64,000 bases of DNA from assembly GCF_014651515.1 (NCBI RefSeq), contig NZ_BMXA01000002.1, positions 903,501 to 967,500 of the forward strand, given 5' to 3'. The notes under the pieces were generated by a model. That model did not search any database and was not told where the DNA came from. It was given only the letters and a program-made list of their open reading frames with translations. Position numbers and translations under genes: made by a program. Source of the DNA: Arenicella chitinivorans. Lineage in GTDB: Bacteria > Pseudomonadota > Gammaproteobacteria > Arenicellales > Arenicellaceae. Positions 1-64,000 of the stretch are shown here, piece after piece. Numbering within the stretch: position 1 is the stretch's first letter; every line of letters starts with the position of its first letter.

Positions 1-1
1 T

Positions 2-436
2 AAGGCTTATATCACTCTGATAATTTACGGTACTAACGATTTTAATTCTGGTATCAGTACATCGACCACACGTTTTAATCTTAGACAGATGATTCAGAGC
101 GCCCGTGCATTGGGATACACGCCCGTCTTGGGAACGCTCACACCGAGAGATGATCGTGATATTTCACCGTACAACTCCGCCGTCAATGGCGCGGCTAGCG
201 ATGAAGGTGTGGCTGTGGTAGACCATTTTACGCGATTTGTGAACCAGTCCGGTGGATGGCGTAGTATTTTGCAACAAGAAGTAAGTACTACTACGGGCAA
301 GTTAGTTCGATTCCACCCAACTGATGAAGGGTATATGATCATTGCCGAGACCTGGTTTGATCAATATTTGCGTTCCGCGATTAAGCCTGAACTGTCACTC
401 ATTACACCGATCCTCCCCTTATTACTTGAAGACTGA
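2..436 (+). CDS. SGNH/GDSL hydrolase, C-terminal part (5' truncated by window edge)
   Basis: The frame is open from the left edge to a TGA at 434-436, so only the last 144 residues are present; the methionine at 89 is internal. The block III motif Gly-Thr-Asn-Asp lies about 10 residues in (nt 29-40), and a block V-like His-Pro-Thr-Asp-Glu-Gly-Tyr lies about 34 residues before the end, which is the SGNH esterase pattern. The N-terminal block with the nucleophile serine is outside the window. Such proteins are often periplasmic O-acyl esterases or transferases. A membrane acyltransferase and a second SGNH protein follow within 4 kb, so a role in surface polysaccharide acylation is plausible but inferred. 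The usual Asp before the block V His is replaced by Phe, so the catalytic state is uncertain. Confidence 0.75.
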   Translation, partial: KAYITLIIYGTNDFNSGISTSTTRFNLRQMIQSARALGYTPVLGTLTPRDDRDISPYNSAVNGAASDEGVAVVDHFTRFVNQSGGWRSILQQEVSTTTGKLVRFHPTDEGYMIIAETWFDQYLRSAIKPELSLITPILPLLLED

Positions 437-529
437 TTGTCGGTGTGGGTCGGCCCCCAGACCTGGCTAAGTCTGGGCGCTAGCACGATACTCACCTGTT
501 TGGTGGATGAAAGTTTGACCAGGCAAAAT

Positions 530-570
530 AAGCGCGAACCCCAAAAAAATTTGGAGCACGCGCTTTTTTT
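530..570 (+). terminator. Intrinsic terminator after the SGNH gene
   Basis: A stem AAGCGCG (530-536) pairs with CGCGCTT (559-565). An inner CCAAA/TTTGG pairing shortens the loop, and a run of seven T ends the structure at 570. It sits about 95 nt beyond the stop at 436 and reads in the gene's direction. Confidence 0.65.
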
Positions 571-656
571 AATTTATCGACGCTTCGCGTTACCCGTCTA
601 CCTCATCAGCAAGAAGTAGATCGATAGCAGGTCCGACGTTTGGTACTTTTTCTTCT

Positions 657-1184
657 TCAGGAGTGCCGCCACCGCCATTCGAATGGAACAACGCCAGAAT
701 CCCAGCGATAAAGTACCACATTGGTTCGTTCACGCACGTTGTTACCAGACAGGTTATCTCGTGCCACACCAGATACCATAAAGCCGTAGATCTCGCGGTT
801 CACTTTGTTAAGTTTGTTGATGGGCGACCGGAAGTGACAGTAACCACCAAATGCTTTCTCTTTTTTAGTGGTTTGGCCAGGACGCAAATACTCCCAAGTA
901 CCTGCGTGCCAGATGCCGGCGACTTTTACAAAGCCCCACGCACTAGCGACACGGCAGCCACCCAAACGAGATGAGCGAGGTCAAACGTTGGCTTTGTCAT
1001 AGCTCATGGTGATGTTGCCGCCACCGATTGAGACATTTAGGCGTGACGTGACCGGCCAGTCTTTTACCGTTAGTGATTCAATAAATACCATATCGCTAAA
1101 ATCTTGTGGAAAAGCTGCTGTTGCGGTGTTCGAGATAGAAAGAAAGGTAATAAATGCCACCGTTAATAGTGTGCTTAGATTCAT
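657..1184 (-). pseudogene. Small secreted protein gene split by an in-frame TGA
   Basis: An ATG at 1184 opens a 67-codon frame with a clear Sec signal peptide: hydrophobic residues 5-18, then an Ala-Thr-Ala-Ala cleavage region. The frame stops at TGA 981-983. The same frame continues without another stop for about 108 codons to 657, and this part is protein-like, rich in Trp, Gly and Tyr (Gly-Thr-Trp-Glu-Tyr-Leu-Arg-Pro-Gly-Gln, Tyr-Gly-Phe-Met-Val-Ser-Gly). The simplest reading is a nonsense change, perhaps Trp TGG to TGA, in a secreted protein of roughly 175 residues. A different frame covering about 590-740 also looks coding at the 3' end, so a second lesion is possible. I do not recognise the family. 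Sequencing error or stop readthrough cannot be excluded. Confidence 0.55.
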
Positions 1185-1339
1185 AGAGATCTTATGGTTA
1201 CGTAACTGAATTGGTGGCTGATTATATTTTTTATGAGTCGAATGTCGCGGTTATTGCAACCGCATGCGGGCTGTAAGATCGCATGAAGCGTGCTGGTTTG
1301 ACCAAGGTGTTTTGAGCGGAAATATTGTGTCGGTAAATC

Positions 1340-3058
1340 GTGACAATCGTCTGGCACATAGGCTTGGCGTCCAAGCTTGGTTATAATCGTTGGTTTGGAT
1401 CAATCCGTGGTTCTTTGTCAGTGACAATCCGACGTTTTACTTCTTCACTCATTGTGCTCTGTGTCGCTCTGGCGGTGTTTTACTTGCTCCACTGGTATTT
1501 CGGTGCGACGGTAGGTCGCTTGTCGATTGAAGGCAAGTTTCCTCCGGGCGCGGTGTTGCAAGTGCAGGTTAAAAATGCGTTTGGAGGCATGAGAACAGAG
1601 ACGATCGCGCTCGGCGATCAGGCAATCAATGTAAAGAAGCGCGTCGGGACAACCCGAATGAATGCGCCTGCAGCGTCACTGGCGCTAGTATTTTCGTTGC
1701 CTAAAGGCGTCACCTTGCCCAATCCGCAACGCGTGGTGAATATCTATAATGTGCAAATAGAACAACCTTTCGCCGGTCTCACGGTGGTATCAAAACGGAC
1801 CTTGCCGAAATTTTTCGCCAGCCAGCAGTTCTTTGGTAAAAACGACGACTTTATTTCACTGAAAGGCGAGATGGGGTCCGCGATACTAGTTAGTCAAACC
1901 GAGTTACCCAGTGCTTCAATTGCTTGGGCGATCTGGCCTGCGGTGTTTATTTGTCTGCTATTTGCGCTTGTGGTGCGCAATCACCGCTTGCGTGATTTGC
2001 CAGCGTTCAAGGATTTGCTACTTGGCCCCAAGATTTCGAGTCGTACGGAATTCGATGCAGTGAATGGCCTCCGCGGGTTAGCGGCGCTTTTGGTACTGTT
2101 CAGTCACGCTGCCCCCGGTTTCGAAGCCGTCAACATGGGGATCGCTCTGCTGTTTGTGATCAGTGGTTTTTTATTAAGCAAACCGTTCGTTTTAGACTCT
2201 CAGCGAATCTTTCGCTGGGATACGATTGAGCGCTACCTGGTTAAGCGTATCAAGCGCATCTTGCCGATGTACTACACGTTTATTTTTATCACGTATGGCT
2301 TGGCATACGAATTCGATACGGTCGTGAGAAACGTGCTTTTTATAGAGGCATCCGGACATCTATGGCCAATGACACAGATTTTCACCTTCTACATGTGTTT
2401 GCCGTTGGTGCTGCTGGTCACGTCTTGGCTTTGGCGGCAGCATCGTTGGCTACCGGTAATTGTGTTGAGTGTGTTAGCGGTAATCTGGCACCAATTATTT
2501 TCTGATTGGAAACCTTACTATAACGGACGATTCTTCAAGGAGTTCTATCTTTATGCTTTTGTTTTTGGTGTGGCTGGCGCCTACCTTCATTATGGTCTAT
2601 TGAGGCGACCGAAACCGGCCTGGGTTGGCGCCTTCGGACCTTGGTTGCTGATCGCACTGACCTTCATGTCGATTGCTTGGTCTGCGCCAGTGCAGCCGCC
2701 AGTTTGGGCGCACGTGTTGATTAAACCTTTCTTTGCCAAGTGTGTCGTCAGCCTCGCAATGATTGTGTTGTGCTTGCAGTTCGCAGACACTTGGATTAAA
2801 TATCTATTGGCAAACCCGGTTTTTCGTTCTGTCGGGGTTATTGGATTTAGTTTTTATTTACTACACGGAATCGGCATCGACATGGCCTACGCACTGCAAA
2901 CCCAAATTCTGGGTCTGAGCGGGGCGAGTGAGCGTTCTTGGATGACGACCGCGCTCGCTTTTGCCACGACTTACCTGATGGCGGTATTGACCTACTCCTA
3001 TATTGAACGTCCGTTTTTTGGGTACCGTGAACGTCAGTCTAACGTTGGCAAAGCGTAG
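1340..3058 (+). CDS. Membrane acyltransferase (acyltransferase 3 / OafA type) with N-terminal extension
   Basis: The C-terminal two thirds (about residues 238-560) is a multi-pass acyltransferase-3 domain. It opens with Asn-Gly-Leu-Arg-Gly-Leu-Ala-Ala and the conserved Phe-Ser-His motif (His about 256), then a Phe-Val-Ile-Ser-Gly-Phe segment. These enzymes transfer acyl groups, usually acetyl, to surface glycans in the inner membrane. Unusually, about 235 residues precede the domain: a TM helix at 33-52, a roughly 140-residue probably periplasmic domain, and a second TM at 194-213. The GTG start at 1340 is uncertain; a later GTG near 1421 would still retain the first TM. Its 3' end overlaps the convergent SGNH gene by 25 nt, and SGNH proteins on both sides suggest a joint O-acylation role. 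Confidence 0.8.
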   Translation: MTIVWHIGLASKLGYNRWFGSIRGSLSVTIRRFTSSLIVLCVALAVFYLLHWYFGATVGRLSIEGKFPPGAVLQVQVKNAFGGMRTETIALGDQAINVKKRVGTTRMNAPAASLALVFSLPKGVTLPNPQRVVNIYNVQIEQPFAGLTVVSKRTLPKFFASQQFFGKNDDFISLKGEMGSAILVSQTELPSASIAWAIWPAVFICLLFALVVRNHRLRDLPAFKDLLLGPKISSRTEFDAVNGLRGLAALLVLFSHAAPGFEAVNMGIALLFVISGFLLSKPFVLDSQRIFRWDTIERYLVKRIKRILPMYYTFIFITYGLAYEFDTVVRNVLFIEASGHLWPMTQIFTFYMCLPLVLLVTSWLWRQHRWLPVIVLSVLAVIWHQLFSDWKPYYNGRFFKEFYLYAFVFGVAGAYLHYGLLRRPKPAWVGAFGPWLLIALTFMSIAWSAPVQPPVWAHVLIKPFFAKCVVSLAMIVLCLQFADTWIKYLLANPVFRSVGVIGFSFYLLHGIGIDMAYALQTQILGLSGASERSWMTTALAFATTYLMAVLTYSYIERPFFGYRERQSNVGKA

Positions 3059-4359
3059 TAATCGTCGCTGATTGTTGTCATCAATTTACGTGCCACCATG
3101 TCGTAGCCCTTGGGGTTCAAATGGCAGCAATTGTCGATATACAGTGTGTCTGGTATGTCGCTAAACATGTAGGTCAGATCGTAGAAATGGACACCGCGAT
3201 CTTTCAGCGATGTAACGCGTTCAAGTAGCGCAGGGAATAATTGCTTGTAAGCATTGCCATAACCACCATAATCCAGAATTGCGATCTTGCGTTCTTCTGG
3301 ATTCAACGGTTTGGCACCTTCAATATATTGATTGGGTTGCAGAAAATGATAGTACCGCGCACCGTTTCCCTCGGCCAGATCACGCATGGCTAATGAGCTG
3401 TTTAGCCAGAGATCGGCTGCATAATTCGCCATTTCGTCCGGTGTGTTTAGGGTCATGTCCGGACCCAGAGCTTCATAGGCAAAGTCACGTTGGTCCTCCG
3501 GCACTCTACTCAGTGCATCAATTTGGGCATCGACCGCAACGATGCGGTTCACATAGCCAGGATCCATAATTCGCCAGAAAAAATTGATCATTGGACTCCA
3601 GCGGGTCGGGAAGCCACTGGCAAACTCCGCCAGACCAGATCGACTCTCTAAGAGTTGAAATTTTTTGCCATAGGCCAACATGCCTTCACGGCTTATAGAT
3701 GAACTGACGCGGTGATTCCACGATTTCGGGAAGGCAGGATGCAGGCCGGAATCCCGCCACCCATAATAGGTGGCAGCCAGTTCATTAAATCCGTCTAGAT
3801 TAATAACGACATCAAACTCTGCGCCCAACGCTAGATAGTAAGACAATTGCATCAACTGCTGCGGCTGCTTGTAGGCCCCCATCGCCATATTGTAGACCAC
3901 GACCTCTTTGTCTTTGAATGCGGGGATATATTGCATCACATGGTCGAAGTATTTCTTGCTGCCGCCCCGTGCTGTGCCATCTGCGAAAGAGCCGCCGAGA
4001 ATACCAATCACGGCGACTTTATCTGATCGTTTTGCGAACGATCGATCGGTATCAACTCGGATTCGAGTCGCGCAGTCCATAATGTCTGCGGATTGGCAAT
4101 TCGGGTCGATACGTTTACCGTCAACAGAAAACCCGACATATGGATGGAGTATCGGAGTCTGGATTACGCCGTTCTCGACGGCTGCTTCTGGGACGAATAC
4201 CGTACTCTGGTCCTTCGCCTCAATTGCGTCCTGTTTGGCTAATTGCAGCGCGTGTAGGTTGTATTCGCCGAATTTGATTTTGTACGCCACCAATGCAGTG
4301 ATTTCGAACAGTGCATAGGTGAACAGGATTAAGATCGAGCTGAATAGCGCTTTTTTCAT
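3034..4359 (-). CDS. Membrane-anchored SGNH-like protein (hypothetical)
   Basis: This 441-residue protein starts with an uncleaved-looking hydrophobic helix (residues 4-25) followed by a large extracytoplasmic domain. Three SGNH-like blocks can be seen: Gly-Gly-Ser-Phe-Ala-Asp-Gly near residue 123 (nucleophile Ser), Leu-Asp-Gly-Phe-Asn-Glu-Leu near 190 (block III Asn), and Asn-Cys-Cys-His-Leu-Asn-Pro-Lys-Gly-Tyr near the C-terminus (block V His). The order and spacing fit SGNH-fold esterases or acyl-handling proteins. The family is long compared with simple GDSL esterases, and I cannot name it. The gene is convergent with, and overlaps, the acyltransferase gene; both could act on the same exopolysaccharide or O-antigen. 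Confidence 0.65.
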   Translation of the reverse strand: MKKALFSSILILFTYALFEITALVAYKIKFGEYNLHALQLAKQDAIEAKDQSTVFVPEAAVENGVIQTPILHPYVGFSVDGKRIDPNCQSADIMDCATRIRVDTDRSFAKRSDKVAVIGILGGSFADGTARGGSKKYFDHVMQYIPAFKDKEVVVYNMAMGAYKQPQQLMQLSYYLALGAEFDVVINLDGFNELAATYYGWRDSGLHPAFPKSWNHRVSSSISREGMLAYGKKFQLLESRSGLAEFASGFPTRWSPMINFFWRIMDPGYVNRIVAVDAQIDALSRVPEDQRDFAYEALGPDMTLNTPDEMANYAADLWLNSSLAMRDLAEGNGARYYHFLQPNQYIEGAKPLNPEERKIAILDYGGYGNAYKQLFPALLERVTSLKDRGVHFYDLTYMFSDIPDTLYIDNCCHLNPKGYDMVARKLMTTISDDYYALPTLD

Positions 4360-4510
4360 AGTGTACTCATCGTTATTGGCGCATGTCCTGGAGAAGCGCG
4401 TAGTTTACCTGTTAGCGTTTTAGTCAAACAAGCATCAATTTGAATGCCGCTTGCAGTCCGATAAGGAAGCATGCAGACTCCGAAGTCTAGCTAAAAACAA
4501 TCCTTCCTGT

Positions 4511-5791
4511 ATGAAAATATCCTTACTGCTCACTGGCAATGAATTAATGACCGGTGACACCATTGATTCAAATTCAGCTTATCTGGCACAGTCTTTGAAA
4601 GATCTAACACTGGTCCCGTACATCAAGAAAGTAGTCGGTGATGATTTGAGTCTGTTGGTCAGTTCAATCAAAGAACTGGCAGCGGTGTCCGACGTGCTAA
4701 TAGTGAATGGCGGATTGGGGCCGACCGTGGATGACCTGACAGCCAAAGCGTTGAGCCTTGCCATTGATTCGCCATTGCAGCAGAACCCGCAGGCAATGGC
4801 AAAACTCGAGGCCTGGGCTGAGCGTCGCGGATTTGTGATTACCAAGTCTAATTTGAAACAAACTGAGTTGCCGGCGCTGTGCAAGGTCATTGAGAATCCG
4901 CGAGGGTCGGCGGTTGGGTTTCATTGTGTACACGAGGGCTGTCTGATTATATGCACACCCGGTGTGCCGGGCGAATTCAAGCATATGGTGGAAGCGTCTG
5001 TACTGCCATTGATTCGTGCTCATGGTCACCTTGACGTGGTTAGTGAGATTACCAGGATTCGCATCTTTGGTATCACTGAGTCCGGTCTTCAAGATATGGT
5101 GGATGCCGAGTTTCCGGATTGGCCTGCGGAAGTCGAACTCGGGTTTCGAGTTCAGATGCCGGTCATCGAGGTCAAGCTGGCAACGATTGGTGAACAGGCG
5201 CGTGGTCTGAATGCGCTGTGGACCGAGAAGTTTTGTACGCGATTCAGTGATTATATTATTGGCCGTGACAGCACGCGCCTCACCGAAGCTTTGAATACGG
5301 CACTCTACAATCAAGGCTTAACCCTCACAACGGCGGAATCCTGCACTGGCGGTCTAATTGCAGCTGGTATCACCAGTGAGGCGGGCGCATCACGGGTATT
5401 TGAAGCAGGTTACGTGGTGTATTCAAATAAGATCAAGCAGCATACCCTAGGTGTATCCGAGGCATCCCTGATGTCCTTTGGTGCAGTCAGCGAAGTCGTG
5501 GTGCGCGAGATGGCTGAAGGTGCTCTGAACAAGTCAGGCGCGGATATGGCTCTGGCGATTTCGGGTATCGCTGGCCCAGACGGCGGCACCGAAGACAAAC
5601 CCGTTGGTACTGTGTGGATGGCTTGGGGACGTAAAGGTGCAATCTCCGCGCGACGATTCTTTTTCCCAGTACCAAGGTTGGCTTTTCAAAAGACCGCGAC
5701 CGCGATTGCGATGGATTTAGTCCGGCGCGAGGTGCTGGGTCTACCAACCAATGTCGATTACTTTAGTGAGCTGAAGAAAAAACGCGCTTAA
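4511..5791 (+). CDS. cinA: CinA family protein (NMN deamidase / competence-damage domain)
   Basis: A 426-residue two-domain CinA. The N-terminal MoCF-like domain carries Thr-Gly-Asn-Glu-Leu (8-12) and Gly-Gly-Leu-Gly-Pro-Thr at 67-72. The C-terminal CinA domain has Ala-Glu-Ser-Cys-Thr-Gly-Gly near residue 275 and Gly-Ile-Ala-Gly-Pro-Asp-Gly-Gly. The C-terminal domain is the nicotinamide mononucleotide deamidase of the pyridine nucleotide cycle; the N-terminal domain is associated with ADP-ribose hydrolysis in some members. I chose ATG 4511 because the protein then begins exactly at the conserved strand, although a TTG-initiated extension to 4451 is open and no strong ribosome site precedes 4511. 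Its stop overlaps the convergent bioA stop by 4 nt. Confidence 0.9.
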
Positions 5792-7062
5792 CTTAGTTTC
5801 TTTGCGTAATCGGTCAATGCGACGCATAGCGTTTTTAACTCATCGTCCGTGATCACATACGGCGGCATAATATAAAGTAGGTGTCCGAAGGGACGTATCC
5901 AGACACCACGCTCGACAAAAAAGGTTTGGGCTTGCGCTACGTCGACCGGTCCGGTCATTTCCAGCACGCCGATCGCGCCGAGGATTCGAACGTCTCTCAC
6001 CGAGTTGAGCGTGCACGCTTTGGTTAGTTCGGTTTGAAGCGTGTTCTCGATGCGTGCGATGTTCGCCTGCCAGCCTGACGCACTCAGCAATTTCAAGCTA
6101 GCATTCGCGACCGCGCAGGCTAGCGGGTTTCCCATAAAGGTGGGGCCATGCATAAAGACGCCGCCCTGGCTGGAAATACCGTGCGCCACTTCGCGAGTGG
6201 CTATTGTCGCCGCTAGGGTCATATAACCACCGGTGAGCGCTTTGCCGACACACAGAATGTCGGGACTGACCGAGGCCCATTCACAGGCAAACATTTTGCC
6301 TGTCCTTCCGAAGCCGGTGGCTATTTCGTCGGCGATCAACAGAACCTCATACTGATCACACAGTGCACGAACTTTGGCCAGGTACTCTGGGTGGTAAAAC
6401 CACATGCCGCCAGCGCCTTGCACGATCGGTTCCAATATGATGGCCGCTAATTCAGTGTGGTGCTGCTTGATGTCTCGCTCCAGCGCCTGCACGCTGGTTG
6501 AATCAAAGGCGGTATCGAATCGACAGGTTGGGCGTTCGGTGAAATGCTGCTGTGGTATGGCACCCTGAAATAAATGGTGCATGCCTGTATCGGGGTCGCA
6601 TACCGACATCGCCCCAAACGTGTCTCCATGATAACCGCCTCGCAGAGACATCAATTTGTGTTTCTCTGGTCGGCCGCGGGCTTGCCAATACTGGATCGTC
6701 ATCTTAATGGCGACTTCCACGCTTACGGACCCGGAGTCGGCTAGAAACACATGTTCCAATCCGTCGGGTGCCAGAGTTAGAAGCTGTTCACATAATTCAA
6801 TCGCCGGCTGGTGTGTAATACCGCCAAACATCACGTGTGACATGCGGCTGCTTTGTTGCGCCAGCGCGTCGTTTAACACTGGGTGGTTGTAACCGTGGAT
6901 TGCACACCACCAGGAAGCCATGCCGTCGATTACGTCGCTGCCGTCATTAAAGTGCAGTCGACACCCGTCAGCGCGCTCGACCAGGTACGTTGGCAGCGGG
7001 TTGGTGGCAGAGGTATACGGGTGCCAAATGTGCGCTCGGTCAAATTGCAACGGGTCGGTCAT
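5788..7062 (-). CDS. bioA: Adenosylmethionine-8-amino-7-oxononanoate aminotransferase
   Basis: A 424-residue class III aminotransferase that makes 7,8-diaminopelargonate in biotin synthesis. It begins with the BioA signature Asp-Arg-Ala-His-Ile-Trp-His-Pro-Tyr and has [11 protein letters not shown] shortly after. It also has [11 protein letters not shown], and the PLP lysine in Gly-Lys-Ala-Leu-Thr-Gly-Gly. The frame is open upstream, but ATG 7062 fits the family start and overlaps the stop of the preceding permease gene as TAATG, so the two genes are translationally coupled. No other biotin gene lies in the window. Confidence is high because the Trp-Trp motif separates BioA from other class III transaminases. 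Confidence 0.93.
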
Positions 7063-7802
7063 TAGAAAAACAACAGTTTGATTATAAAGGCCACGATCAC
7101 AATATTCAGCGTGAGCTTGATAGGGCCGATGCCCTTTTTGACCTGCATGTTTGCGGCCAGCCAAGCACCAGTCCAAGTGCCGACACCCAATGCAATCCCG
7201 TATGCCCACACCAGCTCGAGTTCGGAGGCAAACACGATTAACGCGACGATGGTGTAGCACAAGACGATAAAAACCTTGTGCGCGTTAGTGGTAATCAAGT
7301 CGAGCTGCATGACACGGTTAAGCGTGGGCATCAGCAGAAAGCCGACACCAATGTGAATAAATCCGCCCCAAAAGCCGATCAGCACCATGAGTAAATGACC
7401 GGCAATTAGCCGATTTCGTGAAGGCAAGGCCTGGATGTTAATGGTTTTGGGCTGAGGCAGCGACATGATAATCAGTACAAAGCCCATGATGACCGCTAGC
7501 AGTGTATTAAACTGAGCGCTATCAAGTCGTGCAGCGAGTGTGGCACCAATCAAGGTGCCTGGAATGGTACACAGGCCAAGGCTGAAGCTGAGTTTAAAAT
7601 TGGAAAAGCCTTTGCGCCAAAAAGCCCAGACTGCCGACACATTTTGCGGCAGAATCGCGATGCGGTTAGTGCCGTTGGCAATGGTGCCGGGCACGCCCAT
7701 GAAAATCATCACCGGGACGGACAACATTGAGCCGCCGCCGGCCATGACGTTCAGGAATCCAGTAGCGACGCCAGTGATCGCGAGTATGATAAGTTCAAGC
7801 AT
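7062..7802 (-). CDS. TauE/SafE (TSUP) family membrane permease
   Basis: A 246-residue very hydrophobic protein with about seven or eight predicted membrane helices. The N-terminus has the TSUP pattern [11 protein letters not shown], and a second conserved block, [12 protein letters not shown], lies near the middle as in the internal repeat of the family. Members export or import sulfite, sulfoacetate, taurine or other organosulfonates; the substrate cannot be read here. ATG 7802 places the first helix at the N-terminus; a frame extension to 7844 adds a non-hydrophobic tail and is less likely. It is coupled to bioA, which does not by itself suggest function. Confidence 0.85.
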
Positions 7803-7874
7803 GCAGCGGATTGTAACCAAAAGTGGCGCTGATTGAACACGCAAGGAGCAAAATAAATTGGTACACTCAGCGCC

Positions 7875-8672
7875 ATGAATTTACATTATGAAGCGTATCC
7901 TGAAGCGCTGTCGGCGTTTGATTCTACGACGCCCCCAGTGGTTATCTTGCCCGGCCTATTCGGCTCCACCACCAATTGGCGAGGGTTTGCAAAAAAGCTC
8001 GCTCGGAGCGCCCCAGTCGTGGTGTTGGATCAGCGAAATCACGGGCGTTCTCCACATGCTAATACACACAGCTATCAGGATATGGTGGATGACCTGTTGG
8101 CGTTTTTAGATCATCACAATCTCAACCAGATAATCTTGTGTGGACACTCAATGGGTGGCAAGGTGGCGATGCTGTTTGCGCATCAGCACCCGGACCGGCT
8201 CAGTAAATTGGCCGTGCTTGATATTGCTCCGGTGATCTATCGTCACTCGCATGTCGACTTTGTGCGTGCCATGCTTGAGATCGATTTGGCACGACTAAAC
8301 TCGCGTAGCGATGCAGATCGGCAGTTATCTTCGGCGATTAAGGATACCGCGACACGACTGTTTCTGTTGCAGAGTCTGGTAGGCTCGCCGGGTGACTATG
8401 AGTGGCGGTTGAATCTACCTGTTTTGCTGGAATATATGCCGCAAATCGTTGGTTTTCCTGAATCCGCCTTGGACCATTCCGTGGTCTCAGTGCCAGCTTT
8501 GTTCCTGTACGGCGAGAACTCTAACTATGTCAAAGCGCAGCATCATGACCTGATTCGACAGCACTTCTCCCAGGCTGAATTTGAGTCGGTGCCGAATGCC
8601 GGCCACTGGTTACATGCGGAACAACCGAAGCGGGTGTTGCAGGCGCTGCTCGGGTTCATACAGCGAGATTAA
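7875..8672 (+). CDS. Alpha/beta-hydrolase, YbfF-type esterase
   Basis: A 265-residue cytoplasmic alpha/beta-hydrolase. It has the oxyanion segment Leu-Pro-Gly-Leu-Phe-Gly-Ser, the block Asp-Gln-Arg-Asn-His-Gly-Arg-Ser-Pro, the nucleophile elbow Gly-His-Ser-Met-Gly-Gly (Ser92) and a C-terminal Asn-Ala-Gly-His-Trp-Leu-His with the catalytic His. This combination is typical of YbfF, an esterase acting on short- to medium-chain acyl esters including acyl-CoA model substrates. It starts 73 nt from the divergent TSUP gene and ends 4 nt before the ECF sigma gene, so it may share its transcript. The substrate in the cell is unknown. Confidence 0.85.
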   Translation: MNLHYEAYPEALSAFDSTTPPVVILPGLFGSTTNWRGFAKKLARSAPVVVLDQRNHGRSPHANTHSYQDMVDDLLAFLDHHNLNQIILCGHSMGGKVAMLFAHQHPDRLSKLAVLDIAPVIYRHSHVDFVRAMLEIDLARLNSRSDADRQLSSAIKDTATRLFLLQSLVGSPGDYEWRLNLPVLLEYMPQIVGFPESALDHSVVSVPALFLYGENSNYVKAQHHDLIRQHFSQAEFESVPNAGHWLHAEQPKRVLQALLGFIQRD

Positions 8673-8676
8673 AAAA

Positions 8677-9243
8677 ATGTCTGATTCGGGTAATAAAACC
8701 AGTTCTGAACAGGTCAACTATGACATGTTAGATAAGAATCACAAATACGCCTTATTGATCGAAGCGCATGCGCAGGACTTATATAAGTACGCGCTTTGGT
8801 TGTGTAAGGATAAAAATATGGCCGAGGACGTCATGCAGGAAGCATTTTTGCGTGCCTGGAAGTCGTTGGATAGTCTGCGCGAGGCGAAAGCAGCTAAAGG
8901 CTGGCTATTTACGATTTTTCGGCGCGAGCATGCCCGCCAGTTTGAGCGCAAGCAATTTCAATATCACGATGTTGAGGAAATGGATACGTTAGCTGATGCG
9001 CAGATTGGTTATGATGATCGCCCAGAAGCATTTGCCTTGCGTACCGCTTTGCGTAGTCTACCTGCCGATTATCGAGAACCTCTGGAGATGCAGGTCCTCG
9101 GTGGTTTTTCCTGTGATGAGATTGCCACAATATTGGATATCAGCAGCAGTGCCGTGATGACACGTTTATTCCGTGCGCGCAAGAAAATGCGCGAACTATT
9201 GAATGATGACGTTCTGCCTAGCTTAAGCGGTATGAAGCAATGA
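8677..9243 (+). CDS. ECF sigma-70 family RNA polymerase sigma factor
   Basis: A 188-residue sigma factor of the extracytoplasmic-function type. Region 2 contains Ala-Glu-Asp-Val-Met-Gln-Glu-Ala-Phe-Leu-Arg-Ala-Trp. Region 4 contains Leu-Pro-Ala-Asp-Tyr-Arg-Glu-Pro-Leu and a helix-turn-helix ending in Thr-Arg-Leu-Phe-Arg-Ala-Arg-Lys-Lys-Met. ATG 8677 is chosen because the longer open frame overlaps the esterase gene and is not sigma-like. The gene after it encodes a protein with an HxxxCxxC motif and one membrane helix, the usual layout of a sigma/anti-sigma pair. The two genes are 80 nt apart. Target promoters cannot be deduced from the window. Confidence 0.9.
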   Translation: MSDSGNKTSSEQVNYDMLDKNHKYALLIEAHAQDLYKYALWLCKDKNMAEDVMQEAFLRAWKSLDSLREAKAAKGWLFTIFRREHARQFERKQFQYHDVEEMDTLADAQIGYDDRPEAFALRTALRSLPADYREPLEMQVLGGFSCDEIATILDISSSAVMTRLFRARKKMRELLNDDVLPSLSGMKQ

Positions 9244-9323
9244 GGCATATTTTGCACGATGAATTAACCGATCACCAGTTCCCGACGGGTATCGTTGAAG
9301 TAAGAGTAGGGTTACGCTAAGAG

Positions 9324-10064
9324 ATGAACTGTTTAGAGTTTAAGAGAGTGGCACTGGCTGAGCCGCAGAGCGAGCAGCAAGAGTTTGTTGCGCATGCGCG
9401 AAATTGTCCTGAGTGTCAGAAGTATCTGAGTGGAATTAAACAAATGGACACACGCTTGGCCGCGAGTCTTGAGGTCTCGATGCCGACAGATTTGGTGGCG
9501 CGTCTGAAGTTGCACCAGGGGATGGAGGCACGGAATGACCTTGACCGGGCCGCAATCTGGCGTCAGCCTCGATACGCGATCGCCGCGAGTTTTGTGGTGG
9601 TGTTTTTGGTCGCCGGCATATTGAGTACCAGTTGGTTTGGATTTCAGCAGCAGGTAAGCGACGATTACGAGGCAATGTTGGCCGGCGTGATTGAGCATAT
9701 GGAGGCCGTGCCGATGACCCCTGTTTGGGAGGTCGGGCGAGCCAATGCCGCGGCGAATACGCTGCTGGCGAGCTATCAGCCAAACATGAAGTTGAAATAT
9801 TTAGATAACTTACAATTTTCTAAAATTTGTCCGATGGGCCGATACCGAGGTATTCATGCGAGTCTTGAAACACCCGAGGGCACAGTGACGTTCGCTTATA
9901 TTAAAGGTGAGCCTGTCGGTGAAATAGTGGATACGGCGTATCAAGGTATGGTGACACGAGTGAAGCCAGTGCGCGGAGGCAATCTGGTGATTGTTAGCCA
10001 TTCCAGTCGCGGACTGCACTCGGCCGACCGTCAGTTAGAGCAAGCGATTTACTGGGATATATAG
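9324..10064 (+). CDS. DUF3379-like membrane protein, probable zinc-type anti-sigma factor
   Basis: A 246-residue protein with a short cytoplasmic N-terminal domain, one TM helix at about residues 89-108 and a C-terminal periplasmic domain of about 135 residues. The N-terminal domain holds His24-x3-Cys28-x2-Cys31, the HxxxCxxC signature of zinc anti-sigma (ZAS) domains, plus Cys3. In several gammaproteobacteria DUF3379 proteins sit behind an ECF sigma gene, as here. The likely role is to hold the sigma factor encoded just upstream at the membrane until a redox or envelope signal releases it; this is inferred from layout and motif. The assignment to DUF3379 is from memory of the family and was not searched. 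Confidence 0.75.
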   Translation: MNCLEFKRVALAEPQSEQQEFVAHARNCPECQKYLSGIKQMDTRLAASLEVSMPTDLVARLKLHQGMEARNDLDRAAIWRQPRYAIAASFVVVFLVAGILSTSWFGFQQQVSDDYEAMLAGVIEHMEAVPMTPVWEVGRANAAANTLLASYQPNMKLKYLDNLQFSKICPMGRYRGIHASLETPEGTVTFAYIKGEPVGEIVDTAYQGMVTRVKPVRGGNLVIVSHSSRGLHSADRQLEQAIYWDI

Positions 10065-10093
10065 CGCTCGCTATGTTAACAACCGTGGCGGGT

Positions 10094-10741
10094 CTAACCG
10101 AAGCGTTGGTCCGCGACGAATGGATTCGTTTTGCGCTCCTGGCCAAACGTCGACATCGGCCCATGACCAGGTATAAACTGGATGTCGTCGCCTAAGGGAA
10201 ATAGTTTTTGTCGGATGGAGTTTACTAAAGCGTGTTGGTCACCGCGAGGAAAGTCAGAGCGTCCAATCGAGCCTTGAAACAAAACATCACCGGCCAGTGC
10301 AAAACGCGCGTCATCCTCCACAAACACGATATGGCCAGGTGTGTGTCCAGGGCAATGTATCGCGTTGAAGGTGAGATTGCCGAGGACGACACGATCGCCA
10401 TCCTGTAACCACTGGTCTGGCCTGAACGCATCGCCTTCAAATCCGAACTGTCGGCATTGTTCTGGTAGCAAATCGATCCAAAACTGATCATCACGGTGCG
10501 GCCCGACGATCGGTACACCGGTTGATCGTGCCAGCTCAGCGCAGCCGCCAGCATGGTCCAAGTGAGCGTGTGTCACTAAAATTTTGTCGAGTTCTAGGTC
10601 CAGCTTATCGAATTCGTCGCGTATGCGCTGTAAGTCGCCACCGGGATCCACAATGGCGGCCAGCTTGGTGTCGCGACACCAGACAATACTGCAGTTCTGC
10701 GCGAACGGTGTGACCGGAATGATGCGATACGCCAATGCCAT
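10094..10741 (-). CDS. MBL-fold metallohydrolase, YcbL / glyoxalase II-like
   Basis: A 215-residue metallo-beta-lactamase-fold hydrolase. The metal site is complete: His58-x-His60-x-Asp62-His63 in Thr-His-Ala-His-Leu-Asp-His, His in Cys-Pro-Gly-His-Thr-Pro-Gly-His, Asp in Ala-Gly-Asp-Val-Leu-Phe, and His in Ile-Pro-Gly-His-Gly-Pro. The short length and motif set fit the YcbL group of type II glyoxalases, which hydrolyse S-lactoylglutathione or related thioesters. ATG 10741 is used; a TTG one codon upstream is an alternative. The start overlaps the stop of the Sco1-PCuAC gene as TGATG, so the two are translationally coupled although no functional link is obvious. Confidence 0.87.
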   Translation of the reverse strand: MALAYRIIPVTPFAQNCSIVWCRDTKLAAIVDPGGDLQRIRDEFDKLDLELDKILVTHAHLDHAGGCAELARSTGVPIVGPHRDDQFWIDLLPEQCRQFGFEGDAFRPDQWLQDGDRVVLGNLTFNAIHCPGHTPGHIVFVEDDARFALAGDVLFQGSIGRSDFPRGDQHALVNSIRQKLFPLGDDIQFIPGHGPMSTFGQERKTNPFVADQRFG

Positions 10742-11844
10742 CAATTGACCTCCGGTGTGCGAACCTCAACGTCGCGCGAAAAGCGTTCTCCATCGCTGGT
10801 TATCAGTGTGATCCGACGTACGTCGCCAAGCTGCAAAGGCTTCTCTGGTCGCATGAGCATGATGTGCTTACCCATCGGTGCCAAATGCACTGTGTGGCCA
10901 GCAGGGACGTTCAGTTCATCAACGTGGCGCATGCTGGTCATCTCATTTTGAGTCATCGTTTCGTGCAACATGCTCATTGCGAAGCCGTCCGCTTCCACCG
11001 TGGTGAAAGTAACGTCGACCGAAGTATTATTTGTAATGTCCAGATATGCCGCCATGCTGCTTGCTGTACTCGGTGCTGGGCGGATCCAGGCATTGGTGAT
11101 AGTCACAGCGCTGCCTTCAGCGTTGACTGCCGATTGCGCGGAAGAGGGCATGGCGTTGACCTCGCGCGTTAGCGTTGCAGGTGATGTCACTGCGGCGGCT
11201 GTTGCAGGGCGATACGATGCCAGCTTGATCAAATCACGCGTCATGATTTCTGCACTGTGTGGTGCCGTCATGACACCGGCGTAGCGAGCTTGCGGGTCGA
11301 TTAAAATGATCGAGGCACTGTGGTCGACATCGTAGTTGGCTTCGCCGCTATCTTGTCCGTTTATAAACAGAATTCCCATTTGTTTAGCGAACTCGGTAGT
11401 TGATTCGGTGTCTGCTCGTAAGCCGATGAACTCTGCATCGAAGAAGGGCACGTACTGAGCCAACCGTTCGCTGGTATCACGTTTGGGATCGACAGACACC
11501 ATAATGATGCGAAAATTCTGCCATACGCCGGCGGTAACCAAGTCTGCTTTGACCTGTTTCAAGGTTTGCATCGTCGTCGGGCAAACGTCAGGACAGTTAG
11601 TAAAGCCGTAAAATACTATACTCCATCGACCCTGCCAGTCTACAGCATCAAATGGTTGGTCTAAGTGCGTACTAAACGGCACCATAGTAATTGGCTTCGG
11701 CTGTGGCAGAAGTATTGTCTTTTCAAAATCAGGTGCTTGGTTATCTGGGCTATTTGATAACTGTGCCAAGAAGCCGACAGCGATGGCGGCAATGGCGATA
11801 ACGATAAACAGTAGGTTTGATTTTCCAGATTGGTAAGTCTTCAT
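10741..11844 (-). CDS. Sco1/SenC - PCuAC fusion copper chaperone
   Basis: A 367-residue periplasmic protein anchored by an N-terminal helix (residues 10-28). Residues about 55-210 form a thioredoxin-fold Sco1 domain with the copper ligands Cys84-x3-Cys88 (Asn-Cys-Pro-Asp-Val-Cys-Pro) and His175 (Val-Asp-His-Ser). After an Ala/Thr/Ser-rich linker (212-245), residues about 246-362 form a PCuAC (DUF461) domain whose copper motif His294-x10-Met305-x21-His327-x-Met329 matches the family pattern exactly. Both families deliver copper to the CuA centre of cytochrome c oxidase, normally as separate proteins. Fusing them should couple thiol reduction and Cu(I) delivery; that is inference. No oxidase genes are in the window. 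Confidence 0.92.
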   Translation of the reverse strand: MKTYQSGKSNLLFIVIAIAAIAVGFLAQLSNSPDNQAPDFEKTILLPQPKPITMVPFSTHLDQPFDAVDWQGRWSIVFYGFTNCPDVCPTTMQTLKQVKADLVTAGVWQNFRIIMVSVDPKRDTSERLAQYVPFFDAEFIGLRADTESTTEFAKQMGILFINGQDSGEANYDVDHSASIILIDPQARYAGVMTAPHSAEIMTRDLIKLASYRPATAAAVTSPATLTREVNAMPSSAQSAVNAEGSAVTITNAWIRPAPSTASSMAAYLDITNNTSVDVTFTTVEADGFAMSMLHETMTQNEMTSMRHVDELNVPAGHTVHLAPMGKHIMLMRPEKPLQLGDVRRITLITSDGERFSRDVEVRTPEVN

Positions 11845-11974
11845 GTCTTGATCAAATTGAAAAAGCGATCATGCTCAGCACAACCGCTTTTTGTTGGACG
11901 GTGAATTCGCGTCGGAGTATACCTGATCCGGTCTCTATTCGCGTTGAGATTGGACCTAGCTGGAACCCCTGGGT

Positions 11975-12424
11975 TTATTCGGGTACTACATGCAATAGGC
12001 TGCCATCAACTGTGGTTACTCGGACTTTGCTGCCGACGGCGGCATCCGGTCCAGTCACCTTCCAGTGACTGTCGTTGATGATGACCTTACCGAAACCGTT
12101 CACAATCGGTTCCGAAAGCACTACGACACGACCTTGAAAGGCTTTGCTGCGTTGATTCAGGTAGGGCTGATCAGTCTCTTCTGACTCAGACTTGTTGCTC
12201 AGTTGTTTCCACATGACCAGCGACGCAACACTGAATACACCGAAGATGAAGTACTGGATCGCCCAGTTCAAATCAGGCATGAGTAAACTCAGTGCAGCCG
12301 ACGCAATGGCAGCAAAGCCTAGCCAAAGAAAAAACGCGCCGGGCGCAAACAGTTCGAGCCCAAAGCAAATAAAGCCGAGTATCAGCCAGTGCCAATAGGT
12401 TGGGTTATAAAAAAAATCAATCAT
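11975..12424 (-). CDS. NfeD-like membrane protein
   Basis: A 149-residue protein with two or three N-terminal membrane helices, including Glu-Leu-Phe-Ala-Pro-Gly-Ala-Phe-Phe-Leu-Trp-Leu-Gly-Phe-Ala, a hallmark of the family. A C-terminal soluble OB-fold domain follows, with a Gly-Arg-Val-Val-Val-Leu opening and a His-Trp-Lys-Val strand. NfeD proteins pair with SPFH/stomatin-like proteins in membrane quality control. ATG 12424 is selected because a textbook ribosome site (AGGAGGTGG) ends 2 nt before it; the open frame to 12442 is shorter in support. The gene lies directly behind the SPFH gene (stop 12439), the standard operon layout. Confidence 0.88.
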   Translation of the reverse strand: MIDFFYNPTYWHWLILGFICFGLELFAPGAFFLWLGFAAIASAALSLLMPDLNWAIQYFIFGVFSVASLVMWKQLSNKSESEETDQPYLNQRSKAFQGRVVVLSEPIVNGFGKVIINDSHWKVTGPDAAVGSKVRVTTVDGSLLHVVPE

Positions 12425-12438
12425 TCCACCTCCTGCAA

Positions 12439-13353
12439 TCAAGACTTCTTCTCAAACGCTTCTTTAGCCAATTCTGAAATGCCGCCAATTGACCCGATTA
12501 CACTGGCCGCTTCCAGTGGCATAAAGATCACTTTCTGATTCTGTGAGCTTGCCATCTGGGTGAGTGCTTTAATGTAGTCCTGAGCGACAAAGTAGTTTAC
12601 TGCCTGCACACTGCCTTCATTGATCGCTTGTGACACCATATTGGTGGCGCGCGCTTCCGCCTCGGCTTCTCGTTCACGTGCTTCGGCGTCTCTAAAGGCG
12701 GCTTCTTTGCGGCCTTCAGATTCTAATATGGCGGCGGTTTTTTCACCTTCTGCACGTAGAATTTCAGACTGCTTGAAACCTTCTGACTCCAAAATAGCAG
12801 CGCGTTTTTCCCGTTCTGCTTTCATCTGTCGAGCCATGGCATCCACGAGGTCTTGTGGTGGCGCAATGTCTTTAATTTCAATCCGGGTGACTTTGACGCC
12901 CCACGGTGTGGTGGCTTCGTCCACCACGGTAAGAAGTGCAGAATTGATCACATCTCGCTTCGATAATGACTCGTCTAAGTCCATGGAACCGAGTACGGTT
13001 CGAATGTTGGTCATGGTCAAATTGAGAATTGCGACCTCCAGTTGATTCACTTCATACGACGCTTTGGCAGCATCAATCACTTGAAAGAACACAACACCAT
13101 CCACACGCACTACCGCGTTGTCTTTGGTAATAACTTCCTGCGACATGACATCCAGGACACGTTCCATCATGTTCTGTTTTTTACCAACCTGATCAAATAT
13201 TGGGATAATGAATGCCAGACCTGGCTTGAGTGTCTTGGTGTAACGCCCAAAACGTTCTATTGTGTACTCAAAACCTTGTGGCACCACAACCGCCATGGCT
13301 TTGAGAAAGAGTAAAATGACACCTGCGCCAATAATATAAAACCACGATTCCAT
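12439..13353 (-). CDS. SPFH/band 7 family protein (QmcA / paraslipin-like)
   Basis: A 304-residue protein with one N-terminal TM helix (about 4-22) and then an SPFH domain recognisable from [15 protein letters not shown]. A long Ala/Glu-rich coiled coil follows (about 175-245) and a short C-terminal segment. Paraslipins of this length form oligomeric rings in the inner membrane and pair with NfeD proteins, whose gene is the next one downstream. The coiled coil contains a repeated Glu-Ser-Glu-Gly pattern seen in QmcA. The role is membrane microdomain or protease scaffolding, known for the family and not tested here. Confidence 0.9.
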
Positions 13354-13753
13354 TGTTGTCTCCTTAAGAGTTGTTATTAGGGGCTGCTAAAACGAATGAA
13401 CTTGTTGTTGTCGAGACTGAAATAAGACCAATCAAGGCGTGAAGCGCGTGGTTCGCGTCTCGAGGGGGTACTCAGGTGGTCAGTCGTTTACAATTCGCAA
13501 CGAATAACGCGCAGTGACCAAGTTTTGGCCTCAACGCGCAGGGTGTCGCGCACCGCGACCAGGTCCCTTTTACCATCCTGCGTTGTTACTATTGGCGTAT
13601 TGAAACAGTTAAACTATGTTTTTGGTCACGCACTGGCCAGCGGCAATGATAAGCCCATTCGTGTTAACCGAACCCAGCTATAATATGGGGCCTGTGAGCC
13701 AAATTACAAGCATCGTTTGGTGCCTAACATTGCTTAACCAGCACATCTAGCTT
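13354..13753. other. 400-nt intergenic region between the divergent SPFH and truD genes
   Basis: I see no credible gene here. A TATAAT hexamer at 13679-13684 lies 70 nt before truD and could be its -10 element, but the sequence 16-18 nt upstream is a poor -35. The SPFH start at 13353 is preceded on its strand by a purine-rich ribosome site. No strong hairpin with a T-run was found. Confidence 0.4.
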
Positions 13754-14827
13754 ATGAATTCTAATTCCGTTTTGCACCACCGTGCCGACAGCATGGACTG
13801 GCAGCGTGCGTTTTCCCGACTGGGTTACGCCGGCGGTTGCCCGCAGGTCCATGGTGCAATCAAATCCGTACCTGAAGACTTTCAAGTGACAGAGCTAATG
13901 GGGTTCGAGCCCGAAGGTCAGGGTGAGCACGTCTGGTTATGGGTCAGAAAGCGGCAGCAAAATACCGAGCAAGTAGCGAAAGCCCTAGCGCAGCATGCTG
14001 GGGTTGCGTATCGGGATGTTTCCTATTCCGGTATGAAAGATTTTCATGCGGTCACATGGCAATGGTTCAGCGTATGGTTGCCTGGCGACAAGAACACTGA
14101 TTGGCAAAGTTTTACACTGGCGGGGACTGAAATAGAACGTGTGCAGCGGCATACTCGTAAACTGAAGCGTGGCACACATCAGCAGAATCGGTTCGAGATT
14201 ATCGTCCGAGATTTGGCTGGGCCGACATCTGTTCTGGAGCAAAGCTTGGCGCGTGTCGGCTGTGACGGTGTGCCAAATTATTTTGGCGCCCAACGATTTG
14301 GTCGACAATTCAATAACATGCCGCTGGCGGTATCGCATTTGTGCGATGGCGTGGCGATTAAAAAACGTCACCTGAAAAGCATTGTTATCTCCGCCGCTCG
14401 CTCTTGGCTATTCAACCATGTTTTATCTGAGCGTGTCAGCGCAGCTAGCTGGAATCGACTGTTGCCAAACGAGCCAGCCAATCTGCATGGCTCGAATAGT
14501 GTGTTCACCAGTACCGGCAGCGATGACGAGCAGCGACGCTTAGCCGAACTAGATATCCATCCCACTGGACCGTTGGTAGGTCGGCATAGTGGGCCTGACA
14601 GTGCCTTTGAAGCACAGGAAATGGCTTGGCTCGAAGGCTATCAGGATTTGGTACATGGGTTACAGCGCGTTGACGTGGCTAGTCTCCGCAGACCATTGCG
14701 TACCCGTGTCGAAAATTTGCAGTGGCAAATACAGGGCACACAGCTGGCGTTAACGTTTACGCTTCACGCCGGCCAGTTTGCAACGTCGGTTCTACGTGAA
14801 TGTATTGCCGAGACAGATCAGAGCTGA
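13754..14827 (+). CDS. truD: tRNA pseudouridine(13) synthase TruD
   Basis: A 357-residue TruD, which isomerises U13 of tRNA-Glu to pseudouridine. The catalytic motif Gly-Met-Lys-Asp-x-His-Ala-Val-Thr carries Asp96, and the conserved Gly-Val-Pro-Asn-Tyr-Phe-Gly-Ala-Gln-Arg-Phe-Gly lies near residue 173. The N-terminal Lys-Ser-x-Pro-Glu-Asp-Phe-Gln-Val is also typical. Length agrees with the E. coli enzyme (349 residues). The initiator could be the ATG at 13754 or a second ATG 13 codons later. In E. coli truD lies between ispF and umpG (surE); here those genes are absent and pabB follows after 9 nt, so the context is rearranged. Confidence 0.94.
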   Translation: MNSNSVLHHRADSMDWQRAFSRLGYAGGCPQVHGAIKSVPEDFQVTELMGFEPEGQGEHVWLWVRKRQQNTEQVAKALAQHAGVAYRDVSYSGMKDFHAVTWQWFSVWLPGDKNTDWQSFTLAGTEIERVQRHTRKLKRGTHQQNRFEIIVRDLAGPTSVLEQSLARVGCDGVPNYFGAQRFGRQFNNMPLAVSHLCDGVAIKKRHLKSIVISAARSWLFNHVLSERVSAASWNRLLPNEPANLHGSNSVFTSTGSDDEQRRLAELDIHPTGPLVGRHSGPDSAFEAQEMAWLEGYQDLVHGLQRVDVASLRRPLRTRVENLQWQIQGTQLALTFTLHAGQFATSVLRECIAETDQS

Positions 14828-14836
14828 GCTCGAACC

Positions 14837-16276
14837 ATGACTTTTAACCAAACCCAATTTGCTTATTTGGATGCGGCTGCGCTATTTGACCTAGTGGCGC
14901 ACGAAGCTTGGGCAGTGATGTTGGATTCCGGCACCATCGCGCGACAACCCAGTAGTAGATTATCCTGGGGGTATGATGTGCTTGCTGTGCGTCCATACAC
15001 GACGCTGGTGTACGATGGGTCTGACACGGAGATTCGACACGGCACGGCGCCATCACGCAGTGTGCCTGGAGATCCGTTGGACATAGTTAAAGCGCACATG
15101 CCGGCGATGCCAGATCAGGCGCAGGATTTGCCGTATATGCCTGGTGCATTGGGTTATTTTTCATACGACTTGGCAAGAACGTTTGAATCGCTCCCAGCTC
15201 AGGCATCGGATGCTGAGCAACTCCCGCCGATGGCAGTGGGGCTTTATTCGGTAATCGTGGTTATCGACCATGCCAAACATCAAACGGTATTGATTTCCGA
15301 TCCGCGCCAATCAGGCGCGTCTGAATTGTTTCAACATTGGGTACGCCTGATCAAGGTCGTACTTAGTAATCAGGGCGAAGAGAATCCTACGCTGCAGTCA
15401 AGCTGTCATCCAGCCAACCAGGGCGGCCTGCGCTGTGATGCGTTGGCGGCGAGTTTCAGCGAATCCAGTTACCAGAAGGCATTTGAGCGGGTAAAACAAT
15501 ACATTGTGGAGGGAGATTGTTACCAGGTTAATTTGACCAATCAGTTCGCGACATCAGCGCATGGTGATGCCTGGAAAACATATCAATATTTAAGACAAAT
15601 CAGTCCGGCACCCTATGGGGCGTATCTCAATTTGCCGTTCGCGACGGTGCTCTCGAACTCGCCAGAAAGCTTTATTCAGTGCCGCGACCGGGAGGTCGTC
15701 ACCAGTCCCATCAAAGGCACGCGACCCCGTGTCCGCGGCAACGCCCTCCGCGACCAGGAGGTGGCACAATCGCTCTTGAATAGTCCGAAAGATCGAGCCG
15801 AGAATCTAATGATCGTAGACTTGATGCGCAATGATCTGAGTCGCAGCTGTGTACTGGGTAGCGTTCAGGTACCAGAGCTGTTCGCACTCCACAGTTTTGC
15901 CAATGTGCATCACTTGATAAGTCGAGTAACCGGGCGATTACGCGATAATCTGCACGCATTGGATTTGTTGCGTCGTTGTTTTCCCGGAGGATCGATTACA
16001 GGCGCACCAAAAATTCGTTCCATGCAGATTATCGAAGAACTCGAACCCTGTCGTCGAGGTCTATATTGTGGTGCGATTGGGTATTTGGGCATAGATGGTA
16101 GCCTCGAAACCAATATTGCCATTCGGACGATGGTGGTAAAAGACGGTGTCGTTCGGTTTGGGGCTGGCGGGGGGCTGGTAATCGACTCTGATGCAAAGGG
16201 TGAATACCAGGAGCTGCTGGATAAAGCCTCAAAGTTGCTCGCTGCACTGTTTCCGGAGAAGGCTGATGCACAGTAA
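14837..16276 (+). CDS. pabB: Aminodeoxychorismate synthase component I
   Basis: A 479-residue chorismate-binding enzyme. The C-terminal half has Ser-Pro-Ile-Lys-Gly-Thr-Arg-Pro-Arg with the lysine characteristic of PabB, which forms a covalent intermediate. It also has the chorismate-binding run Phe-Pro-Gly-Gly-Ser-Ile-Thr-Gly-Ala-Pro-Lys and Tyr-Cys-Gly-Ala-Ile-Gly-Tyr. With PabA it makes 4-amino-4-deoxychorismate for folate. The Lys in Pro-Ile-Lys-Gly-Thr distinguishes it from anthranilate synthase TrpE, which has Ala there. It starts 9 nt after truD and is probably co-transcribed. No glutamine amidotransferase partner is in the window. Confidence 0.92.
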   Translation: MTFNQTQFAYLDAAALFDLVAHEAWAVMLDSGTIARQPSSRLSWGYDVLAVRPYTTLVYDGSDTEIRHGTAPSRSVPGDPLDIVKAHMPAMPDQAQDLPYMPGALGYFSYDLARTFESLPAQASDAEQLPPMAVGLYSVIVVIDHAKHQTVLISDPRQSGASELFQHWVRLIKVVLSNQGEENPTLQSSCHPANQGGLRCDALAASFSESSYQKAFERVKQYIVEGDCYQVNLTNQFATSAHGDAWKTYQYLRQISPAPYGAYLNLPFATVLSNSPESFIQCRDREVVTSPIKGTRPRVRGNALRDQEVAQSLLNSPKDRAENLMIVDLMRNDLSRSCVLGSVQVPELFALHSFANVHHLISRVTGRLRDNLHALDLLRRCFPGGSITGAPKIRSMQIIEELEPCRRGLYCGAIGYLGIDGSLETNIAIRTMVVKDGVVRFGAGGGLVIDSDAKGEYQELLDKASKLLAALFPEKADAQ

Positions 16277-16389
16277 CAAACACTTTCGCTTGAAATTCCC
16301 GTGATCAAAGCGTAAAACACTAGATATACTCTGAATAAATCGCGCGTAACTGAGCTCAAGCGCACAAGTTATATCACACTGTCTCTTTT

Positions 16390-18621
16390 ATGGTTTTAGC
16401 TGCTATCAAATCGCTCTCTGAAATGGAGTTGCCTGCAAATAATGTTCCAACTTGGTTGGAAGGCGTAGCGAATGGCCGTACGCCAGAAAATCTGGTGCGC
16501 ATCGAAGAGGCTGCCTATTTCGCGATCAAAGCACACGAAGGGCAGAAACGAGCGTCTGGCGAAGACTATGTGAATCACACCTTTGCGGTCGCAGCCATTG
16601 TGCACGAGCTGGGTTTGGATTCAGACGTGGTGATCGCGGCGCTGTTGCACGATGCTGTCGAGGATACCGAGGTAGAACTCGACGATATCACTCATAAATT
16701 TGGTGCTGATGTGGCGAATCTGGTTGACGGTGTGACCAAAATGGAAGTGATTCAGGAATTGTCGGACCAGACCAATCAAGGGCGTTCCAATCAGGACGCC
16801 AAGGCCGAAAGCCTACGTAAAATGATGTTGGCAATGGTCGACGACGTTCGTGTGGTGCTGATCAAGTTATGTGATCGTTTACACAATATGCGCACACTGG
16901 ACTCGATGCGGGCGGAGAAACAAAAGCGTATTGCGACGGAAACCTTGGAGATATTTTCCCCGTTGGCAAATCGCTTGGGGGTCTGGCAAATCAAATGGGA
17001 ATTGGAAGACTTGTCATTTCGTTATATTGAGCCAGAGATCTATAAGAGTATCGCCAAGAAACTCGCAGAACGACGAGTGGATCGAGAAGGCTTCATTAAT
17101 AGTTTCATCAACGACCTGACCGCGGCGCTGACAGAAGATGGTGTGGATGCCGAGATTCGTGGTCGTGCGAAACATATCTACAGTATCTGGAGCAAGATGC
17201 AGAAAAAAGGGCTCGAGTTTGAGCAGCTTTTTGATGTGCGTGCGGTTCGCGTATTGGTAAATTCGGTACAGGATTGTTACGCTGCACTGGGTTGTATCCA
17301 TACGAACTGGAAGTACATCGCCGGAGAATTTGACGATTACATTGCGACGCCAAAGGAGAACAATTATCGCTCGATCCATACTGCGGTCATTGGCCCAACT
17401 GGCAAGGTGGTCGAAGTGCAGATCCGTACGCATGAAATGCACGAGTACAATGAACTGGGGATTGCGGCGCATTGGCGCTATAAAGAAGGCCGGCGTGACA
17501 ATGACCAAGCCGTCAATAATAAAATTCTATGGTTGCGTCAGCTGCTTGAATGGAAAGATGAGGTTGCCGATGCCAGCGAGTTTGTCGACCGAGTCAAAGA
17601 TGAAGTATTCGAGGATCGAGTATACGTGTTCAGCCCGAAAGGAAAGGTTGTTGACTTAGCCTGGGGCAGTACCCCAATTGACTTTGCTTACGCAATTCAC
17701 ACGGAAGTGGGACATCGATGTCGTGGCGCCAAGGTCAATGGCAAAATGGTGCCGTTGACCTATAAGCTCAATACCGGTGAGCAGGTCAGCATTATTACGT
17801 CAAAGACGGGTGGCCCGAGTTTAGATTGGCTGGACACGCACAAAGGGTATGTGCGTAGCCGCCGAGCGAAGGCGCGTATTCAGCATTGGTTTCGGCATGA
17901 AAATCGTGATACGACCATCGCGCATGGGCGTTCGATTCTCGAGCGTGAGTTGGACCGCATGAACCTGAGTGATGTTAATTTCGACACCTTAGCCAAGCAG
18001 CTCGGTGCGGATGATACCGACGAGCTGTTTTTTAAATTAGTGGATGGGTCAATTAAACCCGGTCGTGCTGCCGTCGTTGCCCAACGTATTCTAAAACCAG
18101 AGACGGATGACGATGAGTCGCTGGAGATCAGTTTTAAAGGCACCGCGAAAGCGGCGAACGACGATGCTCGTCCAGCCAATCTGACGATTCAGGGCGTTAG
18201 CGACTTAATGACTAATCTTGCGCGTTGTTGTCAGCCGGTCCCCGGTGACAAGGTGCTTGGCTTTGTGACACGTGGTACTGGTATAACAATTCACCGTGAA
18301 TCATGCCCTAATATTCTTTATCAAAAGCACAAAGCTGGTGAGCGCGTAGTTGAAGTCAACTGGGGGCAGGCAAGTGAACAGACCTACCCGATGACGATTT
18401 TGTTGCATGCATTTGACCGTAAAGGCTTGCTGAAAGATGTGTCTACGGTGTTTTCTGACGAGCGTGTCAATGTGCTCGAGCTCAGTACCTACACCGAACC
18501 TAAAGATGCGTCAGTGACGATGGAAGTGGTGGTGGAAGTCACCAGCTTGGAAGCCATGAGCAAATTGTTAGCCAAGTTGGATCAATTACCGAATGTGTTA
18601 AGCGTGCGACGTAAAAAATAA
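16390..18621 (+). CDS. relA: RelA/SpoT homologue, RelA-type (p)ppGpp synthetase with intact HD site
   Basis: A 743-residue long RSH protein, the length of E. coli RelA (744). Domains in order are: HD hydrolase (about 40-190), synthetase (about 230-370), TGS (about 415-475), a helical region, and a C-terminal ACT domain. The synthetase has the acidic RelA-class motif Glu313-Phe-Asp-Asp316, where SpoT/Rel enzymes have Arg-x-Lys-Asp. The N-terminal hydrolase pocket is not degenerate: Arg54, His63, His87-Asp88, Glu91-Asp92, Asp162 and Asn166 are all present, whereas E. coli RelA has lost them. So synthetase type and hydrolase state disagree with the usual RelA/SpoT split. It may be the only RSH enzyme or a bifunctional RelA; the rest of the genome would decide. 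Confidence 0.93.
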   Translation: MVLAAIKSLSEMELPANNVPTWLEGVANGRTPENLVRIEEAAYFAIKAHEGQKRASGEDYVNHTFAVAAIVHELGLDSDVVIAALLHDAVEDTEVELDDITHKFGADVANLVDGVTKMEVIQELSDQTNQGRSNQDAKAESLRKMMLAMVDDVRVVLIKLCDRLHNMRTLDSMRAEKQKRIATETLEIFSPLANRLGVWQIKWELEDLSFRYIEPEIYKSIAKKLAERRVDREGFINSFINDLTAALTEDGVDAEIRGRAKHIYSIWSKMQKKGLEFEQLFDVRAVRVLVNSVQDCYAALGCIHTNWKYIAGEFDDYIATPKENNYRSIHTAVIGPTGKVVEVQIRTHEMHEYNELGIAAHWRYKEGRRDNDQAVNNKILWLRQLLEWKDEVADASEFVDRVKDEVFEDRVYVFSPKGKVVDLAWGSTPIDFAYAIHTEVGHRCRGAKVNGKMVPLTYKLNTGEQVSIITSKTGGPSLDWLDTHKGYVRSRRAKARIQHWFRHENRDTTIAHGRSILERELDRMNLSDVNFDTLAKQLGADDTDELFFKLVDGSIKPGRAAVVAQRILKPETDDDESLEISFKGTAKAANDDARPANLTIQGVSDLMTNLARCCQPVPGDKVLGFVTRGTGITIHRESCPNILYQKHKAGERVVEVNWGQASEQTYPMTILLHAFDRKGLLKDVSTVFSDERVNVLELSTYTEPKDASVTMEVVVEVTSLEAMSKLLAKLDQLPNVLSVRRKK

Positions 18622-18658
18622 CAAATTGGGTCAATAGAATCTGTCGGCAGACGCCAGT

Positions 18659-20326
18659 TTACTCAGCGATAATCTCTTCAAACAGGGAGAAATAGAGATG
18701 TTCCCCATAGCCTTCTTTGATGTGCGTGGTCGCGTTGGGTAGTTGTGCAGCTAGGTGATCCACACCTTCGCGAGTCACTCGAATGTCTTCCGTTCCCCAC
18801 CACAGTGAAACAGGCACCTGTATGTTGCTCAGGTCCAATTTGCGCGGTGACAGGCAGAAGATCATTTCGTTAGAAATACCCTCCAAACAGTTGCTGCTGC
18901 CCTCACGAAAACCCTCAACCACCACATCGGTAATACCTTGCTGGTTGAAGGTGTCCTGCTCGGCCGAACCAATGCTGGAGTTGAGCATACTGCGGTAATG
19001 TACTGGCAGGTTCATGTTCATGCTCTTGAGCCATAATTCATAGATTTCGCGCGCCACGCGTTTTGAAGCGCGAACCAGTCTCGCGGTGGGCACCAGAATG
19101 CCGGATAAATACTGTGTATCAGATTGCTGATTAACCAACACTGGACAACAAAGTTTGACCGCTTTGAGTCGATCGTCGGCTTTGGTTGCCAGGCAGAGGC
19201 ACAGAATTGACCCGAATACGTGACCAACCAATTCATAGCGTTGGATACCGAGTTGATCAATGAATTCAGTGAACTGCGAGTGCCAATCTTTTGGGTGTCC
19301 CTTTTGATAGCGTGTGCGCCCGTAACCTGGTCGGTCTGGAATGATGACACGCTTGTTTTGGCGCGCCAGCATGGCTTCGTAACCTGGTGGAATCGAGAGC
19401 CGACAACCGTAACCGTTATGCATCACAATAACGACGTCACCGTCAGCAGGGCCATAATCGCGATAAGCCAATCGCAATCCGTTTGACAGCGTGGTGAATT
19501 TGTCTTTGGTTTTTTCACTGTCGGGCATAAATAGTCCACCACCAGTGCCGAAATAGGAGTCCAGAATTTGCGATTCGTGCGTCAAGACCAGGCGCACAAT
19601 GTCAGCTTGAGACTTGGTATACGTTTTACGGTACAGTGATTTGAGGTGTGTCTTTACCGTATTCTCAGAGATAAACGATTCGGTTGAAATATCCTTGATG
19701 GTTTTACCGTGCATTAATTTAACCAGTACCATCTGTTCTCGATCAGTGAGTTCGTAGCGCGCACAGAAGTCCGGGTTGAGTTGCTTATCATTGCGGGTTT
19801 GGTCCAGTACCAAAAGCAGGTAAAAGCGGGTTGGTTCGGCGTCCGGCGAGGTTTGATTATGAATCGAGCGCAGATAGACTTGCTCGCCGCTACTGTCGAG
19901 GTAGTTCATTGAGGTTAGGTTGCTGCGATTTCCGGCAAGATAGTTGCGCGTATTATTCTGTGCCGCTTCGCGAGCCAGTTGCAGAACCTTAGGATTAAGT
20001 TTGCCTTCATCCACCTTGCTCAATAATTGCCGATACAGCCGTTCAGCGTTCTGGTTGAAGTAGATAGGGGTAAACTCTTCATCCAGAATAATCATTTTGA
20101 AGCGACTTTTATCCAGCAGCGTGCCAAACGCTGTCAGCGCCTCATTCGTGTCACTGAGGCGACTGAGGATCTCGTCGCCTATTTCCAGTTCAGTGAGTTT
20201 GCCGGGTTCTTCGAACGAATCTGTTTCATCGAGAACTTCTTGCATGATATCAAGGTAGTCATCATGCCAACGCTCTGGTTTACCGATAATGCGGTAAACC
20301 AGGGTGCTAAACCTAGAGTTATCCAT
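18659..20326 (-). CDS. LuxR-family regulator fused to an alpha/beta-hydrolase-fold domain
   Basis: A 555-residue three-part protein. Residues about 60-180 look like a PAS-type sensor (Phe-Lys-Met-Ile-Ile-Leu-Asp, Tyr-Phe-Asn-Gln-Asn-Ala-Glu). Residues 191-250 are a LuxR/GerE helix-turn-helix (Leu-Thr-Asp-Arg-Glu, Glu-Asn-Thr-Val-Lys-Thr-His-Leu). Residues about 280-555 are an alpha/beta-hydrolase fold with Pro-Asp-Arg-Pro-Gly-Tyr-Gly and the acid and His positions retained (Asp514, His543). The nucleophile elbow reads Gly-His-Val370-Phe-Gly: valine (codon GTA, 19217-19219) stands where serine is expected, so the domain is probably a ligand sensor and not an esterase. It is convergent with relA. 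The ligand and targets are unknown. Confidence 0.85.
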   Translation of the reverse strand: MDNSRFSTLVYRIIGKPERWHDDYLDIMQEVLDETDSFEEPGKLTELEIGDEILSRLSDTNEALTAFGTLLDKSRFKMIILDEEFTPIYFNQNAERLYRQLLSKVDEGKLNPKVLQLAREAAQNNTRNYLAGNRSNLTSMNYLDSSGEQVYLRSIHNQTSPDAEPTRFYLLLVLDQTRNDKQLNPDFCARYELTDREQMVLVKLMHGKTIKDISTESFISENTVKTHLKSLYRKTYTKSQADIVRLVLTHESQILDSYFGTGGGLFMPDSEKTKDKFTTLSNGLRLAYRDYGPADGDVVIVMHNGYGCRLSIPPGYEAMLARQNKRVIIPDRPGYGRTRYQKGHPKDWHSQFTEFIDQLGIQRYELVGHVFGSILCLCLATKADDRLKAVKLCCPVLVNQQSDTQYLSGILVPTARLVRASKRVAREIYELWLKSMNMNLPVHYRSMLNSSIGSAEQDTFNQQGITDVVVEGFREGSSNCLEGISNEMIFCLSPRKLDLSNIQVPVSLWWGTEDIRVTREGVDHLAAQLPNATTHIKEGYGEHLYFSLFEEIIAE

Positions 20327-20639
20327 ACCGAGTTAGTAATTGTCGGCAGTGCCGCCTGAAAAGGCTCAGAAGGTAAGGTTGGTATCCCAAACAGCGTGTG
20401 ACCAAAAGCTTCCAAGTTGCGACAGGTGGTGTCGAGTACTGCCTTTATTTTGGTGACTTGATAATAATAAGTTTGTGCGTTGATAGCAATCAACCATCGG
20501 TCGTTATGTCGACGGATTGTTATCTTACCGAGTAATGCCCGGTATTTTCGTCAAACGGTGATCTCGCATAGCCAGCTTCAGGCATTTTTAGTACACTCCT
20601 GCCAGTTTAACTCCTTTCTAGATAAAACGAGGACAGATC
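20327..20639. other. 313-nt intergenic region between the divergent regulator and mdh
   Basis: No gene is supported here. The mdh start is preceded by a GAGGA ribosome site ending 8 nt before the ATG. I see no convincing paired -35/-10 elements for either direction, although the spacing requires promoters for both genes. Confidence 0.4.
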
Positions 20640-21620
20640 ATGAAACAACCAGTTCGCGTTGCCGTTACCGGCGCCGCCGGCCAAATCAGTTACGCATTGC
20701 TTTTCCGCATCGCATCCGGCTCTATGCTGGGTCAAGACCAACCTGTGATTCTACAACTGCTAGAAATAACGCCAGCGATGGGCGCCCTGCAAGGTGTCGT
20801 GATGGAGCTTAATGACTGTGCGTTCCCGTTGCTGCACGACGTGGTCATTTCAGATGACCCAGAAGTCGCGTTCAAAGATGCTGACTACGCACTCTTGGTA
20901 GGTGCTCGTCCGCGTGGGCCAGGCATGGAGCGTAAAGATCTGCTGGAAGCGAATGCAGCGATTTTCTCAACGCAGGGTAAAGCCATCAATAAAGTAGCTA
21001 GCCGTGATATTAAAGTGTTGGTGGTTGGTAATCCAGCGAACACCAACGCTTTGATCGCCGCGTCTAATGCACCGGATTTAGACGCAGGTCAGTTCACTGC
21101 AATGACACGTCTGGACCATAATCGCGCATTGAGTCAATTGGCGGAAAAAACTGGTTCGCACACCACTCAAATCAAGCGAATGACGATTTGGGGAAACCAC
21201 TCAAACACCCAGTACCCAGATATTTCGAATGCCACGGTTGACGGAAAAGCCGCCTCTGAGTTGGTAGATCAAACATGGTTGGAAGATAATTTCATTCCAA
21301 CGGTGCAAGAGCGCGGTGCGGCTATCATCAAGGCACGTGGTGCCTCCAGTGCGGCGTCAGCTGCGGCTGCGGCAATTGACCACATGCGAACTTGGGCGCT
21401 TGGTACTGAAGAGGGCGACTGGGTCAGCATGGCGATTCCAAGTGACGGTAGCTACGGCATCGAGCCAGGCATCATGTATTCCTACCCAGTGACCTGCAAC
21501 GATGGTAAATACAGCATCGTTGAGGGTTTGGCAATCAGCGAATTCAGCCGTGCGCGCATGAACACCACGGAAGACGAGTTGCGTCAAGAACGTGCGGCGA
21601 TTGAGCACTTGCTTGGCTAA
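20640..21620 (+). CDS. mdh: Malate dehydrogenase
   Basis: A 326-residue NAD-dependent malate dehydrogenase of the cytosolic-type/bacterial clade. The N-terminal Rossmann motif is Thr-Gly-Ala-Ala-Gly-Gln-Ile. The substrate-binding arginines lie in [10 protein letters not shown], and the catalytic Asp/His pair in Arg-Leu-Asp-His-Asn-Arg and Trp-Gly-Asn-His-Ser. It interconverts malate and oxaloacetate in the TCA cycle. It is transcribed alone: a strong terminator follows 50 nt after the stop, and the preceding gene is divergent. A GAGGA ribosome site supports the ATG. The TCA partner succinate dehydrogenase lies elsewhere in the window. Confidence 0.96.
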
Positions 21621-21670
21621 TCGCTGGCGCATGTAACAGGTTAGTTTTGACTGGCCTGGAGATCCATATA

Positions 21671-21708
21671 AAGCCCCGTGTTTTGTGTTGAAAACACGGG
21701 GCTTTTTT
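21671..21708 (+). terminator. Intrinsic terminator of mdh
   Basis: A 14-bp perfect stem (21671-21684 with 21691-21704) encloses a GTGTTG loop and runs into six T at 21703-21708. It also has A-tracts on the other side, so it can serve the convergent DUF1244 transcript. Confidence 0.93.
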
Positions 21709-21723
21709 GTCTCAGTTTTGAAA

Positions 21724-22026
21724 TCAGTCGACGCTTTTCTTGGCGTCCTGCTTGGCTTGCATAATGGCCAATTGCGCCGGGGTCGCCTCGGTCTGGTAGT
21801 GTGACTTCCATTCGTTATAGGGCATCCCGTATATAATTTCACGCGCCTGCTCATAGTCAAGCTCTACTCCCTGATCGGCTGCGCTTGCCACATACCATTT
21901 GGCCAGGCAGTTGCGACAAAAGTCGGCCAGGTTCATGAGTTCAATATTTTGTACCTCTTTGTGTTGATCTAAGTGTGCAAGGAGTTTGCGGAACACTGCT
22001 GCTTCGATTTGTGTGGTATCGCTCAT
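21724..22026 (-). CDS. DUF1244 family protein
   Basis: A 100-residue small cytoplasmic helical protein. The conserved core Asn-Leu-Ala-Asp-Phe-Cys-Arg-Asn-Cys-Leu-Ala-Lys-Trp-Tyr (about 32-45) and the later Gly-Met-Pro-Tyr-Asn-Glu-Trp-Lys are typical of DUF1244. The two cysteines and histidines might bind metal, but this is not established. The gene ends just beyond the mdh terminator and follows the flavodoxin-like gene by 26 nt, so it is probably the last gene of the EamA-flavodoxin-DUF1244 transcript. Function is unknown. Confidence 0.85.
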   Translation of the reverse strand: MSDTTQIEAAVFRKLLAHLDQHKEVQNIELMNLADFCRNCLAKWYVASAADQGVELDYEQAREIIYGMPYNEWKSHYQTEATPAQLAIMQAKQDAKKSVD

Positions 22027-22051
22027 AAGAATTAGGAGTCATCCAAGGCTA

Positions 22052-22534
22052 TTAAAGAATGTCGTTTACCAATAGGGCGGCCATGGTTTCACCGAGTTGC
22101 TGGCACTGGGGTAGAAATGTACGCGTATATTCGCCCCGACACAAAAGTACGTCTTGCGCTTCACGCCATTTAAGCCCAGTGGTGATTCTGTGTACACCAA
22201 TTTCAGTGCCTGACCCATCTAGTCCAGCGCGAATTACCAGAGCGTAGGGTTTGGCTTCGTTGCGCGCTGGTTGATCAAGACAAGGATAGTAAATACGTTC
22301 GAAGAAATCTTTCAGCGCACCACTCATGGCACCGAAGTTTTCAGTGGTGAACAGGATCAACGCGTCGGCGTTAAGGACATTCTCAGCTTCACACTCAAAG
22401 GGTGATTTCAATTCACAGTTAAGCGTCGGCTCTGTGATAGCGTTAACACCACCCAATAGAGCATGGGCTAAAGCTCGCGTATTAGGGGATGGCGTGTGTG
22501 CGACGATGAGTAAGGTTTTATTGGCTTTAGGCAT
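22052..22534 (-). CDS. Flavodoxin-fold NADPH-dependent FMN reductase-like protein
   Basis: A 160-residue flavodoxin-like protein. The N-terminal strand and phosphate loop read Leu-Leu-Ile-Val-Ala-His-Thr-Pro-Ser-Pro-Asn-Thr-Arg, and the second FMN segment is Phe-Thr-Thr-Glu-Asn-Phe-Gly-Ala-Met-Ser-Gly. A Lys-Asp-Phe-Phe-Glu-Arg helix follows, as in the NADPH-dependent FMN reductase and NAD(P)H quinone reductase families. It starts 2 nt after the EamA gene stop, so both lie in one operon. The electron acceptor cannot be deduced. Confidence 0.8.
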   Translation of the reverse strand: MPKANKTLLIVAHTPSPNTRALAHALLGGVNAITEPTLNCELKSPFECEAENVLNADALILFTTENFGAMSGALKDFFERIYYPCLDQPARNEAKPYALVIRAGLDGSGTEIGVHRITTGLKWREAQDVLLCRGEYTRTFLPQCQQLGETMAALLVNDIL

Positions 22535-22536
22535 AC

Positions 22537-23427
22537 TCAGAGTGTACGCAATCCGAGTCGAGGTTTGAACTCATAGAGTGTCAGTCCAACGCATACCAAG
22601 GCGGCGCCAATCCAGACTTCGGTTACCATAGGCTCATTGTTCAGCCAACTACTTAAGCACAGCCCAGTAATCGGAGTAATGAGCGCGATCAGGGATAAAC
22701 GGTTTGCGGAGACTCGTTTTAATAAATAATAGTAGAGCGTGAACCCAACGCCGGTACCAATCAAACCTAGGTAGACAAGACTGCTGAGCGCGCGGAACGA
22801 GTTATCTAACGCAAAGTCGGGTTCCATTATCAGCGTGGCAGCGAAGAACAATGGCATCGCCATCAGCAAATTGCCCGTCGTGATTTGCATACCAGACATG
22901 CTCTGTGCTTTGACCAATTGGCGCGTGATTACGGAGGTCGCTGAACTGATTAGCGTTGCCAATAGCGTGAGCGCCACACCGCCCAGCGACGCCTGCTCAA
23001 CATTCAGTCCTGCAGAGAAAACCAGATACAAACCGCCTAAGCCTAGCAATAAGCCAATGACACGGGCAGGTGTCAGGCGCGTTTCAGGCTCGACCAGTGC
23101 TGATATGGCGCCCGTCATTAACGGCGATAACCCAAATAAAACGGCGATCCAACCAGAGGGAATACGCTGTGCAGCAGCGTAAAATAACGTCATAGACAAG
23201 AATGTCGTCACGCCGCCAACCAAATAAATCGTTAAGGCCGGACGATGCATTGGAACACCCTGACGCAAGAGCGTCACAACCGAGCCACAAAACAGTACGC
23301 CGATCAACATACGCAGCAGAGCGCTGGTCAACGGCGCGTCCACTGAGCTCCATTGGATGGCCAGCGGTGTGGTGCTCCAAATAAGGATGACGCTTATCAC
23401 TGCGATGGTGGTACTTAGCCGGTTCAT
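22537..23427 (-). CDS. EamA/RhaT family (DMT) transporter
   Basis: A 296-residue protein with ten predicted membrane helices arranged as two EamA repeats. The first repeat ends in a Gly-Leu-Ser-Pro-Leu-Met-Thr segment and the second in a Leu-Ile-Thr-Pro-Ile-Thr-Gly segment, the typical EamA pattern. Such proteins export amino acids or other small metabolites. The ATG at 23427 has an AGAGGAAG ribosome site. A promoter, a 27-codon reading frame and an intrinsic terminator lie between valS and this start, so expression may be attenuated. Substrate is unknown. Confidence 0.87.
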   Translation of the reverse strand: MNRLSTTIAVISVILIWSTTPLAIQWSSVDAPLTSALLRMLIGVLFCGSVVTLLRQGVPMHRPALTIYLVGGVTTFLSMTLFYAAAQRIPSGWIAVLFGLSPLMTGAISALVEPETRLTPARVIGLLLGLGGLYLVFSAGLNVEQASLGGVALTLLATLISSATSVITRQLVKAQSMSGMQITTGNLLMAMPLFFAATLIMEPDFALDNSFRALSSLVYLGLIGTGVGFTLYYYLLKRVSANRLSLIALITPITGLCLSSWLNNEPMVTEVWIGAALVCVGLTLYEFKPRLGLRTL

Positions 23428-23465
23428 GACTTCCTCTTGTGGGAGCGTTTGGCACCACGTCGGGC

Positions 23466-23500
23466 AAAAAAAAACCGCACCCGATGTGGAATGCGGTTTT
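23466..23500 (-). terminator. Intrinsic terminator, possible attenuator before the EamA gene
   Basis: Read on the minus strand, AAAACCGCA (23500-23492) pairs with TGCGGTTTT (23479-23471) around a 12-nt loop and leads into a run of nine T. It lies about 40 nt before the EamA start and 185 nt after the valS stop. It could simply end valS or could regulate the EamA gene. Confidence 0.85.
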
Positions 23501-23522
23501 ATGAAAAATAAAATGATCTACT

Positions 23523-23606
23523 TCAAAACACGCTTCCAGAGGCACGCACACAATGCCACACTGGTGTACAGAGTGCACGGCGAACAAGCGCTGAGGTGAC
23601 TGTCAT
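23523..23606 (-). CDS. Candidate 27-residue leader peptide upstream of the EamA gene
   Basis: An ATG at 23606 opens a 27-codon frame ending in TGA at 23523-23525. It begins about 15 nt after the predicted start of transcription and ends about 23 nt before the terminator stem, which is the geometry of a transcription-attenuation leader. Five of 27 codons are Val, three are Arg and two are Cys, so no single amino acid stands out strongly. The ribosome site is weak. It could be a chance frame. Confidence 0.3.
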   Translation of the reverse strand: MTVTSALVRRALCTPVWHCVRASGSVF

Positions 23607-23627
23607 GATTTGAAATAGCATGCAGCT

Positions 23628-23656
23628 AGTGTGGGCTCTGAGTTCAATGCTGTCAA
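23628..23656 (-). promoter_or_regulatory. Candidate sigma-70 promoter for the EamA operon
   Basis: Minus-strand -35 TTGACA (23656-23651) matches the consensus exactly and is 17 nt from a -10 CACACT (23633-23628), which matches at three of six positions. It lies between the valS stop and the candidate leader peptide. Confidence 0.5.
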
Positions 23657-23684
23657 TCACTTTTGCTTAGCAAAGCCCGTTGTT

Positions 23685-26465
23685 TTAAGTGGTCAAGAAT
23701 TGTTGCATACGATCAATTTGTTCCAGCAGCAAACGCTTGGCTGATTCAGCGTCAGCCAACTGCTTCTTGGCTTTGGCAATGACGGCTTCCGGCGCCTTAT
23801 CAACAAACGCAGAATTACTGAGACGGCCCTTGACTCCAGCGATGTCGCGTTCTGCTTTCTCGAGGTCTTTAGTTAGACGCTTTATTTCTGCCGCGGCGTC
23901 TATAAACGAACCAAGCGGAATTAAAACCCGCATCTCGTCAACCAAGGCCGTGGCGGACTCAGGCGTGGATTCCCCCTGCGGCAATATGTCTATTGACTCA
24001 AAACGGCCAAATTTGGTTAGGTATCCTCGATTTCGTTGCAGGTAGTCCACGGCATTCTGGTCTGCCCCTTCGAGTAAAATTGGCAGGGCTTTGCTGGGGC
24101 TGATATTCATCTCACCACGTACATTGCGGACGCCGGTAATAACGGCTTGAACCCAATGCATTTCGTCCAGCGCAGCTTGATCTACCTTGCTTATGTCAGC
24201 GACCGGGAAGTCGCAATCCATAATCGTCTCGCCCTTGCAAGCGGCCAGTGTCTTGACTTGTTGCCAGATTTCTTCGCTGATAAACGGCATGATCGGATGC
24301 AGTAAACGGAGTGTAGTCTCCAGTACACGCACCAAGGTTCGGCGTGTGCCGCGCAATTGCTCGGCCGAGGCGTTGCCATCGTTTAAGACGGTCTTAGTTA
24401 GCTCCACATACCAACTGCAATACTCATCCCATACAAAGCTGTAGAGTGACTGTGCAACCTGGTCGAAACGGTAGCTCTCGAGTTTGGCGGTGACGTCTTG
24501 CTCGACTTGTTGTAAGCGCGAGATAATCCAGCGATCCGCAAGGCTCAGCTCATATTCGTCGCCTGATTGACCACAATCGTGTTCGCTAGTGTTCATTAAC
24601 ACGTAACGAGATGCGTTCCACAGCTTATTACAGAAGTTGCGGTATCCTTCGACGCGGGCCAGATCAAAGCGAATATCACGACCCAAGGTGGCTTGGCTGG
24701 CGAAGGTGAAACGCAACGCGTCGGTGCCGAAGGCAGCAATGCCATCTGGGAACTGTTTACGTGTTGCTTTTTCAATTTTGGCAGCCATTTTCGGCTGCAT
24801 CAGACCGTGCGTGCGCTTGGCGACTAATGTCTCCAAATCGATGCCGTCGATCAAGTCAATGGGGTCCAGAACATTGCCCTTGGATTTGGACATTTTTTGA
24901 CCTTCCTGATCTCGCACAAGTCCGTGAATATACACTTCCTTGAACGGCACTTTGCCGGTGAACTTTAGACCAAACATCACCATGCGGGCGACCCAGAAAA
25001 AGATAATGTCGAATCCGGTGACCAAGACATTGGTTGGGTAATACTTGTCTAGTTCCGGCGTATTGTCCGGCCAGCCTAGCGTTGAGAATGGCCATAAGGC
25101 AGAGGAAAACCAGGTATCCAAGACATCGGTATCCTGTCTTAGCTCTGCCTGCGGCCCCGCTTGTTGTTGCGCTTCTTCCAGCGACGCAGCGACGTAGATA
25201 TTGTCGTGCTGGTCGTACCAAGCGGGCACTCGGTGACCCCACCATATTTGGCGTGAGATACACCAATCTTCGATATTGCGCATCCATTCAAAATAGGTGT
25301 TTTGCCAGTTCTCGGGAACAAACTTGATATCGCCGTCCTCGACCACTTTGATGGCTTCTTTTGCCAGGGGCTCAACCCGAACATACCACTGGTCGGTTAG
25401 ATAAGGCTCGATCACACTGCCCGAGCGATCTCCGCGCGGCACCATCAATTTGTGGTCATCAATACGCTCGAGGAGTCCGGCGACCTCGAAGTCTGCCACA
25501 ATTTTCTTTCTCGCAACGTAGCGATCCAAGCCATGGTAAGGCGAGTTAGGTAGGTCGATGGCGGCATTTTTATCTAGGATGTTGATGATCTCCAGATCAT
25601 GTCGCTTGCCGACGTCGTAGTCGTTAAAGTCATGCGCGGGCGTAATCTTGACGCAGCCGGAACCAAATTCTGGGTCAACATACTCGTCAGCGATTACGGG
25701 TATACGACGCGAGGTTAAGGGTAGGTCAATGGTTTTGCCAATCAGGTGCTGATAGCGTTCATCCTCCGGGTGTACGGCGACCGCACTGTCGCCGAGCATG
25801 GTTTCTGGCCGTGTGGTTGCAACGATCAAAAACTGATCGGGTGCGTCACTCAACGGGTACCGCAGATGCCACAAGTGACCGTTTTCTTCAGCTGACTCAA
25901 CTTCTAAGTCCGACACCGCTGTGTGCAGCACTGGATCCCAGTTCACTAGGCGCTTACCTCGGTAGATTAGGTCTTCCTGGTAAAGCTTGATAAAGACTTC
26001 CTGGACCGCCGCCGAGAGGCCGTCATCCATGGTAAAGCGTTCGCGGCTCCAGTCTATGGCGGCCCCCATGCGACGCAGCTGTTTGGTGATGGTGCCGCCG
26101 GATTCCGCTTTCCATTCCCATACTTTATCGATAAATTTTTCGCGTCCCAGGTCATGTCGACTGATGCCATCGGCAGCCAGTCGGCGTTCGACCACCATTT
26201 GGGTTGCAATGCCGGCATGGTCTGTGCCGACCTGCCACAGGGTTTGGTCGCCTTTCATACGATGATAGCGCGTTAACAAATCCATGATCGTGTCTTGAAA
26301 CGCATGCCCCATATGCAGGCTACCAGTCACATTGGGCGGCGGGATCATGATGCAATAAGCATTTTCGGCCTCGCGCGCCGCAAAATTATTGTTTGATTCC
26401 CAGCGTTGATAGATCGCCTGTTCAATTTTGCTAGGCTGATACTGATTGTCGAGCGCGTTAGTCAT
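23685..26465 (-). CDS. valS: Valyl-tRNA synthetase
   Basis: A 926-residue class I aminoacyl-tRNA synthetase. The HIGH-type motif appears in [12 protein letters not shown], and the KMSKS motif as Lys-Met-Ser-Lys-Ser-Lys-Gly-Asn-Val. The CP1 editing domain lies between them, and a C-terminal coiled-coil arm (about 850-920) completes the bacterial form. It charges tRNA-Val. It follows holC after 129 nt in the classical gammaproteobacterial order pepA-holC-valS. No T-box is visible, as expected for this phylum. Confidence 0.97.
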
Positions 26466-26594
26466 GGTTGTTAGTCTGGCTGTGTGGAATTACGTTTGAT
26501 CAAACGCAATATTATACGGTTTTGAATCACTGGAATCAGTAGCAATTAACGCCCTAATTGGACCGAAACGTCGAGTTCCAGTTTAGGACTGAGG

Positions 26595-27038
26595 CTATAG
26601 TTCGATGTCGTGTGTCTTAAGCTCGAAGCCTTCGGATTTGTAGCGTTTATAGCGACCCCGCGCAGCGGCTTTGGACTGGTCGTCCGAGTCCACAATTTCG
26701 GCGATACGGGCGAAGTGATGATTGAACAAGGGAACCGTGCTGCCAACATTAATCAATACATCGTAATCCCGCTCAAGTACGTTCGGCGTGACGTCGTTGT
26801 GGACGCCGTAGTGAACTGTTGATAGTGGGGCCGGTTCGCTGATTGGGTCATGTGCTACAAAGCTGGCGTCGGAGAAGGACCACAATAACTGATCCAGCTG
26901 CGACGACTCCTGGGGCGAGTCGGTGATGATTAAAGCGCGTTGGTTCAGCCGCTGAAGCTTATTGGCTAAGCGGCTGGCCAGTTTAAATTTCGCCAAGTTC
27001 ACCCGATTTGAAATCAGATAAAAATCCACCTGCTTCAT
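26595..27038 (-). CDS. holC: DNA polymerase III subunit chi
   Basis: A 147-residue protein matching HolC in length and position. The N-terminus Gln-Val-Asp-Phe-Tyr-Leu-Ile and the central Leu-Asp-Gln-Leu-Leu-Trp-Ser-Phe-Ser-Asp-Ala-Ser-Phe-Val-Ala-His are characteristic, as is the Gly-Arg-x-Arg-Tyr-Lys tail. Chi links the clamp loader to single-stranded DNA-binding protein. It lies 17 nt downstream of pepA and upstream of valS, the conserved gene order. The frame begins at the ATG at 27038. Confidence 0.93.
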   Translation of the reverse strand: MKQVDFYLISNRVNLAKFKLASRLANKLQRLNQRALIITDSPQESSQLDQLLWSFSDASFVAHDPISEPAPLSTVHYGVHNDVTPNVLERDYDVLINVGSTVPLFNHHFARIAEIVDSDDQSKAAARGRYKRYKSEGFELKTHDIEL

Positions 27039-27055
27039 ACTGAGTTAGCCTCGGC

Positions 27056-28543
27056 TTAGCAGCGATCGATCAGATATTGAGTCAGAATCGGGACAGCTCG
27101 ACCGGTTGCGCGTTTGCCGGCACTACCGCCCCAGGCGGTCCCTGCGATGTCTAAATGCGCCCAGCGAAATTTTTCCGTGAAATAGGAGAGGAAGCAGGCG
27201 GCCGTAATGGTGCCCGCACTCGGGCCACCGATGTTTGCCAGATCGGCATAGTCGCTTTTGAGTTGTTTTTTATAGGTTTCTTTTATCGGTAACTGCCAAG
27301 CGTGATCCAGGCTTTTGTCACCGGCAGCAAGCAGGTTGTCGATGACTTCCTGATCGTTACCCATGACACCACTGGTTTGGTGTCCAAGGGCGACAATCAC
27401 TGCGCCCGTTAACGTCGCAATATCAATCACTGAAGCCGGTTTGTAGCGCTCAGCATAGGTCAGCGCGTCACACAGAATCAAGCGACCTTCCGCATCGGTG
27501 TTAAGAATTTCAATGGTTTGACCCGACATCGACGTCACCACATCGCCAGGTTTATTGGCCTGACCGTCTGGTAGGTTTTCCGAACTTGGCACGATGCCAA
27601 CAACATTGATTGGTAACTCAAGCTCAGCCGCGGCTAGGACCGCACCGAAGACACTGGCTGCACCGCACATATCGTACTTCATCTCATCCATCTTGGCGGA
27701 TGGCTTAATGGAAATGCCGCCGGCATCGAAAGTCAGACCTTTGCCGACCAGGACGTGCGGTGCGTCTTTGGCTTTCTTTGCGCCGCGATGTTCCATAATG
27801 ATTAGTTTGGCTGGTTCACGACTGCCTTTGCTTACTGAGAGCAGTGAGCCCATGCCGAGTTCTTGCATTTGTTTTTCGGTTAAGACTTTAACCTTTAGTT
27901 CATGCGAGCGCCCGAGCTTCTTAGCTTGGCTTGCCAGAAAGCTTGGTGTGCAAACATTGCCGGGCATATTGCCAAGGTCGCGAGCCAAGGTTTTACCATT
28001 GTGGATTGCCAACCCGACCGCGGCGGCGTGTTTTGCGGTTGCCAGTTGCTTGCGATCATCACACCACATAGTGAGCTTAAATTCGGGTGTGGTTTTGGGA
28101 CCTCGTGCGGCTTTGGGTTGTGGGATGTATTGATATTCGTGATCGCCAAATGCTTCAACCAGTTGACGACTGACTGTTTCAATATCGCTCTTAGCGATCA
28201 GTGCTTGCAGGTCGCAGAGCACCGATTCTGCTTTCAAGGCTTTCACTTTGCTTGCGAGACCGCTTAGAATCTCACGCACGGTTTCGGTATCGAGGTTTTT
28301 CTCGCTACCAACGCCAAGCGCCAGCAAGTGACCCGCCTGTAATCCGGCAGGAACACGGATGCTAGCAAGTTCGCCTTGGTCGGCAGAAAACTGGCCACTG
28401 GTTTGCAGCCGATCTAGCGCACCATCGGTCGCGGCATTGATCTCTGCCTGTTGGGACGCAATCTTTTTCAATGGTTTAAGCGCGACCACCAGGCAGTCGG
28501 TTTTCTGTTGTAAGTTTTTCGCTGCTTTTATCTGAATTTTCAC
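27056..28543 (-). CDS. pepA: Leucyl aminopeptidase (cytosol aminopeptidase A)
   Basis: A 495-residue M17 aminopeptidase. The C-terminal catalytic domain holds Gly-Lys-Gly-Leu-Thr-Phe-Asp-Ala-Gly-Gly (metal-binding Lys and Asp), Lys-Tyr-Asp-Met-Cys-Gly-Ala and the signature Asn-Thr-Asp-Ala-Glu-Gly-Arg-Leu. The N-terminal macro-like domain is present. In E. coli the protein also binds DNA as XerA, regulating carAB and aiding plasmid dimer resolution; a similar role here is not shown. It is divergent from lptF with 127 nt between starts, the usual arrangement in this class. Confidence 0.96.
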   Translation of the reverse strand: MKIQIKAAKNLQQKTDCLVVALKPLKKIASQQAEINAATDGALDRLQTSGQFSADQGELASIRVPAGLQAGHLLALGVGSEKNLDTETVREILSGLASKVKALKAESVLCDLQALIAKSDIETVSRQLVEAFGDHEYQYIPQPKAARGPKTTPEFKLTMWCDDRKQLATAKHAAAVGLAIHNGKTLARDLGNMPGNVCTPSFLASQAKKLGRSHELKVKVLTEKQMQELGMGSLLSVSKGSREPAKLIIMEHRGAKKAKDAPHVLVGKGLTFDAGGISIKPSAKMDEMKYDMCGAASVFGAVLAAAELELPINVVGIVPSSENLPDGQANKPGDVVTSMSGQTIEILNTDAEGRLILCDALTYAERYKPASVIDIATLTGAVIVALGHQTSGVMGNDQEVIDNLLAAGDKSLDHAWQLPIKETYKKQLKSDYADLANIGGPSAGTITAACFLSYFTEKFRWAHLDIAGTAWGGSAGKRATGRAVPILTQYLIDRC

Positions 28544-28670
28544 GTCGGTTCCTTATCTAAATGTTTAGTCTTTCGCCAAATAATTAGTATTGCTTGTTAC
28601 AATACGGCGCTGATGATAATTATAGCCTGAAAAACCCCATACTGAGAGTCCTCCGCTTCGCGCTTTTAAC

Positions 28671-29780
28671 ATGATAGTCAACAAAGCTTTTATTACCGAA
28701 GTATTGCGCACAGCGTTAGCGGTGACGTTTGTGATCATCAGCATCTTTCTGGTGATGCGAGTCATGGGGTTCTTGAGCCAAGCGGCGGAAGGAATTATTC
28801 CCGTTGGTGGCGTACTCAGCCTGGTAGTATTGAAAATGGTGTCCTACCTCGATGTCATGCTACCACTTATGTTTTACATCGCCCTGATCATGGTGCTGAA
28901 CCGCTGGTATGCGGACCAGGAAATGGCAGTGCTTGCCAGCGCAGGGTTGGGTGTATTTCACTTTCTCCGCCCGCTGGGTGTGTTGATCTTCATTCTCGGT
29001 GGGTTGGTGGCGTTTTTTTCGTTCTATTTGACCCCGTTGTCACTGGCGCAGGGCTACAAACTCGAGCAGGAATTCAGGCAAAGCAGCGAAGTGTCTGGGG
29101 TTGTGACGGGGCGTTTCGTTGAAGCAAAAGACGGTAATGGTGTGTACTTCATCGAAGATTACAATCGTAAGACAGGAAACTATGAAAACGTCTTTGCGTA
29201 CCGTGCATCATTTGAACGCGAAGGTGTGGTTGTTGCTAAAACGGCATACCGTATGGAAGACGAAAAAACACAGGACAATTTTCTGGTGTTGGTGAATGGT
29301 TCCCGTTATGAAGGCAACCCAGGTTCACCTGACTACCGCGTGGTCGACTTTGAGAAGTACGCAATTCGCATTGAACCGAAAAACCAAACTAAGATTTACT
29401 TGCCGATTCGATCTCGTCCCAATAATGAGTTAATTGAATCAGCAGACCCGAAACTTCGAAGCGAGTGGTATTGGCGCATCGCCAAGGTGTTTACGCTACC
29501 GATACTCGCCATATTCGCATTGGCCTTGAGTCATGTCGACTCGCGGCGCGGAAAATCAACCGGTATGGTACTCGCGTTCCTAGTCTATTTAACTTACACC
29601 AATATGTTGGGTTACACCGTCGCCCTGGTTAAAAAAGGCCAGGCCACGAGCGGCACGCCGATTTGGCTGGTGCACGCCGCGTATTTTGTTCTGGCGTGTT
29701 ACTGTTTGTATCGGCGTAACTATAATCTGCCGCTGATCCCCGAGTTCCGTGTGCGTGCTGACAAATCGGAGGCGCTTTAA
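28671..29780 (+). CDS. lptF: LPS export ABC transporter permease LptF
   Basis: A 369-residue inner-membrane permease with three N-terminal TM helices (about 8-30, 50-75, 95-120), a large periplasmic beta-jellyroll domain and three C-terminal helices. The N-terminal Ala-Glu-Gly-Ile-Ile-Pro region and Val-Ser-Tyr-Leu-Asp-Val-Met-Leu-Pro-Leu fit LptF. With LptG and the LptB ATPases it extracts lipopolysaccharide to the LptC-A-D bridge. It is divergent from pepA and ends 1 nt before lptG. lptB and lptC are elsewhere. Confidence 0.94.
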   Translation: MIVNKAFITEVLRTALAVTFVIISIFLVMRVMGFLSQAAEGIIPVGGVLSLVVLKMVSYLDVMLPLMFYIALIMVLNRWYADQEMAVLASAGLGVFHFLRPLGVLIFILGGLVAFFSFYLTPLSLAQGYKLEQEFRQSSEVSGVVTGRFVEAKDGNGVYFIEDYNRKTGNYENVFAYRASFEREGVVVAKTAYRMEDEKTQDNFLVLVNGSRYEGNPGSPDYRVVDFEKYAIRIEPKNQTKIYLPIRSRPNNELIESADPKLRSEWYWRIAKVFTLPILAIFALALSHVDSRRGKSTGMVLAFLVYLTYTNMLGYTVALVKKGQATSGTPIWLVHAAYFVLACYCLYRRNYNLPLIPEFRVRADKSEAL

Positions 29781-29781
29781 A

Positions 29782-30852
29782 ATGCGCATACTCGATATGT
29801 ACATCGGCAAGATTCTACTGCGGCACATAATGGTGACCATCGTGGTATTGCTTGGGCTTTTCACGTTCGTCAGTTTTATTGATGAATTGAGCGATTTAGA
29901 TCGCGGCAGCTACGGAATCATGCAGATTCTACAGCACGTGGTACTCAGTATCCCCAAGACGCTTTATGAAGTGTTTCCGATGGCAGCGCTGATTGGCTCG
30001 ATTCTCGGATTGTCGACCTTGGCACGTGATTCTGAGTTGATCGTGATGCGGGCTGCCGGTGTGTCTGTGCAACGGATCGTGTTTTCCGTGGTTAAGGTTG
30101 GGATTGTTCTTGCTGTGATTGCTATGATCATGGGCGAGGTGGTGTCGCCGTATACCGAAACTCGGGCGCTTGAGGTCAAAGCCGAATCGATTCAGAACAA
30201 AGGTGGCCGCAAAGGCAATTTCGGCGTGTGGATGCGCGATGATAATACGTACGTCAATATCGGTGAGGTGTTGCCGGATCTCACGCTGCTGAATATCAAA
30301 ATTTTTGAGTTTGATAATCAAAATTATTTGCGCTTTCTGTCGACCGCGAAGCAGGGTGAGTACAACCAGGATAATCAACGCTGGGTCTTGAAGGGCCTGC
30401 GTCGTACCATGATTAATGATCAGAGCTCAGCTGCGGATGAAGTGAACGCAGCTTACTGGAGCACCGTGGTAGAACCGGAAATTCTACGCGTGTTTCAAAC
30501 TAAAGCCGACCAATTGTCGATCTGGCAGCTTCGAAATTACATCGCGCACTTAAAGTCGAACAAGCAGGATACGTCAAGCTATGAGTTGACGTTCTGGTCC
30601 AAGATTGTAACGCCGTTTGCGACCTTGGTGATGTTGATTCTTGCGGTGCCCTTCGTGTTTAAAGAAGCCCGTAGCGGGAATCTTGGGCGCAGCTTGTTTT
30701 TCGGCATTATGATCGGGCTTGGGTTCTTTATTCTCAATCAGGCCTTTAGTTACTTTGTGACCCTGTTCAGTATTCCGCCGATGCTTGGTGCCGCCTTACC
30801 GACGATGCTGGTTTGCGGACTTAGTTTTGTCATGATACGACGAATAGTCTGA
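29782..30852 (+). CDS. lptG: LPS export ABC transporter permease LptG
   Basis: A 356-residue partner of LptF with the same six-helix plus jellyroll layout. The N-terminus Leu-Asp-Met-Tyr-Ile-Gly-Lys-Ile-Leu-Leu is typical, and the coupling segment Phe-Pro-Met-Ala-Ala-Leu-Ile-Gly lies near residue 65. I chose ATG 29782, 1 nt after the lptF stop, over the longer open frame from 29749, which overlaps lptF and lacks similarity. The stop is followed after 1 nt by the end of the convergent RDD gene. Confidence 0.94.
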   Translation: MRILDMYIGKILLRHIMVTIVVLLGLFTFVSFIDELSDLDRGSYGIMQILQHVVLSIPKTLYEVFPMAALIGSILGLSTLARDSELIVMRAAGVSVQRIVFSVVKVGIVLAVIAMIMGEVVSPYTETRALEVKAESIQNKGGRKGNFGVWMRDDNTYVNIGEVLPDLTLLNIKIFEFDNQNYLRFLSTAKQGEYNQDNQRWVLKGLRRTMINDQSSAADEVNAAYWSTVVEPEILRVFQTKADQLSIWQLRNYIAHLKSNKQDTSSYELTFWSKIVTPFATLVMLILAVPFVFKEARSGNLGRSLFFGIMIGLGFFILNQAFSYFVTLFSIPPMLGAALPTMLVCGLSFVMIRRIV

Positions 30853-30853
30853 C

Positions 30854-31336
30854 CTATTGCTGGCTCGGCTTATGATGCACTATTTGCGTGTTGCTCAGAA
30901 TGTCGTGCCAGGCGCGCTGTCGTCGATTCAATAAAATCCAGGTGAAACCAAGACCTAAAGCCACCCAAGACAGGGCAGCAAAGACACAGCGCCTGATGGC
31001 CAAGGGCCAGTCAACAAACTTGCCGTCAGGTTTGATCAGATACAAATTCCAGGCTTTCATTCCTGGGGTCTGACCACCGTGTGTCCAAAACCAGCCAAAG
31101 TAGATGACGCTCACGGTAATTGCATTTGCGGCAACCAATAGCGTCCCAATTAACCTACCTGTATGGTTGAGCGTCGGTAAGGTTTCGCTCGTAGTCACGT
31201 GCATGAGTGCCTCTGGTGCGAGCACAAATTTAAATATTGCGGCGATTAGCGCCGAAGATAAAAAGACCAGGCTGAACAACAATAATCCGTCGTAAATCAT
31301 GATCAACAGGCGTTTAAAGAATCCTACAGTTCGCAT
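30854..31336 (-). CDS. RDD family membrane protein
   Basis: A 160-residue membrane protein with about three helices. The RDD-type elements are an N-terminal Arg-Leu-Leu-Ile-Met-Ile-Tyr-Asp-Gly segment, a Gly-Gln-Thr-Pro-Gly-Met-Lys-Ala-Trp motif and a C-terminal Arg-Arg-Gln-Arg-Ala-Trp-His-Asp. RDD proteins are small membrane proteins of mostly unknown function; some have been proposed to transport ions. The gene is convergent with lptG, 1 nt apart, and starts beside the large AT-rich intergenic region. Confidence 0.85.
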   Translation of the reverse strand: MRTVGFFKRLLIMIYDGLLLFSLVFLSSALIAAIFKFVLAPEALMHVTTSETLPTLNHTGRLIGTLLVAANAITVSVIYFGWFWTHGGQTPGMKAWNLYLIKPDGKFVDWPLAIRRCVFAALSWVALGLGFTWILLNRRQRAWHDILSNTQIVHHKPSQQ

Positions 31337-31375
31337 TGTCTGGCTCTCGGTCAGGTTAATATCTGGAAACGGGTG

Positions 31376-31598
31376 TTATCCACTGCTTAGGTGAGTTGTA
31401 CACAGTTGTTAAAATCACGCCCAATTATTGCAGATTAATGAACTTATCTCGCAGTTTTGATCACAAAGGTTTTGTAACATATTGAAATATATCATTTATT
31501 TCAATTGATTAAAATTTAATCAATTGCGCTTATCTGTGATACTACGTGCGCCAGTCCAAGGTTGTTCACAAAGTTATCCACAGTTTTTGTGGATAACT
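31376..31598. other. AT-rich intergenic region with a cluster of DnaA-box-like sites
   Basis: The 558-nt stretch 31337-31894 holds no gene. DnaA boxes (consensus TTATNCACA) appear at 31574-31582 and, inverted, at 31588-31596 (both perfect TTATCCACA). One-mismatch sites lie at 31376-31384, 31396-31404 and 31562-31570. The two perfect boxes form an 11-bp perfect dyad (31572-31598, 5-nt centre). Between the groups, 31461-31520 is about 83 percent A+T and contains a perfect dyad. This resembles an origin or DnaA-titration site, but no dnaA, dnaN or mnmG gene is near, and a rough count of G and C on both sides shows no clear strand switch. A lone TATAAT at 31654-31659 could be a -10 for the operon that follows. 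Confidence 0.45.
31502..31526. repeat. Perfect 12-bp inverted repeat in the AT-rich region
   Basis: CAATTGATTAAA (31502-31513) and its exact reverse complement (31515-31526) flank a single central A. The dyad lacks a T-run, so it is not an intrinsic terminator. It may be a protein-binding site or an easily melted element. Confidence 0.85.
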
Positions 31599-31894
31599 GA
31601 ACTGCCTTGCACCACCGCTGGCTGACTATACACAAAGCCGGTTTGCTGGCAAGTATAATCGCGTATCAAATGTGCGAGTTAATGAACCGAGTCATCGGTA
31701 TCATTGTCAACTCAGGGCCAGTCGTGATTCTTGCGGATAGTCTCTAGATGGCGATTGAAGTTTTGTGACATGTTCGATAAATTGCTGTCTGGGGATCGTT
31801 AATTTAAACACCTCTAGCATAACCACATTTGGGCCGCTCGCAGCAGCGTGCAGGGATACCAAGACCTAACCTTCTTACACATTGGAGAGATATC

Positions 31895-33067
31895 ATGGGT
31901 GAATCAACCTTTCACTACTTAGACAAAGCACTTTCTCAAGTTCGAGATCTCGGACTGATGCCGGAGAAGGTCGACGAAGCCCCTGTGGTCGCGCTGCTAC
32001 AAAGGTTGACAGATATTGATGAGGCTAAGGTGGTGGCTATCGCACGCACGCTAACTCAAGCGTCAGTGTTTAACGAGATCGTGCGTGAGCAAGTATCTGA
32101 AATGCGCGTCGGTGAGCGCTACGAAAACATTACTGAGTCATTTAATTCGATTCGCGGCGATGCGAAACGGATGGTGGATCAGCTGGAAGATGGCAAGGTG
32201 GATACGTTTGAGCGCATCAATAATGTCTGGATGAAAGTGACCCGCGGCGACATTGCGTCACGTTTTGACGACATTAAAGAAACGTATTTGGAAGTCGCCG
32301 AAGATTCACGTGAGCAGATCGAGCGTGAACAGATCATCCTTGAGGCCTACCAGGACTTTCGCGGCGCGATTAAGCAGTCCGAAATCTTCGCGCTGGATGT
32401 ACTGAAGCAAGCTGAAGCAATATGGAACACAGCTAAGGGCGCATTGGAACAGGCGAATACCACGGTTGAAAATTACGCTGGAGACGATATGACTGAGCGA
32501 GCCAAACTTGAATTGGCGCGTGATGAACGTATGCGTGACTTTCAGGATGCGGAAGATCGCTATCAGGTCGCTAAAGATATTTCTGATAATCTAACCGTGA
32601 GCTACAACACGTCTGAAGTCATTATGGCACGTCTCATGCAGACCAATAGCGCCAAACAACGTGTTTATAAGCAAGCCATCACGTTCTTCGGTACCAATGA
32701 ATCAGTACTGACCGCGTTAACGGCATCGTTTACCGGTCTGTTTGGTCTGCATGAGAGCACTCAGACCTTAGAAGCCATGAAAGAGGGCGTTTCCAAGAGT
32801 CTAGAAGACTTGGCAGATATCGGCGGTAAAGTGCAGGAAGCCGCCGTTCGTGCCGGGTATGGACCAACAATTCGCGCCGACGCTGTTAAAAAACTGGTTG
32901 ATTCGGTCGTTAATTTTCAGGAACGCTCACGTGAGATCATTGATGAGATGCGTGTTCTTTCGACCAAGAATGCGGAAGAAATTCGAGATTCGGTTGAGGA
33001 TGGCAAGCAGCGCATGGCGAAAATAATTCAGCGTGGTGGCTCATTACCACTGGCACACAAATTTTAA
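31895..33067 (+). CDS. Conserved helical cytoplasmic protein, first gene of a three-gene operon
   Basis: A 390-residue almost wholly helical, acidic protein. I see no signal peptide and no TM helix, and coiled-coil propensity is high across about 95-260 (Glu/Gln/Lys-rich heptads). A mildly hydrophobic stretch with Phe-Thr-Gly-Leu-Phe-Gly-Leu lies at about 278-285. Similar proteins are sometimes annotated as cell surface protein in gammaproteobacteria, but the sequence gives no export signal. ATG 31895 is preceded by GGAGAG, so the longer open frame from 31829 is rejected. The next gene starts 27 nt downstream. Function is not recognised; a structural partner of the two proteins encoded behind it is the reasonable guess. 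Confidence 0.75.
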   Translation: MGESTFHYLDKALSQVRDLGLMPEKVDEAPVVALLQRLTDIDEAKVVAIARTLTQASVFNEIVREQVSEMRVGERYENITESFNSIRGDAKRMVDQLEDGKVDTFERINNVWMKVTRGDIASRFDDIKETYLEVAEDSREQIEREQIILEAYQDFRGAIKQSEIFALDVLKQAEAIWNTAKGALEQANTTVENYAGDDMTERAKLELARDERMRDFQDAEDRYQVAKDISDNLTVSYNTSEVIMARLMQTNSAKQRVYKQAITFFGTNESVLTALTASFTGLFGLHESTQTLEAMKEGVSKSLEDLADIGGKVQEAAVRAGYGPTIRADAVKKLVDSVVNFQERSREIIDEMRVLSTKNAEEIRDSVEDGKQRMAKIIQRGGSLPLAHKF

Positions 33068-33094
33068 TTTATCGCCGACATAGGTTATTTGATT

Positions 33095-34003
33095 ATGGCT
33101 GAAAAGCACGCCGCGGCACCATTGGAGGACATTATGGTGGCCATGGACGTGGTGGACAATCTGCGCCACCAACAGACCTTGGTTGACCGAGAACTTGATG
33201 TTGAATCGCGGCGCGAACGATTACTTGAGCGGTTGCGTACTATGTATGCCGCGCAAGGAATTGAGGTGCCGGATCATGTGTTGCAGGAGGGGATTGCCGC
33301 GCTCGAAGAAGAGCGCTTTAAATATGAACCAGTTCCCAGTAGTTGGCGAACCAAACTGGCGCATATTTGGATCAGTCGTGGTCGCTGGGGTAAGCCGGTA
33401 GGGTTTCTAGCTGTGGTTGGCGCGGTGTTCTACAGCGTTTATTTCGTGACCGACGTGTTGCCAGAGCGCAAGATGCTGGTCGGCTTGCCAACTCAGATTG
33501 AGCGGGTTGTCACTGAGATCAATCAAACAGCAAAAGACTCGACGGTGGCTTCTGATGCGCAGACGCTGGCCAGCAATGCAATGCGAGCGATTGACTCAGG
33601 TAATACCGACATCGCGCAGTCGATCTTGTCGAATCTCCAAGATCTGGAAGCGAAGTTGAAGCGCAGCTATGACATCCGAGTTGTGGCGCGACAGAATCAA
33701 AACTCTGGAATCTGGCGTCGACCGCCGAATAACGCCAAAGGGCGTAATTACTATTTGATTGTGGAAGCGATTGGCACTGACAAGCAGCCGGTGGAACTGC
33801 TGATTTTTAATCAAGAAAACAATCAGGCTAAGCGCACTAAAGTCTGGGGGCTGCGGGTCGACGAGGCAACATTCATGGCCGTTGCCGCGGACAAAAAAGA
33901 CGACGGTATCATTCAAAATAATATTGTGGGGCGTAAACCGGTCGGGGTTCTGGAGCCTGAGTACCGAATTGCGACCAGCGGCGCAACCATCACGGAGTGG
34001 TAA
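33095..34003 (+). CDS. Single-pass membrane protein, DUF6384-like
   Basis: A 302-residue protein with a cytoplasmic helical N-terminal domain (1-95) including Ile-Met-Val-Ala-Met-Asp-Val-Val-Asp and a charged coiled coil. One TM helix follows at about 101-120, preceded by Arg-Gly-Arg-Trp-Gly-Lys (N-in by the positive-inside rule). A roughly 180-residue extracytoplasmic domain completes it, with a helical half and a beta-rich C-terminal half. I recall the N-terminal pattern from DUF6384, a family without known function. It lies 27 nt after the first gene and 1 nt before the third, so tight coupling suggests one membrane-linked complex. ATG 33095 is used; a TTG two codons earlier is also open. 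Confidence 0.7.
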   Translation: MAEKHAAAPLEDIMVAMDVVDNLRHQQTLVDRELDVESRRERLLERLRTMYAAQGIEVPDHVLQEGIAALEEERFKYEPVPSSWRTKLAHIWISRGRWGKPVGFLAVVGAVFYSVYFVTDVLPERKMLVGLPTQIERVVTEINQTAKDSTVASDAQTLASNAMRAIDSGNTDIAQSILSNLQDLEAKLKRSYDIRVVARQNQNSGIWRRPPNNAKGRNYYLIVEAIGTDKQPVELLIFNQENNQAKRTKVWGLRVDEATFMAVAADKKDDGIIQNNIVGRKPVGVLEPEYRIATSGATITEW

Positions 34004-34004
34004 T

Positions 34005-35498
34005 ATGTGGACGGGTCCCAGAGCACTGAGCTCGATTGATGAGAGCTTGCAATCCATCCGCAACGATGTGGTGCGACTTGACAATGAACTCAAACAGCTA
34101 ACGCATCGACAGGGTGGGTTGCAGCGCCAGCGTGTTCAGTTGCTGAATGACATTGCGGAGGTCAGGCTGTCAGCTCTGGATGTTGGTGAGATAAAGGCAA
34201 ATTTTCGCAGCGCGGATCAACAAGCATTGGATATCTTGTCACAGCGAGACCTGGCCATCACCGACATTGATGCTCGTGTTTCCCAGTGCCACCAGGCGGT
34301 GCAAGCTGCCGAATCACGCCGTCATGATTTGCTCGAGGCAGTGAATAAGAAGTCGCAAGCTTTGGCGGACATTGAGGCGGCTGTTCAATCTGAGTTGCAG
34401 GGTGATTCCGTTTACCAGGCGCAGTTGTCACAGGCTCGTCAAGCTGAGTCGATTGCCCAACAAGCGGCGCACAAAGTGGCGCAGGCACGCACCGATATGG
34501 CCGAAAAAGCCGAACCGTATCAGGCTGATAAGCTTTTTATGTATCTTTGGGAGCGTCATTTCGGTACCCCAGACTACTCGGCAAATTTGTTTGCTCGATT
34601 TATGGATTCTTGGGTTGCGCGTTTGATTGGCTTCGAACCGGCGCGCGTGGATTATTGGAATCTAACTGCGATCCCTGAACGTCTGTTGGCGCATGCAAAT
34701 GGTGTGAAAGAAGCTGCGGAGATTGAGTTTGAGGCGGTCCAGGCGATCGAAAAGCAGCATCTAGACGCCGCTGGAGCAGAACAGGTTGAAGTGCAATTGC
34801 AAGCGTTGCGTACGTCGGTCGATGAACAAGATGATGAAATCGAAACGCTGGAAAGTGACTTAAATGCACTGATCTCGCAGCGTGATGCGTTTGTTACCGG
34901 CGCAGATGAATACATGCAGCGTTGTTTCGCGACACTACGTGATGCGATGGAGCAAGCAGACTTGGCGTCGGTTAACAGTTACGTTCGCGAAACCAGCTCA
35001 TCTGTCGATGATGTGCGATTGGATGAAATTCACCGTGTGGATCGTCAACTGTCTGAGTTGAAAAGTGACCTGGAAGATGTGCGCGCGATGCATGAGCGCC
35101 GCCTAGACAAGCTCAAGGAACTCGAGAAGGTTCGGCGTGACTTCAAAAATTCACGCTTCGATGATGTTCGTTCAGGGTTTGACAATGAAGCGCTGATTGC
35201 AACCGTGTTAGGCCAGTTCATTCAGGGGCTGGTCTCAGGTTCTGATGTCTGGCGTGTCATACAACGTCATCAACGCTATCGAGATATTGGCGCCTCGCCC
35301 GATTTTGGCAGTGGCGGCTTAGGGCAGATTGGCGATATTTTGTCCGATGAGTTGCTGCGTGGAAGCCGGCGTTCTCGTCGCTCTCGGTCCACGTGGCACT
35401 GGCCAAAACCACGTCGTGGTGGTGGCGGATTTAACTTTCCTTCCAGAGGGGGCGGAAGTGGTGATGGCGGCGGATTTACTACCGGTGGTGGTTTTTGA
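34005..35498 (+). CDS. Coiled-coil protein with glycine-rich C-terminal tail, third gene of the operon
   Basis: A 497-residue protein. Two long coiled-coil stretches (about 10-175 and 245-385) flank a middle domain with several Trp and Tyr. No signal peptide or TM helix is visible. The C-terminus changes sharply: an Arg/Ser-rich basic segment is followed by about 30 residues dominated by Gly, with Gly-Gly-Gly-Phe repeats and ending in Gly-Gly-Gly-Phe. Such tails recall those of TPM/YgcG-type proteins, but no TPM domain is present. The ATG at 34005 follows the preceding stop by 1 nt. A bidirectional terminator ends the operon. I do not recognise the protein. Confidence 0.75.
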   Translation: MWTGPRALSSIDESLQSIRNDVVRLDNELKQLTHRQGGLQRQRVQLLNDIAEVRLSALDVGEIKANFRSADQQALDILSQRDLAITDIDARVSQCHQAVQAAESRRHDLLEAVNKKSQALADIEAAVQSELQGDSVYQAQLSQARQAESIAQQAAHKVAQARTDMAEKAEPYQADKLFMYLWERHFGTPDYSANLFARFMDSWVARLIGFEPARVDYWNLTAIPERLLAHANGVKEAAEIEFEAVQAIEKQHLDAAGAEQVEVQLQALRTSVDEQDDEIETLESDLNALISQRDAFVTGADEYMQRCFATLRDAMEQADLASVNSYVRETSSSVDDVRLDEIHRVDRQLSELKSDLEDVRAMHERRLDKLKELEKVRRDFKNSRFDDVRSGFDNEALIATVLGQFIQGLVSGSDVWRVIQRHQRYRDIGASPDFGSGGLGQIGDILSDELLRGSRRSRRSRSTWHWPKPRRGGGGFNFPSRGGGSGDGGGFTTGGGF

Positions 35499-35514
35499 CG
35501 ATCGAAAATTGCAT

Positions 35515-35546
35515 AAAAAAAGCCGACCCGTTCGAGTCGGCTTTTT
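35515..35546. terminator. Bidirectional intrinsic terminator
   Basis: AAAAAGCCGAC (35517-35527) pairs with GTCGGCTTTTT (35536-35546) around an 8-nt loop. T-runs exist on both strands, serving the three-gene operon on the plus strand and sodB on the minus strand. Confidence 0.93.
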
Positions 35547-35564
35547 GCTTTACGCATCGGGTTG

Positions 35565-36149
35565 CTAGCCGCCAAAGTTGCTCGCTGCAAATTCCCAGTT
35601 GACCAATTCCCAGAAGTTTTTCAGATACTCTGGGCGGGCATTGCGGTAATCCACATAGTAAGCGTGCTCCCAAACATCCACGGTTAATAGTGGTGTGACG
35701 CTTGGGTCAGTGATTGGTGTGTCTGCATTGCTCGTGTTCACGATTTCCAGTGAGCCGTCAGCATTTTTCACCAGCCAAGTCCAGCCGGATCCAAAGTTAC
35801 CCCCAGCACTGGCTGTGAATTTGTCTTTGAACTCAGCAAACGAGCCGAACTTGGCATTGATTGCATCGCCGAGTTCACCACTTGGTTCGCCGCCGCCGTT
35901 GGGGCTCAAGCTGTTCCAGTAGAACGTGTGGTTCCAGACTTGTGCGGCGTTGTTAAATAAGCCGCCTTCGCTACTGCGAATAATTTCCTCCAACGACTTG
36001 TCCGCATGGTCAGTGCCTTCAATCAAGCCATTTAAGTTATTTACATACGCTTGATGGTGCTTGCCATAATGATAGTCAATGGTTTCCGCAGAGATGCGTG
36101 GTGCAAGCGCGTCGCGCGAATAAGGTAGGGCTGGTAATTCAAATGACAT
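35565..36149 (-). CDS. sodB: Superoxide dismutase, Fe type
   Basis: A 194-residue Fe/Mn superoxide dismutase that disproportionates superoxide in the cytoplasm. Metal ligands are His27, His74, Asp158 and His162 (Asp-Val-Trp-Glu-His-Ala-Tyr-Tyr). Gln70 in Ala-Ala-Gln-Val-Trp-Asn-His-Thr-Phe-Tyr-Trp is the residue that marks iron-dependent enzymes, against a C-terminal-domain Gln in Mn forms. Length and N-terminus agree with E. coli SodB. The ATG has an AGGAG ribosome site. The gene is monocistronic, between its own promoter and a shared terminator. Confidence 0.96.
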   Translation of the reverse strand: MSFELPALPYSRDALAPRISAETIDYHYGKHHQAYVNNLNGLIEGTDHADKSLEEIIRSSEGGLFNNAAQVWNHTFYWNSLSPNGGGEPSGELGDAINAKFGSFAEFKDKFTASAGGNFGSGWTWLVKNADGSLEIVNTSNADTPITDPSVTPLLTVDVWEHAYYVDYRNARPEYLKNFWELVNWEFAASNFGG

Positions 36150-36185
36150 TTAACACTCCTAAAATAATCGTCAAAAAACAAGGTT

Positions 36186-36215
36186 TTTATATGGCGATAG
36201 TTTGACCATAAACAA
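36186..36215 (-). promoter_or_regulatory. Candidate sodB promoter
   Basis: On the minus strand, TTGTTT (36215-36210) and TATAAA (36191-36186) are separated by 18 nt and would start transcription about 30 nt before the sodB ATG. No Fur box is recognisable. Confidence 0.45.
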
Positions 36216-36279
36216 GTGTCGCGAGTGTATCACAGCGACAATCACGGCGAGATAAACATATGCTCAAATCTCTGCGCTG

Positions 36280-36285
36280 TATAAT
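36280..36285 (+). promoter_or_regulatory. Candidate -10 element for pyk
   Basis: A perfect TATAAT lies 137 nt before the pyk start, with no good -35 at 16-18 nt. The HexR-like palindrome lies 34 nt downstream of it, a position suited to repression. Confidence 0.35.
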
Positions 36286-36318
36286 TTATATACGGCGTGC
36301 CATACAGCATCGATAAAA

Positions 36319-36333
36319 TGTAATATACTTACA
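36319..36333. promoter_or_regulatory. HexR-like operator upstream of pyk
   Basis: The palindrome TGTAATATACTTACA (part of a 7-bp inverted repeat, 36317-36335) differs at one position from the TGTAAT-N3-ATTACA form reported for HexR in Shewanella and related gammaproteobacteria. HexR is a phosphosugar-responsive regulator whose known targets include pyk. The site is 89 nt before pyk and also lies upstream of sodB. Confidence 0.55.
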
Positions 36334-36421
36334 TTATAGTTAGCGGTAAGCATCACAATTAATTCTTGTGGTGCGGTAATTCGCTTAAGGCGACAATGAA
36401 TGAACACATACTTGGTTCACA

Positions 36422-37879
36422 ATGAAAGATAATTACAAAATTAAGAACCTCAACCGAACTAAAATTATTGCAACCATCGGCCCTTCCTCATCAGAGGTCG
36501 CTGTGCTGGAAAAGTTAATCCTGAATGGCTGCAGTGTGTTTCGGATCAATTTTTCTCATGGCTCACACGAGTCACATGGTAAATCCATCGCGAACATCCG
36601 TGCCGCTGCGACCGAGCTCGGTCAAAACGTAGCCATACTGGGTGACTTGCAGGGCCCCAAAATTCGTATTGGCGCGATTCAAGGTGATTCGTTTCCGTTA
36701 CACGAGGGACAGGAGTTGCTACTTGATTCCGATATTCCGGATGATGCTGGGAGTCCACAGGGTGTGAGCTATGTGTGTAATACCTTGGCAGAGAGCTGCG
36801 ATCCCGGGCGTGTGCTGATGTTGGATGATGGTCGAGTGCAGCTGGAAGTGCAGTCGGTGGATGGGAACGCGATACGAACCAAAGTCATCGCGGGGAGTAA
36901 GCTCTCGTCACGCAAAGGCTTGAATTTGAAAGGTGGTGGTCTAGCTGAGGATGCGTTGACACCCAAAGATATGCACGACATGGCATTCGCTGCGCAGCAG
37001 GACCTGGAATACATCTGCGTGTCTTTCCCTGCGTGTGCGCAGGACATGCTGGATGCACGAGAAAAGTTAGATGCTTTGGGATGCAGTTCCAAACTCATCG
37101 CCAAACTAGAACGAGCTGAGGTGGTTGCCTCTGAGGCCATCATCGACGACATGATTAACAGCTGCGACGGTGTGATGGTCGCGCGTGGTGATTTGGCGGT
37201 AGAAGTTGGGTTTGAGGCGGTTACTTCGTATCAAAAGCAAATTATCGCGCGGTCACGCACGCTGAATAAGCCCGTTATCGTCGCCACGCAGATGATGGAA
37301 AGTATGATCGATAGTCCCGTGCCAACGCGCGCGGAGGTGTCCGATGTGGCGAATGCGGTATTTGATTACGCGGATGCGGTGATGTTGTCGGCGGAAACCG
37401 CTGTCGGTGAGTTTCCAGTTGAAGTTATTAAAACGATGTACGACGTCATCACTGCTACCGAGAAACACGCGTTAACGCAGGTGTCTAAGCACCGAGTTGA
37501 AATAGAGTTTCAGTATGTGGATGAATCCATCGCCATGGCGTCGATGTATCTAGCAAACCACTTTAAAGCTGTTAAGGCGATCGTATGTTTGACCGAGTCC
37601 GGTAGCACCGCGTTATGGATGTCACGCATTAAAACACATTTGCCATTGGTCGCGATTTCGCCGCGTCAGGATACGTTGAACCGTGTCGCTCTGTACAAGG
37701 GCGTGCGCCCGGCCCATTTACCGCGTGAGTCTGAGAACACAACTCGTTTAGAAGACGTTATCCAGTACGTGCGTAAGGCCGTGGACCTCGAGTCGGGTGA
37801 CTATGTGGCGATTACCTATGGTGATGTGGTTGGTGTTGACGGTCACACCAACACGTTGAAAATCTTGCAAGTCCCATAA
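36422..37879 (+). CDS. pyk: Pyruvate kinase
   Basis: A 485-residue pyruvate kinase, converting phosphoenolpyruvate and ADP to pyruvate and ATP. The N-terminal Ala-Thr-Ile-Gly-Pro-Ser-Ser, the substrate segment Arg-Ile-Asn-Phe-Ser-His-Gly, the catalytic Lys-Leu-Glu-Arg region and Met-Val-Ala-Arg-Gly-Asp-Leu-Ala-Val-Glu-Val-Gly are all present. The C-terminal regulatory domain is complete. The length fits the PykA type, and I do not try to separate PykA from PykF. A HexR-like operator lies upstream. The gene appears to be transcribed alone, with a hairpin 19 nt past the stop. Confidence 0.95.
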   Translation: MKDNYKIKNLNRTKIIATIGPSSSEVAVLEKLILNGCSVFRINFSHGSHESHGKSIANIRAAATELGQNVAILGDLQGPKIRIGAIQGDSFPLHEGQELLLDSDIPDDAGSPQGVSYVCNTLAESCDPGRVLMLDDGRVQLEVQSVDGNAIRTKVIAGSKLSSRKGLNLKGGGLAEDALTPKDMHDMAFAAQQDLEYICVSFPACAQDMLDAREKLDALGCSSKLIAKLERAEVVASEAIIDDMINSCDGVMVARGDLAVEVGFEAVTSYQKQIIARSRTLNKPVIVATQMMESMIDSPVPTRAEVSDVANAVFDYADAVMLSAETAVGEFPVEVIKTMYDVITATEKHALTQVSKHRVEIEFQYVDESIAMASMYLANHFKAVKAIVCLTESGSTALWMSRIKTHLPLVAISPRQDTLNRVALYKGVRPAHLPRESENTTRLEDVIQYVRKAVDLESGDYVAITYGDVVGVDGHTNTLKILQVP

Positions 37880-37897
37880 AACTCGTCTCTGTTGCTA

Positions 37898-37925
37898 CCC
37901 CGTCGCTGGTGATCGGCTGACGGGG
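37898..37925 (+). terminator. Hairpin after pyk, weak terminator
   Basis: CCCCGTC (37898-37904) pairs with GACGGGG (37919-37925) over a 14-nt loop. The following sequence is only moderately T-rich, so termination by this hairpin is uncertain. Confidence 0.4.
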
Positions 37926-37999
37926 CGTGGTGTGGTGTATTCCTTTTGGTTTGCGCCACGTTAGGTTAAAAAAAACCGTGAAACCGTGAGCTCGGCGTA

Positions 38000-39491
<1,492 letters not shown>

Positions 39492-39505
39492 ACCGTATTT
39501 CCGTC

Positions 39506-41050
39506 ATGACTGACATTCACAACGACAAAATCCTTATTCTCGATTTCGGTTCACAGTACACTCAGCTGATTGCACGACGCATTCGCGAATTGGGTGTGTA
39601 TTGCGAAATATGGGCGTATGACAACCCCATCAGCGCGATCCGAGACTTCGCGCCTAAAGGTCTGATTTTGTCAGGTGGTCCGTCTACAGTGACTGAAGAA
39701 CATACGCCACGACCACCTAAAGAAGTCTTCGATCTCGGTATTCCTGTGCTGGGCATCTGCTATGGTCTTCAATGCATGGCCGCGATGCTCGGTGGTGAGG
39801 TATCGACCTCAGACAAGCGTGAATTTGGACACGCTGAAGTGGATGTTTGCGAAGCGAATAGCCTGATCGTTGAAACGCGCCAGAGCGTGTGGATGAGTCA
39901 TGGTGATAAAGTGACCGAATTACCTGAAGGGTTCACGGTGATCGGAAAGTCGAATAATGCGCCGTTGTGCGCAATCGCGGATGAGTCGCGCCGTTTCTAC
40001 GGCGTACAATTCCACCCTGAGGTCACGCACAGTGAGTTTGGCGAGCAAATTCTGAGTCGTTTCGTGCATCAGATTTGCGATTGTGGGCGCGACTGGTCAG
40101 CCAGTAACATAATTCAAGATTGTATCGAGTCCGCGCGCGCCCAAGTTGGCGACGACCACGTCATACTGGGTTTATCGGGTGGTGTGGATTCTTCGGTTGT
40201 GGCTGCATTGCTGCACGAAGCGATTGGTGATCAGTTGACCTGTATTTTCGTAGACAACGGCTTGTTGCGCAAAAACGAAGGCGACCAAGTTATGGAAACC
40301 TTTGCTGAGAACATGGGCGTTCGCGTTATTCGAGTGGACGCCGAAGACCGTTTTCTGTCAGAGCTGGCTGGGGTAAACGACCCTGAAGCAAAGCGCAAAA
40401 TCATCGGCCGCGTTTTCGTTGAAATCTTCGAGGAAGAATCGAAAAAAATCGACAATGCCAAGTGGCTCGCTCAAGGCACAATTTATCCCGATGTGATCGA
40501 ATCTGCGGCTTCTAAAACTGGCAAAGCTCAGGTAATTAAGTCCCATCATAACGTTGGCGGCTTACCGGAAGGCATGGAACTCAAGTTGCTGGAGCCACTG
40601 CGAGAATTGTTCAAGGACGAAGTGCGTCGTATCGGTTTGGAATTAGGGTTGCCAGCAAAAATGATTCATCGCCATCCATTCCCTGGGCCTGGCTTGGGTG
40701 TGCGCATTTTGGGTGAAGTGAAGAAGGAATATGCCGACGTGCTGCGAGAAGCGGATGCGATTTTTATGGCTGAACTGTACGCCACCGGCTGGTACGAAAA
40801 AACCAGTCAGGCTTTCGCGGTGTTCTTGCCGGTGAAGTCGGTTGGCGTCGTCGGTGATAACCGCTCATATGATTATGTGATCGCGTTACGCGCGGTGCAA
40901 ACCGTGGACTTTATGACTGCGACTTGGGCCCCAATTCCTTACGATATTTTGGCGAATATCTCCAGCCGAATTATCAATGAAGTCCGTGGCATCAGCCGCG
41001 TGACCTACGACATCTCAGGGAAACCACCGGCCACGATCGAGTGGGAGTAG
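39506..41050 (+). CDS. guaA: GMP synthase (glutamine-hydrolysing)
   Basis: A 514-residue GMP synthase. The N-terminal class I glutamine amidotransferase domain has the nucleophile in Gly-Ile-Cys-Tyr-Gly-Leu-Gln and a Phe-His-Pro-Glu-Val catalytic His/Glu. The ATP pyrophosphatase domain opens with Gly-Leu-Ser-Gly-Gly-Val-Asp-Ser-Ser (P-loop), and the dimerisation domain contains [10 protein letters not shown]. It converts XMP to GMP. It is co-transcribed with guaB, the common arrangement. The C-terminus ends in Pro-Pro-Ala-Thr-Ile-Glu-Trp-Glu, as in E. coli. Confidence 0.97.
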
Positions 41051-41186
41051 GTGGTTTTTAAGCCAGTAAGATAGCTTAATCTGCGTACTGGTCGCTTACC
41101 CGATGAATCGTACGAACTTGGTTTAATCAATACTATCGAGGATCTTCACTGATCCCACGGGTGGTACGAACGACGCGAGGCTCTAT

Positions 41187-43217
41187 GTGAACGGTCACAA
41201 ACTAGCATATCGAGCTGAAATAGATGGCCTTAGAGCCATAGCGGTCGTCAGCGTGATTTTGTATCACGCTCAACTCCCGGTCTGGTCTCGCGACTGGTTT
41301 ACAGGTGGATACGTCGGCGTTGATATTTTCTTCGTCATCAGTGGCTACCTTATTTCCCGTATTATTTTTGCGGAGTTGTGCGAAAAAGGATCGTTCAGTT
41401 GGTTAAACTTTTACGAACGGCGGGCACGACGGATCATGCCCATGCTGCTTGCGGTGATTCTCGTCTCGATTCCATTTGCTTGGCTTCGATTACTACCTGC
41501 TGACATAGTTGATTACGCTGACAGTGTGTTGGCCTCTTTGTTCTTCACCTCGAACATCTACTTTTTTTTTAATACGACCGAATATGGTGCAGATAGTTCG
41601 TTGTTGAAGCCCTTGCTGCATACCTGGAGCTTAGGAATTGAAGAGCAGTTCTACGTGTTATTCCCCTTGCTCGCTGTGGCTCTGTTCAGGTTTGGTAAGC
41701 GATATCTACTTGGCGCATTCGTGTTTTTGAGTTTGGCAAGCTTATGTTTCGCTGAGCTGACAGGGCCAAATAACGCGGACCTGAATTTTTATCTTCCGTT
41801 TAGTCGTTTTTGGGAGTTGGCGGTCGGTGCTCTGTTGGCATTTAGTGATGTGTTTTATCGCTTCTCGATTAATGCCTTAACGCGTAGTGTGATGACTGCT
41901 GTCGGGTTGAGTTTAATTGGTTTCAGCATTGTGAGTTTTGACGGTGCGACGCCGCACCCTGGAATCTACACATTGGTTCCGGTTACCGGTGTGGCCATGG
42001 TTATTGGATTCGCCTCAGCCGGAGAACCAATCGGACGGACATTGGGTAATAAGATGTTAGTCGGTATCGGACTAATTAGTTATTCTGCGTACCTATGGCA
42101 TTTTCCAATATTTGCATTTTCTCGTCTCGCCGATGGTGACCCAAGTAGGTTGGATAAACTGCTGTGGATTGCACTTACCTTTATTCTGTCGATACTCTCG
42201 TATTTTGTAATCGAAACACCGTTTCGAAGTCGCCAACAAATTCGCTCTCGGACCATGTGGTGGGTGATGCTTGTTGCGGTTGCGATGGTGTCGGCATTGA
42301 TGTGTTACATCAAATACACAGACGGGGTCTGGTCTCGATACACCAAGAGTGAACAACTGATCATTCAAGGGTTTAACGTTGAAGAGTATCGCGCTCTGGT
42401 TCATCCGACGGGTCAGGTGGGCGCTAGGTTGAGAAATGGTACGGTCACCGACCGATGCAATATGCGAATACCAGAGCAAGCATGCCGATTTGGCGATGAG
42501 CGGGTTGTTTACTTGGGTGATAGTTTTGTCGGTCACTATGAGCGAGCATTTATTGATACTTTGGGGCTGGGGTTTATTTCACTCACTTATGAGCAATGTC
42601 CCTTTGTGTCCGAGCATCTTTGGTTTGGGAATTTTGCTGAGTGTCCATTGGTTAACGAGCAGCGCAAAGCACTCATTTTAGGTTTAGGTTCGCCTAAAAT
42701 CTTCGTCATTTCCGTCAATGAAGGCCAATTTCGAGTTCCCAAACAACGTACCGAAAGTCCGCTCGAGGATGCACGAAAGCGGCGTCGGCAGGGGCGGCAG
42801 CTCGATTCATCGGTCGCTTGGTCATCCTATTTTGAACACATCCGCTGGTTGACCAGTTTGGGGCACAAAGTGGTGTTGATACGAACCATTCCAAAGCCAA
42901 CCTTGGATGGGGGGAAATGGTTGGCTGAAAACCTTCAGTATGTGCAAAACATGGACTTTCCGGCTGTGTATAACAACACCGATCCGGCCGCACTCCTGCG
43001 CCAGGACGCACTTCGGTATCCCGAATTTGATAGCGATTCGGTTTTGGTTGTGGACCCGGTAGCGGCGCTGTGTGATCTCGAGCAAAATCGTTGTCTGGAT
43101 GTAAAACAGGACTATGGACCGCTCTACAACGGCGGTCGACATTTGTCCTACTTGGGCGCCGCTCTCGTGGCACAGATGGTCGACTTTACACTTCGTGAAC
43201 GAGGTTGGATTCAGTAA
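41187..43217 (+). CDS. Acyltransferase 3 with C-terminal SGNH domain (OafA/OatA-like)
   Basis: A 676-residue membrane O-acyltransferase. Residues about 8-345 form the multi-pass acyltransferase-3 domain, opening with Tyr-Arg-Ala-Glu-Ile-Asp-Gly-Leu-Arg-Ala-Ile-Ala, then the His of Tyr-His-Ala and Asp-Ile-Phe-Phe-Val-Ile-Ser-Gly-Tyr. After a last TM helix (about 358-376), an extracytoplasmic SGNH domain follows with Leu-Gly-Asp-Ser-Phe-Val and a C-terminal Gly-Gly-Arg-His-Leu-Ser. Such proteins acetylate O-antigen, lipopolysaccharide or peptidoglycan. The start codon is GTG. It stands alone, 136 nt after guaA, and its target glycan is not deducible. Confidence 0.9.
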   Translation: MNGHKLAYRAEIDGLRAIAVVSVILYHAQLPVWSRDWFTGGYVGVDIFFVISGYLISRIIFAELCEKGSFSWLNFYERRARRIMPMLLAVILVSIPFAWLRLLPADIVDYADSVLASLFFTSNIYFFFNTTEYGADSSLLKPLLHTWSLGIEEQFYVLFPLLAVALFRFGKRYLLGAFVFLSLASLCFAELTGPNNADLNFYLPFSRFWELAVGALLAFSDVFYRFSINALTRSVMTAVGLSLIGFSIVSFDGATPHPGIYTLVPVTGVAMVIGFASAGEPIGRTLGNKMLVGIGLISYSAYLWHFPIFAFSRLADGDPSRLDKLLWIALTFILSILSYFVIETPFRSRQQIRSRTMWWVMLVAVAMVSALMCYIKYTDGVWSRYTKSEQLIIQGFNVEEYRALVHPTGQVGARLRNGTVTDRCNMRIPEQACRFGDERVVYLGDSFVGHYERAFIDTLGLGFISLTYEQCPFVSEHLWFGNFAECPLVNEQRKALILGLGSPKIFVISVNEGQFRVPKQRTESPLEDARKRRRQGRQLDSSVAWSSYFEHIRWLTSLGHKVVLIRTIPKPTLDGGKWLAENLQYVQNMDFPAVYNNTDPAALLRQDALRYPEFDSDSVLVVDPVAALCDLEQNRCLDVKQDYGPLYNGGRHLSYLGAALVAQMVDFTLRERGWIQ

Positions 43218-43233
43218 CCTGCATTCACGGTGC

Positions 43234-43563
43234 TCACCCAAACCAACGATAACGCCGAACAAGTAATATCGTCGTCACGAGAGCTAGGTTAACCGCGGTG
43301 ATTGCATATGGAAACTCGATTAAGAATTGCGTTGCCTGGGTCATCGCACCGGTGAAGTCGAATTGACTTAGTAGCAAAGCCTGCAATACCAGCATGACCG
43401 CAGCGATCGAGGTTATTACAAACATCCTTAGGCGGTAACTGGATCTGGCACTGGCATTTGCGTAGCTTATTTCGCTGAGTACAGCGAATGCCAACAAGTC
43501 TGAATTGGTATGCGCGTGGCGTTGTGTGCGTTCGTTTGCCAAAATGGATTCGATGTCAGTCAT
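43234..43563 (-). CDS. Small membrane protein, last gene of an ECF sigma operon
   Basis: A 109-residue protein with two TM helices, about 47-69 and 78-102, after a roughly 45-residue hydrophilic N-terminal part and with a short basic tail (Val-Arg-Arg-Tyr-Arg-Trp). ATG 43563 overlaps the end of the sigma gene by 8 nt (ATGACTGA), so translation is coupled. The upstream extension to 43593 is not needed. There is no HxxxCxxC zinc motif, but a small membrane protein encoded directly behind an ECF sigma factor is a candidate anti-sigma or sigma-associated protein. The family is not recognised. Confidence 0.65.
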   Translation of the reverse strand: MTDIESILANERTQRHAHTNSDLLAFAVLSEISYANASARSSYRLRMFVITSIAAVMLVLQALLLSQFDFTGAMTQATQFLIEFPYAITAVNLALVTTILLVRRYRWFG

Positions 43564-44089
43564 GATGAGTGTCTCGTAGTTTGCGCATGGCACGGCTTAA
43601 GCGGGATTTCACCGTACCGGAATTTACACCGGTGTGCTCGCTGATTTCGTCTATGCTGAATTCGTATACGTAGCGCAGAACAAACAGCACACGGTCTTCT
43701 GCCCCCAAAGGTTTAATCAGCGAGAAGAATGCATGCGAGTCGCGGTAGCTTGGATCAAAGATAGGCTCTGCTGCGTGCGCTAGCGGCTGATAGCGCTGCT
43801 CGATGCCGATTAAGTCACGAAAACAATTTGTGGCAATTCCGGTGAGCCAATTACGGAATCGATATTCGTTATTTTGGTGTCGTAGACGGTGCTGTTTGTC
43901 GTAGCTTGGCAGATATTTGAACGCACGTAAGAATGTTTGTTGCGAGAGGTCTTCAGCCAGACTCGCATTGCCGCCCGTTAATCGGAGCCCATATCCGAAC
44001 AAGTAATCCGCATAGCGTTTAACCAGTGCCCCAAAATGGTGGTTGCCCTCACTGAGTGTGCGAGCAACCAGTGTGTCGTCAGAAAGCAT
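43556..44089 (-). CDS. ECF sigma-70 family RNA polymerase sigma factor
   Basis: A 177-residue ECF sigma factor. Region 2 has Ala-Glu-Asp-Leu-Ser-Gln-Gln-Thr-Phe-Leu-Arg-Ala-Phe-Lys. Region 4 has Leu-Arg-Tyr-Val-Tyr-Glu-Phe-Ser-Ile-Asp-Glu-Ile and Ser-Gly-Thr-Val-Lys-Ser-Arg-Leu-Ser-Arg-Ala. ATG 44089 is preferred; a TTG one codon earlier is open. The gene starts 3 nt after the DUF6249-like gene ends and overlaps the two-TM gene after it, so three genes form one operon. It is a different subfamily from the sigma gene at 8.7 kb. Confidence 0.9.
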   Translation of the reverse strand: MLSDDTLVARTLSEGNHHFGALVKRYADYLFGYGLRLTGGNASLAEDLSQQTFLRAFKYLPSYDKQHRLRHQNNEYRFRNWLTGIATNCFRDLIGIEQRYQPLAHAAEPIFDPSYRDSHAFFSLIKPLGAEDRVLFVLRYVYEFSIDEISEHTGVNSGTVKSRLSRAMRKLRDTHHD

Positions 44090-44092
44090 CAA

Positions 44093-44476
44093 CTAGGCCT
44101 GGTCAGAACGGGTCGCAGCGGCACTCAAATGCTTACCAAATAGCCCATATGCCGCAATTGATGCGCCAATACAAAGTACCAGTAAGCCTGCACCAAAAAT
44201 AACTGATCCAAGTGCCACTTTGCCTAGCAACGCAATACCCAGTCCGGTGCCGGTGGTGATCAAACCGGAGCGCACGTCGTTGCGCGGGCCTTTCTTCTTG
44301 TAGCCCGGTATGCCACTCAGAGTTTGTTCGTCCAATGTCTGACCGCTCTCGATCATGCTCTTTAGCGTGTCGTGAAAGCGGGCCTCGCTGCGACTCTCAA
44401 AGCCAAAAATAATGGGTAACAGTACCAGCGGAAACAGTAAACCGAGTATTGCGATGACAAATGGAAAGTATTCCAT
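44093..44476 (-). CDS. DUF6249-like membrane protein
   Basis: A 127-residue protein with an N-terminal TM helix (about 4-25), a cytoplasmic segment containing Arg-x-His-Asp-Thr-Leu-Lys-Ser-Met-Ile-Glu-Ser-Gly, and two C-terminal hydrophobic helices (about 70-112). The layout and the Glu-Ser-Gly-Gln plus Arg-Asn-Asp-Val-Arg-Ser-Gly features recall DUF6249 proteins, which in several gammaproteobacteria and Bacteroidetes sit with ECF sigma genes. The family assignment is from memory. It is the first gene of the operon, upstream of the sigma factor by 3 nt. Confidence 0.65.
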   Translation of the reverse strand: MEYFPFVIAILGLLFPLVLLPIIFGFESRSEARFHDTLKSMIESGQTLDEQTLSGIPGYKKKGPRNDVRSGLITTGTGLGIALLGKVALGSVIFGAGLLVLCIGASIAAYGLFGKHLSAAATRSDQA

Positions 44477-44669
44477 GGAGATACCTTTAAAGTTGGTTAG
44501 TTGTTATATGCTATACCTCAGTTATTCGCAAAACGTTGCCTGTTTCTGATTTTTTTTTGGGTGGCTAAATTAATAAGGGTTTAGAGAGTGTTGGCAACGG
44601 CCCCAGAATGCTAAGATTCCGCCAAATACTCTGCAAACCATTGCGTCGTCAGGGACAGCGCTTAGGCCA

Positions 44670-45191
44670 TTGAATCACAACACCCAACCACAATTACTTC
44701 GACGCCAGTCAGGATTTACGCTCATTGAGATCATGGTGGTCGTGATGATCATCGCTGTGGTCTCGGTTTCGGTTGCCTTGAGTTTTGGACGTTCGACGGA
44801 TCGGACCGCGCGTTTAGAAGCGGATCGCTTCATGGCGGTGATTAATGAGGTGCGTGATGAGGCGGTCATCGCAGGTACGGGTTATTTGTTGAATATGGAT
44901 GAAAAGTCGCACACCTATTCCTTTGAATCCACACGCAGTGGGGCACCGGCAAGTGTCGGTGATGACTTGTTCCGCGCGCGCTCCATTGGCGACGAAGTTG
45001 AAATTGAATGGACGGTACTCGAAATTCTGGAAGAAGATTCGAATGTGGCGCCTAAGGTTTATATCACCTCATTGGGCGAGTTAACGCCGTTTGAGTTACG
45101 CTTGAGCGGCGATAACACAGACTACATTGTGCGCGTGAACGACGAAGGCATGCTCGAGCGTCAAGAGAAAGCGCAGCTGGGATTTCGGTGA
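44670..45191 (+). CDS. gspH: Type II secretion minor pseudopilin GspH
   Basis: A 173-residue pseudopilin. The prepilin peptidase site is Arg-Gln-Ser-Gly|Phe-Thr-Leu-Ile-Glu, with Glu at +5, followed by a hydrophobic helix (about 21-40). The rest fits the GspH beta domain. It is the first of six contiguous gsp genes. The start is uncertain: TTG 44670 is the most upstream codon close to the leader and no strong ribosome site is seen. GspG and the secretin and ATPase genes are not next to it. Identification as GspH and not FimT rests on the following gspI-J-K. Confidence 0.88.
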   Translation: MNHNTQPQLLRRQSGFTLIEIMVVVMIIAVVSVSVALSFGRSTDRTARLEADRFMAVINEVRDEAVIAGTGYLLNMDEKSHTYSFESTRSGAPASVGDDLFRARSIGDEVEIEWTVLEILEEDSNVAPKVYITSLGELTPFELRLSGDNTDYIVRVNDEGMLERQEKAQLGFR

Positions 45192-45198
45192 TCACGCG

Positions 45199-45588
45199 AT
45201 GAGAACGATGACACACCGTGAGTCTGGGTTCACATTGCTCGAGGTCATGATTGCGCTGATCTTCGTATCGCTGGGTATCGCCACCGTCATTGAGGTGACA
45301 TCGCAGCATGTGATGAATCTAAGTGAATTGGAAAAACGGGCTATGGCTGGCTGGGTGGCCAGCAACAAAGTGGCCGAAATTCAATACGAGGCGAAAACCA
45401 GTAAAGTCCGTACTGGGAATAAAAATGATCGCGTTAAAATGGGCGGTATGCGTTGGCGTACGCGCGCCAAGATTGAAAAAACTGAGATCGAGCGCGTGTT
45501 TATGCTCACCGTTGAGGTGCGTGATGACGAAGATGTGGACCGGGGATTGTATGCACAAGTAACCACTGCGATTACGGAGAGCAACTAA
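45199..45588 (+). CDS. gspI: Type II secretion minor pseudopilin GspI
   Basis: A 129-residue pseudopilin with leader Thr-His-Arg-Glu-Ser-Gly|Phe-Thr-Leu-Leu-Glu and a conserved hydrophobic stretch (about 16-32). The C-terminal domain is short and rich in charge, as in GspI. It forms the pilus tip with GspJ and GspK in the type II system. It lies 7 nt after gspH and 1 nt before gspJ. The ATG at 45199 gives a 10-residue leader; a second ATG four codons later is possible. Confidence 0.9.
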   Translation: MRTMTHRESGFTLLEVMIALIFVSLGIATVIEVTSQHVMNLSELEKRAMAGWVASNKVAEIQYEAKTSKVRTGNKNDRVKMGGMRWRTRAKIEKTEIERVFMLTVEVRDDEDVDRGLYAQVTTAITESN

Positions 45589-45589
45589 G

Positions 45590-46267
45590 ATGCGGGCGCA
45601 GCGCAGATCCGGATTTACGTTGATCGAAGTGATGGTGTCGGTGGCGATCTTTGCCGTGATCGGGGCCATTGTGTTTCCCGCCTTGATTCAGTTTATCGAT
45701 ATTCGCGACCGGGTACTTGCAAAGCATGAACAGATCGAGCAATTGCAAAAGACCTTCCTGTTTATGTCGAAAGACCTGCGGTTTGCCGCCAATCGACTAG
45801 GCAAAGATGAGTACGGCGAGTTTGGTGACGCGACCCTGTTAGTTGGCGAGGACAGTCTGATCGACCTCACTGCGATGTATCCGGATCTAAATCTTGCTGG
45901 TTTGAACGTGCCGCGCCGGGTACGCTGGGTATTGGAAGAGAAAGCGCTGTATCGTCTACAATCGCCGGTCATGGACCCCGATGGTGATACTCGGGTATTC
46001 AAGCAGAAATTACTCGATGGCGTTCGTGACGTGGAGTTCGAACTGAGTAAAGTGGAAGATGGGCGCGACAGCACCAGTAAGCGTTGGAAGGAAAAGACGC
46101 GCTTACCCGACATGATCAAAGTCACTATTACCTTGGAGAACAAAGCTGAGTACGAGCGCTTGTTTACGATGCTGAGCGGAGACAATCTTGCCGCCGTGGC
46201 TGCCAGCACCAATAGCCAGGGTCAGCCGCAAGGCCAAGCTCGACCTCAGGACCAGGATGGAGATTAA
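45590..46267 (+). CDS. gspJ: Type II secretion minor pseudopilin GspJ
   Basis: A 225-residue pseudopilin with an 8-residue leader ending Arg-Arg-Ser-Gly|Phe-Thr-Leu-Ile-Glu. The globular part has the Arg-Phe-Ala-Ala-Asn-Arg and Arg-Arg-Val-Arg-Trp-Val-Leu segments typical of GspJ. The last 20 residues are a Gln/Pro-rich low-complexity tail (Gln-Gly-Gln-Pro-Gln-Gly-Gln). Its stop overlaps the gspK start. It is part of the tip complex. Confidence 0.9.
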   Translation: MRAQRRSGFTLIEVMVSVAIFAVIGAIVFPALIQFIDIRDRVLAKHEQIEQLQKTFLFMSKDLRFAANRLGKDEYGEFGDATLLVGEDSLIDLTAMYPDLNLAGLNVPRRVRWVLEEKALYRLQSPVMDPDGDTRVFKQKLLDGVRDVEFELSKVEDGRDSTSKRWKEKTRLPDMIKVTITLENKAEYERLFTMLSGDNLAAVAASTNSQGQPQGQARPQDQDGD

Positions 46268-47454
46268 TGAATATCAATAATCGTTCGCGATTCGGTCTTC
46301 GCCATCAACCCCGGTTTGCGTTCCGCAGTAAACAGGCCGGAGTGGTGCTGGTGGTTGTGGTCGCGGCAGTGGTGCTAATGGTGACCTTGCTGGCCCTGAT
46401 GATCGAAGATCAACACATCTTGGTACGTCGCCTCGGTAACCAGAAAATATCCGATCAGGGTTTTCACTACGCGCAAGGCGTCACTGCATGGGCTGAGCGT
46501 GTGCTGCACGAAGATCAAAACCGCACAGTGGATCACCTTGGCGAGAAGTGGGCCAAGTTTGGACGCCCCGAGCCGGTTCCCGAAGAGGGCGAAGACGACA
46601 GCTTTTCACTGGATACTCGCAGCAGCCGAGAAGAAGAGGAAGAAGAAAAAGTCGTACTCGATTTTGGCATAGATGGTATTGAGTACAGTATTGATGACCT
46701 GCAAGGTCGTTACAATTTAAATAACCTTGCGGCGGCGGATAAAACGTTGGTGCAACAACAAAAGCGCATCTATTTGAACTTATTAGAAGTGCTCGAAATA
46801 GGTGAATTTGATGAACGAGACCAGCTAGTCGGCGCATTAATAGACTGGCTTGATGAAAACGATGCGATTTCCCCGAATGGGGTCGAGAGTGGCACCTATG
46901 CAAGTAGAACCGTACCGTACTACGCGGCAGATCAAAAGTTGACCTCGCTCGGTGAATTACGTTTTGTGGACGGTTACACTGAAGACATTATCAACGCGCT
47001 GGCACCCTATGTGACGGTCTTGCCAGTGGATAATGCGGCCATCAATATCAACACCACCACACCCGAGGTGCTGGCCAGTTTAAGCAGTGCTCCAGTAACC
47101 GATATGGGCTCCGTGACTGCCTTTCTTGCACAGCGTGAACAACCTGGGTTTCAAGGTTTTCAGCCGCCGCAACTTGAGGACGCTAAAACTGCTATTATTC
47201 GAGTTTCTGTGCTTGGAGCCCAGCCTGCAAGCAACACCATGATGCAGGTAAACAGCCAGTTTTTTCAAATCAATAGCAAGGTCACTTTGGGTGATTATGT
47301 GTATTGCATGCAAACCGTGGTGTTGCGAGAGAGTGCCACGCAAGAGTCTGCAAAAACACCTAAGGTGAGTGTGCTGAGTCGCCAACATAATACGCTTTGC
47401 GAAGACCAAAGTACGACAACAAATAACAGCGATGAAGATATTTCTAAATCTTGA
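46267..47454 (+). CDS. gspK: Type II secretion minor pseudopilin GspK
   Basis: A 395-residue large minor pseudopilin. The leader ends Lys-Gln-Ala-Gly|Val-Val-Leu-Val-Val with no Glu at +5, as known for GspK, which may cap the pilus. An acidic low-complexity insert (Glu-Glu-Glu-Glu-Glu-Glu near residue 125) precedes the globular domains. Segments Asn-Leu-Asn-Asn-Leu, Leu-Ile-Asp-Trp-Leu-Asp and Ile-Asn-Ile-Asn-Thr-Thr match the GspK fold. It overlaps gspJ at one nt and gspL by 23 nt. Confidence 0.92.
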   Translation: MNINNRSRFGLRHQPRFAFRSKQAGVVLVVVVAAVVLMVTLLALMIEDQHILVRRLGNQKISDQGFHYAQGVTAWAERVLHEDQNRTVDHLGEKWAKFGRPEPVPEEGEDDSFSLDTRSSREEEEEEKVVLDFGIDGIEYSIDDLQGRYNLNNLAAADKTLVQQQKRIYLNLLEVLEIGEFDERDQLVGALIDWLDENDAISPNGVESGTYASRTVPYYAADQKLTSLGELRFVDGYTEDIINALAPYVTVLPVDNAAININTTTPEVLASLSSAPVTDMGSVTAFLAQREQPGFQGFQPPQLEDAKTAIIRVSVLGAQPASNTMMQVNSQFFQINSKVTLGDYVYCMQTVVLRESATQESAKTPKVSVLSRQHNTLCEDQSTTTNNSDEDISKS

Positions 47455-48601
47455 ACCCCCTTTTGAATGGGTTCGGGTCAACGGATTGAAGGTAGAAGCG
47501 TTCGGTGAAGTCGATGGCCTCAATGAGTACCCGATAGGGGACGACGATGAGGTGGTTGGGATCGTGCCGTCCGAGGCGGTGACCATGCATCGTGTGACAT
47601 TACCGGCCAAAACCCGCAAACAATTCGCCACCGCATTACCGTATGCTTTAGAAGAAGCGATCTCGGAAGACGTCGAGAACGTGCATTTCGTGTACCCAGT
47701 CTGGAAGCCGGGAGAAGCGTGTAATGTCTATACAGTGTCTAAACAGAAAATGCGTGAATGGCAGGCGCAGGCAACCGAGAATCAATTGCCGGTGCAGCAG
47801 CTGGTGCCGAGTCATGCAATGGTACCCTTTCATGAAGCGGCTGATTGCTCACTTGCCCTCAAGGGTGAACAAGTGATCGCACACAATCGAAATGGCTACG
47901 GCATTAGTCTAGATCGTGATCTGTTGGACGTGTGGTTGCTCGATATGCCTGTTACCACCACGATTGCGGTGAATGACGAGTCACTGACCGAGGCATTGAT
48001 TGCAGAGCATCCAGACCGAGATTTTCGTCACTGGCCATTTGGCCACAAGATGGCGCACTGGTTGGAATACCCGTGGCAAGCAACCGTCGACCTGTGGGGC
48101 GATAAGTACCAGCCACGTGTACGGCGACGAAGAAAAGGCGCAATGTTGATCCCAGTGATTTTGGTGGTTGGGGCGATTCTGTTAAAGTTGGGGTATGACA
48201 CCTACCGCTATGTTTCATTGCACAGTGAGATAGCGGCAATTCAGCGAGAAGCGCAAAATGTCATAAAGAGTACGTTTCCTGAGCTTGGTGACGTACCCGC
48301 TGGGTCGGAGCGATCGCTGATTGAGCGAGCGATCCAGCAACGTCAAAGCCCTGCCAGTAAGAAAAGCGTTCACTCCGCCTTGGCGGAGGTCGCTGCGGTA
48401 CTAGCACGTAATAAGGTGACGCTAACCAGCATTGTGTATCGCAATGAGGAGTTGATTGTGACCTGCTTATTGAATAGTTTCTCTCAAGTAGATTTGATCA
48501 ATACGCAATTAAACGCTCGAAAATCAATTAGTTCTACACTGCAGTCCTCAGCGTCGGAAGACGGGAAAGTGATCGCCAGTTACAGTATTCGACAAGGCTA
48601 G
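47432..48601 (+). CDS. gspL: Type II secretion protein GspL
   Basis: A 389-residue inner-membrane assembly protein. A cytoplasmic actin-like domain (about 1-235) is followed by one TM helix (about 240-258, Met-Leu-Ile-Pro-Val-Ile-Leu-Val-Val-Gly) and a periplasmic ferredoxin-like domain. GspL links the GspE ATPase to GspM and the pseudopilus platform. The start ATG lies inside the 3' end of gspK. The family is divergent, and identity rests on length, topology and position before gspM. Confidence 0.87.
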   Translation: MKIFLNLEPPFEWVRVNGLKVEAFGEVDGLNEYPIGDDDEVVGIVPSEAVTMHRVTLPAKTRKQFATALPYALEEAISEDVENVHFVYPVWKPGEACNVYTVSKQKMREWQAQATENQLPVQQLVPSHAMVPFHEAADCSLALKGEQVIAHNRNGYGISLDRDLLDVWLLDMPVTTTIAVNDESLTEALIAEHPDRDFRHWPFGHKMAHWLEYPWQATVDLWGDKYQPRVRRRRKGAMLIPVILVVGAILLKLGYDTYRYVSLHSEIAAIQREAQNVIKSTFPELGDVPAGSERSLIERAIQQRQSPASKKSVHSALAEVAAVLARNKVTLTSIVYRNEELIVTCLLNSFSQVDLINTQLNARKSISSTLQSSASEDGKVIASYSIRQG

Positions 48602-48609
48602 GGCATGAT

Positions 48610-49107
48610 ATGGATAAATTAAAAAAATACTGGCTCGGACTCCAAGAGCGTGAGCGTATTACGCTAGGTATCGGCGGTATGCTGGCATTTTTGATCGTGT
48701 TTTACATGGCGATATGGCGGCCTTGGCACCACGCGATTGACTATATGGAGAACTCCGTTCAAGCATTGCGAAGTAACTTAGTGTGGATGCGCCAACAAAG
48801 TGATATGTTGGCAGCAGGCGGTGCGACGGCATCAAAGCCGCAGATCCGCGGCGCGAATCAATCGTTGATTTCGGTGATTGAGCAAACCGCCAATCGACAG
48901 AAAATCAGCCAGTCAATTCAGCAACTCACTCCGTCTGCCAACGGCGCAGAGGTGCGTGTTGTGCTGGAGGACGTTAATTTTAACTTATGGATTACTTGGA
49001 TCGACAGCTTGTTCAAACAGTATGGTGTGGATATCAAGCAAATTACGGCCGAGCGGGTCGAAGACAAGCCAAATACCGCAGAGATTCGAGTCACTTTCGT
49101 GCGCTAA
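48610..49107 (+). CDS. gspM: Type II secretion protein GspM
   Basis: A 165-residue inner-membrane protein with a short cytoplasmic N-terminus (Tyr-Trp-Leu-Gly-Leu-Gln-Glu-Arg-Glu-Arg), a TM helix at about 21-41 and a periplasmic domain with a coiled-coil start and a ferredoxin-like C-terminal half. This matches GspM, which binds GspL. It ends the gspHIJKLM group and is followed by a strong terminator 33 nt past the stop. gspN is absent. Confidence 0.88.
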   Translation: MDKLKKYWLGLQERERITLGIGGMLAFLIVFYMAIWRPWHHAIDYMENSVQALRSNLVWMRQQSDMLAAGGATASKPQIRGANQSLISVIEQTANRQKISQSIQQLTPSANGAEVRVVLEDVNFNLWITWIDSLFKQYGVDIKQITAERVEDKPNTAEIRVTFVR

Positions 49108-49140
49108 CCGTGTTTAATCAAATTCGTTTCGGCAAATAAT

Positions 49141-49169
49141 AAAAAAGCCCGCTAAATGCGGGCTTTTTT
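49141..49169. terminator. Bidirectional intrinsic terminator after gspM
   Basis: A 12-bp perfect stem (49141-49152 with 49158-49169) surrounds a 5-nt loop, with six A before and six T after. It can end both gspM and the convergent cytochrome c transcript. Confidence 0.94.
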
Positions 49170-49190
49170 ATGTTGTTAATACGGGTTTTA

Positions 49191-49670
49191 TTACTTGGAT
49201 TTACTGACCATGTAATCAACTGCGGCTTTCACTTCGTCGTCAGACAGCGCGCCGTTGCCGCCCTTAGCCGGCATATTGTTGATGCCGTTAATTGCATTAT
49301 TGTAAAGAGTTTCAATGCCTTTCGCGATGCGCGGCGCCCAACCTGCAACGTCGCCGACAATGGGCGCTTCCAAGGTGCCGCTATCGTGACAGGCGGCACA
49401 GCTAGCATACACTTGTTCAGCGGTTTTCGGTGCTGTCGCAACCGCAATAGGGGCGGATACGGAGTCCGCCGAAAAGGTCCCAACTGGGGCGATACGCTCA
49501 GCAACGGACTGTGTGTTTTCCAGCTCATACTGTTCGTCGAGGCGTGCATTCACATCGCTGGAAGCGAAGCTGGCGAGAACGACTAACAGAATAGTCAGCG
49601 CGGTCATCGCGAGTATCATGATGATAAATAAACGTGAGAACGTTGAATCGTTCATTTGTGATTCACTCAT
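49191..49670 (-). CDS. Membrane-anchored cytochrome c5-type protein
   Basis: A 159-residue protein with an N-terminal TM helix (about 13-36), a Pro/Ala/Ser linker and one class I cytochrome c domain. The haem motif is Cys91-Ala-Ala-Cys94-His95, and the axial methionine is Met133 in Asn-Asn-Met-Pro-Ala-Lys-Gly-Gly. The Asp-Glu-Val-Lys-Ala-Ala-Val-Asp-Tyr-Met tail is typical of cytochrome c5. It probably carries electrons to a terminal oxidase from the periplasmic face. ATG 49670 is used; ATG five codons later is also possible. Confidence 0.9.
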   Translation of the reverse strand: MSESQMNDSTFSRLFIIMILAMTALTILLVVLASFASSDVNARLDEQYELENTQSVAERIAPVGTFSADSVSAPIAVATAPKTAEQVYASCAACHDSGTLEAPIVGDVAGWAPRIAKGIETLYNNAINGINNMPAKGGNGALSDDEVKAAVDYMVSKSK

Positions 49671-49862
49671 TTGTGCTTCCTATTTTTAGTTGGCTGATTT
49701 ACGTCGCATTGTAGAGTGCTCGCTGTACCGGTCCGCGAGCGCACTGTGTCTCTGGTTAAAACGACGGATGCACAGCGTCCGCCGGATAAAAACGGGGGCG
49801 ATTATAGCTTATCTGCTGAGTTGGAAAAACACTTTTGACGTACATTCAGCTCTTGAAAAGAC

Positions 49863-51353
49863 CTATCGCCCTTTGAACAATGAGCCTAAAACGCCGCGCA
49901 CGATACGCTGACCTAAACGTGAGCCAATCGCGCGCGCTGCACTGCTTACAAAAGCTTCGGTAGGTGTTTGGCGTCGTGATCGTCGGCTGCTACTGCGTGA
50001 ACTGCGCGATTGCGCTTGTTCTAATTCCTCTCGGCGTTCAAGCTCCGCCTCGCGTGCTAGATTCTCTGCAGCGCGTTTAGCCAGCATTTCATACGCTGAT
50101 TCCCGATCCACGGCTTGATCATAGCGACCCCGGTACGGCGAACGCTCAATTTGCTCGGCCCGTTCGGTTTTATTCATCGGCCCGATGCGTGATTCCGGTG
50201 GACGGATTAGTATTTGCTGAACCTCCGTTGGCACACCGTCGGCGTCCAGTGTGCTAACCAATGCTTCACCGACCCCGAGCTCCGTGATCACGGCGCCCGT
50301 GTCGATTTTCGGATTGGGTCGGAATGTTTCAGCCACCGTTCTCACCGCCTTCTTGTCTTTAGGCGTGAACGCACGCAGCGCGTGTTGTATTTTTAATCCA
50401 AGCTGGCCCAGAATCTCTTCAGGTACATCCAATGGACTTTGCGAGATAAAGTAAATGCCAACGCCTTTGGAGCGAATCAAGCGCACGACCTGTTCAATTT
50501 TATCGATTAAAACTTTCGGCGCATCGTCAAATAGCAGGTGTGCTTCGTCAAAAAACATCACAAATTTCGGCTTGGCTGCGTCCCCGACTTCGGGTAGTGA
50601 CTCGTATAACTCCGAAAGTAGCCACAACAAAAACGTGGCGTAGAGCTTCGGTGATTTTTGGATCAGTGTGCTGGCGTGCAGAATATTGATCACACCGCGC
50701 CCAGAAAAGTCCCGGCTCATCAGGTCGCGTAGTTCAATCGCCGGCTCGCCTAATAAAAATTCCGCTCCCTGTTCCTCTAGCACCAGTAGGCCACGTTGAA
50801 TGGCGCCGATGCTGGCAGTTGAAATATTACCGTACTCCGACTTGAGTTGGGCACGGTTTTCGCCCATCCAAATCAACATTGCGCGCAGATCTTTTAGATC
50901 CAGGATCAGCATGCCCTCATCATCGGCAATTCTGAAACAGGAATAGAGAATGCCGGTCTGAGTTTCATTGAGCTCCAGTAGATTGGACAAAAGCAGTGGT
51001 CCGATTTCACTTACTGTGGTTCGAATTGGGTGCCCGTGTTCACCAAACAGGTCCCAAAAAACCACCGGGTTACCCTGCATTTCATAGCCTTCGATGCCGA
51101 TGGTGTTGATCCGCTCATCGATTTTTGGGTGTGGCTTAGCCGCTTTTCCAACCCCAGACACATCGCCTTTTACGTCAGCGAGGAAAACTGGCACACCGGC
51201 CTTGGAGAAATTTTCAGCCAGAATCTGCAGGGTCACGGTTTTACCCGTGCCGGTAGCGCCCGCCACCATGCCGTGTCGATTCGCCATGCTGGCGTCCATG
51301 AAAACGGTTTGTTCACCATTGCCGCCGATTAGAAGATTTATGTTGTCAGACAT
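49863..51353 (-). CDS. HerA-like ATPase, DUF853 (YjgR) family
   Basis: A 496-residue P-loop ATPase. Walker A is Gly-Ala-Thr-Gly-Thr-Gly-Lys-Thr near residue 32, and Walker B is Val-Met-Phe-Phe-Asp-Glu-Ala-His near 268. A Gln/Ser-rich, Arg-rich helical segment (about 425-470) follows the catalytic domain, as in YjgR. The family is related to HerA/FtsK-like motor ATPases but has no firm cellular role. Arg-rich C-terminal residues may bind nucleic acid. It is transcribed alone, and the next gene is divergent. Confidence 0.9.
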   Translation of the reverse strand: MSDNINLLIGGNGEQTVFMDASMANRHGMVAGATGTGKTVTLQILAENFSKAGVPVFLADVKGDVSGVGKAAKPHPKIDERINTIGIEGYEMQGNPVVFWDLFGEHGHPIRTTVSEIGPLLLSNLLELNETQTGILYSCFRIADDEGMLILDLKDLRAMLIWMGENRAQLKSEYGNISTASIGAIQRGLLVLEEQGAEFLLGEPAIELRDLMSRDFSGRGVINILHASTLIQKSPKLYATFLLWLLSELYESLPEVGDAAKPKFVMFFDEAHLLFDDAPKVLIDKIEQVVRLIRSKGVGIYFISQSPLDVPEEILGQLGLKIQHALRAFTPKDKKAVRTVAETFRPNPKIDTGAVITELGVGEALVSTLDADGVPTEVQQILIRPPESRIGPMNKTERAEQIERSPYRGRYDQAVDRESAYEMLAKRAAENLAREAELERREELEQAQSRSSRSSSRRSRRQTPTEAFVSSAARAIGSRLGQRIVRGVLGSLFKGR

Positions 51354-51614
51354 CAGAAAATAACGCGCGTGTTGAATTAGTTAAGCCAGTTTACCGCCTC
51401 TGTGCGTGTGCGTGAATAGCGGAACGGGTTTCGAGGAGAGCACCTTATCGGGATTGCGGGCATTGGTAAAGACTAAGGTGTCAAAACCCAATGAAATTGA
51501 TCGGTCAGCGTTGGATTCATTTCTCATTTAAGGTTCGGCTGCGCTATAGTCTGGAACAAGCGGCGTCGGATGATGTGACCGCCGTTCGCGGAGATAGCGA
51601 GGTAAACACTGCGT

Positions 51615-52142
51615 ATGTCAAATGAGGATAAACAGCTTGATGTTGACTTTAATGAGTTAGGTGCTCACGACTCGGAGCCGTCAACCGACGGCGGAATCGG
51701 CGTGGACCAGCGATTTGACGTCTTGGAAGCGCGGCTGGAAGCGGATTTTGAGGCTTTAAAACAGCGTCTGTTCGCAAAGATGACCAAACTCGATCAGACA
51801 ATCACTGACACCATTGACGCCTTGACACAGCGCATTAGTGCGGAGCATCAGCGTCGTGATCAGGAGTTTAAGTCGCTACAAGATAAAATTGCGCAGGCTG
51901 AAGTTAGCTTGAATGAGGCCATTGGCAAGATGGAAGACCAGGCGCACCAAGACTTAGCCGAAGTTCGTTTATCGCTAGAAGAAAGTCATAATGACTTATT
52001 GGAACAAACTGCTAGCACCCAGGCAGAGTTGACATCAAGGCTTGAAAAACAAAAAGAAGAATTGCAAACCGACAAGGTTGGGCGTCAGGCGTTGGCGCGC
52101 ATGCTGGATGAGGTGGCGCTGAAACTGCGTGGTGTGGAGTGA
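51615..52142 (+). CDS. Coiled-coil protein of unknown function
   Basis: A 175-residue acidic soluble protein. The first 30 residues are Asp/Glu/Gly-rich and probably disordered. From about 33 to 160 it is a near-continuous coiled coil with heptads of Leu/Ile/Ala and many Glu, Gln and Lys. No signal peptide or TM helix is visible. The start is supported by the frame beginning Met-Ser-Asn-Glu-Asp-Lys, although a ribosome site is only weak (GCGAGG). The neighbouring ypfJ gene begins 80 nt downstream. I do not recognise a family. Confidence 0.7.
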   Translation: MSNEDKQLDVDFNELGAHDSEPSTDGGIGVDQRFDVLEARLEADFEALKQRLFAKMTKLDQTITDTIDALTQRISAEHQRRDQEFKSLQDKIAQAEVSLNEAIGKMEDQAHQDLAEVRLSLEESHNDLLEQTASTQAELTSRLEKQKEELQTDKVGRQALARMLDEVALKLRGVE

Positions 52143-52222
52143 CAAGGGCCGCTATTGCGGCGTCCCTGTGCTTGGCGGTAGACTGCAACTAAAATTAGAC
52201 ACCAAACTATGAGGCAATAGCG

Positions 52223-53071
52223 ATGCGGTGGCGTGGAAGACGACAAAGTGGCAATGTAGAAGATCGACGCGGAAGGGGGTTGGTACGCAGTAAGAAGGGG
52301 GTAGGCGGCGGCGCCATGATTATCCTGATTCTCGCGGGCTTATTTTTTGGAGAAGACGTGCAAAAAATCTTATCCTTATTTGTCGGGAACCCCGGGACAC
52401 AAACCGCAAGTACCCCGCAACAGAGCTCGACGCCAGCGCAAAACGACGAGGCTAAGCAATTCGTGTCGGTGGTGTTGGCAGAGACGGAAGACACCTGGGC
52501 GGCTGTGTTTGCCCAGGCCGGTCAGCGATATCAACCGCCGAAACTGGTGCTGTACCAGGATCAAGTGCAGTCTGCCTGTGGCGTTGGGTCCGCTGCATCT
52601 GGGCCATTTTACTGTCCGGGTGATTACCAGATTTACATCGATTTGAGCTTCCTAAATGAGTTGCGTCGTATGGGCGCGCCTGGTGATTTTGCTTTTGCGT
52701 ACGTGATTGCGCATGAGGTTGGTCATCATATTCAAAATCTAACTGGTACCGCCACCCAAGTCAGACAATTGCAGTCACGGGCATCACGCGCAGAGGCGAA
52801 TGCTTTGTCGGTTAGGTTGGAATTGCAGGCCGACTGTTATGCCGGGATTTGGACCAATCACACTGAGAAACGGGCAGCGCTACTGGAGCCAGGCGATATT
52901 GAAGAGGGCTTGGCGGCGGCGGCCGCGGTTGGCGATGACCGGTTATTGAAGCAAGCGGGGCGAGCACCCAGGCGTGAAAACTTCACCCATGGCAGCTCGC
53001 AAGAACGCATGGAGTGGTTCCAGCGTGGCATGCAAACGGGCGATATCCAAGCGTGCAACACCTTTGGTTAA
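52223..53071 (+). CDS. ypfJ: Neutral zinc metallopeptidase, YpfJ family
   Basis: A 282-residue membrane-anchored protein. Residues about 30-48 are a hydrophobic anchor, preceded by an Arg-rich stretch (Met-Arg-Trp-Arg-Gly-Arg-Arg). The extracytoplasmic domain has the zinc motif His-Glu-Val-Gly-His-His near residue 170 and a third-ligand segment in Leu-Glu-Leu-Gln-Ala-Asp-Cys-Tyr-Ala-Gly. The family name YpfJ follows the E. coli protein; substrate is unknown. The conserved Cys in Tyr-Cys-Pro-Gly-Asp is present. The start has only a moderate ribosome site. Confidence 0.9.
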   Translation: MRWRGRRQSGNVEDRRGRGLVRSKKGVGGGAMIILILAGLFFGEDVQKILSLFVGNPGTQTASTPQQSSTPAQNDEAKQFVSVVLAETEDTWAAVFAQAGQRYQPPKLVLYQDQVQSACGVGSAASGPFYCPGDYQIYIDLSFLNELRRMGAPGDFAFAYVIAHEVGHHIQNLTGTATQVRQLQSRASRAEANALSVRLELQADCYAGIWTNHTEKRAALLEPGDIEEGLAAAAAVGDDRLLKQAGRAPRRENFTHGSSQERMEWFQRGMQTGDIQACNTFG

Positions 53072-53166
53072 GCTGATGCGTTGCGATTTGGAGCTTGAGA
53101 TCTGCTAATATTGAAATTCCATGGGCCGCACGAATGCGGCCCTATTACATTTCTAACCGCCCGCAT

Positions 53167-54057
53167 TCAGGGCTTTTGTCGCGCTGCCGGTAGCAAATAT
53201 GGCTGGTCAGCCACTACCGACATCGAAGTGCCATCGATGAGCGTGTGATTGCCGTCCAGTTGTTCGATTCTGAAGACAGCAAGCAGATAGTTGTATCCGG
53301 GTATCGCGGATACAATGGTGCCCGTCTGTGGCCCCGGCTCTGCGTCGTCGTTGTTGGCATAGACTTTGTCGCCGGGTGCGATCACGCTGCTTGTCGTCGA
53401 TAATTTGCACAAGAACATGCGTTGTTTTAATTTTCCGAGATAATGCATTCGAGCCACGATCTCTTGCCCGGTGTAGCACCCTTTTTTAAAGTTGATGCCA
53501 TTAAGCGCATCGAGGTTGATCATTTGCGGCACGAACTGCTCGGTTGTGGTGTCCGTCACGCGAGGCAGCCCCTCGGCGATGTCGGCTGCCAACCAAGTGT
53601 GCAGCAGAGCATCTTGCGCCGTGGTTGGTGCGCTACCGTCGATATCCACGTCTATGTGGCGTCCCGTATACCAGAGTCGGTGTCTCGTCGCCGATACAGT
53701 TTCTACCATGTGCGCGCCAGGTTGCGCGGTGTTTGGTGTCGTGTCGAGTATATGCCCGGTAATTTTTGCGGCTGTGAGAGCGTCAATTTTGACGTCACTG
53801 CGCAGCACATACATAGTCAGACGCTTGAGAAGTCTGGCTGCCAGAGACGCTTCCATTAGAATGAAAAACGCCTGTTCTGTTCGCCATAATTGGAACACGC
53901 CGAGCAGCCGGCCTTTGGGGTTACAGTACCCAGTGAATTGCCATTGGTCCTCGCCTATGTGCACATCGTTAGTAAGTTGTCCCTGTAGAAACTGAGCTGA
54001 ATCGTCGCCGTGGATTCGGATTAGGGTTAGGTGTGTCAGAGTGATGGGGTTTGTCAT
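53167..54057 (-). CDS. ygfZ: Folate-binding protein YgfZ / GcvT-like (Fe-S maintenance)
   Basis: A 296-residue protein of the YgfZ family. The signature Lys-Gly-Cys-Tyr-Thr-Gly-Gln-Glu (about residue 200) carries the conserved Cys, and the N-terminal Gly-Gln-Leu-Thr-Asn-Asp-Val segment is present. YgfZ proteins use tetrahydrofolate to help repair or insert Fe-S clusters, including in succinate dehydrogenase in related systems. ATG 54057 is chosen because the protein then begins at the conserved N-terminus; the open frame to 54108 adds nothing family-like. It is divergent from the sdh cluster, 216 nt away. Confidence 0.9.
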   Translation of the reverse strand: MTNPITLTHLTLIRIHGDDSAQFLQGQLTNDVHIGEDQWQFTGYCNPKGRLLGVFQLWRTEQAFFILMEASLAARLLKRLTMYVLRSDVKIDALTAAKITGHILDTTPNTAQPGAHMVETVSATRHRLWYTGRHIDVDIDGSAPTTAQDALLHTWLAADIAEGLPRVTDTTTEQFVPQMINLDALNGINFKKGCYTGQEIVARMHYLGKLKQRMFLCKLSTTSSVIAPGDKVYANNDDAEPGPQTGTIVSAIPGYNYLLAVFRIEQLDGNHTLIDGTSMSVVADQPYLLPAARQKP

Positions 54058-54273
54058 TACTTGAGTATATGCTAGTCGTTTGATGGGCCGGTGTTTTGCG
54101 GCTCGCAAGTTTTAGTTTGGTTGCATGCCAAGACCCGATGTTGGAATGACCTGTGCAAGTATGTGAAGTCTGATTCAATGTCTCATGGTATTATCCGCCG
54201 CGTCAAAAAGCAGCAATCAGGCGGTTCCAATGTGATGGTTTGCTGCTCAAAATCAACTCTAGCGTGTGAGATT

Positions 54274-54453
54274 ATGTCTGACAAGAAAATTGAAACTTCG
54301 TTGCAGGATGCCGAGAGCCAAACGCAGGAGCAAGAATTAACCAAAGCCAGTGAGCCGAACGGCACGAAGCCGCAGGAGATTAACGGTCCGCGTGGTCCAG
54401 AGCCAACGCGATACGGTGACTGGGAGTCCAAAGGTCGCTGCGTCGACTTTTAA
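54274..54453 (+). CDS. Succinate dehydrogenase assembly factor 4 (DUF1674, SdhAF4)
   Basis: A 59-residue protein whose C-terminal half is the DUF1674 signature Gly-Pro-Arg-Gly-Pro-Glu-Pro-Thr-Arg-Tyr-Gly-Asp-Trp-Glu, then Lys-Gly-Arg-Cys-Val-Asp-Phe. The N-terminus is Glu/Gln/Lys-rich. In eukaryotes and some bacteria this protein binds flavinylated SdhA and aids assembly. The annotated frame is open upstream to 54091, but ATG 54274 places the family domain correctly. It lies 168 nt before sdhC. This small gene is easily missed by automatic annotation. Confidence 0.9.
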   Translation: MSDKKIETSLQDAESQTQEQELTKASEPNGTKPQEINGPRGPEPTRYGDWESKGRCVDF

Positions 54454-54621
54454 TTGACGTTCAGCTGGCTATTCTGTCACACCATCATTGATGTAATCCG
54501 ATTCAACAAATATCGAAGATTTGCTGAGCGTTACTCCCCTAAGGCTAGTAACTAAGGTAGAATGCGCATGCCTGCACGACAGGCGCCAAAAATACTACAT
54601 ATTTATTAAGAGTATTCGATT

Positions 54622-55011
54622 ATGCAAAAAGAGAGACCCTTATCACCGCATTTGCAGGTGTATAAACTTCCACCAACTGCTTTATTGTCTATTTTGCACC
54701 GAGGGACCGGCGTTGTGTTGTCCTTAGGGACACCGTTCTTGATTTACTGGTTAATGCAATTAGCCGCTGGTCCCGCCGCCTACGCCAAGCTGGAAGTATG
54801 CTTGGCGTACACGATTGTGCAGCTAGCCATTGGCGGCTGGGCGTTTGCGCTTTGTTATCACCTTTGCAACGGTATCCGCCATTTGGTGATGGATACTGGA
54901 CGCGGTTACGAATTGAACGTGCTGCGCAAGTCGGACCTTGCGGTTGCCGGTGGTGCGCTGGTGCTGTCTGCGATCGTGATTGGCGCCGCATGGGCTGGAG
55001 GTGCAGCATGA
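54622..55011 (+). CDS. sdhC: Succinate dehydrogenase cytochrome b556 subunit
   Basis: A 129-residue membrane subunit with three TM helices. It has the conserved N-terminus Arg-Pro-Leu-Ser-Pro-His-Leu-Gln-Val-Tyr, a Ser-Ile-Leu-His-Arg ligand region and the haem-binding Tyr-His-Leu-Cys-Asn-Gly-Ile-Arg-His. It anchors the SDH complex and binds haem b and quinone. Its TGA overlaps the sdhD ATG (ATGA). The start is supported by the canonical sequence onset. Confidence 0.95.
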   Translation: MQKERPLSPHLQVYKLPPTALLSILHRGTGVVLSLGTPFLIYWLMQLAAGPAAYAKLEVCLAYTIVQLAIGGWAFALCYHLCNGIRHLVMDTGRGYELNVLRKSDLAVAGGALVLSAIVIGAAWAGGAA

Positions 55012-55388
55012 GCTTAAGAAGTCCCCTATCGAAAGCGGTTGGCCTAGGCTCTGCGAAACACGGATTCTCTCACTGGTGGTGGCAACGCGTCAGCTCAGTC
55101 GCATTGATCCCATTGACGCTGTGGTTTCTCTACGCGGTTATTTGCGCAATGAGTGGTGGTTACGAGCAGGCCGTGGCCTGGTTGTCCTCACCGATTAACG
55201 CCACCATCATGTTGTTGTTTGTGCTGACCAGCTTGTTCCACGCACAAACCGGTTTGCAAGTCGTAATCGAGGATTACGTGCACACCAAATGGGTCAATCT
55301 GACTTTACTACTTTCGGTAAAGTTTGCCGCGGTGGTGATGGCTGTCCTGGCAATCATTTCCGTTTTAAAAATTGTTCTAGGAGGCTAG
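55008..55388 (+). CDS. sdhD: Succinate dehydrogenase hydrophobic membrane anchor subunit
   Basis: A 126-residue three-helix membrane subunit. Arg in Trp-Gln-Arg-Val-Ser-Ser-Val-Ala and His in Ser-Leu-Phe-His-Ala-Gln-Thr-Gly are the expected quinone- and haem-related residues, and Glu-Asp-Tyr-Val-His follows. The upstream open frame through sdhC is a shadow; ATG 55008 overlaps the sdhC stop by four nt. With SdhC it forms the anchor for SdhAB. Confidence 0.94.
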   Translation: MSLRSPLSKAVGLGSAKHGFSHWWWQRVSSVALIPLTLWFLYAVICAMSGGYEQAVAWLSSPINATIMLLFVLTSLFHAQTGLQVVIEDYVHTKWVNLTLLLSVKFAAVVMAVLAIISVLKIVLGG

Positions 55389-55391
55389 GCG

Positions 55392-57179
55392 GTGAAGGGC
55401 GATTATAAAATTGTAGACCACGCGTATGATGTGGTTGTGGTCGGTGCAGGTGGTGCGGGTCTCCGCGCTACTTTTGGCATGGCGGCTGCGGGTTTATCAA
55501 CAGCGTGTTTGACCAAGGTATTCCCAACTCGCAGTCACACGGTAGCTGCGCAGGGTGGTATGAGTGCAGCGCTGGGTAATATGGGTGAAGACGATTGGCG
55601 TTTTCACATGTATGACACCGTGAAAGGTTCTGATTGGTTGGGTGATCAAGACTCGATCGAGTATATGTGCCGAAACGCACCAGCCGCAGTGTACGAGTTG
55701 GAGCATTATGGTGTGCCTTTCTCGCGTACTGAAGAAGGCAAAATTTATCAGCGTGCATTTGGTGGTATGACCACACATTATGGTGAAGGCCAAGCCTTGC
55801 GCACCTGTGCCGCAGCGGACCGAACTGGTCACGCGATTCTGCACACTCTGTATCAGCAGGCGCTTAAGCACGATGCTCAGTTTTTCATCGAGTATTTTGC
55901 GCTGGATCTGATTATGGAGGACGGGGAATGTCGAGGTGTTATCGCGATCGACATGGCGACCGGTGAAATTCACCGCTACCGTGCCAAAAAAGTGGTCCTC
56001 GCGACCGGTGGTTATGGGCGAGCTTATTTCTCGTGTACGTCGGCACACACCTGTACTGGTGACGGGAATGCAATGGTTCTGCGTGCCGGACTACCACTGC
56101 AAGATATGGAGTTTGTTCAGTTCCATCCAACCGGAATCTATGGCGCTGGGTGTTTAATCACCGAGGGCGCACGCGGTGAAGGTGGCTACCTGACTAACTC
56201 GGAAGGCGAGCGTTTTATGGAGCGTTATGCGCCGAATGCCAAAGATTTGGCCTCGCGTGATGTTGTGAGTCGTTCCATGACCATCGAGATTAACGAAGGT
56301 CGCGGCGTTGGTCCGGACGCGGACCACATTTACTTGCACTTGGAGCACTTGGGCGCGGATCTGTTGGAAGAGCGTTTGCCCGGTATTTCTGAATCAGCGA
56401 AGATTTTCGCTGGAGTGGATGTGACCAAAGAGCCGATTCCTGTGTTGCCTACCGTACATTACAACATGGGCGGTATTCCAACCAATTACCACGGTGAAGT
56501 GGTGACCCTAAAAGACGGGAATCCAGACAGTGTGGTACCCGGCTTGATGGCCATCGGTGAAGCCGGTTGCGTGTCTGTCCACGGCGCGAACCGTCTGGGT
56601 TCGAACTCGCTGCTGGATTTGATCGTATTTGGACGCGCAGCGGCGTTGCGCGCCAAAGATGTCATTGACCCAAGTGAGCCAATTCCGAGTATTGCGGATA
56701 ACGCTGGCGAAGAAACACTCGCGCGTCTCGACAAGTTGCGCTATGCAGACGGATCTCGCTCGACGGCAGAAATTCGTTTGGAAATGCAGCGTACCATGCA
56801 AGCGCATTGCGCGGTATTCCGTACCGGTGACGTGATGGCTGAGGGCGTGAAGAAAATGGCTGCCACAGCGGCTTCATTTGCTGACGTAAAGACCACAGAT
56901 CGCGGACTGATCTGGAATACCGATTTGATCGAAACACTCGAGCTGGAAAATCTGTTGAGTCAGGCGACGGTGACCATGAATTCAGCGGCAAACCGCGACG
57001 AAAGTCGTGGTGCGCATGCACGTGATGATCTGCCAGACCGTGATGACGAGAACTGGATGAAGCACACGCTAGCATGGTGTGACGAGCAGCATAAAACTAC
57101 CATCGATTATCGTCCGGTGCACTCTTATACGATGACCGATGATGTTGAATACATTAAACCAAAACCACGCGTTTATTAA
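55392..57179 (+). CDS. sdhA: Succinate dehydrogenase flavoprotein subunit
   Basis: A 595-residue flavoprotein. The N-terminal FAD motif is Val-Val-Gly-Ala-Gly-Gly-Ala-Gly-Leu. Covalent FAD should attach at His49 in Ser-His-Thr-Val-Ala-Ala-Gln-Gly-Gly. The C-terminal Arg-Asp-Glu-Ser-Arg-Gly-Ala-His-Ala segment carries substrate-binding residues. The start is GTG, 3 nt after sdhD. It oxidises succinate to fumarate in the TCA cycle. sdhB follows after 19 nt. Confidence 0.97.
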
Positions 57180-57198
57180 GGTTTAGGGAGAGTCGAAA

Positions 57199-57981
57199 AT
57201 GGCAGAGTTTACTTTACCGAAGAATTCCAAAGTCAAACAGGGTAAGCATTTTGCAGCACCAGACGGGGCTAAAAATGTGCGCTCATTCCATATTTACCGC
57301 TGGTCGCCTGATGATGACCAGAATCCGCATATCGATACCTACGATATCGATATGGATAACTGTGGTCCGATGGTTCTGGATGCGTTGATCAAAATCAAGA
57401 ATGAGATTGACCCAACCCTGACCTTCCGTCGTTCATGTCGTGAGGGCATCTGTGGCTCGTGTGCCATGAACATTGATGGCACCAACACGCTGGCGTGTAC
57501 CAAAGGCGTCGATGAGTGTAAGGGTGATGTTAAGGTGTATCCGTTACCGCACATGTCAGTGGTGAAGGATCTGGTTCCAGACATGACACACTTTTATGCT
57601 CAGTACGCATCCGTTGAGCCTTGGTTGAAGACCAAGACACCAGTGTCGGCGGCCTCGGAGCGCTTGCAGTCAAAAGAGGATCGCGAGAAGTTGGATGGGC
57701 TTTACGAGTGTATTCTGTGCGCCTGCTGCTCAACTTCGTGTCCGAGTTACTGGTGGAACAGCGATAAGTATCTCGGTCCGGCGATTTTACTGCAAAGTTA
57801 CCGCTGGCTGGCTGACAGTCGTGACGAAGCGACTGGAGAGCGTCTTGACGCGTTGGAAGATCCGTTTAAATTGTATCGTTGTCACACGATCATGAACTGC
57901 ACCAATACTTGTCCTAAAGGTCTAAACCCGGCGAAAGCGATTGGTGAGATCAAAAAACTGATCGCGGAGCGCGCGCTCTAA
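57199..57981 (+). CDS. sdhB: Succinate dehydrogenase iron-sulfur subunit
   Basis: A 260-residue iron-sulfur protein, longer at the N-terminus than E. coli SdhB (238). The [2Fe-2S] motif is [10 protein letters not shown] with a later Cys in Leu-Ala-Cys. The [4Fe-4S] motif is Cys-Ile-Leu-Cys-Ala-Cys-Cys, and the [3Fe-4S] region is [13 protein letters not shown]. It carries electrons from FAD to quinone. The ribosome site AGGGAGAG precedes the ATG. sdhE follows after 12 nt. Confidence 0.97.
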
Positions 57982-57993
57982 ATCGGGTACGTT

Positions 57994-58248
57994 TTGTTAA
58001 ACGAACGACAATTGGTCTGGCGTTGCCGTCGCGGGGTTCGGGAGCTTGATGTGTTATTCACTGAGTTCCTGAACCGAGAGTACGCAACGCTGGATCTGGA
58101 CACGCAGTCGGCTTTCCAGCAATTGCTCGAGGTTCAAGATCCAACCATTATGGATTGGTTGTTTGACCGCATCGAGCCAGACGATGTGGTGTTGGCCGGC
58201 ATTATCCGGCGCTTGCAGGGTTTCTCAACGCAGTTGCGAACGGGATAG
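57994..58248 (+). CDS. sdhE: FAD assembly factor SdhE
   Basis: An 84-residue small protein of the SdhE/Sdh5 (DUF339) family. The signature Arg-Arg-Gly-Val-Arg-Glu-Leu-Asp (RGxxE) lies at about residues 11-18, and an acidic Asp-Trp-Leu-Phe-Asp-Arg segment follows. It promotes covalent FAD attachment to SdhA. The start is TTG at 57994, 12 nt after sdhB, with no clear ribosome site, so expression may depend on coupling. Placement at the end of the sdh operon is common. Confidence 0.92.
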   Translation: MLNERQLVWRCRRGVRELDVLFTEFLNREYATLDLDTQSAFQQLLEVQDPTIMDWLFDRIEPDDVVLAGIIRRLQGFSTQLRTG

Positions 58249-59217
58249 TTAGTCGTTTGCTGCGGCCTGGTTGCGGCGGCTTGCGTTTAACGCTTCCGCT
58301 TCCAAGAAGCTTTGCACAATCAGTTCCGTAAGGTATTTATGCAATGGCGAGTTCTTGGTGCGCACGTGCTGCACCAGCGACAGGGCGTCGATTTTCAGAT
58401 TAATCAAATCTTCCAGTGGTTTGCTGACAAAGTTCTCCGATACCAAGCTCGAATCCATTAGTCGGTCCGACGCGATCATTAGCATGTCGGTCTCGCGCAA
58501 GGTTTCTAGGCATACCATCAGATTGGTGGTCAAGAACGGAACATTGGAGAGAATGCCGAACGAGGCAAACAGTTTCTTAACGTCGTCTTTAGTGGTTTCA
58601 AAGTTGGGAAAGTAGACCGCCATGTGTTGGTACTGGCGACGTTGCTCTAGCGTGATGTGATCCACCTTGGCTAATGGGTGGTCATTACGCATATAGAGCA
58701 CTGGTTTGATGCTCATCAGTTTGTGCGTGACAAAATCGTCGCTGAAGGTTTTTTTCGCCACGATCGCAAAGTCCAGGCTGCCAGATCGCAGCCGATCTTC
58801 CCATTTATCGTCAATGTTTTGACTTAATAGCATGACCTTGGGTGCGTGTTGTCGCAGCCTATTGATGAACTTTGGCATTCCCACACTGGCGGAGGTGCCG
58901 AGCGTTGCTAGCGAAATAGTCGCCGCCGTATTGGCAGGGTCGAATTCCTGATTGCTGACCATTAATTCGGTCAGTTGGTTGAGTATGTCGTTGACCGGTT
59001 TTTCCAGCTCCAGCGTTTTGGGTGTTGGAGTCAGGCCGTGCGATGAGCGCACGAATAACTCGTCTTCCAGGAGGTTGCGTAACCGATTCAGCGTTTTACT
59101 CATAGCCGGTTGTGTCACGAATAAGCGCTCTGCGGCACGCGTGACATTCTTTTCCTGCATCAATACTTGAAACGACACAAGCAGATTCAGGTCGATCCGA
59201 GACAATGGGTCCTGCAT
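58249..59217 (-). CDS. LysR family transcriptional regulator
   Basis: A 322-residue LysR-type regulator. The N-terminal winged helix-turn-helix includes Ala-Ala-Glu-Arg-Leu-Phe-Val-Thr-Gln-Pro-Ala-Met-Ser-Lys-Thr-Leu (about 31-46), and a two-lobed substrate-binding domain follows from about 90. The second helix of the HTH (Gln-Pro-Ala-Met-Ser) is standard. It is convergent with sdhE, their coding ends being adjacent at 58248/58249, and lies upstream of nadB on the same strand with 95 nt between. Its target is unknown; sdh or nadB regulation is possible but not shown. Confidence 0.9.
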   Translation of the reverse strand: MQDPLSRIDLNLLVSFQVLMQEKNVTRAAERLFVTQPAMSKTLNRLRNLLEDELFVRSSHGLTPTPKTLELEKPVNDILNQLTELMVSNQEFDPANTAATISLATLGTSASVGMPKFINRLRQHAPKVMLLSQNIDDKWEDRLRSGSLDFAIVAKKTFSDDFVTHKLMSIKPVLYMRNDHPLAKVDHITLEQRRQYQHMAVYFPNFETTKDDVKKLFASFGILSNVPFLTTNLMVCLETLRETDMLMIASDRLMDSSLVSENFVSKPLEDLINLKIDALSLVQHVRTKNSPLHKYLTELIVQSFLEAEALNASRRNQAAAND

Positions 59218-59312
59218 AGTAATTCTCGACGAGTTAATAATTGTTATTGTTTACGTATCAAGCAACACATAATACAAGAAACCGCGTCAGGCATCAGCGT
59301 CATGAACGAGAT

Positions 59313-60965
59313 TTATGAGTTTGCCCAATCGCGAATCGGCGCATGACTCACAAAATTGTTTGGCGTGAGAATGGTGTCGGTAGCGAAGGGGCGCATATTG
59401 GGGTAGTCCAGTGTGTAGTGTAAACCGCGACTCTCCTTACGCGTGAGTGCACATTCGATGGTCAGCTCAGCCACCGTGGCTAGGTTGCGTAACTCGATTA
59501 GGTCGTTGCTCACGCGAAAATTTCCATAATACTCGACAATTTCTTCCTGGAGCAGTTGGATGCGATTCTTGGCGCGTTGCAGGCGCTTCTTAGTGCGCAC
59601 AATCCCAACGTAGTCCCACATGAATCGACGCATTTCATCCCAGTTGTGTGACACCACAATGCGTTCATCGGGATCAGATACTTTGCTTTCATCCCACGCC
59701 GGTAATTTCGGGAAGTTGGCTTTATCTTTTTTGCGTAACAAACTGCGGATATCGGCCGCTGCTGACTCGGCGATAACCAGACACTCCAGTAGGGAATTGC
59801 TGGCTAACCGGTTTGCACCGTGTAAGCCGGTACAGCTGCTTTCGCCGACCGCGTAAAGGCGTTTTAAATCGGTACGGCCGCGCAGATCGGTCAAAATGCC
59901 GCCACAAGTGTAGTGCGCTGCAGGTACCACGGGAATGGGTTGCTGCGTCATGTCGTAACCGTATTGAGTGCAGCTCTCAGCAATGTTGGGAAAGTGGTCC
60001 AGAATGAAATCAGCGCCTTTATGGCTGATGTCCAAGAAAACAGAGTCAAAGCCACCTTTTTTCATCTCGTAGTCGATTGCGCGTGCCACGATGTCACGTG
60101 GTGCCAGTTCTGCCTGCTCGTGGTGGTCTTGCATAAATCGCTCACCATTGGGCAGCTTGAGTAGTCCGCCTTCGCCACGAACTGCTTCGGAGATTAGTGA
60201 GCCCTTAGCATAGGGATGGTAAAGGCAAGTTGGATGAAATTGCACAAACTCCATATTGGCGATCCGACAGCCTGCGCGCCACGCCATGGCAATACCATCG
60301 CCGGTGGAGGTGTCTGGGTTGGTGGTGTACAAGTATGCTTTTGAGGCGCCACCGGTGGATAGGATCACCGCTTTGGCGCCAAATGTTTTCACCGTATTTT
60401 GCTCAATATCAAGCGCATAAGCGCCATAGCAGCGTGTGCTGGATCGGCCCAGTTTTTGTGATGTGATTAGATCTATCGCGATATGGTTTTCCAGAATGGT
60501 GACGTTTTTCTGCGCTCGAACATGCTGTTCCAGGGTGGTTTCCACTTCGCGTCCGGTGGCATCTTTGGCATGAATGACACGTCGATGGGAATGGCCGCCT
60601 TCACGAGTCAAGTGAAAGTCGCTGTCAGGTCCGTCGTACTCTGCACCGTCGACCAGAGTGAATTGCACGCCTTTTTCGACCAGCCAGTTAATGGCGTCTG
60701 GCGCGCCCTCTACGATTTTGCGTACTGCGGCGTCTTTACATAGGCCGGCACCAGCGGTGTGTGTGTCGTCGATATGCGCTTCAAAACTGTCTTCTTTATC
60801 AAGTACTGCGGCGATTCCGCCCTGCGCGTATAAACTGGAACCCTCGGTCAGTTCACATTTGGACAGCAGTGTGATTGAAACGTCCTCATCGGCCAAGCGC
60901 AGTGCTAGGCTGAGTCCAGCGGCACCGCCACCAATAATCAAGACATCAGAGAGATGGGTAGTCAT
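59313..60965 (-). CDS. nadB: L-aspartate oxidase
   Basis: A 550-residue flavoprotein that oxidises L-aspartate to iminoaspartate in de novo NAD synthesis. The FAD motif is Ile-Ile-Gly-Gly-Gly-Ala-Ala-Gly-Leu. The segment Ser-Leu-Tyr-Ala-Gln-Gly-Gly-Ile-Ala-Ala-Val has no histidine at the covalent FAD position, which separates it from SdhA. Arg-Lys-Glu-Ser-Arg-Gly-Leu-His-Tyr is near the C-terminus. I chose ATG 60965, before the FAD fold, over the open frame from 61142. nadA and nadC are not present. Confidence 0.95.
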   Translation of the reverse strand: MTTHLSDVLIIGGGAAGLSLALRLADEDVSITLLSKCELTEGSSLYAQGGIAAVLDKEDSFEAHIDDTHTAGAGLCKDAAVRKIVEGAPDAINWLVEKGVQFTLVDGAEYDGPDSDFHLTREGGHSHRRVIHAKDATGREVETTLEQHVRAQKNVTILENHIAIDLITSQKLGRSSTRCYGAYALDIEQNTVKTFGAKAVILSTGGASKAYLYTTNPDTSTGDGIAMAWRAGCRIANMEFVQFHPTCLYHPYAKGSLISEAVRGEGGLLKLPNGERFMQDHHEQAELAPRDIVARAIDYEMKKGGFDSVFLDISHKGADFILDHFPNIAESCTQYGYDMTQQPIPVVPAAHYTCGGILTDLRGRTDLKRLYAVGESSCTGLHGANRLASNSLLECLVIAESAAADIRSLLRKKDKANFPKLPAWDESKVSDPDERIVVSHNWDEMRRFMWDYVGIVRTKKRLQRAKNRIQLLQEEIVEYYGNFRVSNDLIELRNLATVAELTIECALTRKESRGLHYTLDYPNMRPFATDTILTPNNFVSHAPIRDWANS

Positions 60966-61089
60966 GAGGCAAACGAATAGATGTTGTTCTGGATTTAATG
61001 CGGAGTATAGCCCAGCGGATACGCTATTTGAGTAAATCCTTGAAACTTTGCGTACTATTCGTAACAGGGGTTTGCTAAAATAGCGCGTC

Positions 61090-61110
61090 GCGAGCGCAGG
61101 ACGCTCGCGT
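61090..61110. other. GC-rich hairpin in the lepA 5' region
   Basis: CGCGAGCG (61090-61097) pairs perfectly with CGCTCGCG (61103-61110) around a 5-nt loop and is followed by a mildly T-rich stretch. It lies 74 nt before the lepA ATG and just after a TAAAAT -10-like hexamer (61077-61082), so it may be a leader structure. Confidence 0.4.
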
Positions 61111-61183
61111 TTGTATTTGCTGTTAACAAAAATGATTCTCAACCCAATCTGAGTGCGCTTTAAACGCCTCGATTTAGACGACG

Positions 61184-62992
61184 ATGGCGCACGATATTAC
61201 CAAGATTCGAAATTTTTCGATTATTGCTCACATTGATCATGGCAAGTCGACCCTGGCAGACCGTTTTATCAGCGTCTGTGGCGGTTTGACGCAACGTGAA
61301 ATGGCGGAGCAGGTGTTGGACTCCATGGATATCGAGCGCGAGCGCGGGATCACCATCAAAGCACAAAGTGTGGCCTTATCCTTTACCAGCAAGAATGATG
61401 GTCAAACTTATCAGTTGAATATGATTGATACACCAGGCCACGTGGATTTCTCATACGAGGTATCGCGCTCTCTAACGGCGTGTGAAGGTGCGTTACTGGT
61501 GGTGGATGCATCGCAGGGTGTTGAAGCGCAAACGGTGGCGAACTGTTACACCGCGGTTGACCTCGGTCTGGAAGTGCTGCCTGTTTTGAATAAGATTGAT
61601 TTGCCTGCTGCCGACGTGGATCGTGTCAGTGCGGAGATCGAAGATGTGGTCGGCATCGACTGCTCAGGCGCGTTGCATGTGAGCGCCAAGAGCGGGGTTG
61701 GTGTGGAAGAGCTACTGGAGCAAATTGTCACGGAGTTGCCACATCCCACTGGCGATGGTGATGCACCGCTGTCAGCGTTGATTATGGACTCTTGGTTCGA
61801 TAACTACCTCGGTGTTGTGTCGCTGATTCGTGTGGTTCAAGGGTCGATTAAAAAACGCGATCGCATCAAGATGATGTCCACGGGTGTGGAGTATGGCGTG
61901 GAAGACCTCGGGGTCTTCACGCCCAAGCGAGTTCCAAAAGAACAATTACTGGTCGGCGAGGTTGGCTATCTGATCTCTGGCGCGAAAGAAATTACCGCGG
62001 CTAAGGTTGGTGACACAATAACGTTGGCCAAACACGGCATCGACAAACCATTGGCGGGTTTTAAAGAGGTACAGCCTCGGGTGTTTGCGGGTCTGTATCC
62101 GATCAATTCAGCGGACTATGATTCGTTCCGCGATGCGTTGGGTAAGTTGCGTTTGAATGATGCGTCCTTGGTCTATGATCCGGAAGTATCCGACGCGCTG
62201 GGTCTGGGGTTCCGTTGCGGCTTTCTCGGTATGCTGCATATGGAAATTATCCAGGAGCGCCTAGAGCGGGAATACGATATGGATCTGATCACCACGGCCC
62301 CCACCGTGGTGTATCGAGTGTTACTCAAGAGCGGCGAATTAATAGAGGTAGATAACCCGTCAGCTCTGCCAGATTTGTCGAAAATCGAAGAAATCCAAGA
62401 GCCCGTCATCGACGCTAATATGCTCATGCCCGAGGAGTATATCGGTGCTGTGATGACGCTGTGTATTGAAAAGCGTGGAATTCAGAAGAATATTCAGTAC
62501 CTTGGTCGGCAGGTCATGCTGCATTTCGAACTGCCGTTGAACGAGGTCGTGATGGACTTTTTCGATCGTTTGAAATCCGTGAGTCGCGGTTACGCATCAC
62601 TCGACTATCAGATTAAAGAGTACCGCGCGAGTGATATGGTTAAAGTCGATATTCTGATTAACGGTGACCAGGTTGATCCACTGGCGATTCTGGTGCATCG
62701 CGAGCAATCGATTTATCGTGGTCGGGAACTGGTCAAACGTATGCGTGAATTGATACCTCGACAAATGTTCGATGTGGCGATTCAGGCCGCGATTGGTTCC
62801 AAAGTGATTGCGCGTGAAACAGTGAAAGCGCTGCGTAAAAACGTGACTGCCAAATGTTACGGTGGTGATTTATCACGTAAACGTAAGTTGCTCGAAAAGC
62901 AGAAAGAAGGTAAGAAACGGATGAAACAAATTGGATCGGTTGAAATTCCGCAGGAAGCATTCCTGGCAGTACTCAAGACCAGTGGGGATTAA
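61184..62992 (+). CDS. lepA: Elongation factor 4 (LepA)
   Basis: A 602-residue translational GTPase. G1 is Ala-His-Ile-Asp-His-Gly-Lys-Ser-Thr, G3 is Asp-Thr-Pro-Gly-His-Val-Asp-Phe and G4 is Asn-Lys-Ile-Asp. The C-terminal LepA-specific domain has Arg-Arg... basic segments and Lys-Met... motifs. It back-translocates or remodels ribosomes, with a role in initiation or assembly. The stop is 2 nt before the lepB GTG, giving the classical lepA-lepB operon. Confidence 0.97.
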
Positions 62993-62994
62993 TT

Positions 62995-63822
62995 GTGTTT
63001 GAGAAAGTATTATTTGGCCTCATCGTCCTGTGTGGTGTGGTGATTTTAGCGTGTCGTTATGTGTTTCCGCAGCTGGCAAAACGCGAACCCGAGCCGTGGT
63101 ACTTGGACTACGCCCGGTCGTTTTTTCCCGTTTTGGTGCTGGTGTTCATGCTGCGTGGCTTTGTTGCAGAACCGTTCCGAATTCCGTCAGGTTCTATGTA
63201 CCCGACGTTGGAGATTGGTGACTTTATCCTAGTGAATAAATACGCTTACGGGATTAAGTTGCCCATCCTGCACACCCAAATATTGGAGGTTGGAGAGCCA
63301 AAACGCGGTGATATTGTGGTCTTTCGTTATCCCCAAGACCCGAGCCAAAACTACATTAAGCGTTTGATAGGTTTGCCGGGTGACACAGTTGAGTATTACC
63401 AAGGCACGGTGTTCGTGAATGGCCAGAAGATCAGCCCAGTCAAATTGGGTGAATATGAGTATGTAGATCAAAAAGGGCAACGTATTCGTGGCACCGAGTA
63501 TGAGCAGACCATCGCAGTTGATAACTCAGCGTCTGCCAGTGAGGTTAGATTCAAGACACTTGCACTATTTAGTAACCATCGTTCAAGTGCTCAGCGTGCC
63601 TGGAAAGTGCCCGAAGGTCAGTATTTTATGATGGGGGATAATCGTGACAGCAGTGCAGATTCCAGGACTTGGGGATTTTTACCGCAAGAAAACATTGTTG
63701 GCAAAGCCTTCTTTGTTTGGATGAGTTGGGGCAATGAAGACAACCCGAATGGTGGCGGTATCGACTTTGAACGAATAGGGACGCGTATCCAAGCTGAGAC
63801 GCTTAGTACTGGTGCTGAGTAA
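62995..63822 (+). CDS. lepB: Signal peptidase I
   Basis: A 275-residue membrane protease with two N-terminal TM helices (about 3-21 and 43-55). The catalytic Ser67 is in Ile-Pro-Ser-Gly-Ser-Met-Tyr-Pro-Thr, and the catalytic Lys122 is in Asn-Tyr-Ile-Lys-Arg-Leu-Ile-Gly. The box E motif Gly-Asp-Asn-Arg-Asp-Ser-Ser-Ala-Asp-Ser-Arg is present. It removes signal peptides after Sec or Tat export. Start is GTG 62995, 2 nt after lepA. Confidence 0.97.
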   Translation: MFEKVLFGLIVLCGVVILACRYVFPQLAKREPEPWYLDYARSFFPVLVLVFMLRGFVAEPFRIPSGSMYPTLEIGDFILVNKYAYGIKLPILHTQILEVGEPKRGDIVVFRYPQDPSQNYIKRLIGLPGDTVEYYQGTVFVNGQKISPVKLGEYEYVDQKGQRIRGTEYEQTIAVDNSASASEVRFKTLALFSNHRSSAQRAWKVPEGQYFMMGDNRDSSADSRTWGFLPQENIVGKAFFVWMSWGNEDNPNGGGIDFERIGTRIQAETLSTGAE

Positions 63823-63869
63823 ACGCTTGAGATACCCTGTATACAATCAACTCGATGAGGATTAATAGA

Positions 63870-64000
63870 ATGAGACCAATGCAAACAATGACTCGACAAA
63901 AGCCAATGGTTCGTTTCTCGCGTCAGGCCGGCTGGACGTTCTGGAGTCTCGCCTTTACGATGGGTGTGATTCTGTTCTTTGCCTACGTGGGAATGCAACT
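63870..64000 (+). CDS. DUF4845 family membrane protein (3' truncated by window edge)
   Basis: An ATG at 63870 opens a frame that runs off the right edge; 43 full codons are present. A basic N-terminus (Arg-Gln-Ala-Gly-Trp-Thr) is followed by a hydrophobic helix. In gammaproteobacteria the gene after lepB commonly encodes a DUF4845 protein with this pattern, then rnc. The assignment rests on position and the short visible sequence. Confidence 0.6.
   Translation, partial: MRPMQTMTRQKPMVRFSRQAGWTFWSLAFTMGVILFFAYVGMQ

Follow-up and report, generated by a model that had tools for sequence, protein, structure and literature searches.

A conserved, transferable three-gene unit built around a DUF6384 membrane protein: a possible envelope-protecting apparatus in Arenicella chitinivorans and other hosts

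The three open reading frames considered here span positions 31895-35498 on the + strand of the window, the 64,000-nucleotide stretch of Arenicella chitinivorans DNA that was analyzed. They are separated by gaps of 27 nt (genes 1 and 2) and 1 nt (genes 2 and 3), as the tight packing described in an initial annotation of this DNA had it. The features of the unit are as follows.

31895..33067, + strand: gene 1, 390-aa all-helical protein with no membrane span, the best conserved of the three
33095..34003, + strand: gene 2, 302-aa DUF6384 (PF19911) single-pass membrane protein
33395..33460, + strand: gene 2 residues about 101-122, predicted to cross the membrane as a helix; N-terminus of the protein cytoplasmic by charge
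33662..34000, + strand: gene 2 residues about 190-302, predicted to form a beta domain outside the cytoplasm
34005..35498, + strand: gene 3, 497-aa coiled-coil protein
35400..35495, + strand: glycine-rich C-terminal tail of gene 3, terminating in TGGGF
35515..35546, + strand: terminator-like hairpin 3' of gene 3, recognized by folding energy and absent from the consensus-scan list

The downstream terminator proposed in the same annotation is backed by this hairpin, which folds at -17.6 kcal/mol (z -2.8; 3 of 200 shuffles equally good), even though the consensus scan did not list it; promoter-like and terminator-like sites reported by that scan were no commoner than in shuffled sequence.

Gene 2 is the only member of the unit with a family assignment. 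It matches Pfam DUF6384, labeled by Pfam as a family of unknown function, over residues 5-302 and positions 3-308 of the 308-position profile (E 5.4e-111; 371 bits, cut-off 25), and no other Pfam family at E values up to 1. The name DUF6384 was not found in the literature searched, nor was an account of its constant association with the other two genes. Alone among the three proteins, the gene 2 product carries a membrane-span-like helix, with a 19-residue hydropathy of 1.94 at residues 104-122; in its relatives the best window averages 2.13 and exceeds 1.6 in 54 of 57 aligned rows (lowest, 1.17). The charge is more positive before this segment than after it, suggestive of an N-in topology that would place the beta domain outside the cytoplasm. 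This domain is confidently modeled (AlphaFold2 pLDDT 89-96 per ten-residue block from residue 191) and, in the alignment, is the portion that plasmid and phage versions conserve most. Among the matches listed by the fold search none covered it, while a small three-helix segment of the protein matched designed bundles, and a sequence-profile comparison with solved structures stayed at chance level (best E 0.035). Trp is the last residue encoded by the open reading frame at 75 of 80 loci; at the remaining five the frame ends in Trp-Lys.

The product of gene 1 shows the highest conservation, with a median identity of 66.9% to 52 relatives outside the genus; relatives from other phyla (13 rows) share 63-75% identity with it. 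Searches of Pfam and NCBIfam returned nothing above cut-off, PHROGs gave no match, and the best sequence-profile hit among solved structures (E 0.13) was at chance level. A match to ApoLp-III in 46 of 57 gene 1 family members was weak (best E 0.0024; 13.8 bits for the protein of the window against a cut-off of 36.3) and was read as helix composition. None of the 57 aligned rows has a 19-residue window above 1.6, the best reaching 1.36, and the loop at the tip of the long hairpin in the structure model (pLDDT 72.6) is polar (residues 193-198, around YAGDD). Gene 3 likewise lacks a curated-family match above cut-off. Its weak matches to SMC, JetC, LmuB and SbcC-like models are taken to reflect its coiled coil, and the matches to solved structures obtained with its sequence profile are themselves coiled coils (best E 0.007). 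Hydropathy exceeds 1.6 in none of its 56 aligned rows. The protein ends in TTGGGF, and TGGGF is terminal in 48 of the 56 rows; most plasmid and phage forms carry SDSF, SDRF, SDSL or TDSF in its place. The coding set thus answers to its first description: gene 1 is helical and lacks a membrane span, the DUF6384 protein of gene 2 is of the single-pass type with a domain predicted to lie outside the cytoplasm, and gene 3 joins a coiled coil to a tail rich in glycine.

Co-occurrence outside this genome, on which the initial annotation had staked its grouping of the three genes, was borne out: at 78 of the 80 genome loci with the best matches, the genes lie on one strand in the order 1-2-3 in six phyla; the set also proved to be unrecognized, as had been claimed, in that no known system lays claim to its genes in the libraries searched. 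An evenly drawn sample of Pseudomonadota (398 genomes) contained gene 1 in two members, that of A. chitinivorans and one other, and DUF6384 in exactly the same two; in both they stand side by side with gene 3. The triad is a conserved, unnamed and transferable three-gene unit whose members are inherited together. A fourth recurrent gene was not found among the 125 immediate neighbors of 68 loci, the largest class being CoxG with five, nor does any stress gene recur beside the triad. Two candidates for a fourth partner were provisionally set aside: proteins that cluster with a BON-LysM protein, which occur near 8 of 90 loci in varying position and strand, and a CoxG-type cluster, which precedes five loci, all from Devosiaceae or an unnamed Rhizobiales.

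The gene 1 tree forces at least five changes of phylum, which suggests horizontal transfer. All three genes are present in eight of the nine plasmid records with DUF6384, and complete triads reside on plasmids of Pseudomonas, Bradyrhizobium, Microvirga and Methylorubrum, those of Pseudomonas, the rhizobia and Methylorubrum (M. extorquens AM1 among them, with the triad at about 558.1-562.1 kb of NC_012811.1) being megaplasmids. Comparison of gene 2 with viral models returned an unnamed 440-aa protein (E 1e-13) and led to the lytic jumbo phage phiR1-37, in which the set corresponds to g190-g192; the first two genes are recognized there by similarity, and g192 is gene 3-like by position, alignment and tail only. 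The main texts of the papers searched make no mention of when g190-g192 are expressed. Genes 2 and 3 occur in the Dolichospermum phage Dfl-JY45, and in one IMG/VR contig an integrase lies some 2 kb away from a triad. Gene 1 or gene 2 of the window found no relatives among viral contigs as a single query; these were recovered only with an alignment of the phage and plasmid type. In Arenicella, the triad sits in a fixed housekeeping neighborhood.

A hint as to function came from the structure model of gene 1, which, in a Foldseek search of a viral structure library that includes phage TelA proteins, placed TelA at the top (E 8e-4, probability 1.00, TM-score only 0.37) and further tellurite/TelA proteins in places 8, 20 and 26 (E 0.02-0.13), with SMC and tape-measure proteins among the other matches. 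Homology by sequence was not significant. Gene 1 did not match Pfam TelA (PF05816) by hmmscan at E values up to 1, and for the 57 gene 1 members TelA was absent from the best 25 of 85 families. Profile comparisons, run on a small set and then on deeper sets with reversed controls (13 of 39 TelA-type loci were left out, the open reading frame picked having failed a phmmer check), gave hhalign P values of 0.065 and 0.071 with the C-terminal parts collinear; the direct reversed controls gave 0.29-0.37, but other reversed pairs reached 0.005 and 2e-5, so that the match is not significant. TelA was therefore retained solely as a fold resemblance of gene 1. The genome of A. chitinivorans holds no TelA, and four genomes of the genus hold TelA and the triad together, which indicates that the triad is no simple TelA replacement.

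XpaC, with which TelA is encoded in XpaC-TelA operons, is membrane-linked and is represented by a separate Pfam model. Like the triad, these operons combine a partner with a helical protein some 390 aa long; the triad differs by its additional coiled-coil gene with the TGGGF tail and by a gene 2 that lacks an XpaC family match, DUF6384 being its sole Pfam assignment. In Listeria, the putative XpaC-TelA operon lmo1966-1967 is reported to be modestly up-regulated with a bacteriocin (log2 about 0.6), and heightened sensitivity to nisin and to tellurite is reported for an lmo1967 mutant (PMC12791056). None of the papers listed in literature searches on TelA, XpaC and related stress systems was seen to describe the triad. 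Ter/StiP stress modules offer another point of contact. StiP is encoded within a few genes of the triad on pBASL58 and on pMPPla107, where the neighbors form a StiP-PELOTA, phosphoesterase and PTH2-like group; of the seven plasmid regions with a gene table that were examined, however, only these two, both from Pseudomonas megaplasmids, showed it, and the A. chitinivorans genome has no TerD.

With these comparisons in mind, the "membrane-associated scaffold or stress complex" of the initial annotation would appear to be the best reading of the locus. The products of the three genes probably form a physical complex, and it is likely, though with somewhat less assurance, that DUF6384 recruits its partners to the membrane. 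DUF6384 would cross the inner membrane once. Its conserved cytoplasmic helices (residues 10-75) would dock the helical bundle of gene 1 and the coiled coil of gene 3; on the periplasmic side, the stalk and the beta domain would sense or contact the envelope. Under stress, the products of genes 1 and 3 may assemble against the membrane from the cytoplasm and stabilize it, by analogy with the TelA-XpaC pair that protects against cell-wall-active compounds. We thus tentatively favor, at a little under even confidence, an inner-membrane apparatus anchored by DUF6384 that would protect the envelope in the manner of XpaC-TelA. The part played by the triad in envelope protection is itself put forward with reserve, and carriage by a lytic phage, to which long-term stress protection would be of no evident use, counts against it. 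If the proposal holds, a domain of unknown function becomes part of a defined complex that is open to experiment, with the megaplasmid copy of M. extorquens AM1 as an easy genetic entry point, and the fold hint ties it to the question of what TelA proteins do. Its presence in a jumbo phage and its conservation across phyla suggest that the triad is useful to very different hosts and mobile elements.

It is less likely that the three proteins represent an undescribed class of membrane apparatus rather than a variation on TelA, with three obligate partners forming a dynamic coat or ring at the inner membrane. Such a class would comprise a helical core, a one-pass periplasmic sensor and a coiled coil whose tail is TGGGF or SDSF-like; it would be exchanged among phyla, megaplasmids and a dU-DNA jumbo phage, where it might reshape the membrane of the infected host or shield it.

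The complete plasmid triads, the set in phiR1-37, the gene pair in Dfl-JY45, the integrase-proximal copy and the forced phylum changes in the gene 1 tree are also what one would expect of a fitness or exclusion module of mobile elements, guarding the membrane of its carrier against competing phages, conjugation or phage-induced damage, of which the chromosomal copies would be domesticated descendants. We regard this explanation as unlikely. PADLOC returned no clear anti-phage model match (gene 3, best E 1e-5, to coiled-coil models; gene 1, one DNA-binding model at E 0.008), and the Arenicella copy keeps its fixed housekeeping surroundings. A defence island found no support, the flanking proteins matching defence models once each.

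Gene 1 also invites comparison with the alpha-pore-forming proteins of the ClyA/XaxA/AhlB fold, whose long helical bundle its model resembles: VIA-align of its model ranked XaxA first (Z 14.2 over 275 residues, 4.3 Å), with YaxA, AhlB, SmhB, MakA and ClyA (11.8) also near the top. The triad would then be an intracellular relative of the tripartite systems of this kind, in which gene 1 would oligomerize at or within the membrane while its two partners, genes 2 and 3, served as anchor and regulator; we consider this quite improbable. A best Z of 14 is typical of mostly helical models without a clear match, and identity in the aligned rows is only 4-12%. ClyA-type proteins insert into membranes by a hydrophobic head or tongue, whereas gene 1 has no hydrophobic head, its best window standing at 1.36 in 57 rows and its hairpin tip being polar. 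Its strong conservation (median identity 67% to relatives outside the genus) is a further difference, and would be unusual for a toxin.

A chromosome-organizing or replication-linked coiled-coil system could be read from the weak SMC, JetC, LmuB and SbcC matches of gene 3 together with the DnaA boxes upstream of the operon, which lie inverted at 31574 and 31588 with a degenerate third. This is very unlikely. No ATPase domain match of the SMC/condensin-like kind, or of any other, was obtained in the three proteins, and the boxes, which the initial annotation had assigned to the promoter region of the operon, do not appear to belong to it. A DARS1-type element precedes the triad at all 14 loci of the same genus, 166 to 466 bp from gene 1, yet at none of the 58 triad loci outside the genus do the 600 bp preceding gene 1 contain an exact DnaA box; the boxes thus appear to form a separate DARS1-type element, and a DnaA link was dropped as a part of the operon. 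Chance adjacency of unrelated genes without a common function, finally, has a negligible probability, being refuted by the conservation of order and strand found here at nearly all loci, over six phyla and on plasmids.

The initial annotation had described a tightly packed set of three genes, and the ORFs lie as it described them, with gaps of 27 and 1 nt:

31895-33067, + strand: gene 1, ORF for a helical protein (P0001), head to tail with gene 2
33095-34003, + strand: gene 2, ORF for a DUF6384 (PF19911) membrane protein, 27 nt after gene 1
34005-35498, + strand: gene 3, ORF for a coiled-coil protein, 1 nt after gene 2

The surroundings of this triad in the window are those of an ordinary chromosome, and include genes for a valyl-type tRNA synthetase, an M17 aminopeptidase, two LptF/LptG proteins, an RDD membrane protein, an Fe/Mn superoxide dismutase, pyruvate kinase and IMP dehydrogenase. 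Of the strong terminator proposed downstream, what stands is a terminator-like hairpin 3' of gene 3 that folds at -17.6 kcal/mol (z -2.8; equalled by 3 of 200 shuffles), but a consensus scan for terminators did not list it. Promoter matches of the consensus scan were no commoner than in shuffled sequence.

Scanning genomes with a DUF6384 alignment returned at least 539 encoding relatives, and in 78 of the best 80 of these loci the three genes follow one another in the order 1-2-3 on one strand, such that their co-occurrence extends beyond this genome. The exceptions are L104, a contig starting at gene 2, and L130, where gene 1 is split into two ORFs; a few of the triad genes counted are truncated where a contig stops. 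Among these best 80 of at least 539, relatives outside the genus share with the window proteins a median identity of 66.9% in gene 1 (range 59.6-81.5 over 52 rows), 43.3% in gene 2 (52 rows) and 32.4% in gene 3 (51 rows). Because the best 80 loci are the closest relatives, a less biased co-occurrence test was run on 398 Pseudomonadota genomes drawn evenly. Two of them yielded gene 1, the same two DUF6384, and the other 396 neither; the triad is therefore rare in this sample and kept together. One positive is Arenicella chitinivorans itself and the other a single independent case, in which gene 3 follows as well. Among 61 relatives, 20 encode DUF6384, including 16 of the 18 genus members (own genome counted).

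No fourth gene recurs: 68 loci have 125 immediate neighbours, of which the most frequent Pfam family accounts for only five, and same-strand neighbours within 150 bp are found upstream in 14 of 62 cases and downstream in 17 of 63. Since no neighbour recurs and flanking genes are seldom close on the same strand, the unit is genes 1-2-3; the triad is a real, conserved module of defined membership. Models of defence systems gave one match each among flanking proteins. In 8 of 90 loci (L046, L066, L082, L085, L094, L108, L110 and L127), proteins that cluster with a BON-LysM protein are encoded within 5 kb of the triad, at varying positions.

The proposed DUF6384-like single-pass protein is borne out by a Pfam score of 371 bits (cut-off 25) and a membrane-span-like helix, the best 19-residue hydropathy window exceeding 1.6 for all but three of 57 rows (54; minimum 1.17). 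Charge is more positive on the N-terminal side of the span (mean +3.5 vs +0.2), which makes a cytoplasmic N-terminus and an external C-terminal domain probable. The AlphaFold2 model built from 57 sequences (mean pLDDT 85.5) is helical as far as residue 189 and continues as a confidently predicted beta domain at 190-302, the part most conserved in distant forms; the Pseudomonas form is longer (~480 aa), with an extended stretch in the alignment between span and beta domain. Trp is the last residue of the ORF in 75 of the best 80 of at least 539 relatives and is followed by a terminal Lys in the other 5. Genes 1 and 3 had no match above cut-off in Pfam or NCBIfam and no hydropathy window above 1.6 (0/57 and 0/56 rows, respectively). 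The gene 1 model (pLDDT 72.6, pTM 0.65; residues 278-327 below 50) is nearly all helix, with a hairpin of helices of 88 and 81 residues. The glycine-rich tail attributed to gene 3 recurs in its relatives: TGGGF forms the C-terminal end in 48 of 56 aligned rows, where glycine averages 38% of the last 45 residues, and in 66 gene 3 ORFs of the best 80 loci of at least 539, some of the others being cut by contig ends.

A DnaA-box cluster had also been assigned to the promoter region of the operon:

31567-31596: three-box DnaA element CACANNNTTATCCACANNNNNTGTGGATAA, upstream of gene 1

All 14 same-genus loci retain both main boxes at a distance of 166-466 bp from gene 1, L054 having one mismatch in the second, and the flanking sequence varies visibly from species to species. 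Outside the genus, none of 58 triads has an exact DnaA box in the 600 bp preceding gene 1; the assignment is thus not supported, and the element does not appear to be part of the triad operon. In E. coli, the bioD-uvrB interval, the site of DARS1, shares the three-box arrangement, differing at one of 22 fixed positions; in the mutH stretch, the site of DARS2, the arrangement turns up at just two places, which carry three and four mismatches. Of 143 gammaproteobacterial genomes including this one, 58 contain the exact pattern and none contains its reversed control. Some of these class-wide matches may be oriC. Given that skew in the window shows no minimum at the element and that the best DnaA match is located on another contig, a DARS1-type site is more likely here than oriC. 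The pattern could serve as a simple class-wide search for DARS sites.

The triad is unexpectedly mobile and common to a jumbo phage. A midpoint-rooted IQ-TREE phylogeny of gene 1 (57 rows) requires the label Pseudomonadota to change five or more times on well-supported branches, such counts being, by the tool's own warning, no proof of transfer; among the proteobacterial sequences are Desulfobulbaceae-type, Sulfurovum, Planctomycetes, Nitrospirota and Trueperaceae ones. Mis-binned contigs could account for single misplaced cases, hardly for all. DUF6384 occurs on nine plasmid records, eight bearing genes 1, 2 and 3 together (five Pseudomonas, Bradyrhizobium, Microvirga, Methylorubrum); on the ninth, from Rhodanobacter, gene 2 alone of the three was found. 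Searching with the phage form of gene 1 gave 11 plasmid records with that gene, three of them beyond the earlier set. On two Pseudomonas megaplasmids the triad is close to StiP, and on pMPPla107 it lies near a StiP-PELOTA protein, a phosphoesterase and a PTH2-like protein. On the plasmid of Bradyrhizobium sp. 195, the gene next after the triad encodes an IS110-family transposase (L021, 11689-12750). The jumbo phage counterpart is the following:

L174, 8109-11940: g190-g192 of Yersinia phage phiR1-37, proteins hypothetical in the record

The g190 protein matches a plasmid-type gene 1 query over 96% of its length (43% identity, E 4e-104), g191 is a DUF6384 protein with an ITNW end, and g192, which comes next and ends in SSSDSF, was assigned to gene 3 by position, alignment and tail; it was not among the matches of the gene 3 profile at E 1e-3. 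Full-length identities to the window proteins are 39%, 18% and 16%, respectively. The record carries structural-protein notes on g176, g178 and g196 and none on g190-g192. Excerpts of the literature describe phiR1-37 as one of the dU-DNA phages, with lytic infection, and term searches of the main text of PMC4848604 and PMC13030884 returned no mention of g190-g192. In Dolichospermum phage Dfl-JY45, genes 2 and 3 are present, and the plasmid-type gene 1 query gave no match. Four more IMG/VR contigs (L176-L179, ~25-72 kb) carry the triad, three completely and one leaving the contig within gene 2. An integrase ~2 kb from the triad in L176, the one contig examined, suggests an integrating element as its vehicle. 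The main rival to a role in envelope protection is that mobile elements themselves benefit from the triad, through exclusion or membrane shielding during infection.

For the function of the triad, we infer a membrane-anchored complex that may provide envelope protection. DUF6384 would sit in the inner membrane with its N-terminus inside, as the topology signals support, and its conserved cytoplasmic helices would bind the products of genes 1 and 3, given their strict co-inheritance and lack of a membrane segment of their own. The periplasmic beta domain might sense or contact the envelope, while genes 1 and 3, by virtue of their helical-bundle and coiled-coil nature, could cover the membrane as a coat or scaffold. 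Envelope protection as the outcome, drawn from analogy with XpaC-TelA, is plausible but somewhat less likely than not. A literature search, with most subscription journals outside its coverage, found no paper naming DUF6384.

A TelA-like mode of action is possible for gene 1. In a Foldseek search of predicted viral proteins, a TelA protein came first (E 8e-4, probability 1.00, TM 0.37) and TelA or tellurite-resistance proteins recurred at ranks 8, 20 and 26 (E 0.02, 0.08 and 0.13), other matches being SMC, tape-measure and unnamed proteins. Against solved structures, VIA-align ranked ClyA-type pore formers highest (XaxA, Z 14.2 over 275 residues at 4.3 A), a Z that the tool remarks is the usual best value for helical models. 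A Pfam search of P0001 gave no TelA match, and profile-profile comparison with TelA gave a non-significant P of 0.065-0.071, better than the direct reversed controls (0.29-0.37) but surpassed by other reversed pairs, which go down to 0.005 and 2e-5. In Listeria, according to excerpts of PMC12791056, the putative XpaC-TelA operon lmo1966-1967 is up ~1.5-fold with bacteriocin, an lmo1967 mutant shows greater sensitivity to nisin and tellurite, and how TelA acts is unknown. Four genus genomes (G002, G007, G010 and G013) hold both TelA and the triad, which are therefore not simple substitutes. Beside the TelA gene of a relative (L131) lies an ORF with a glycine-rich linker that by eye resembles an SPFH/GYF-type protein.
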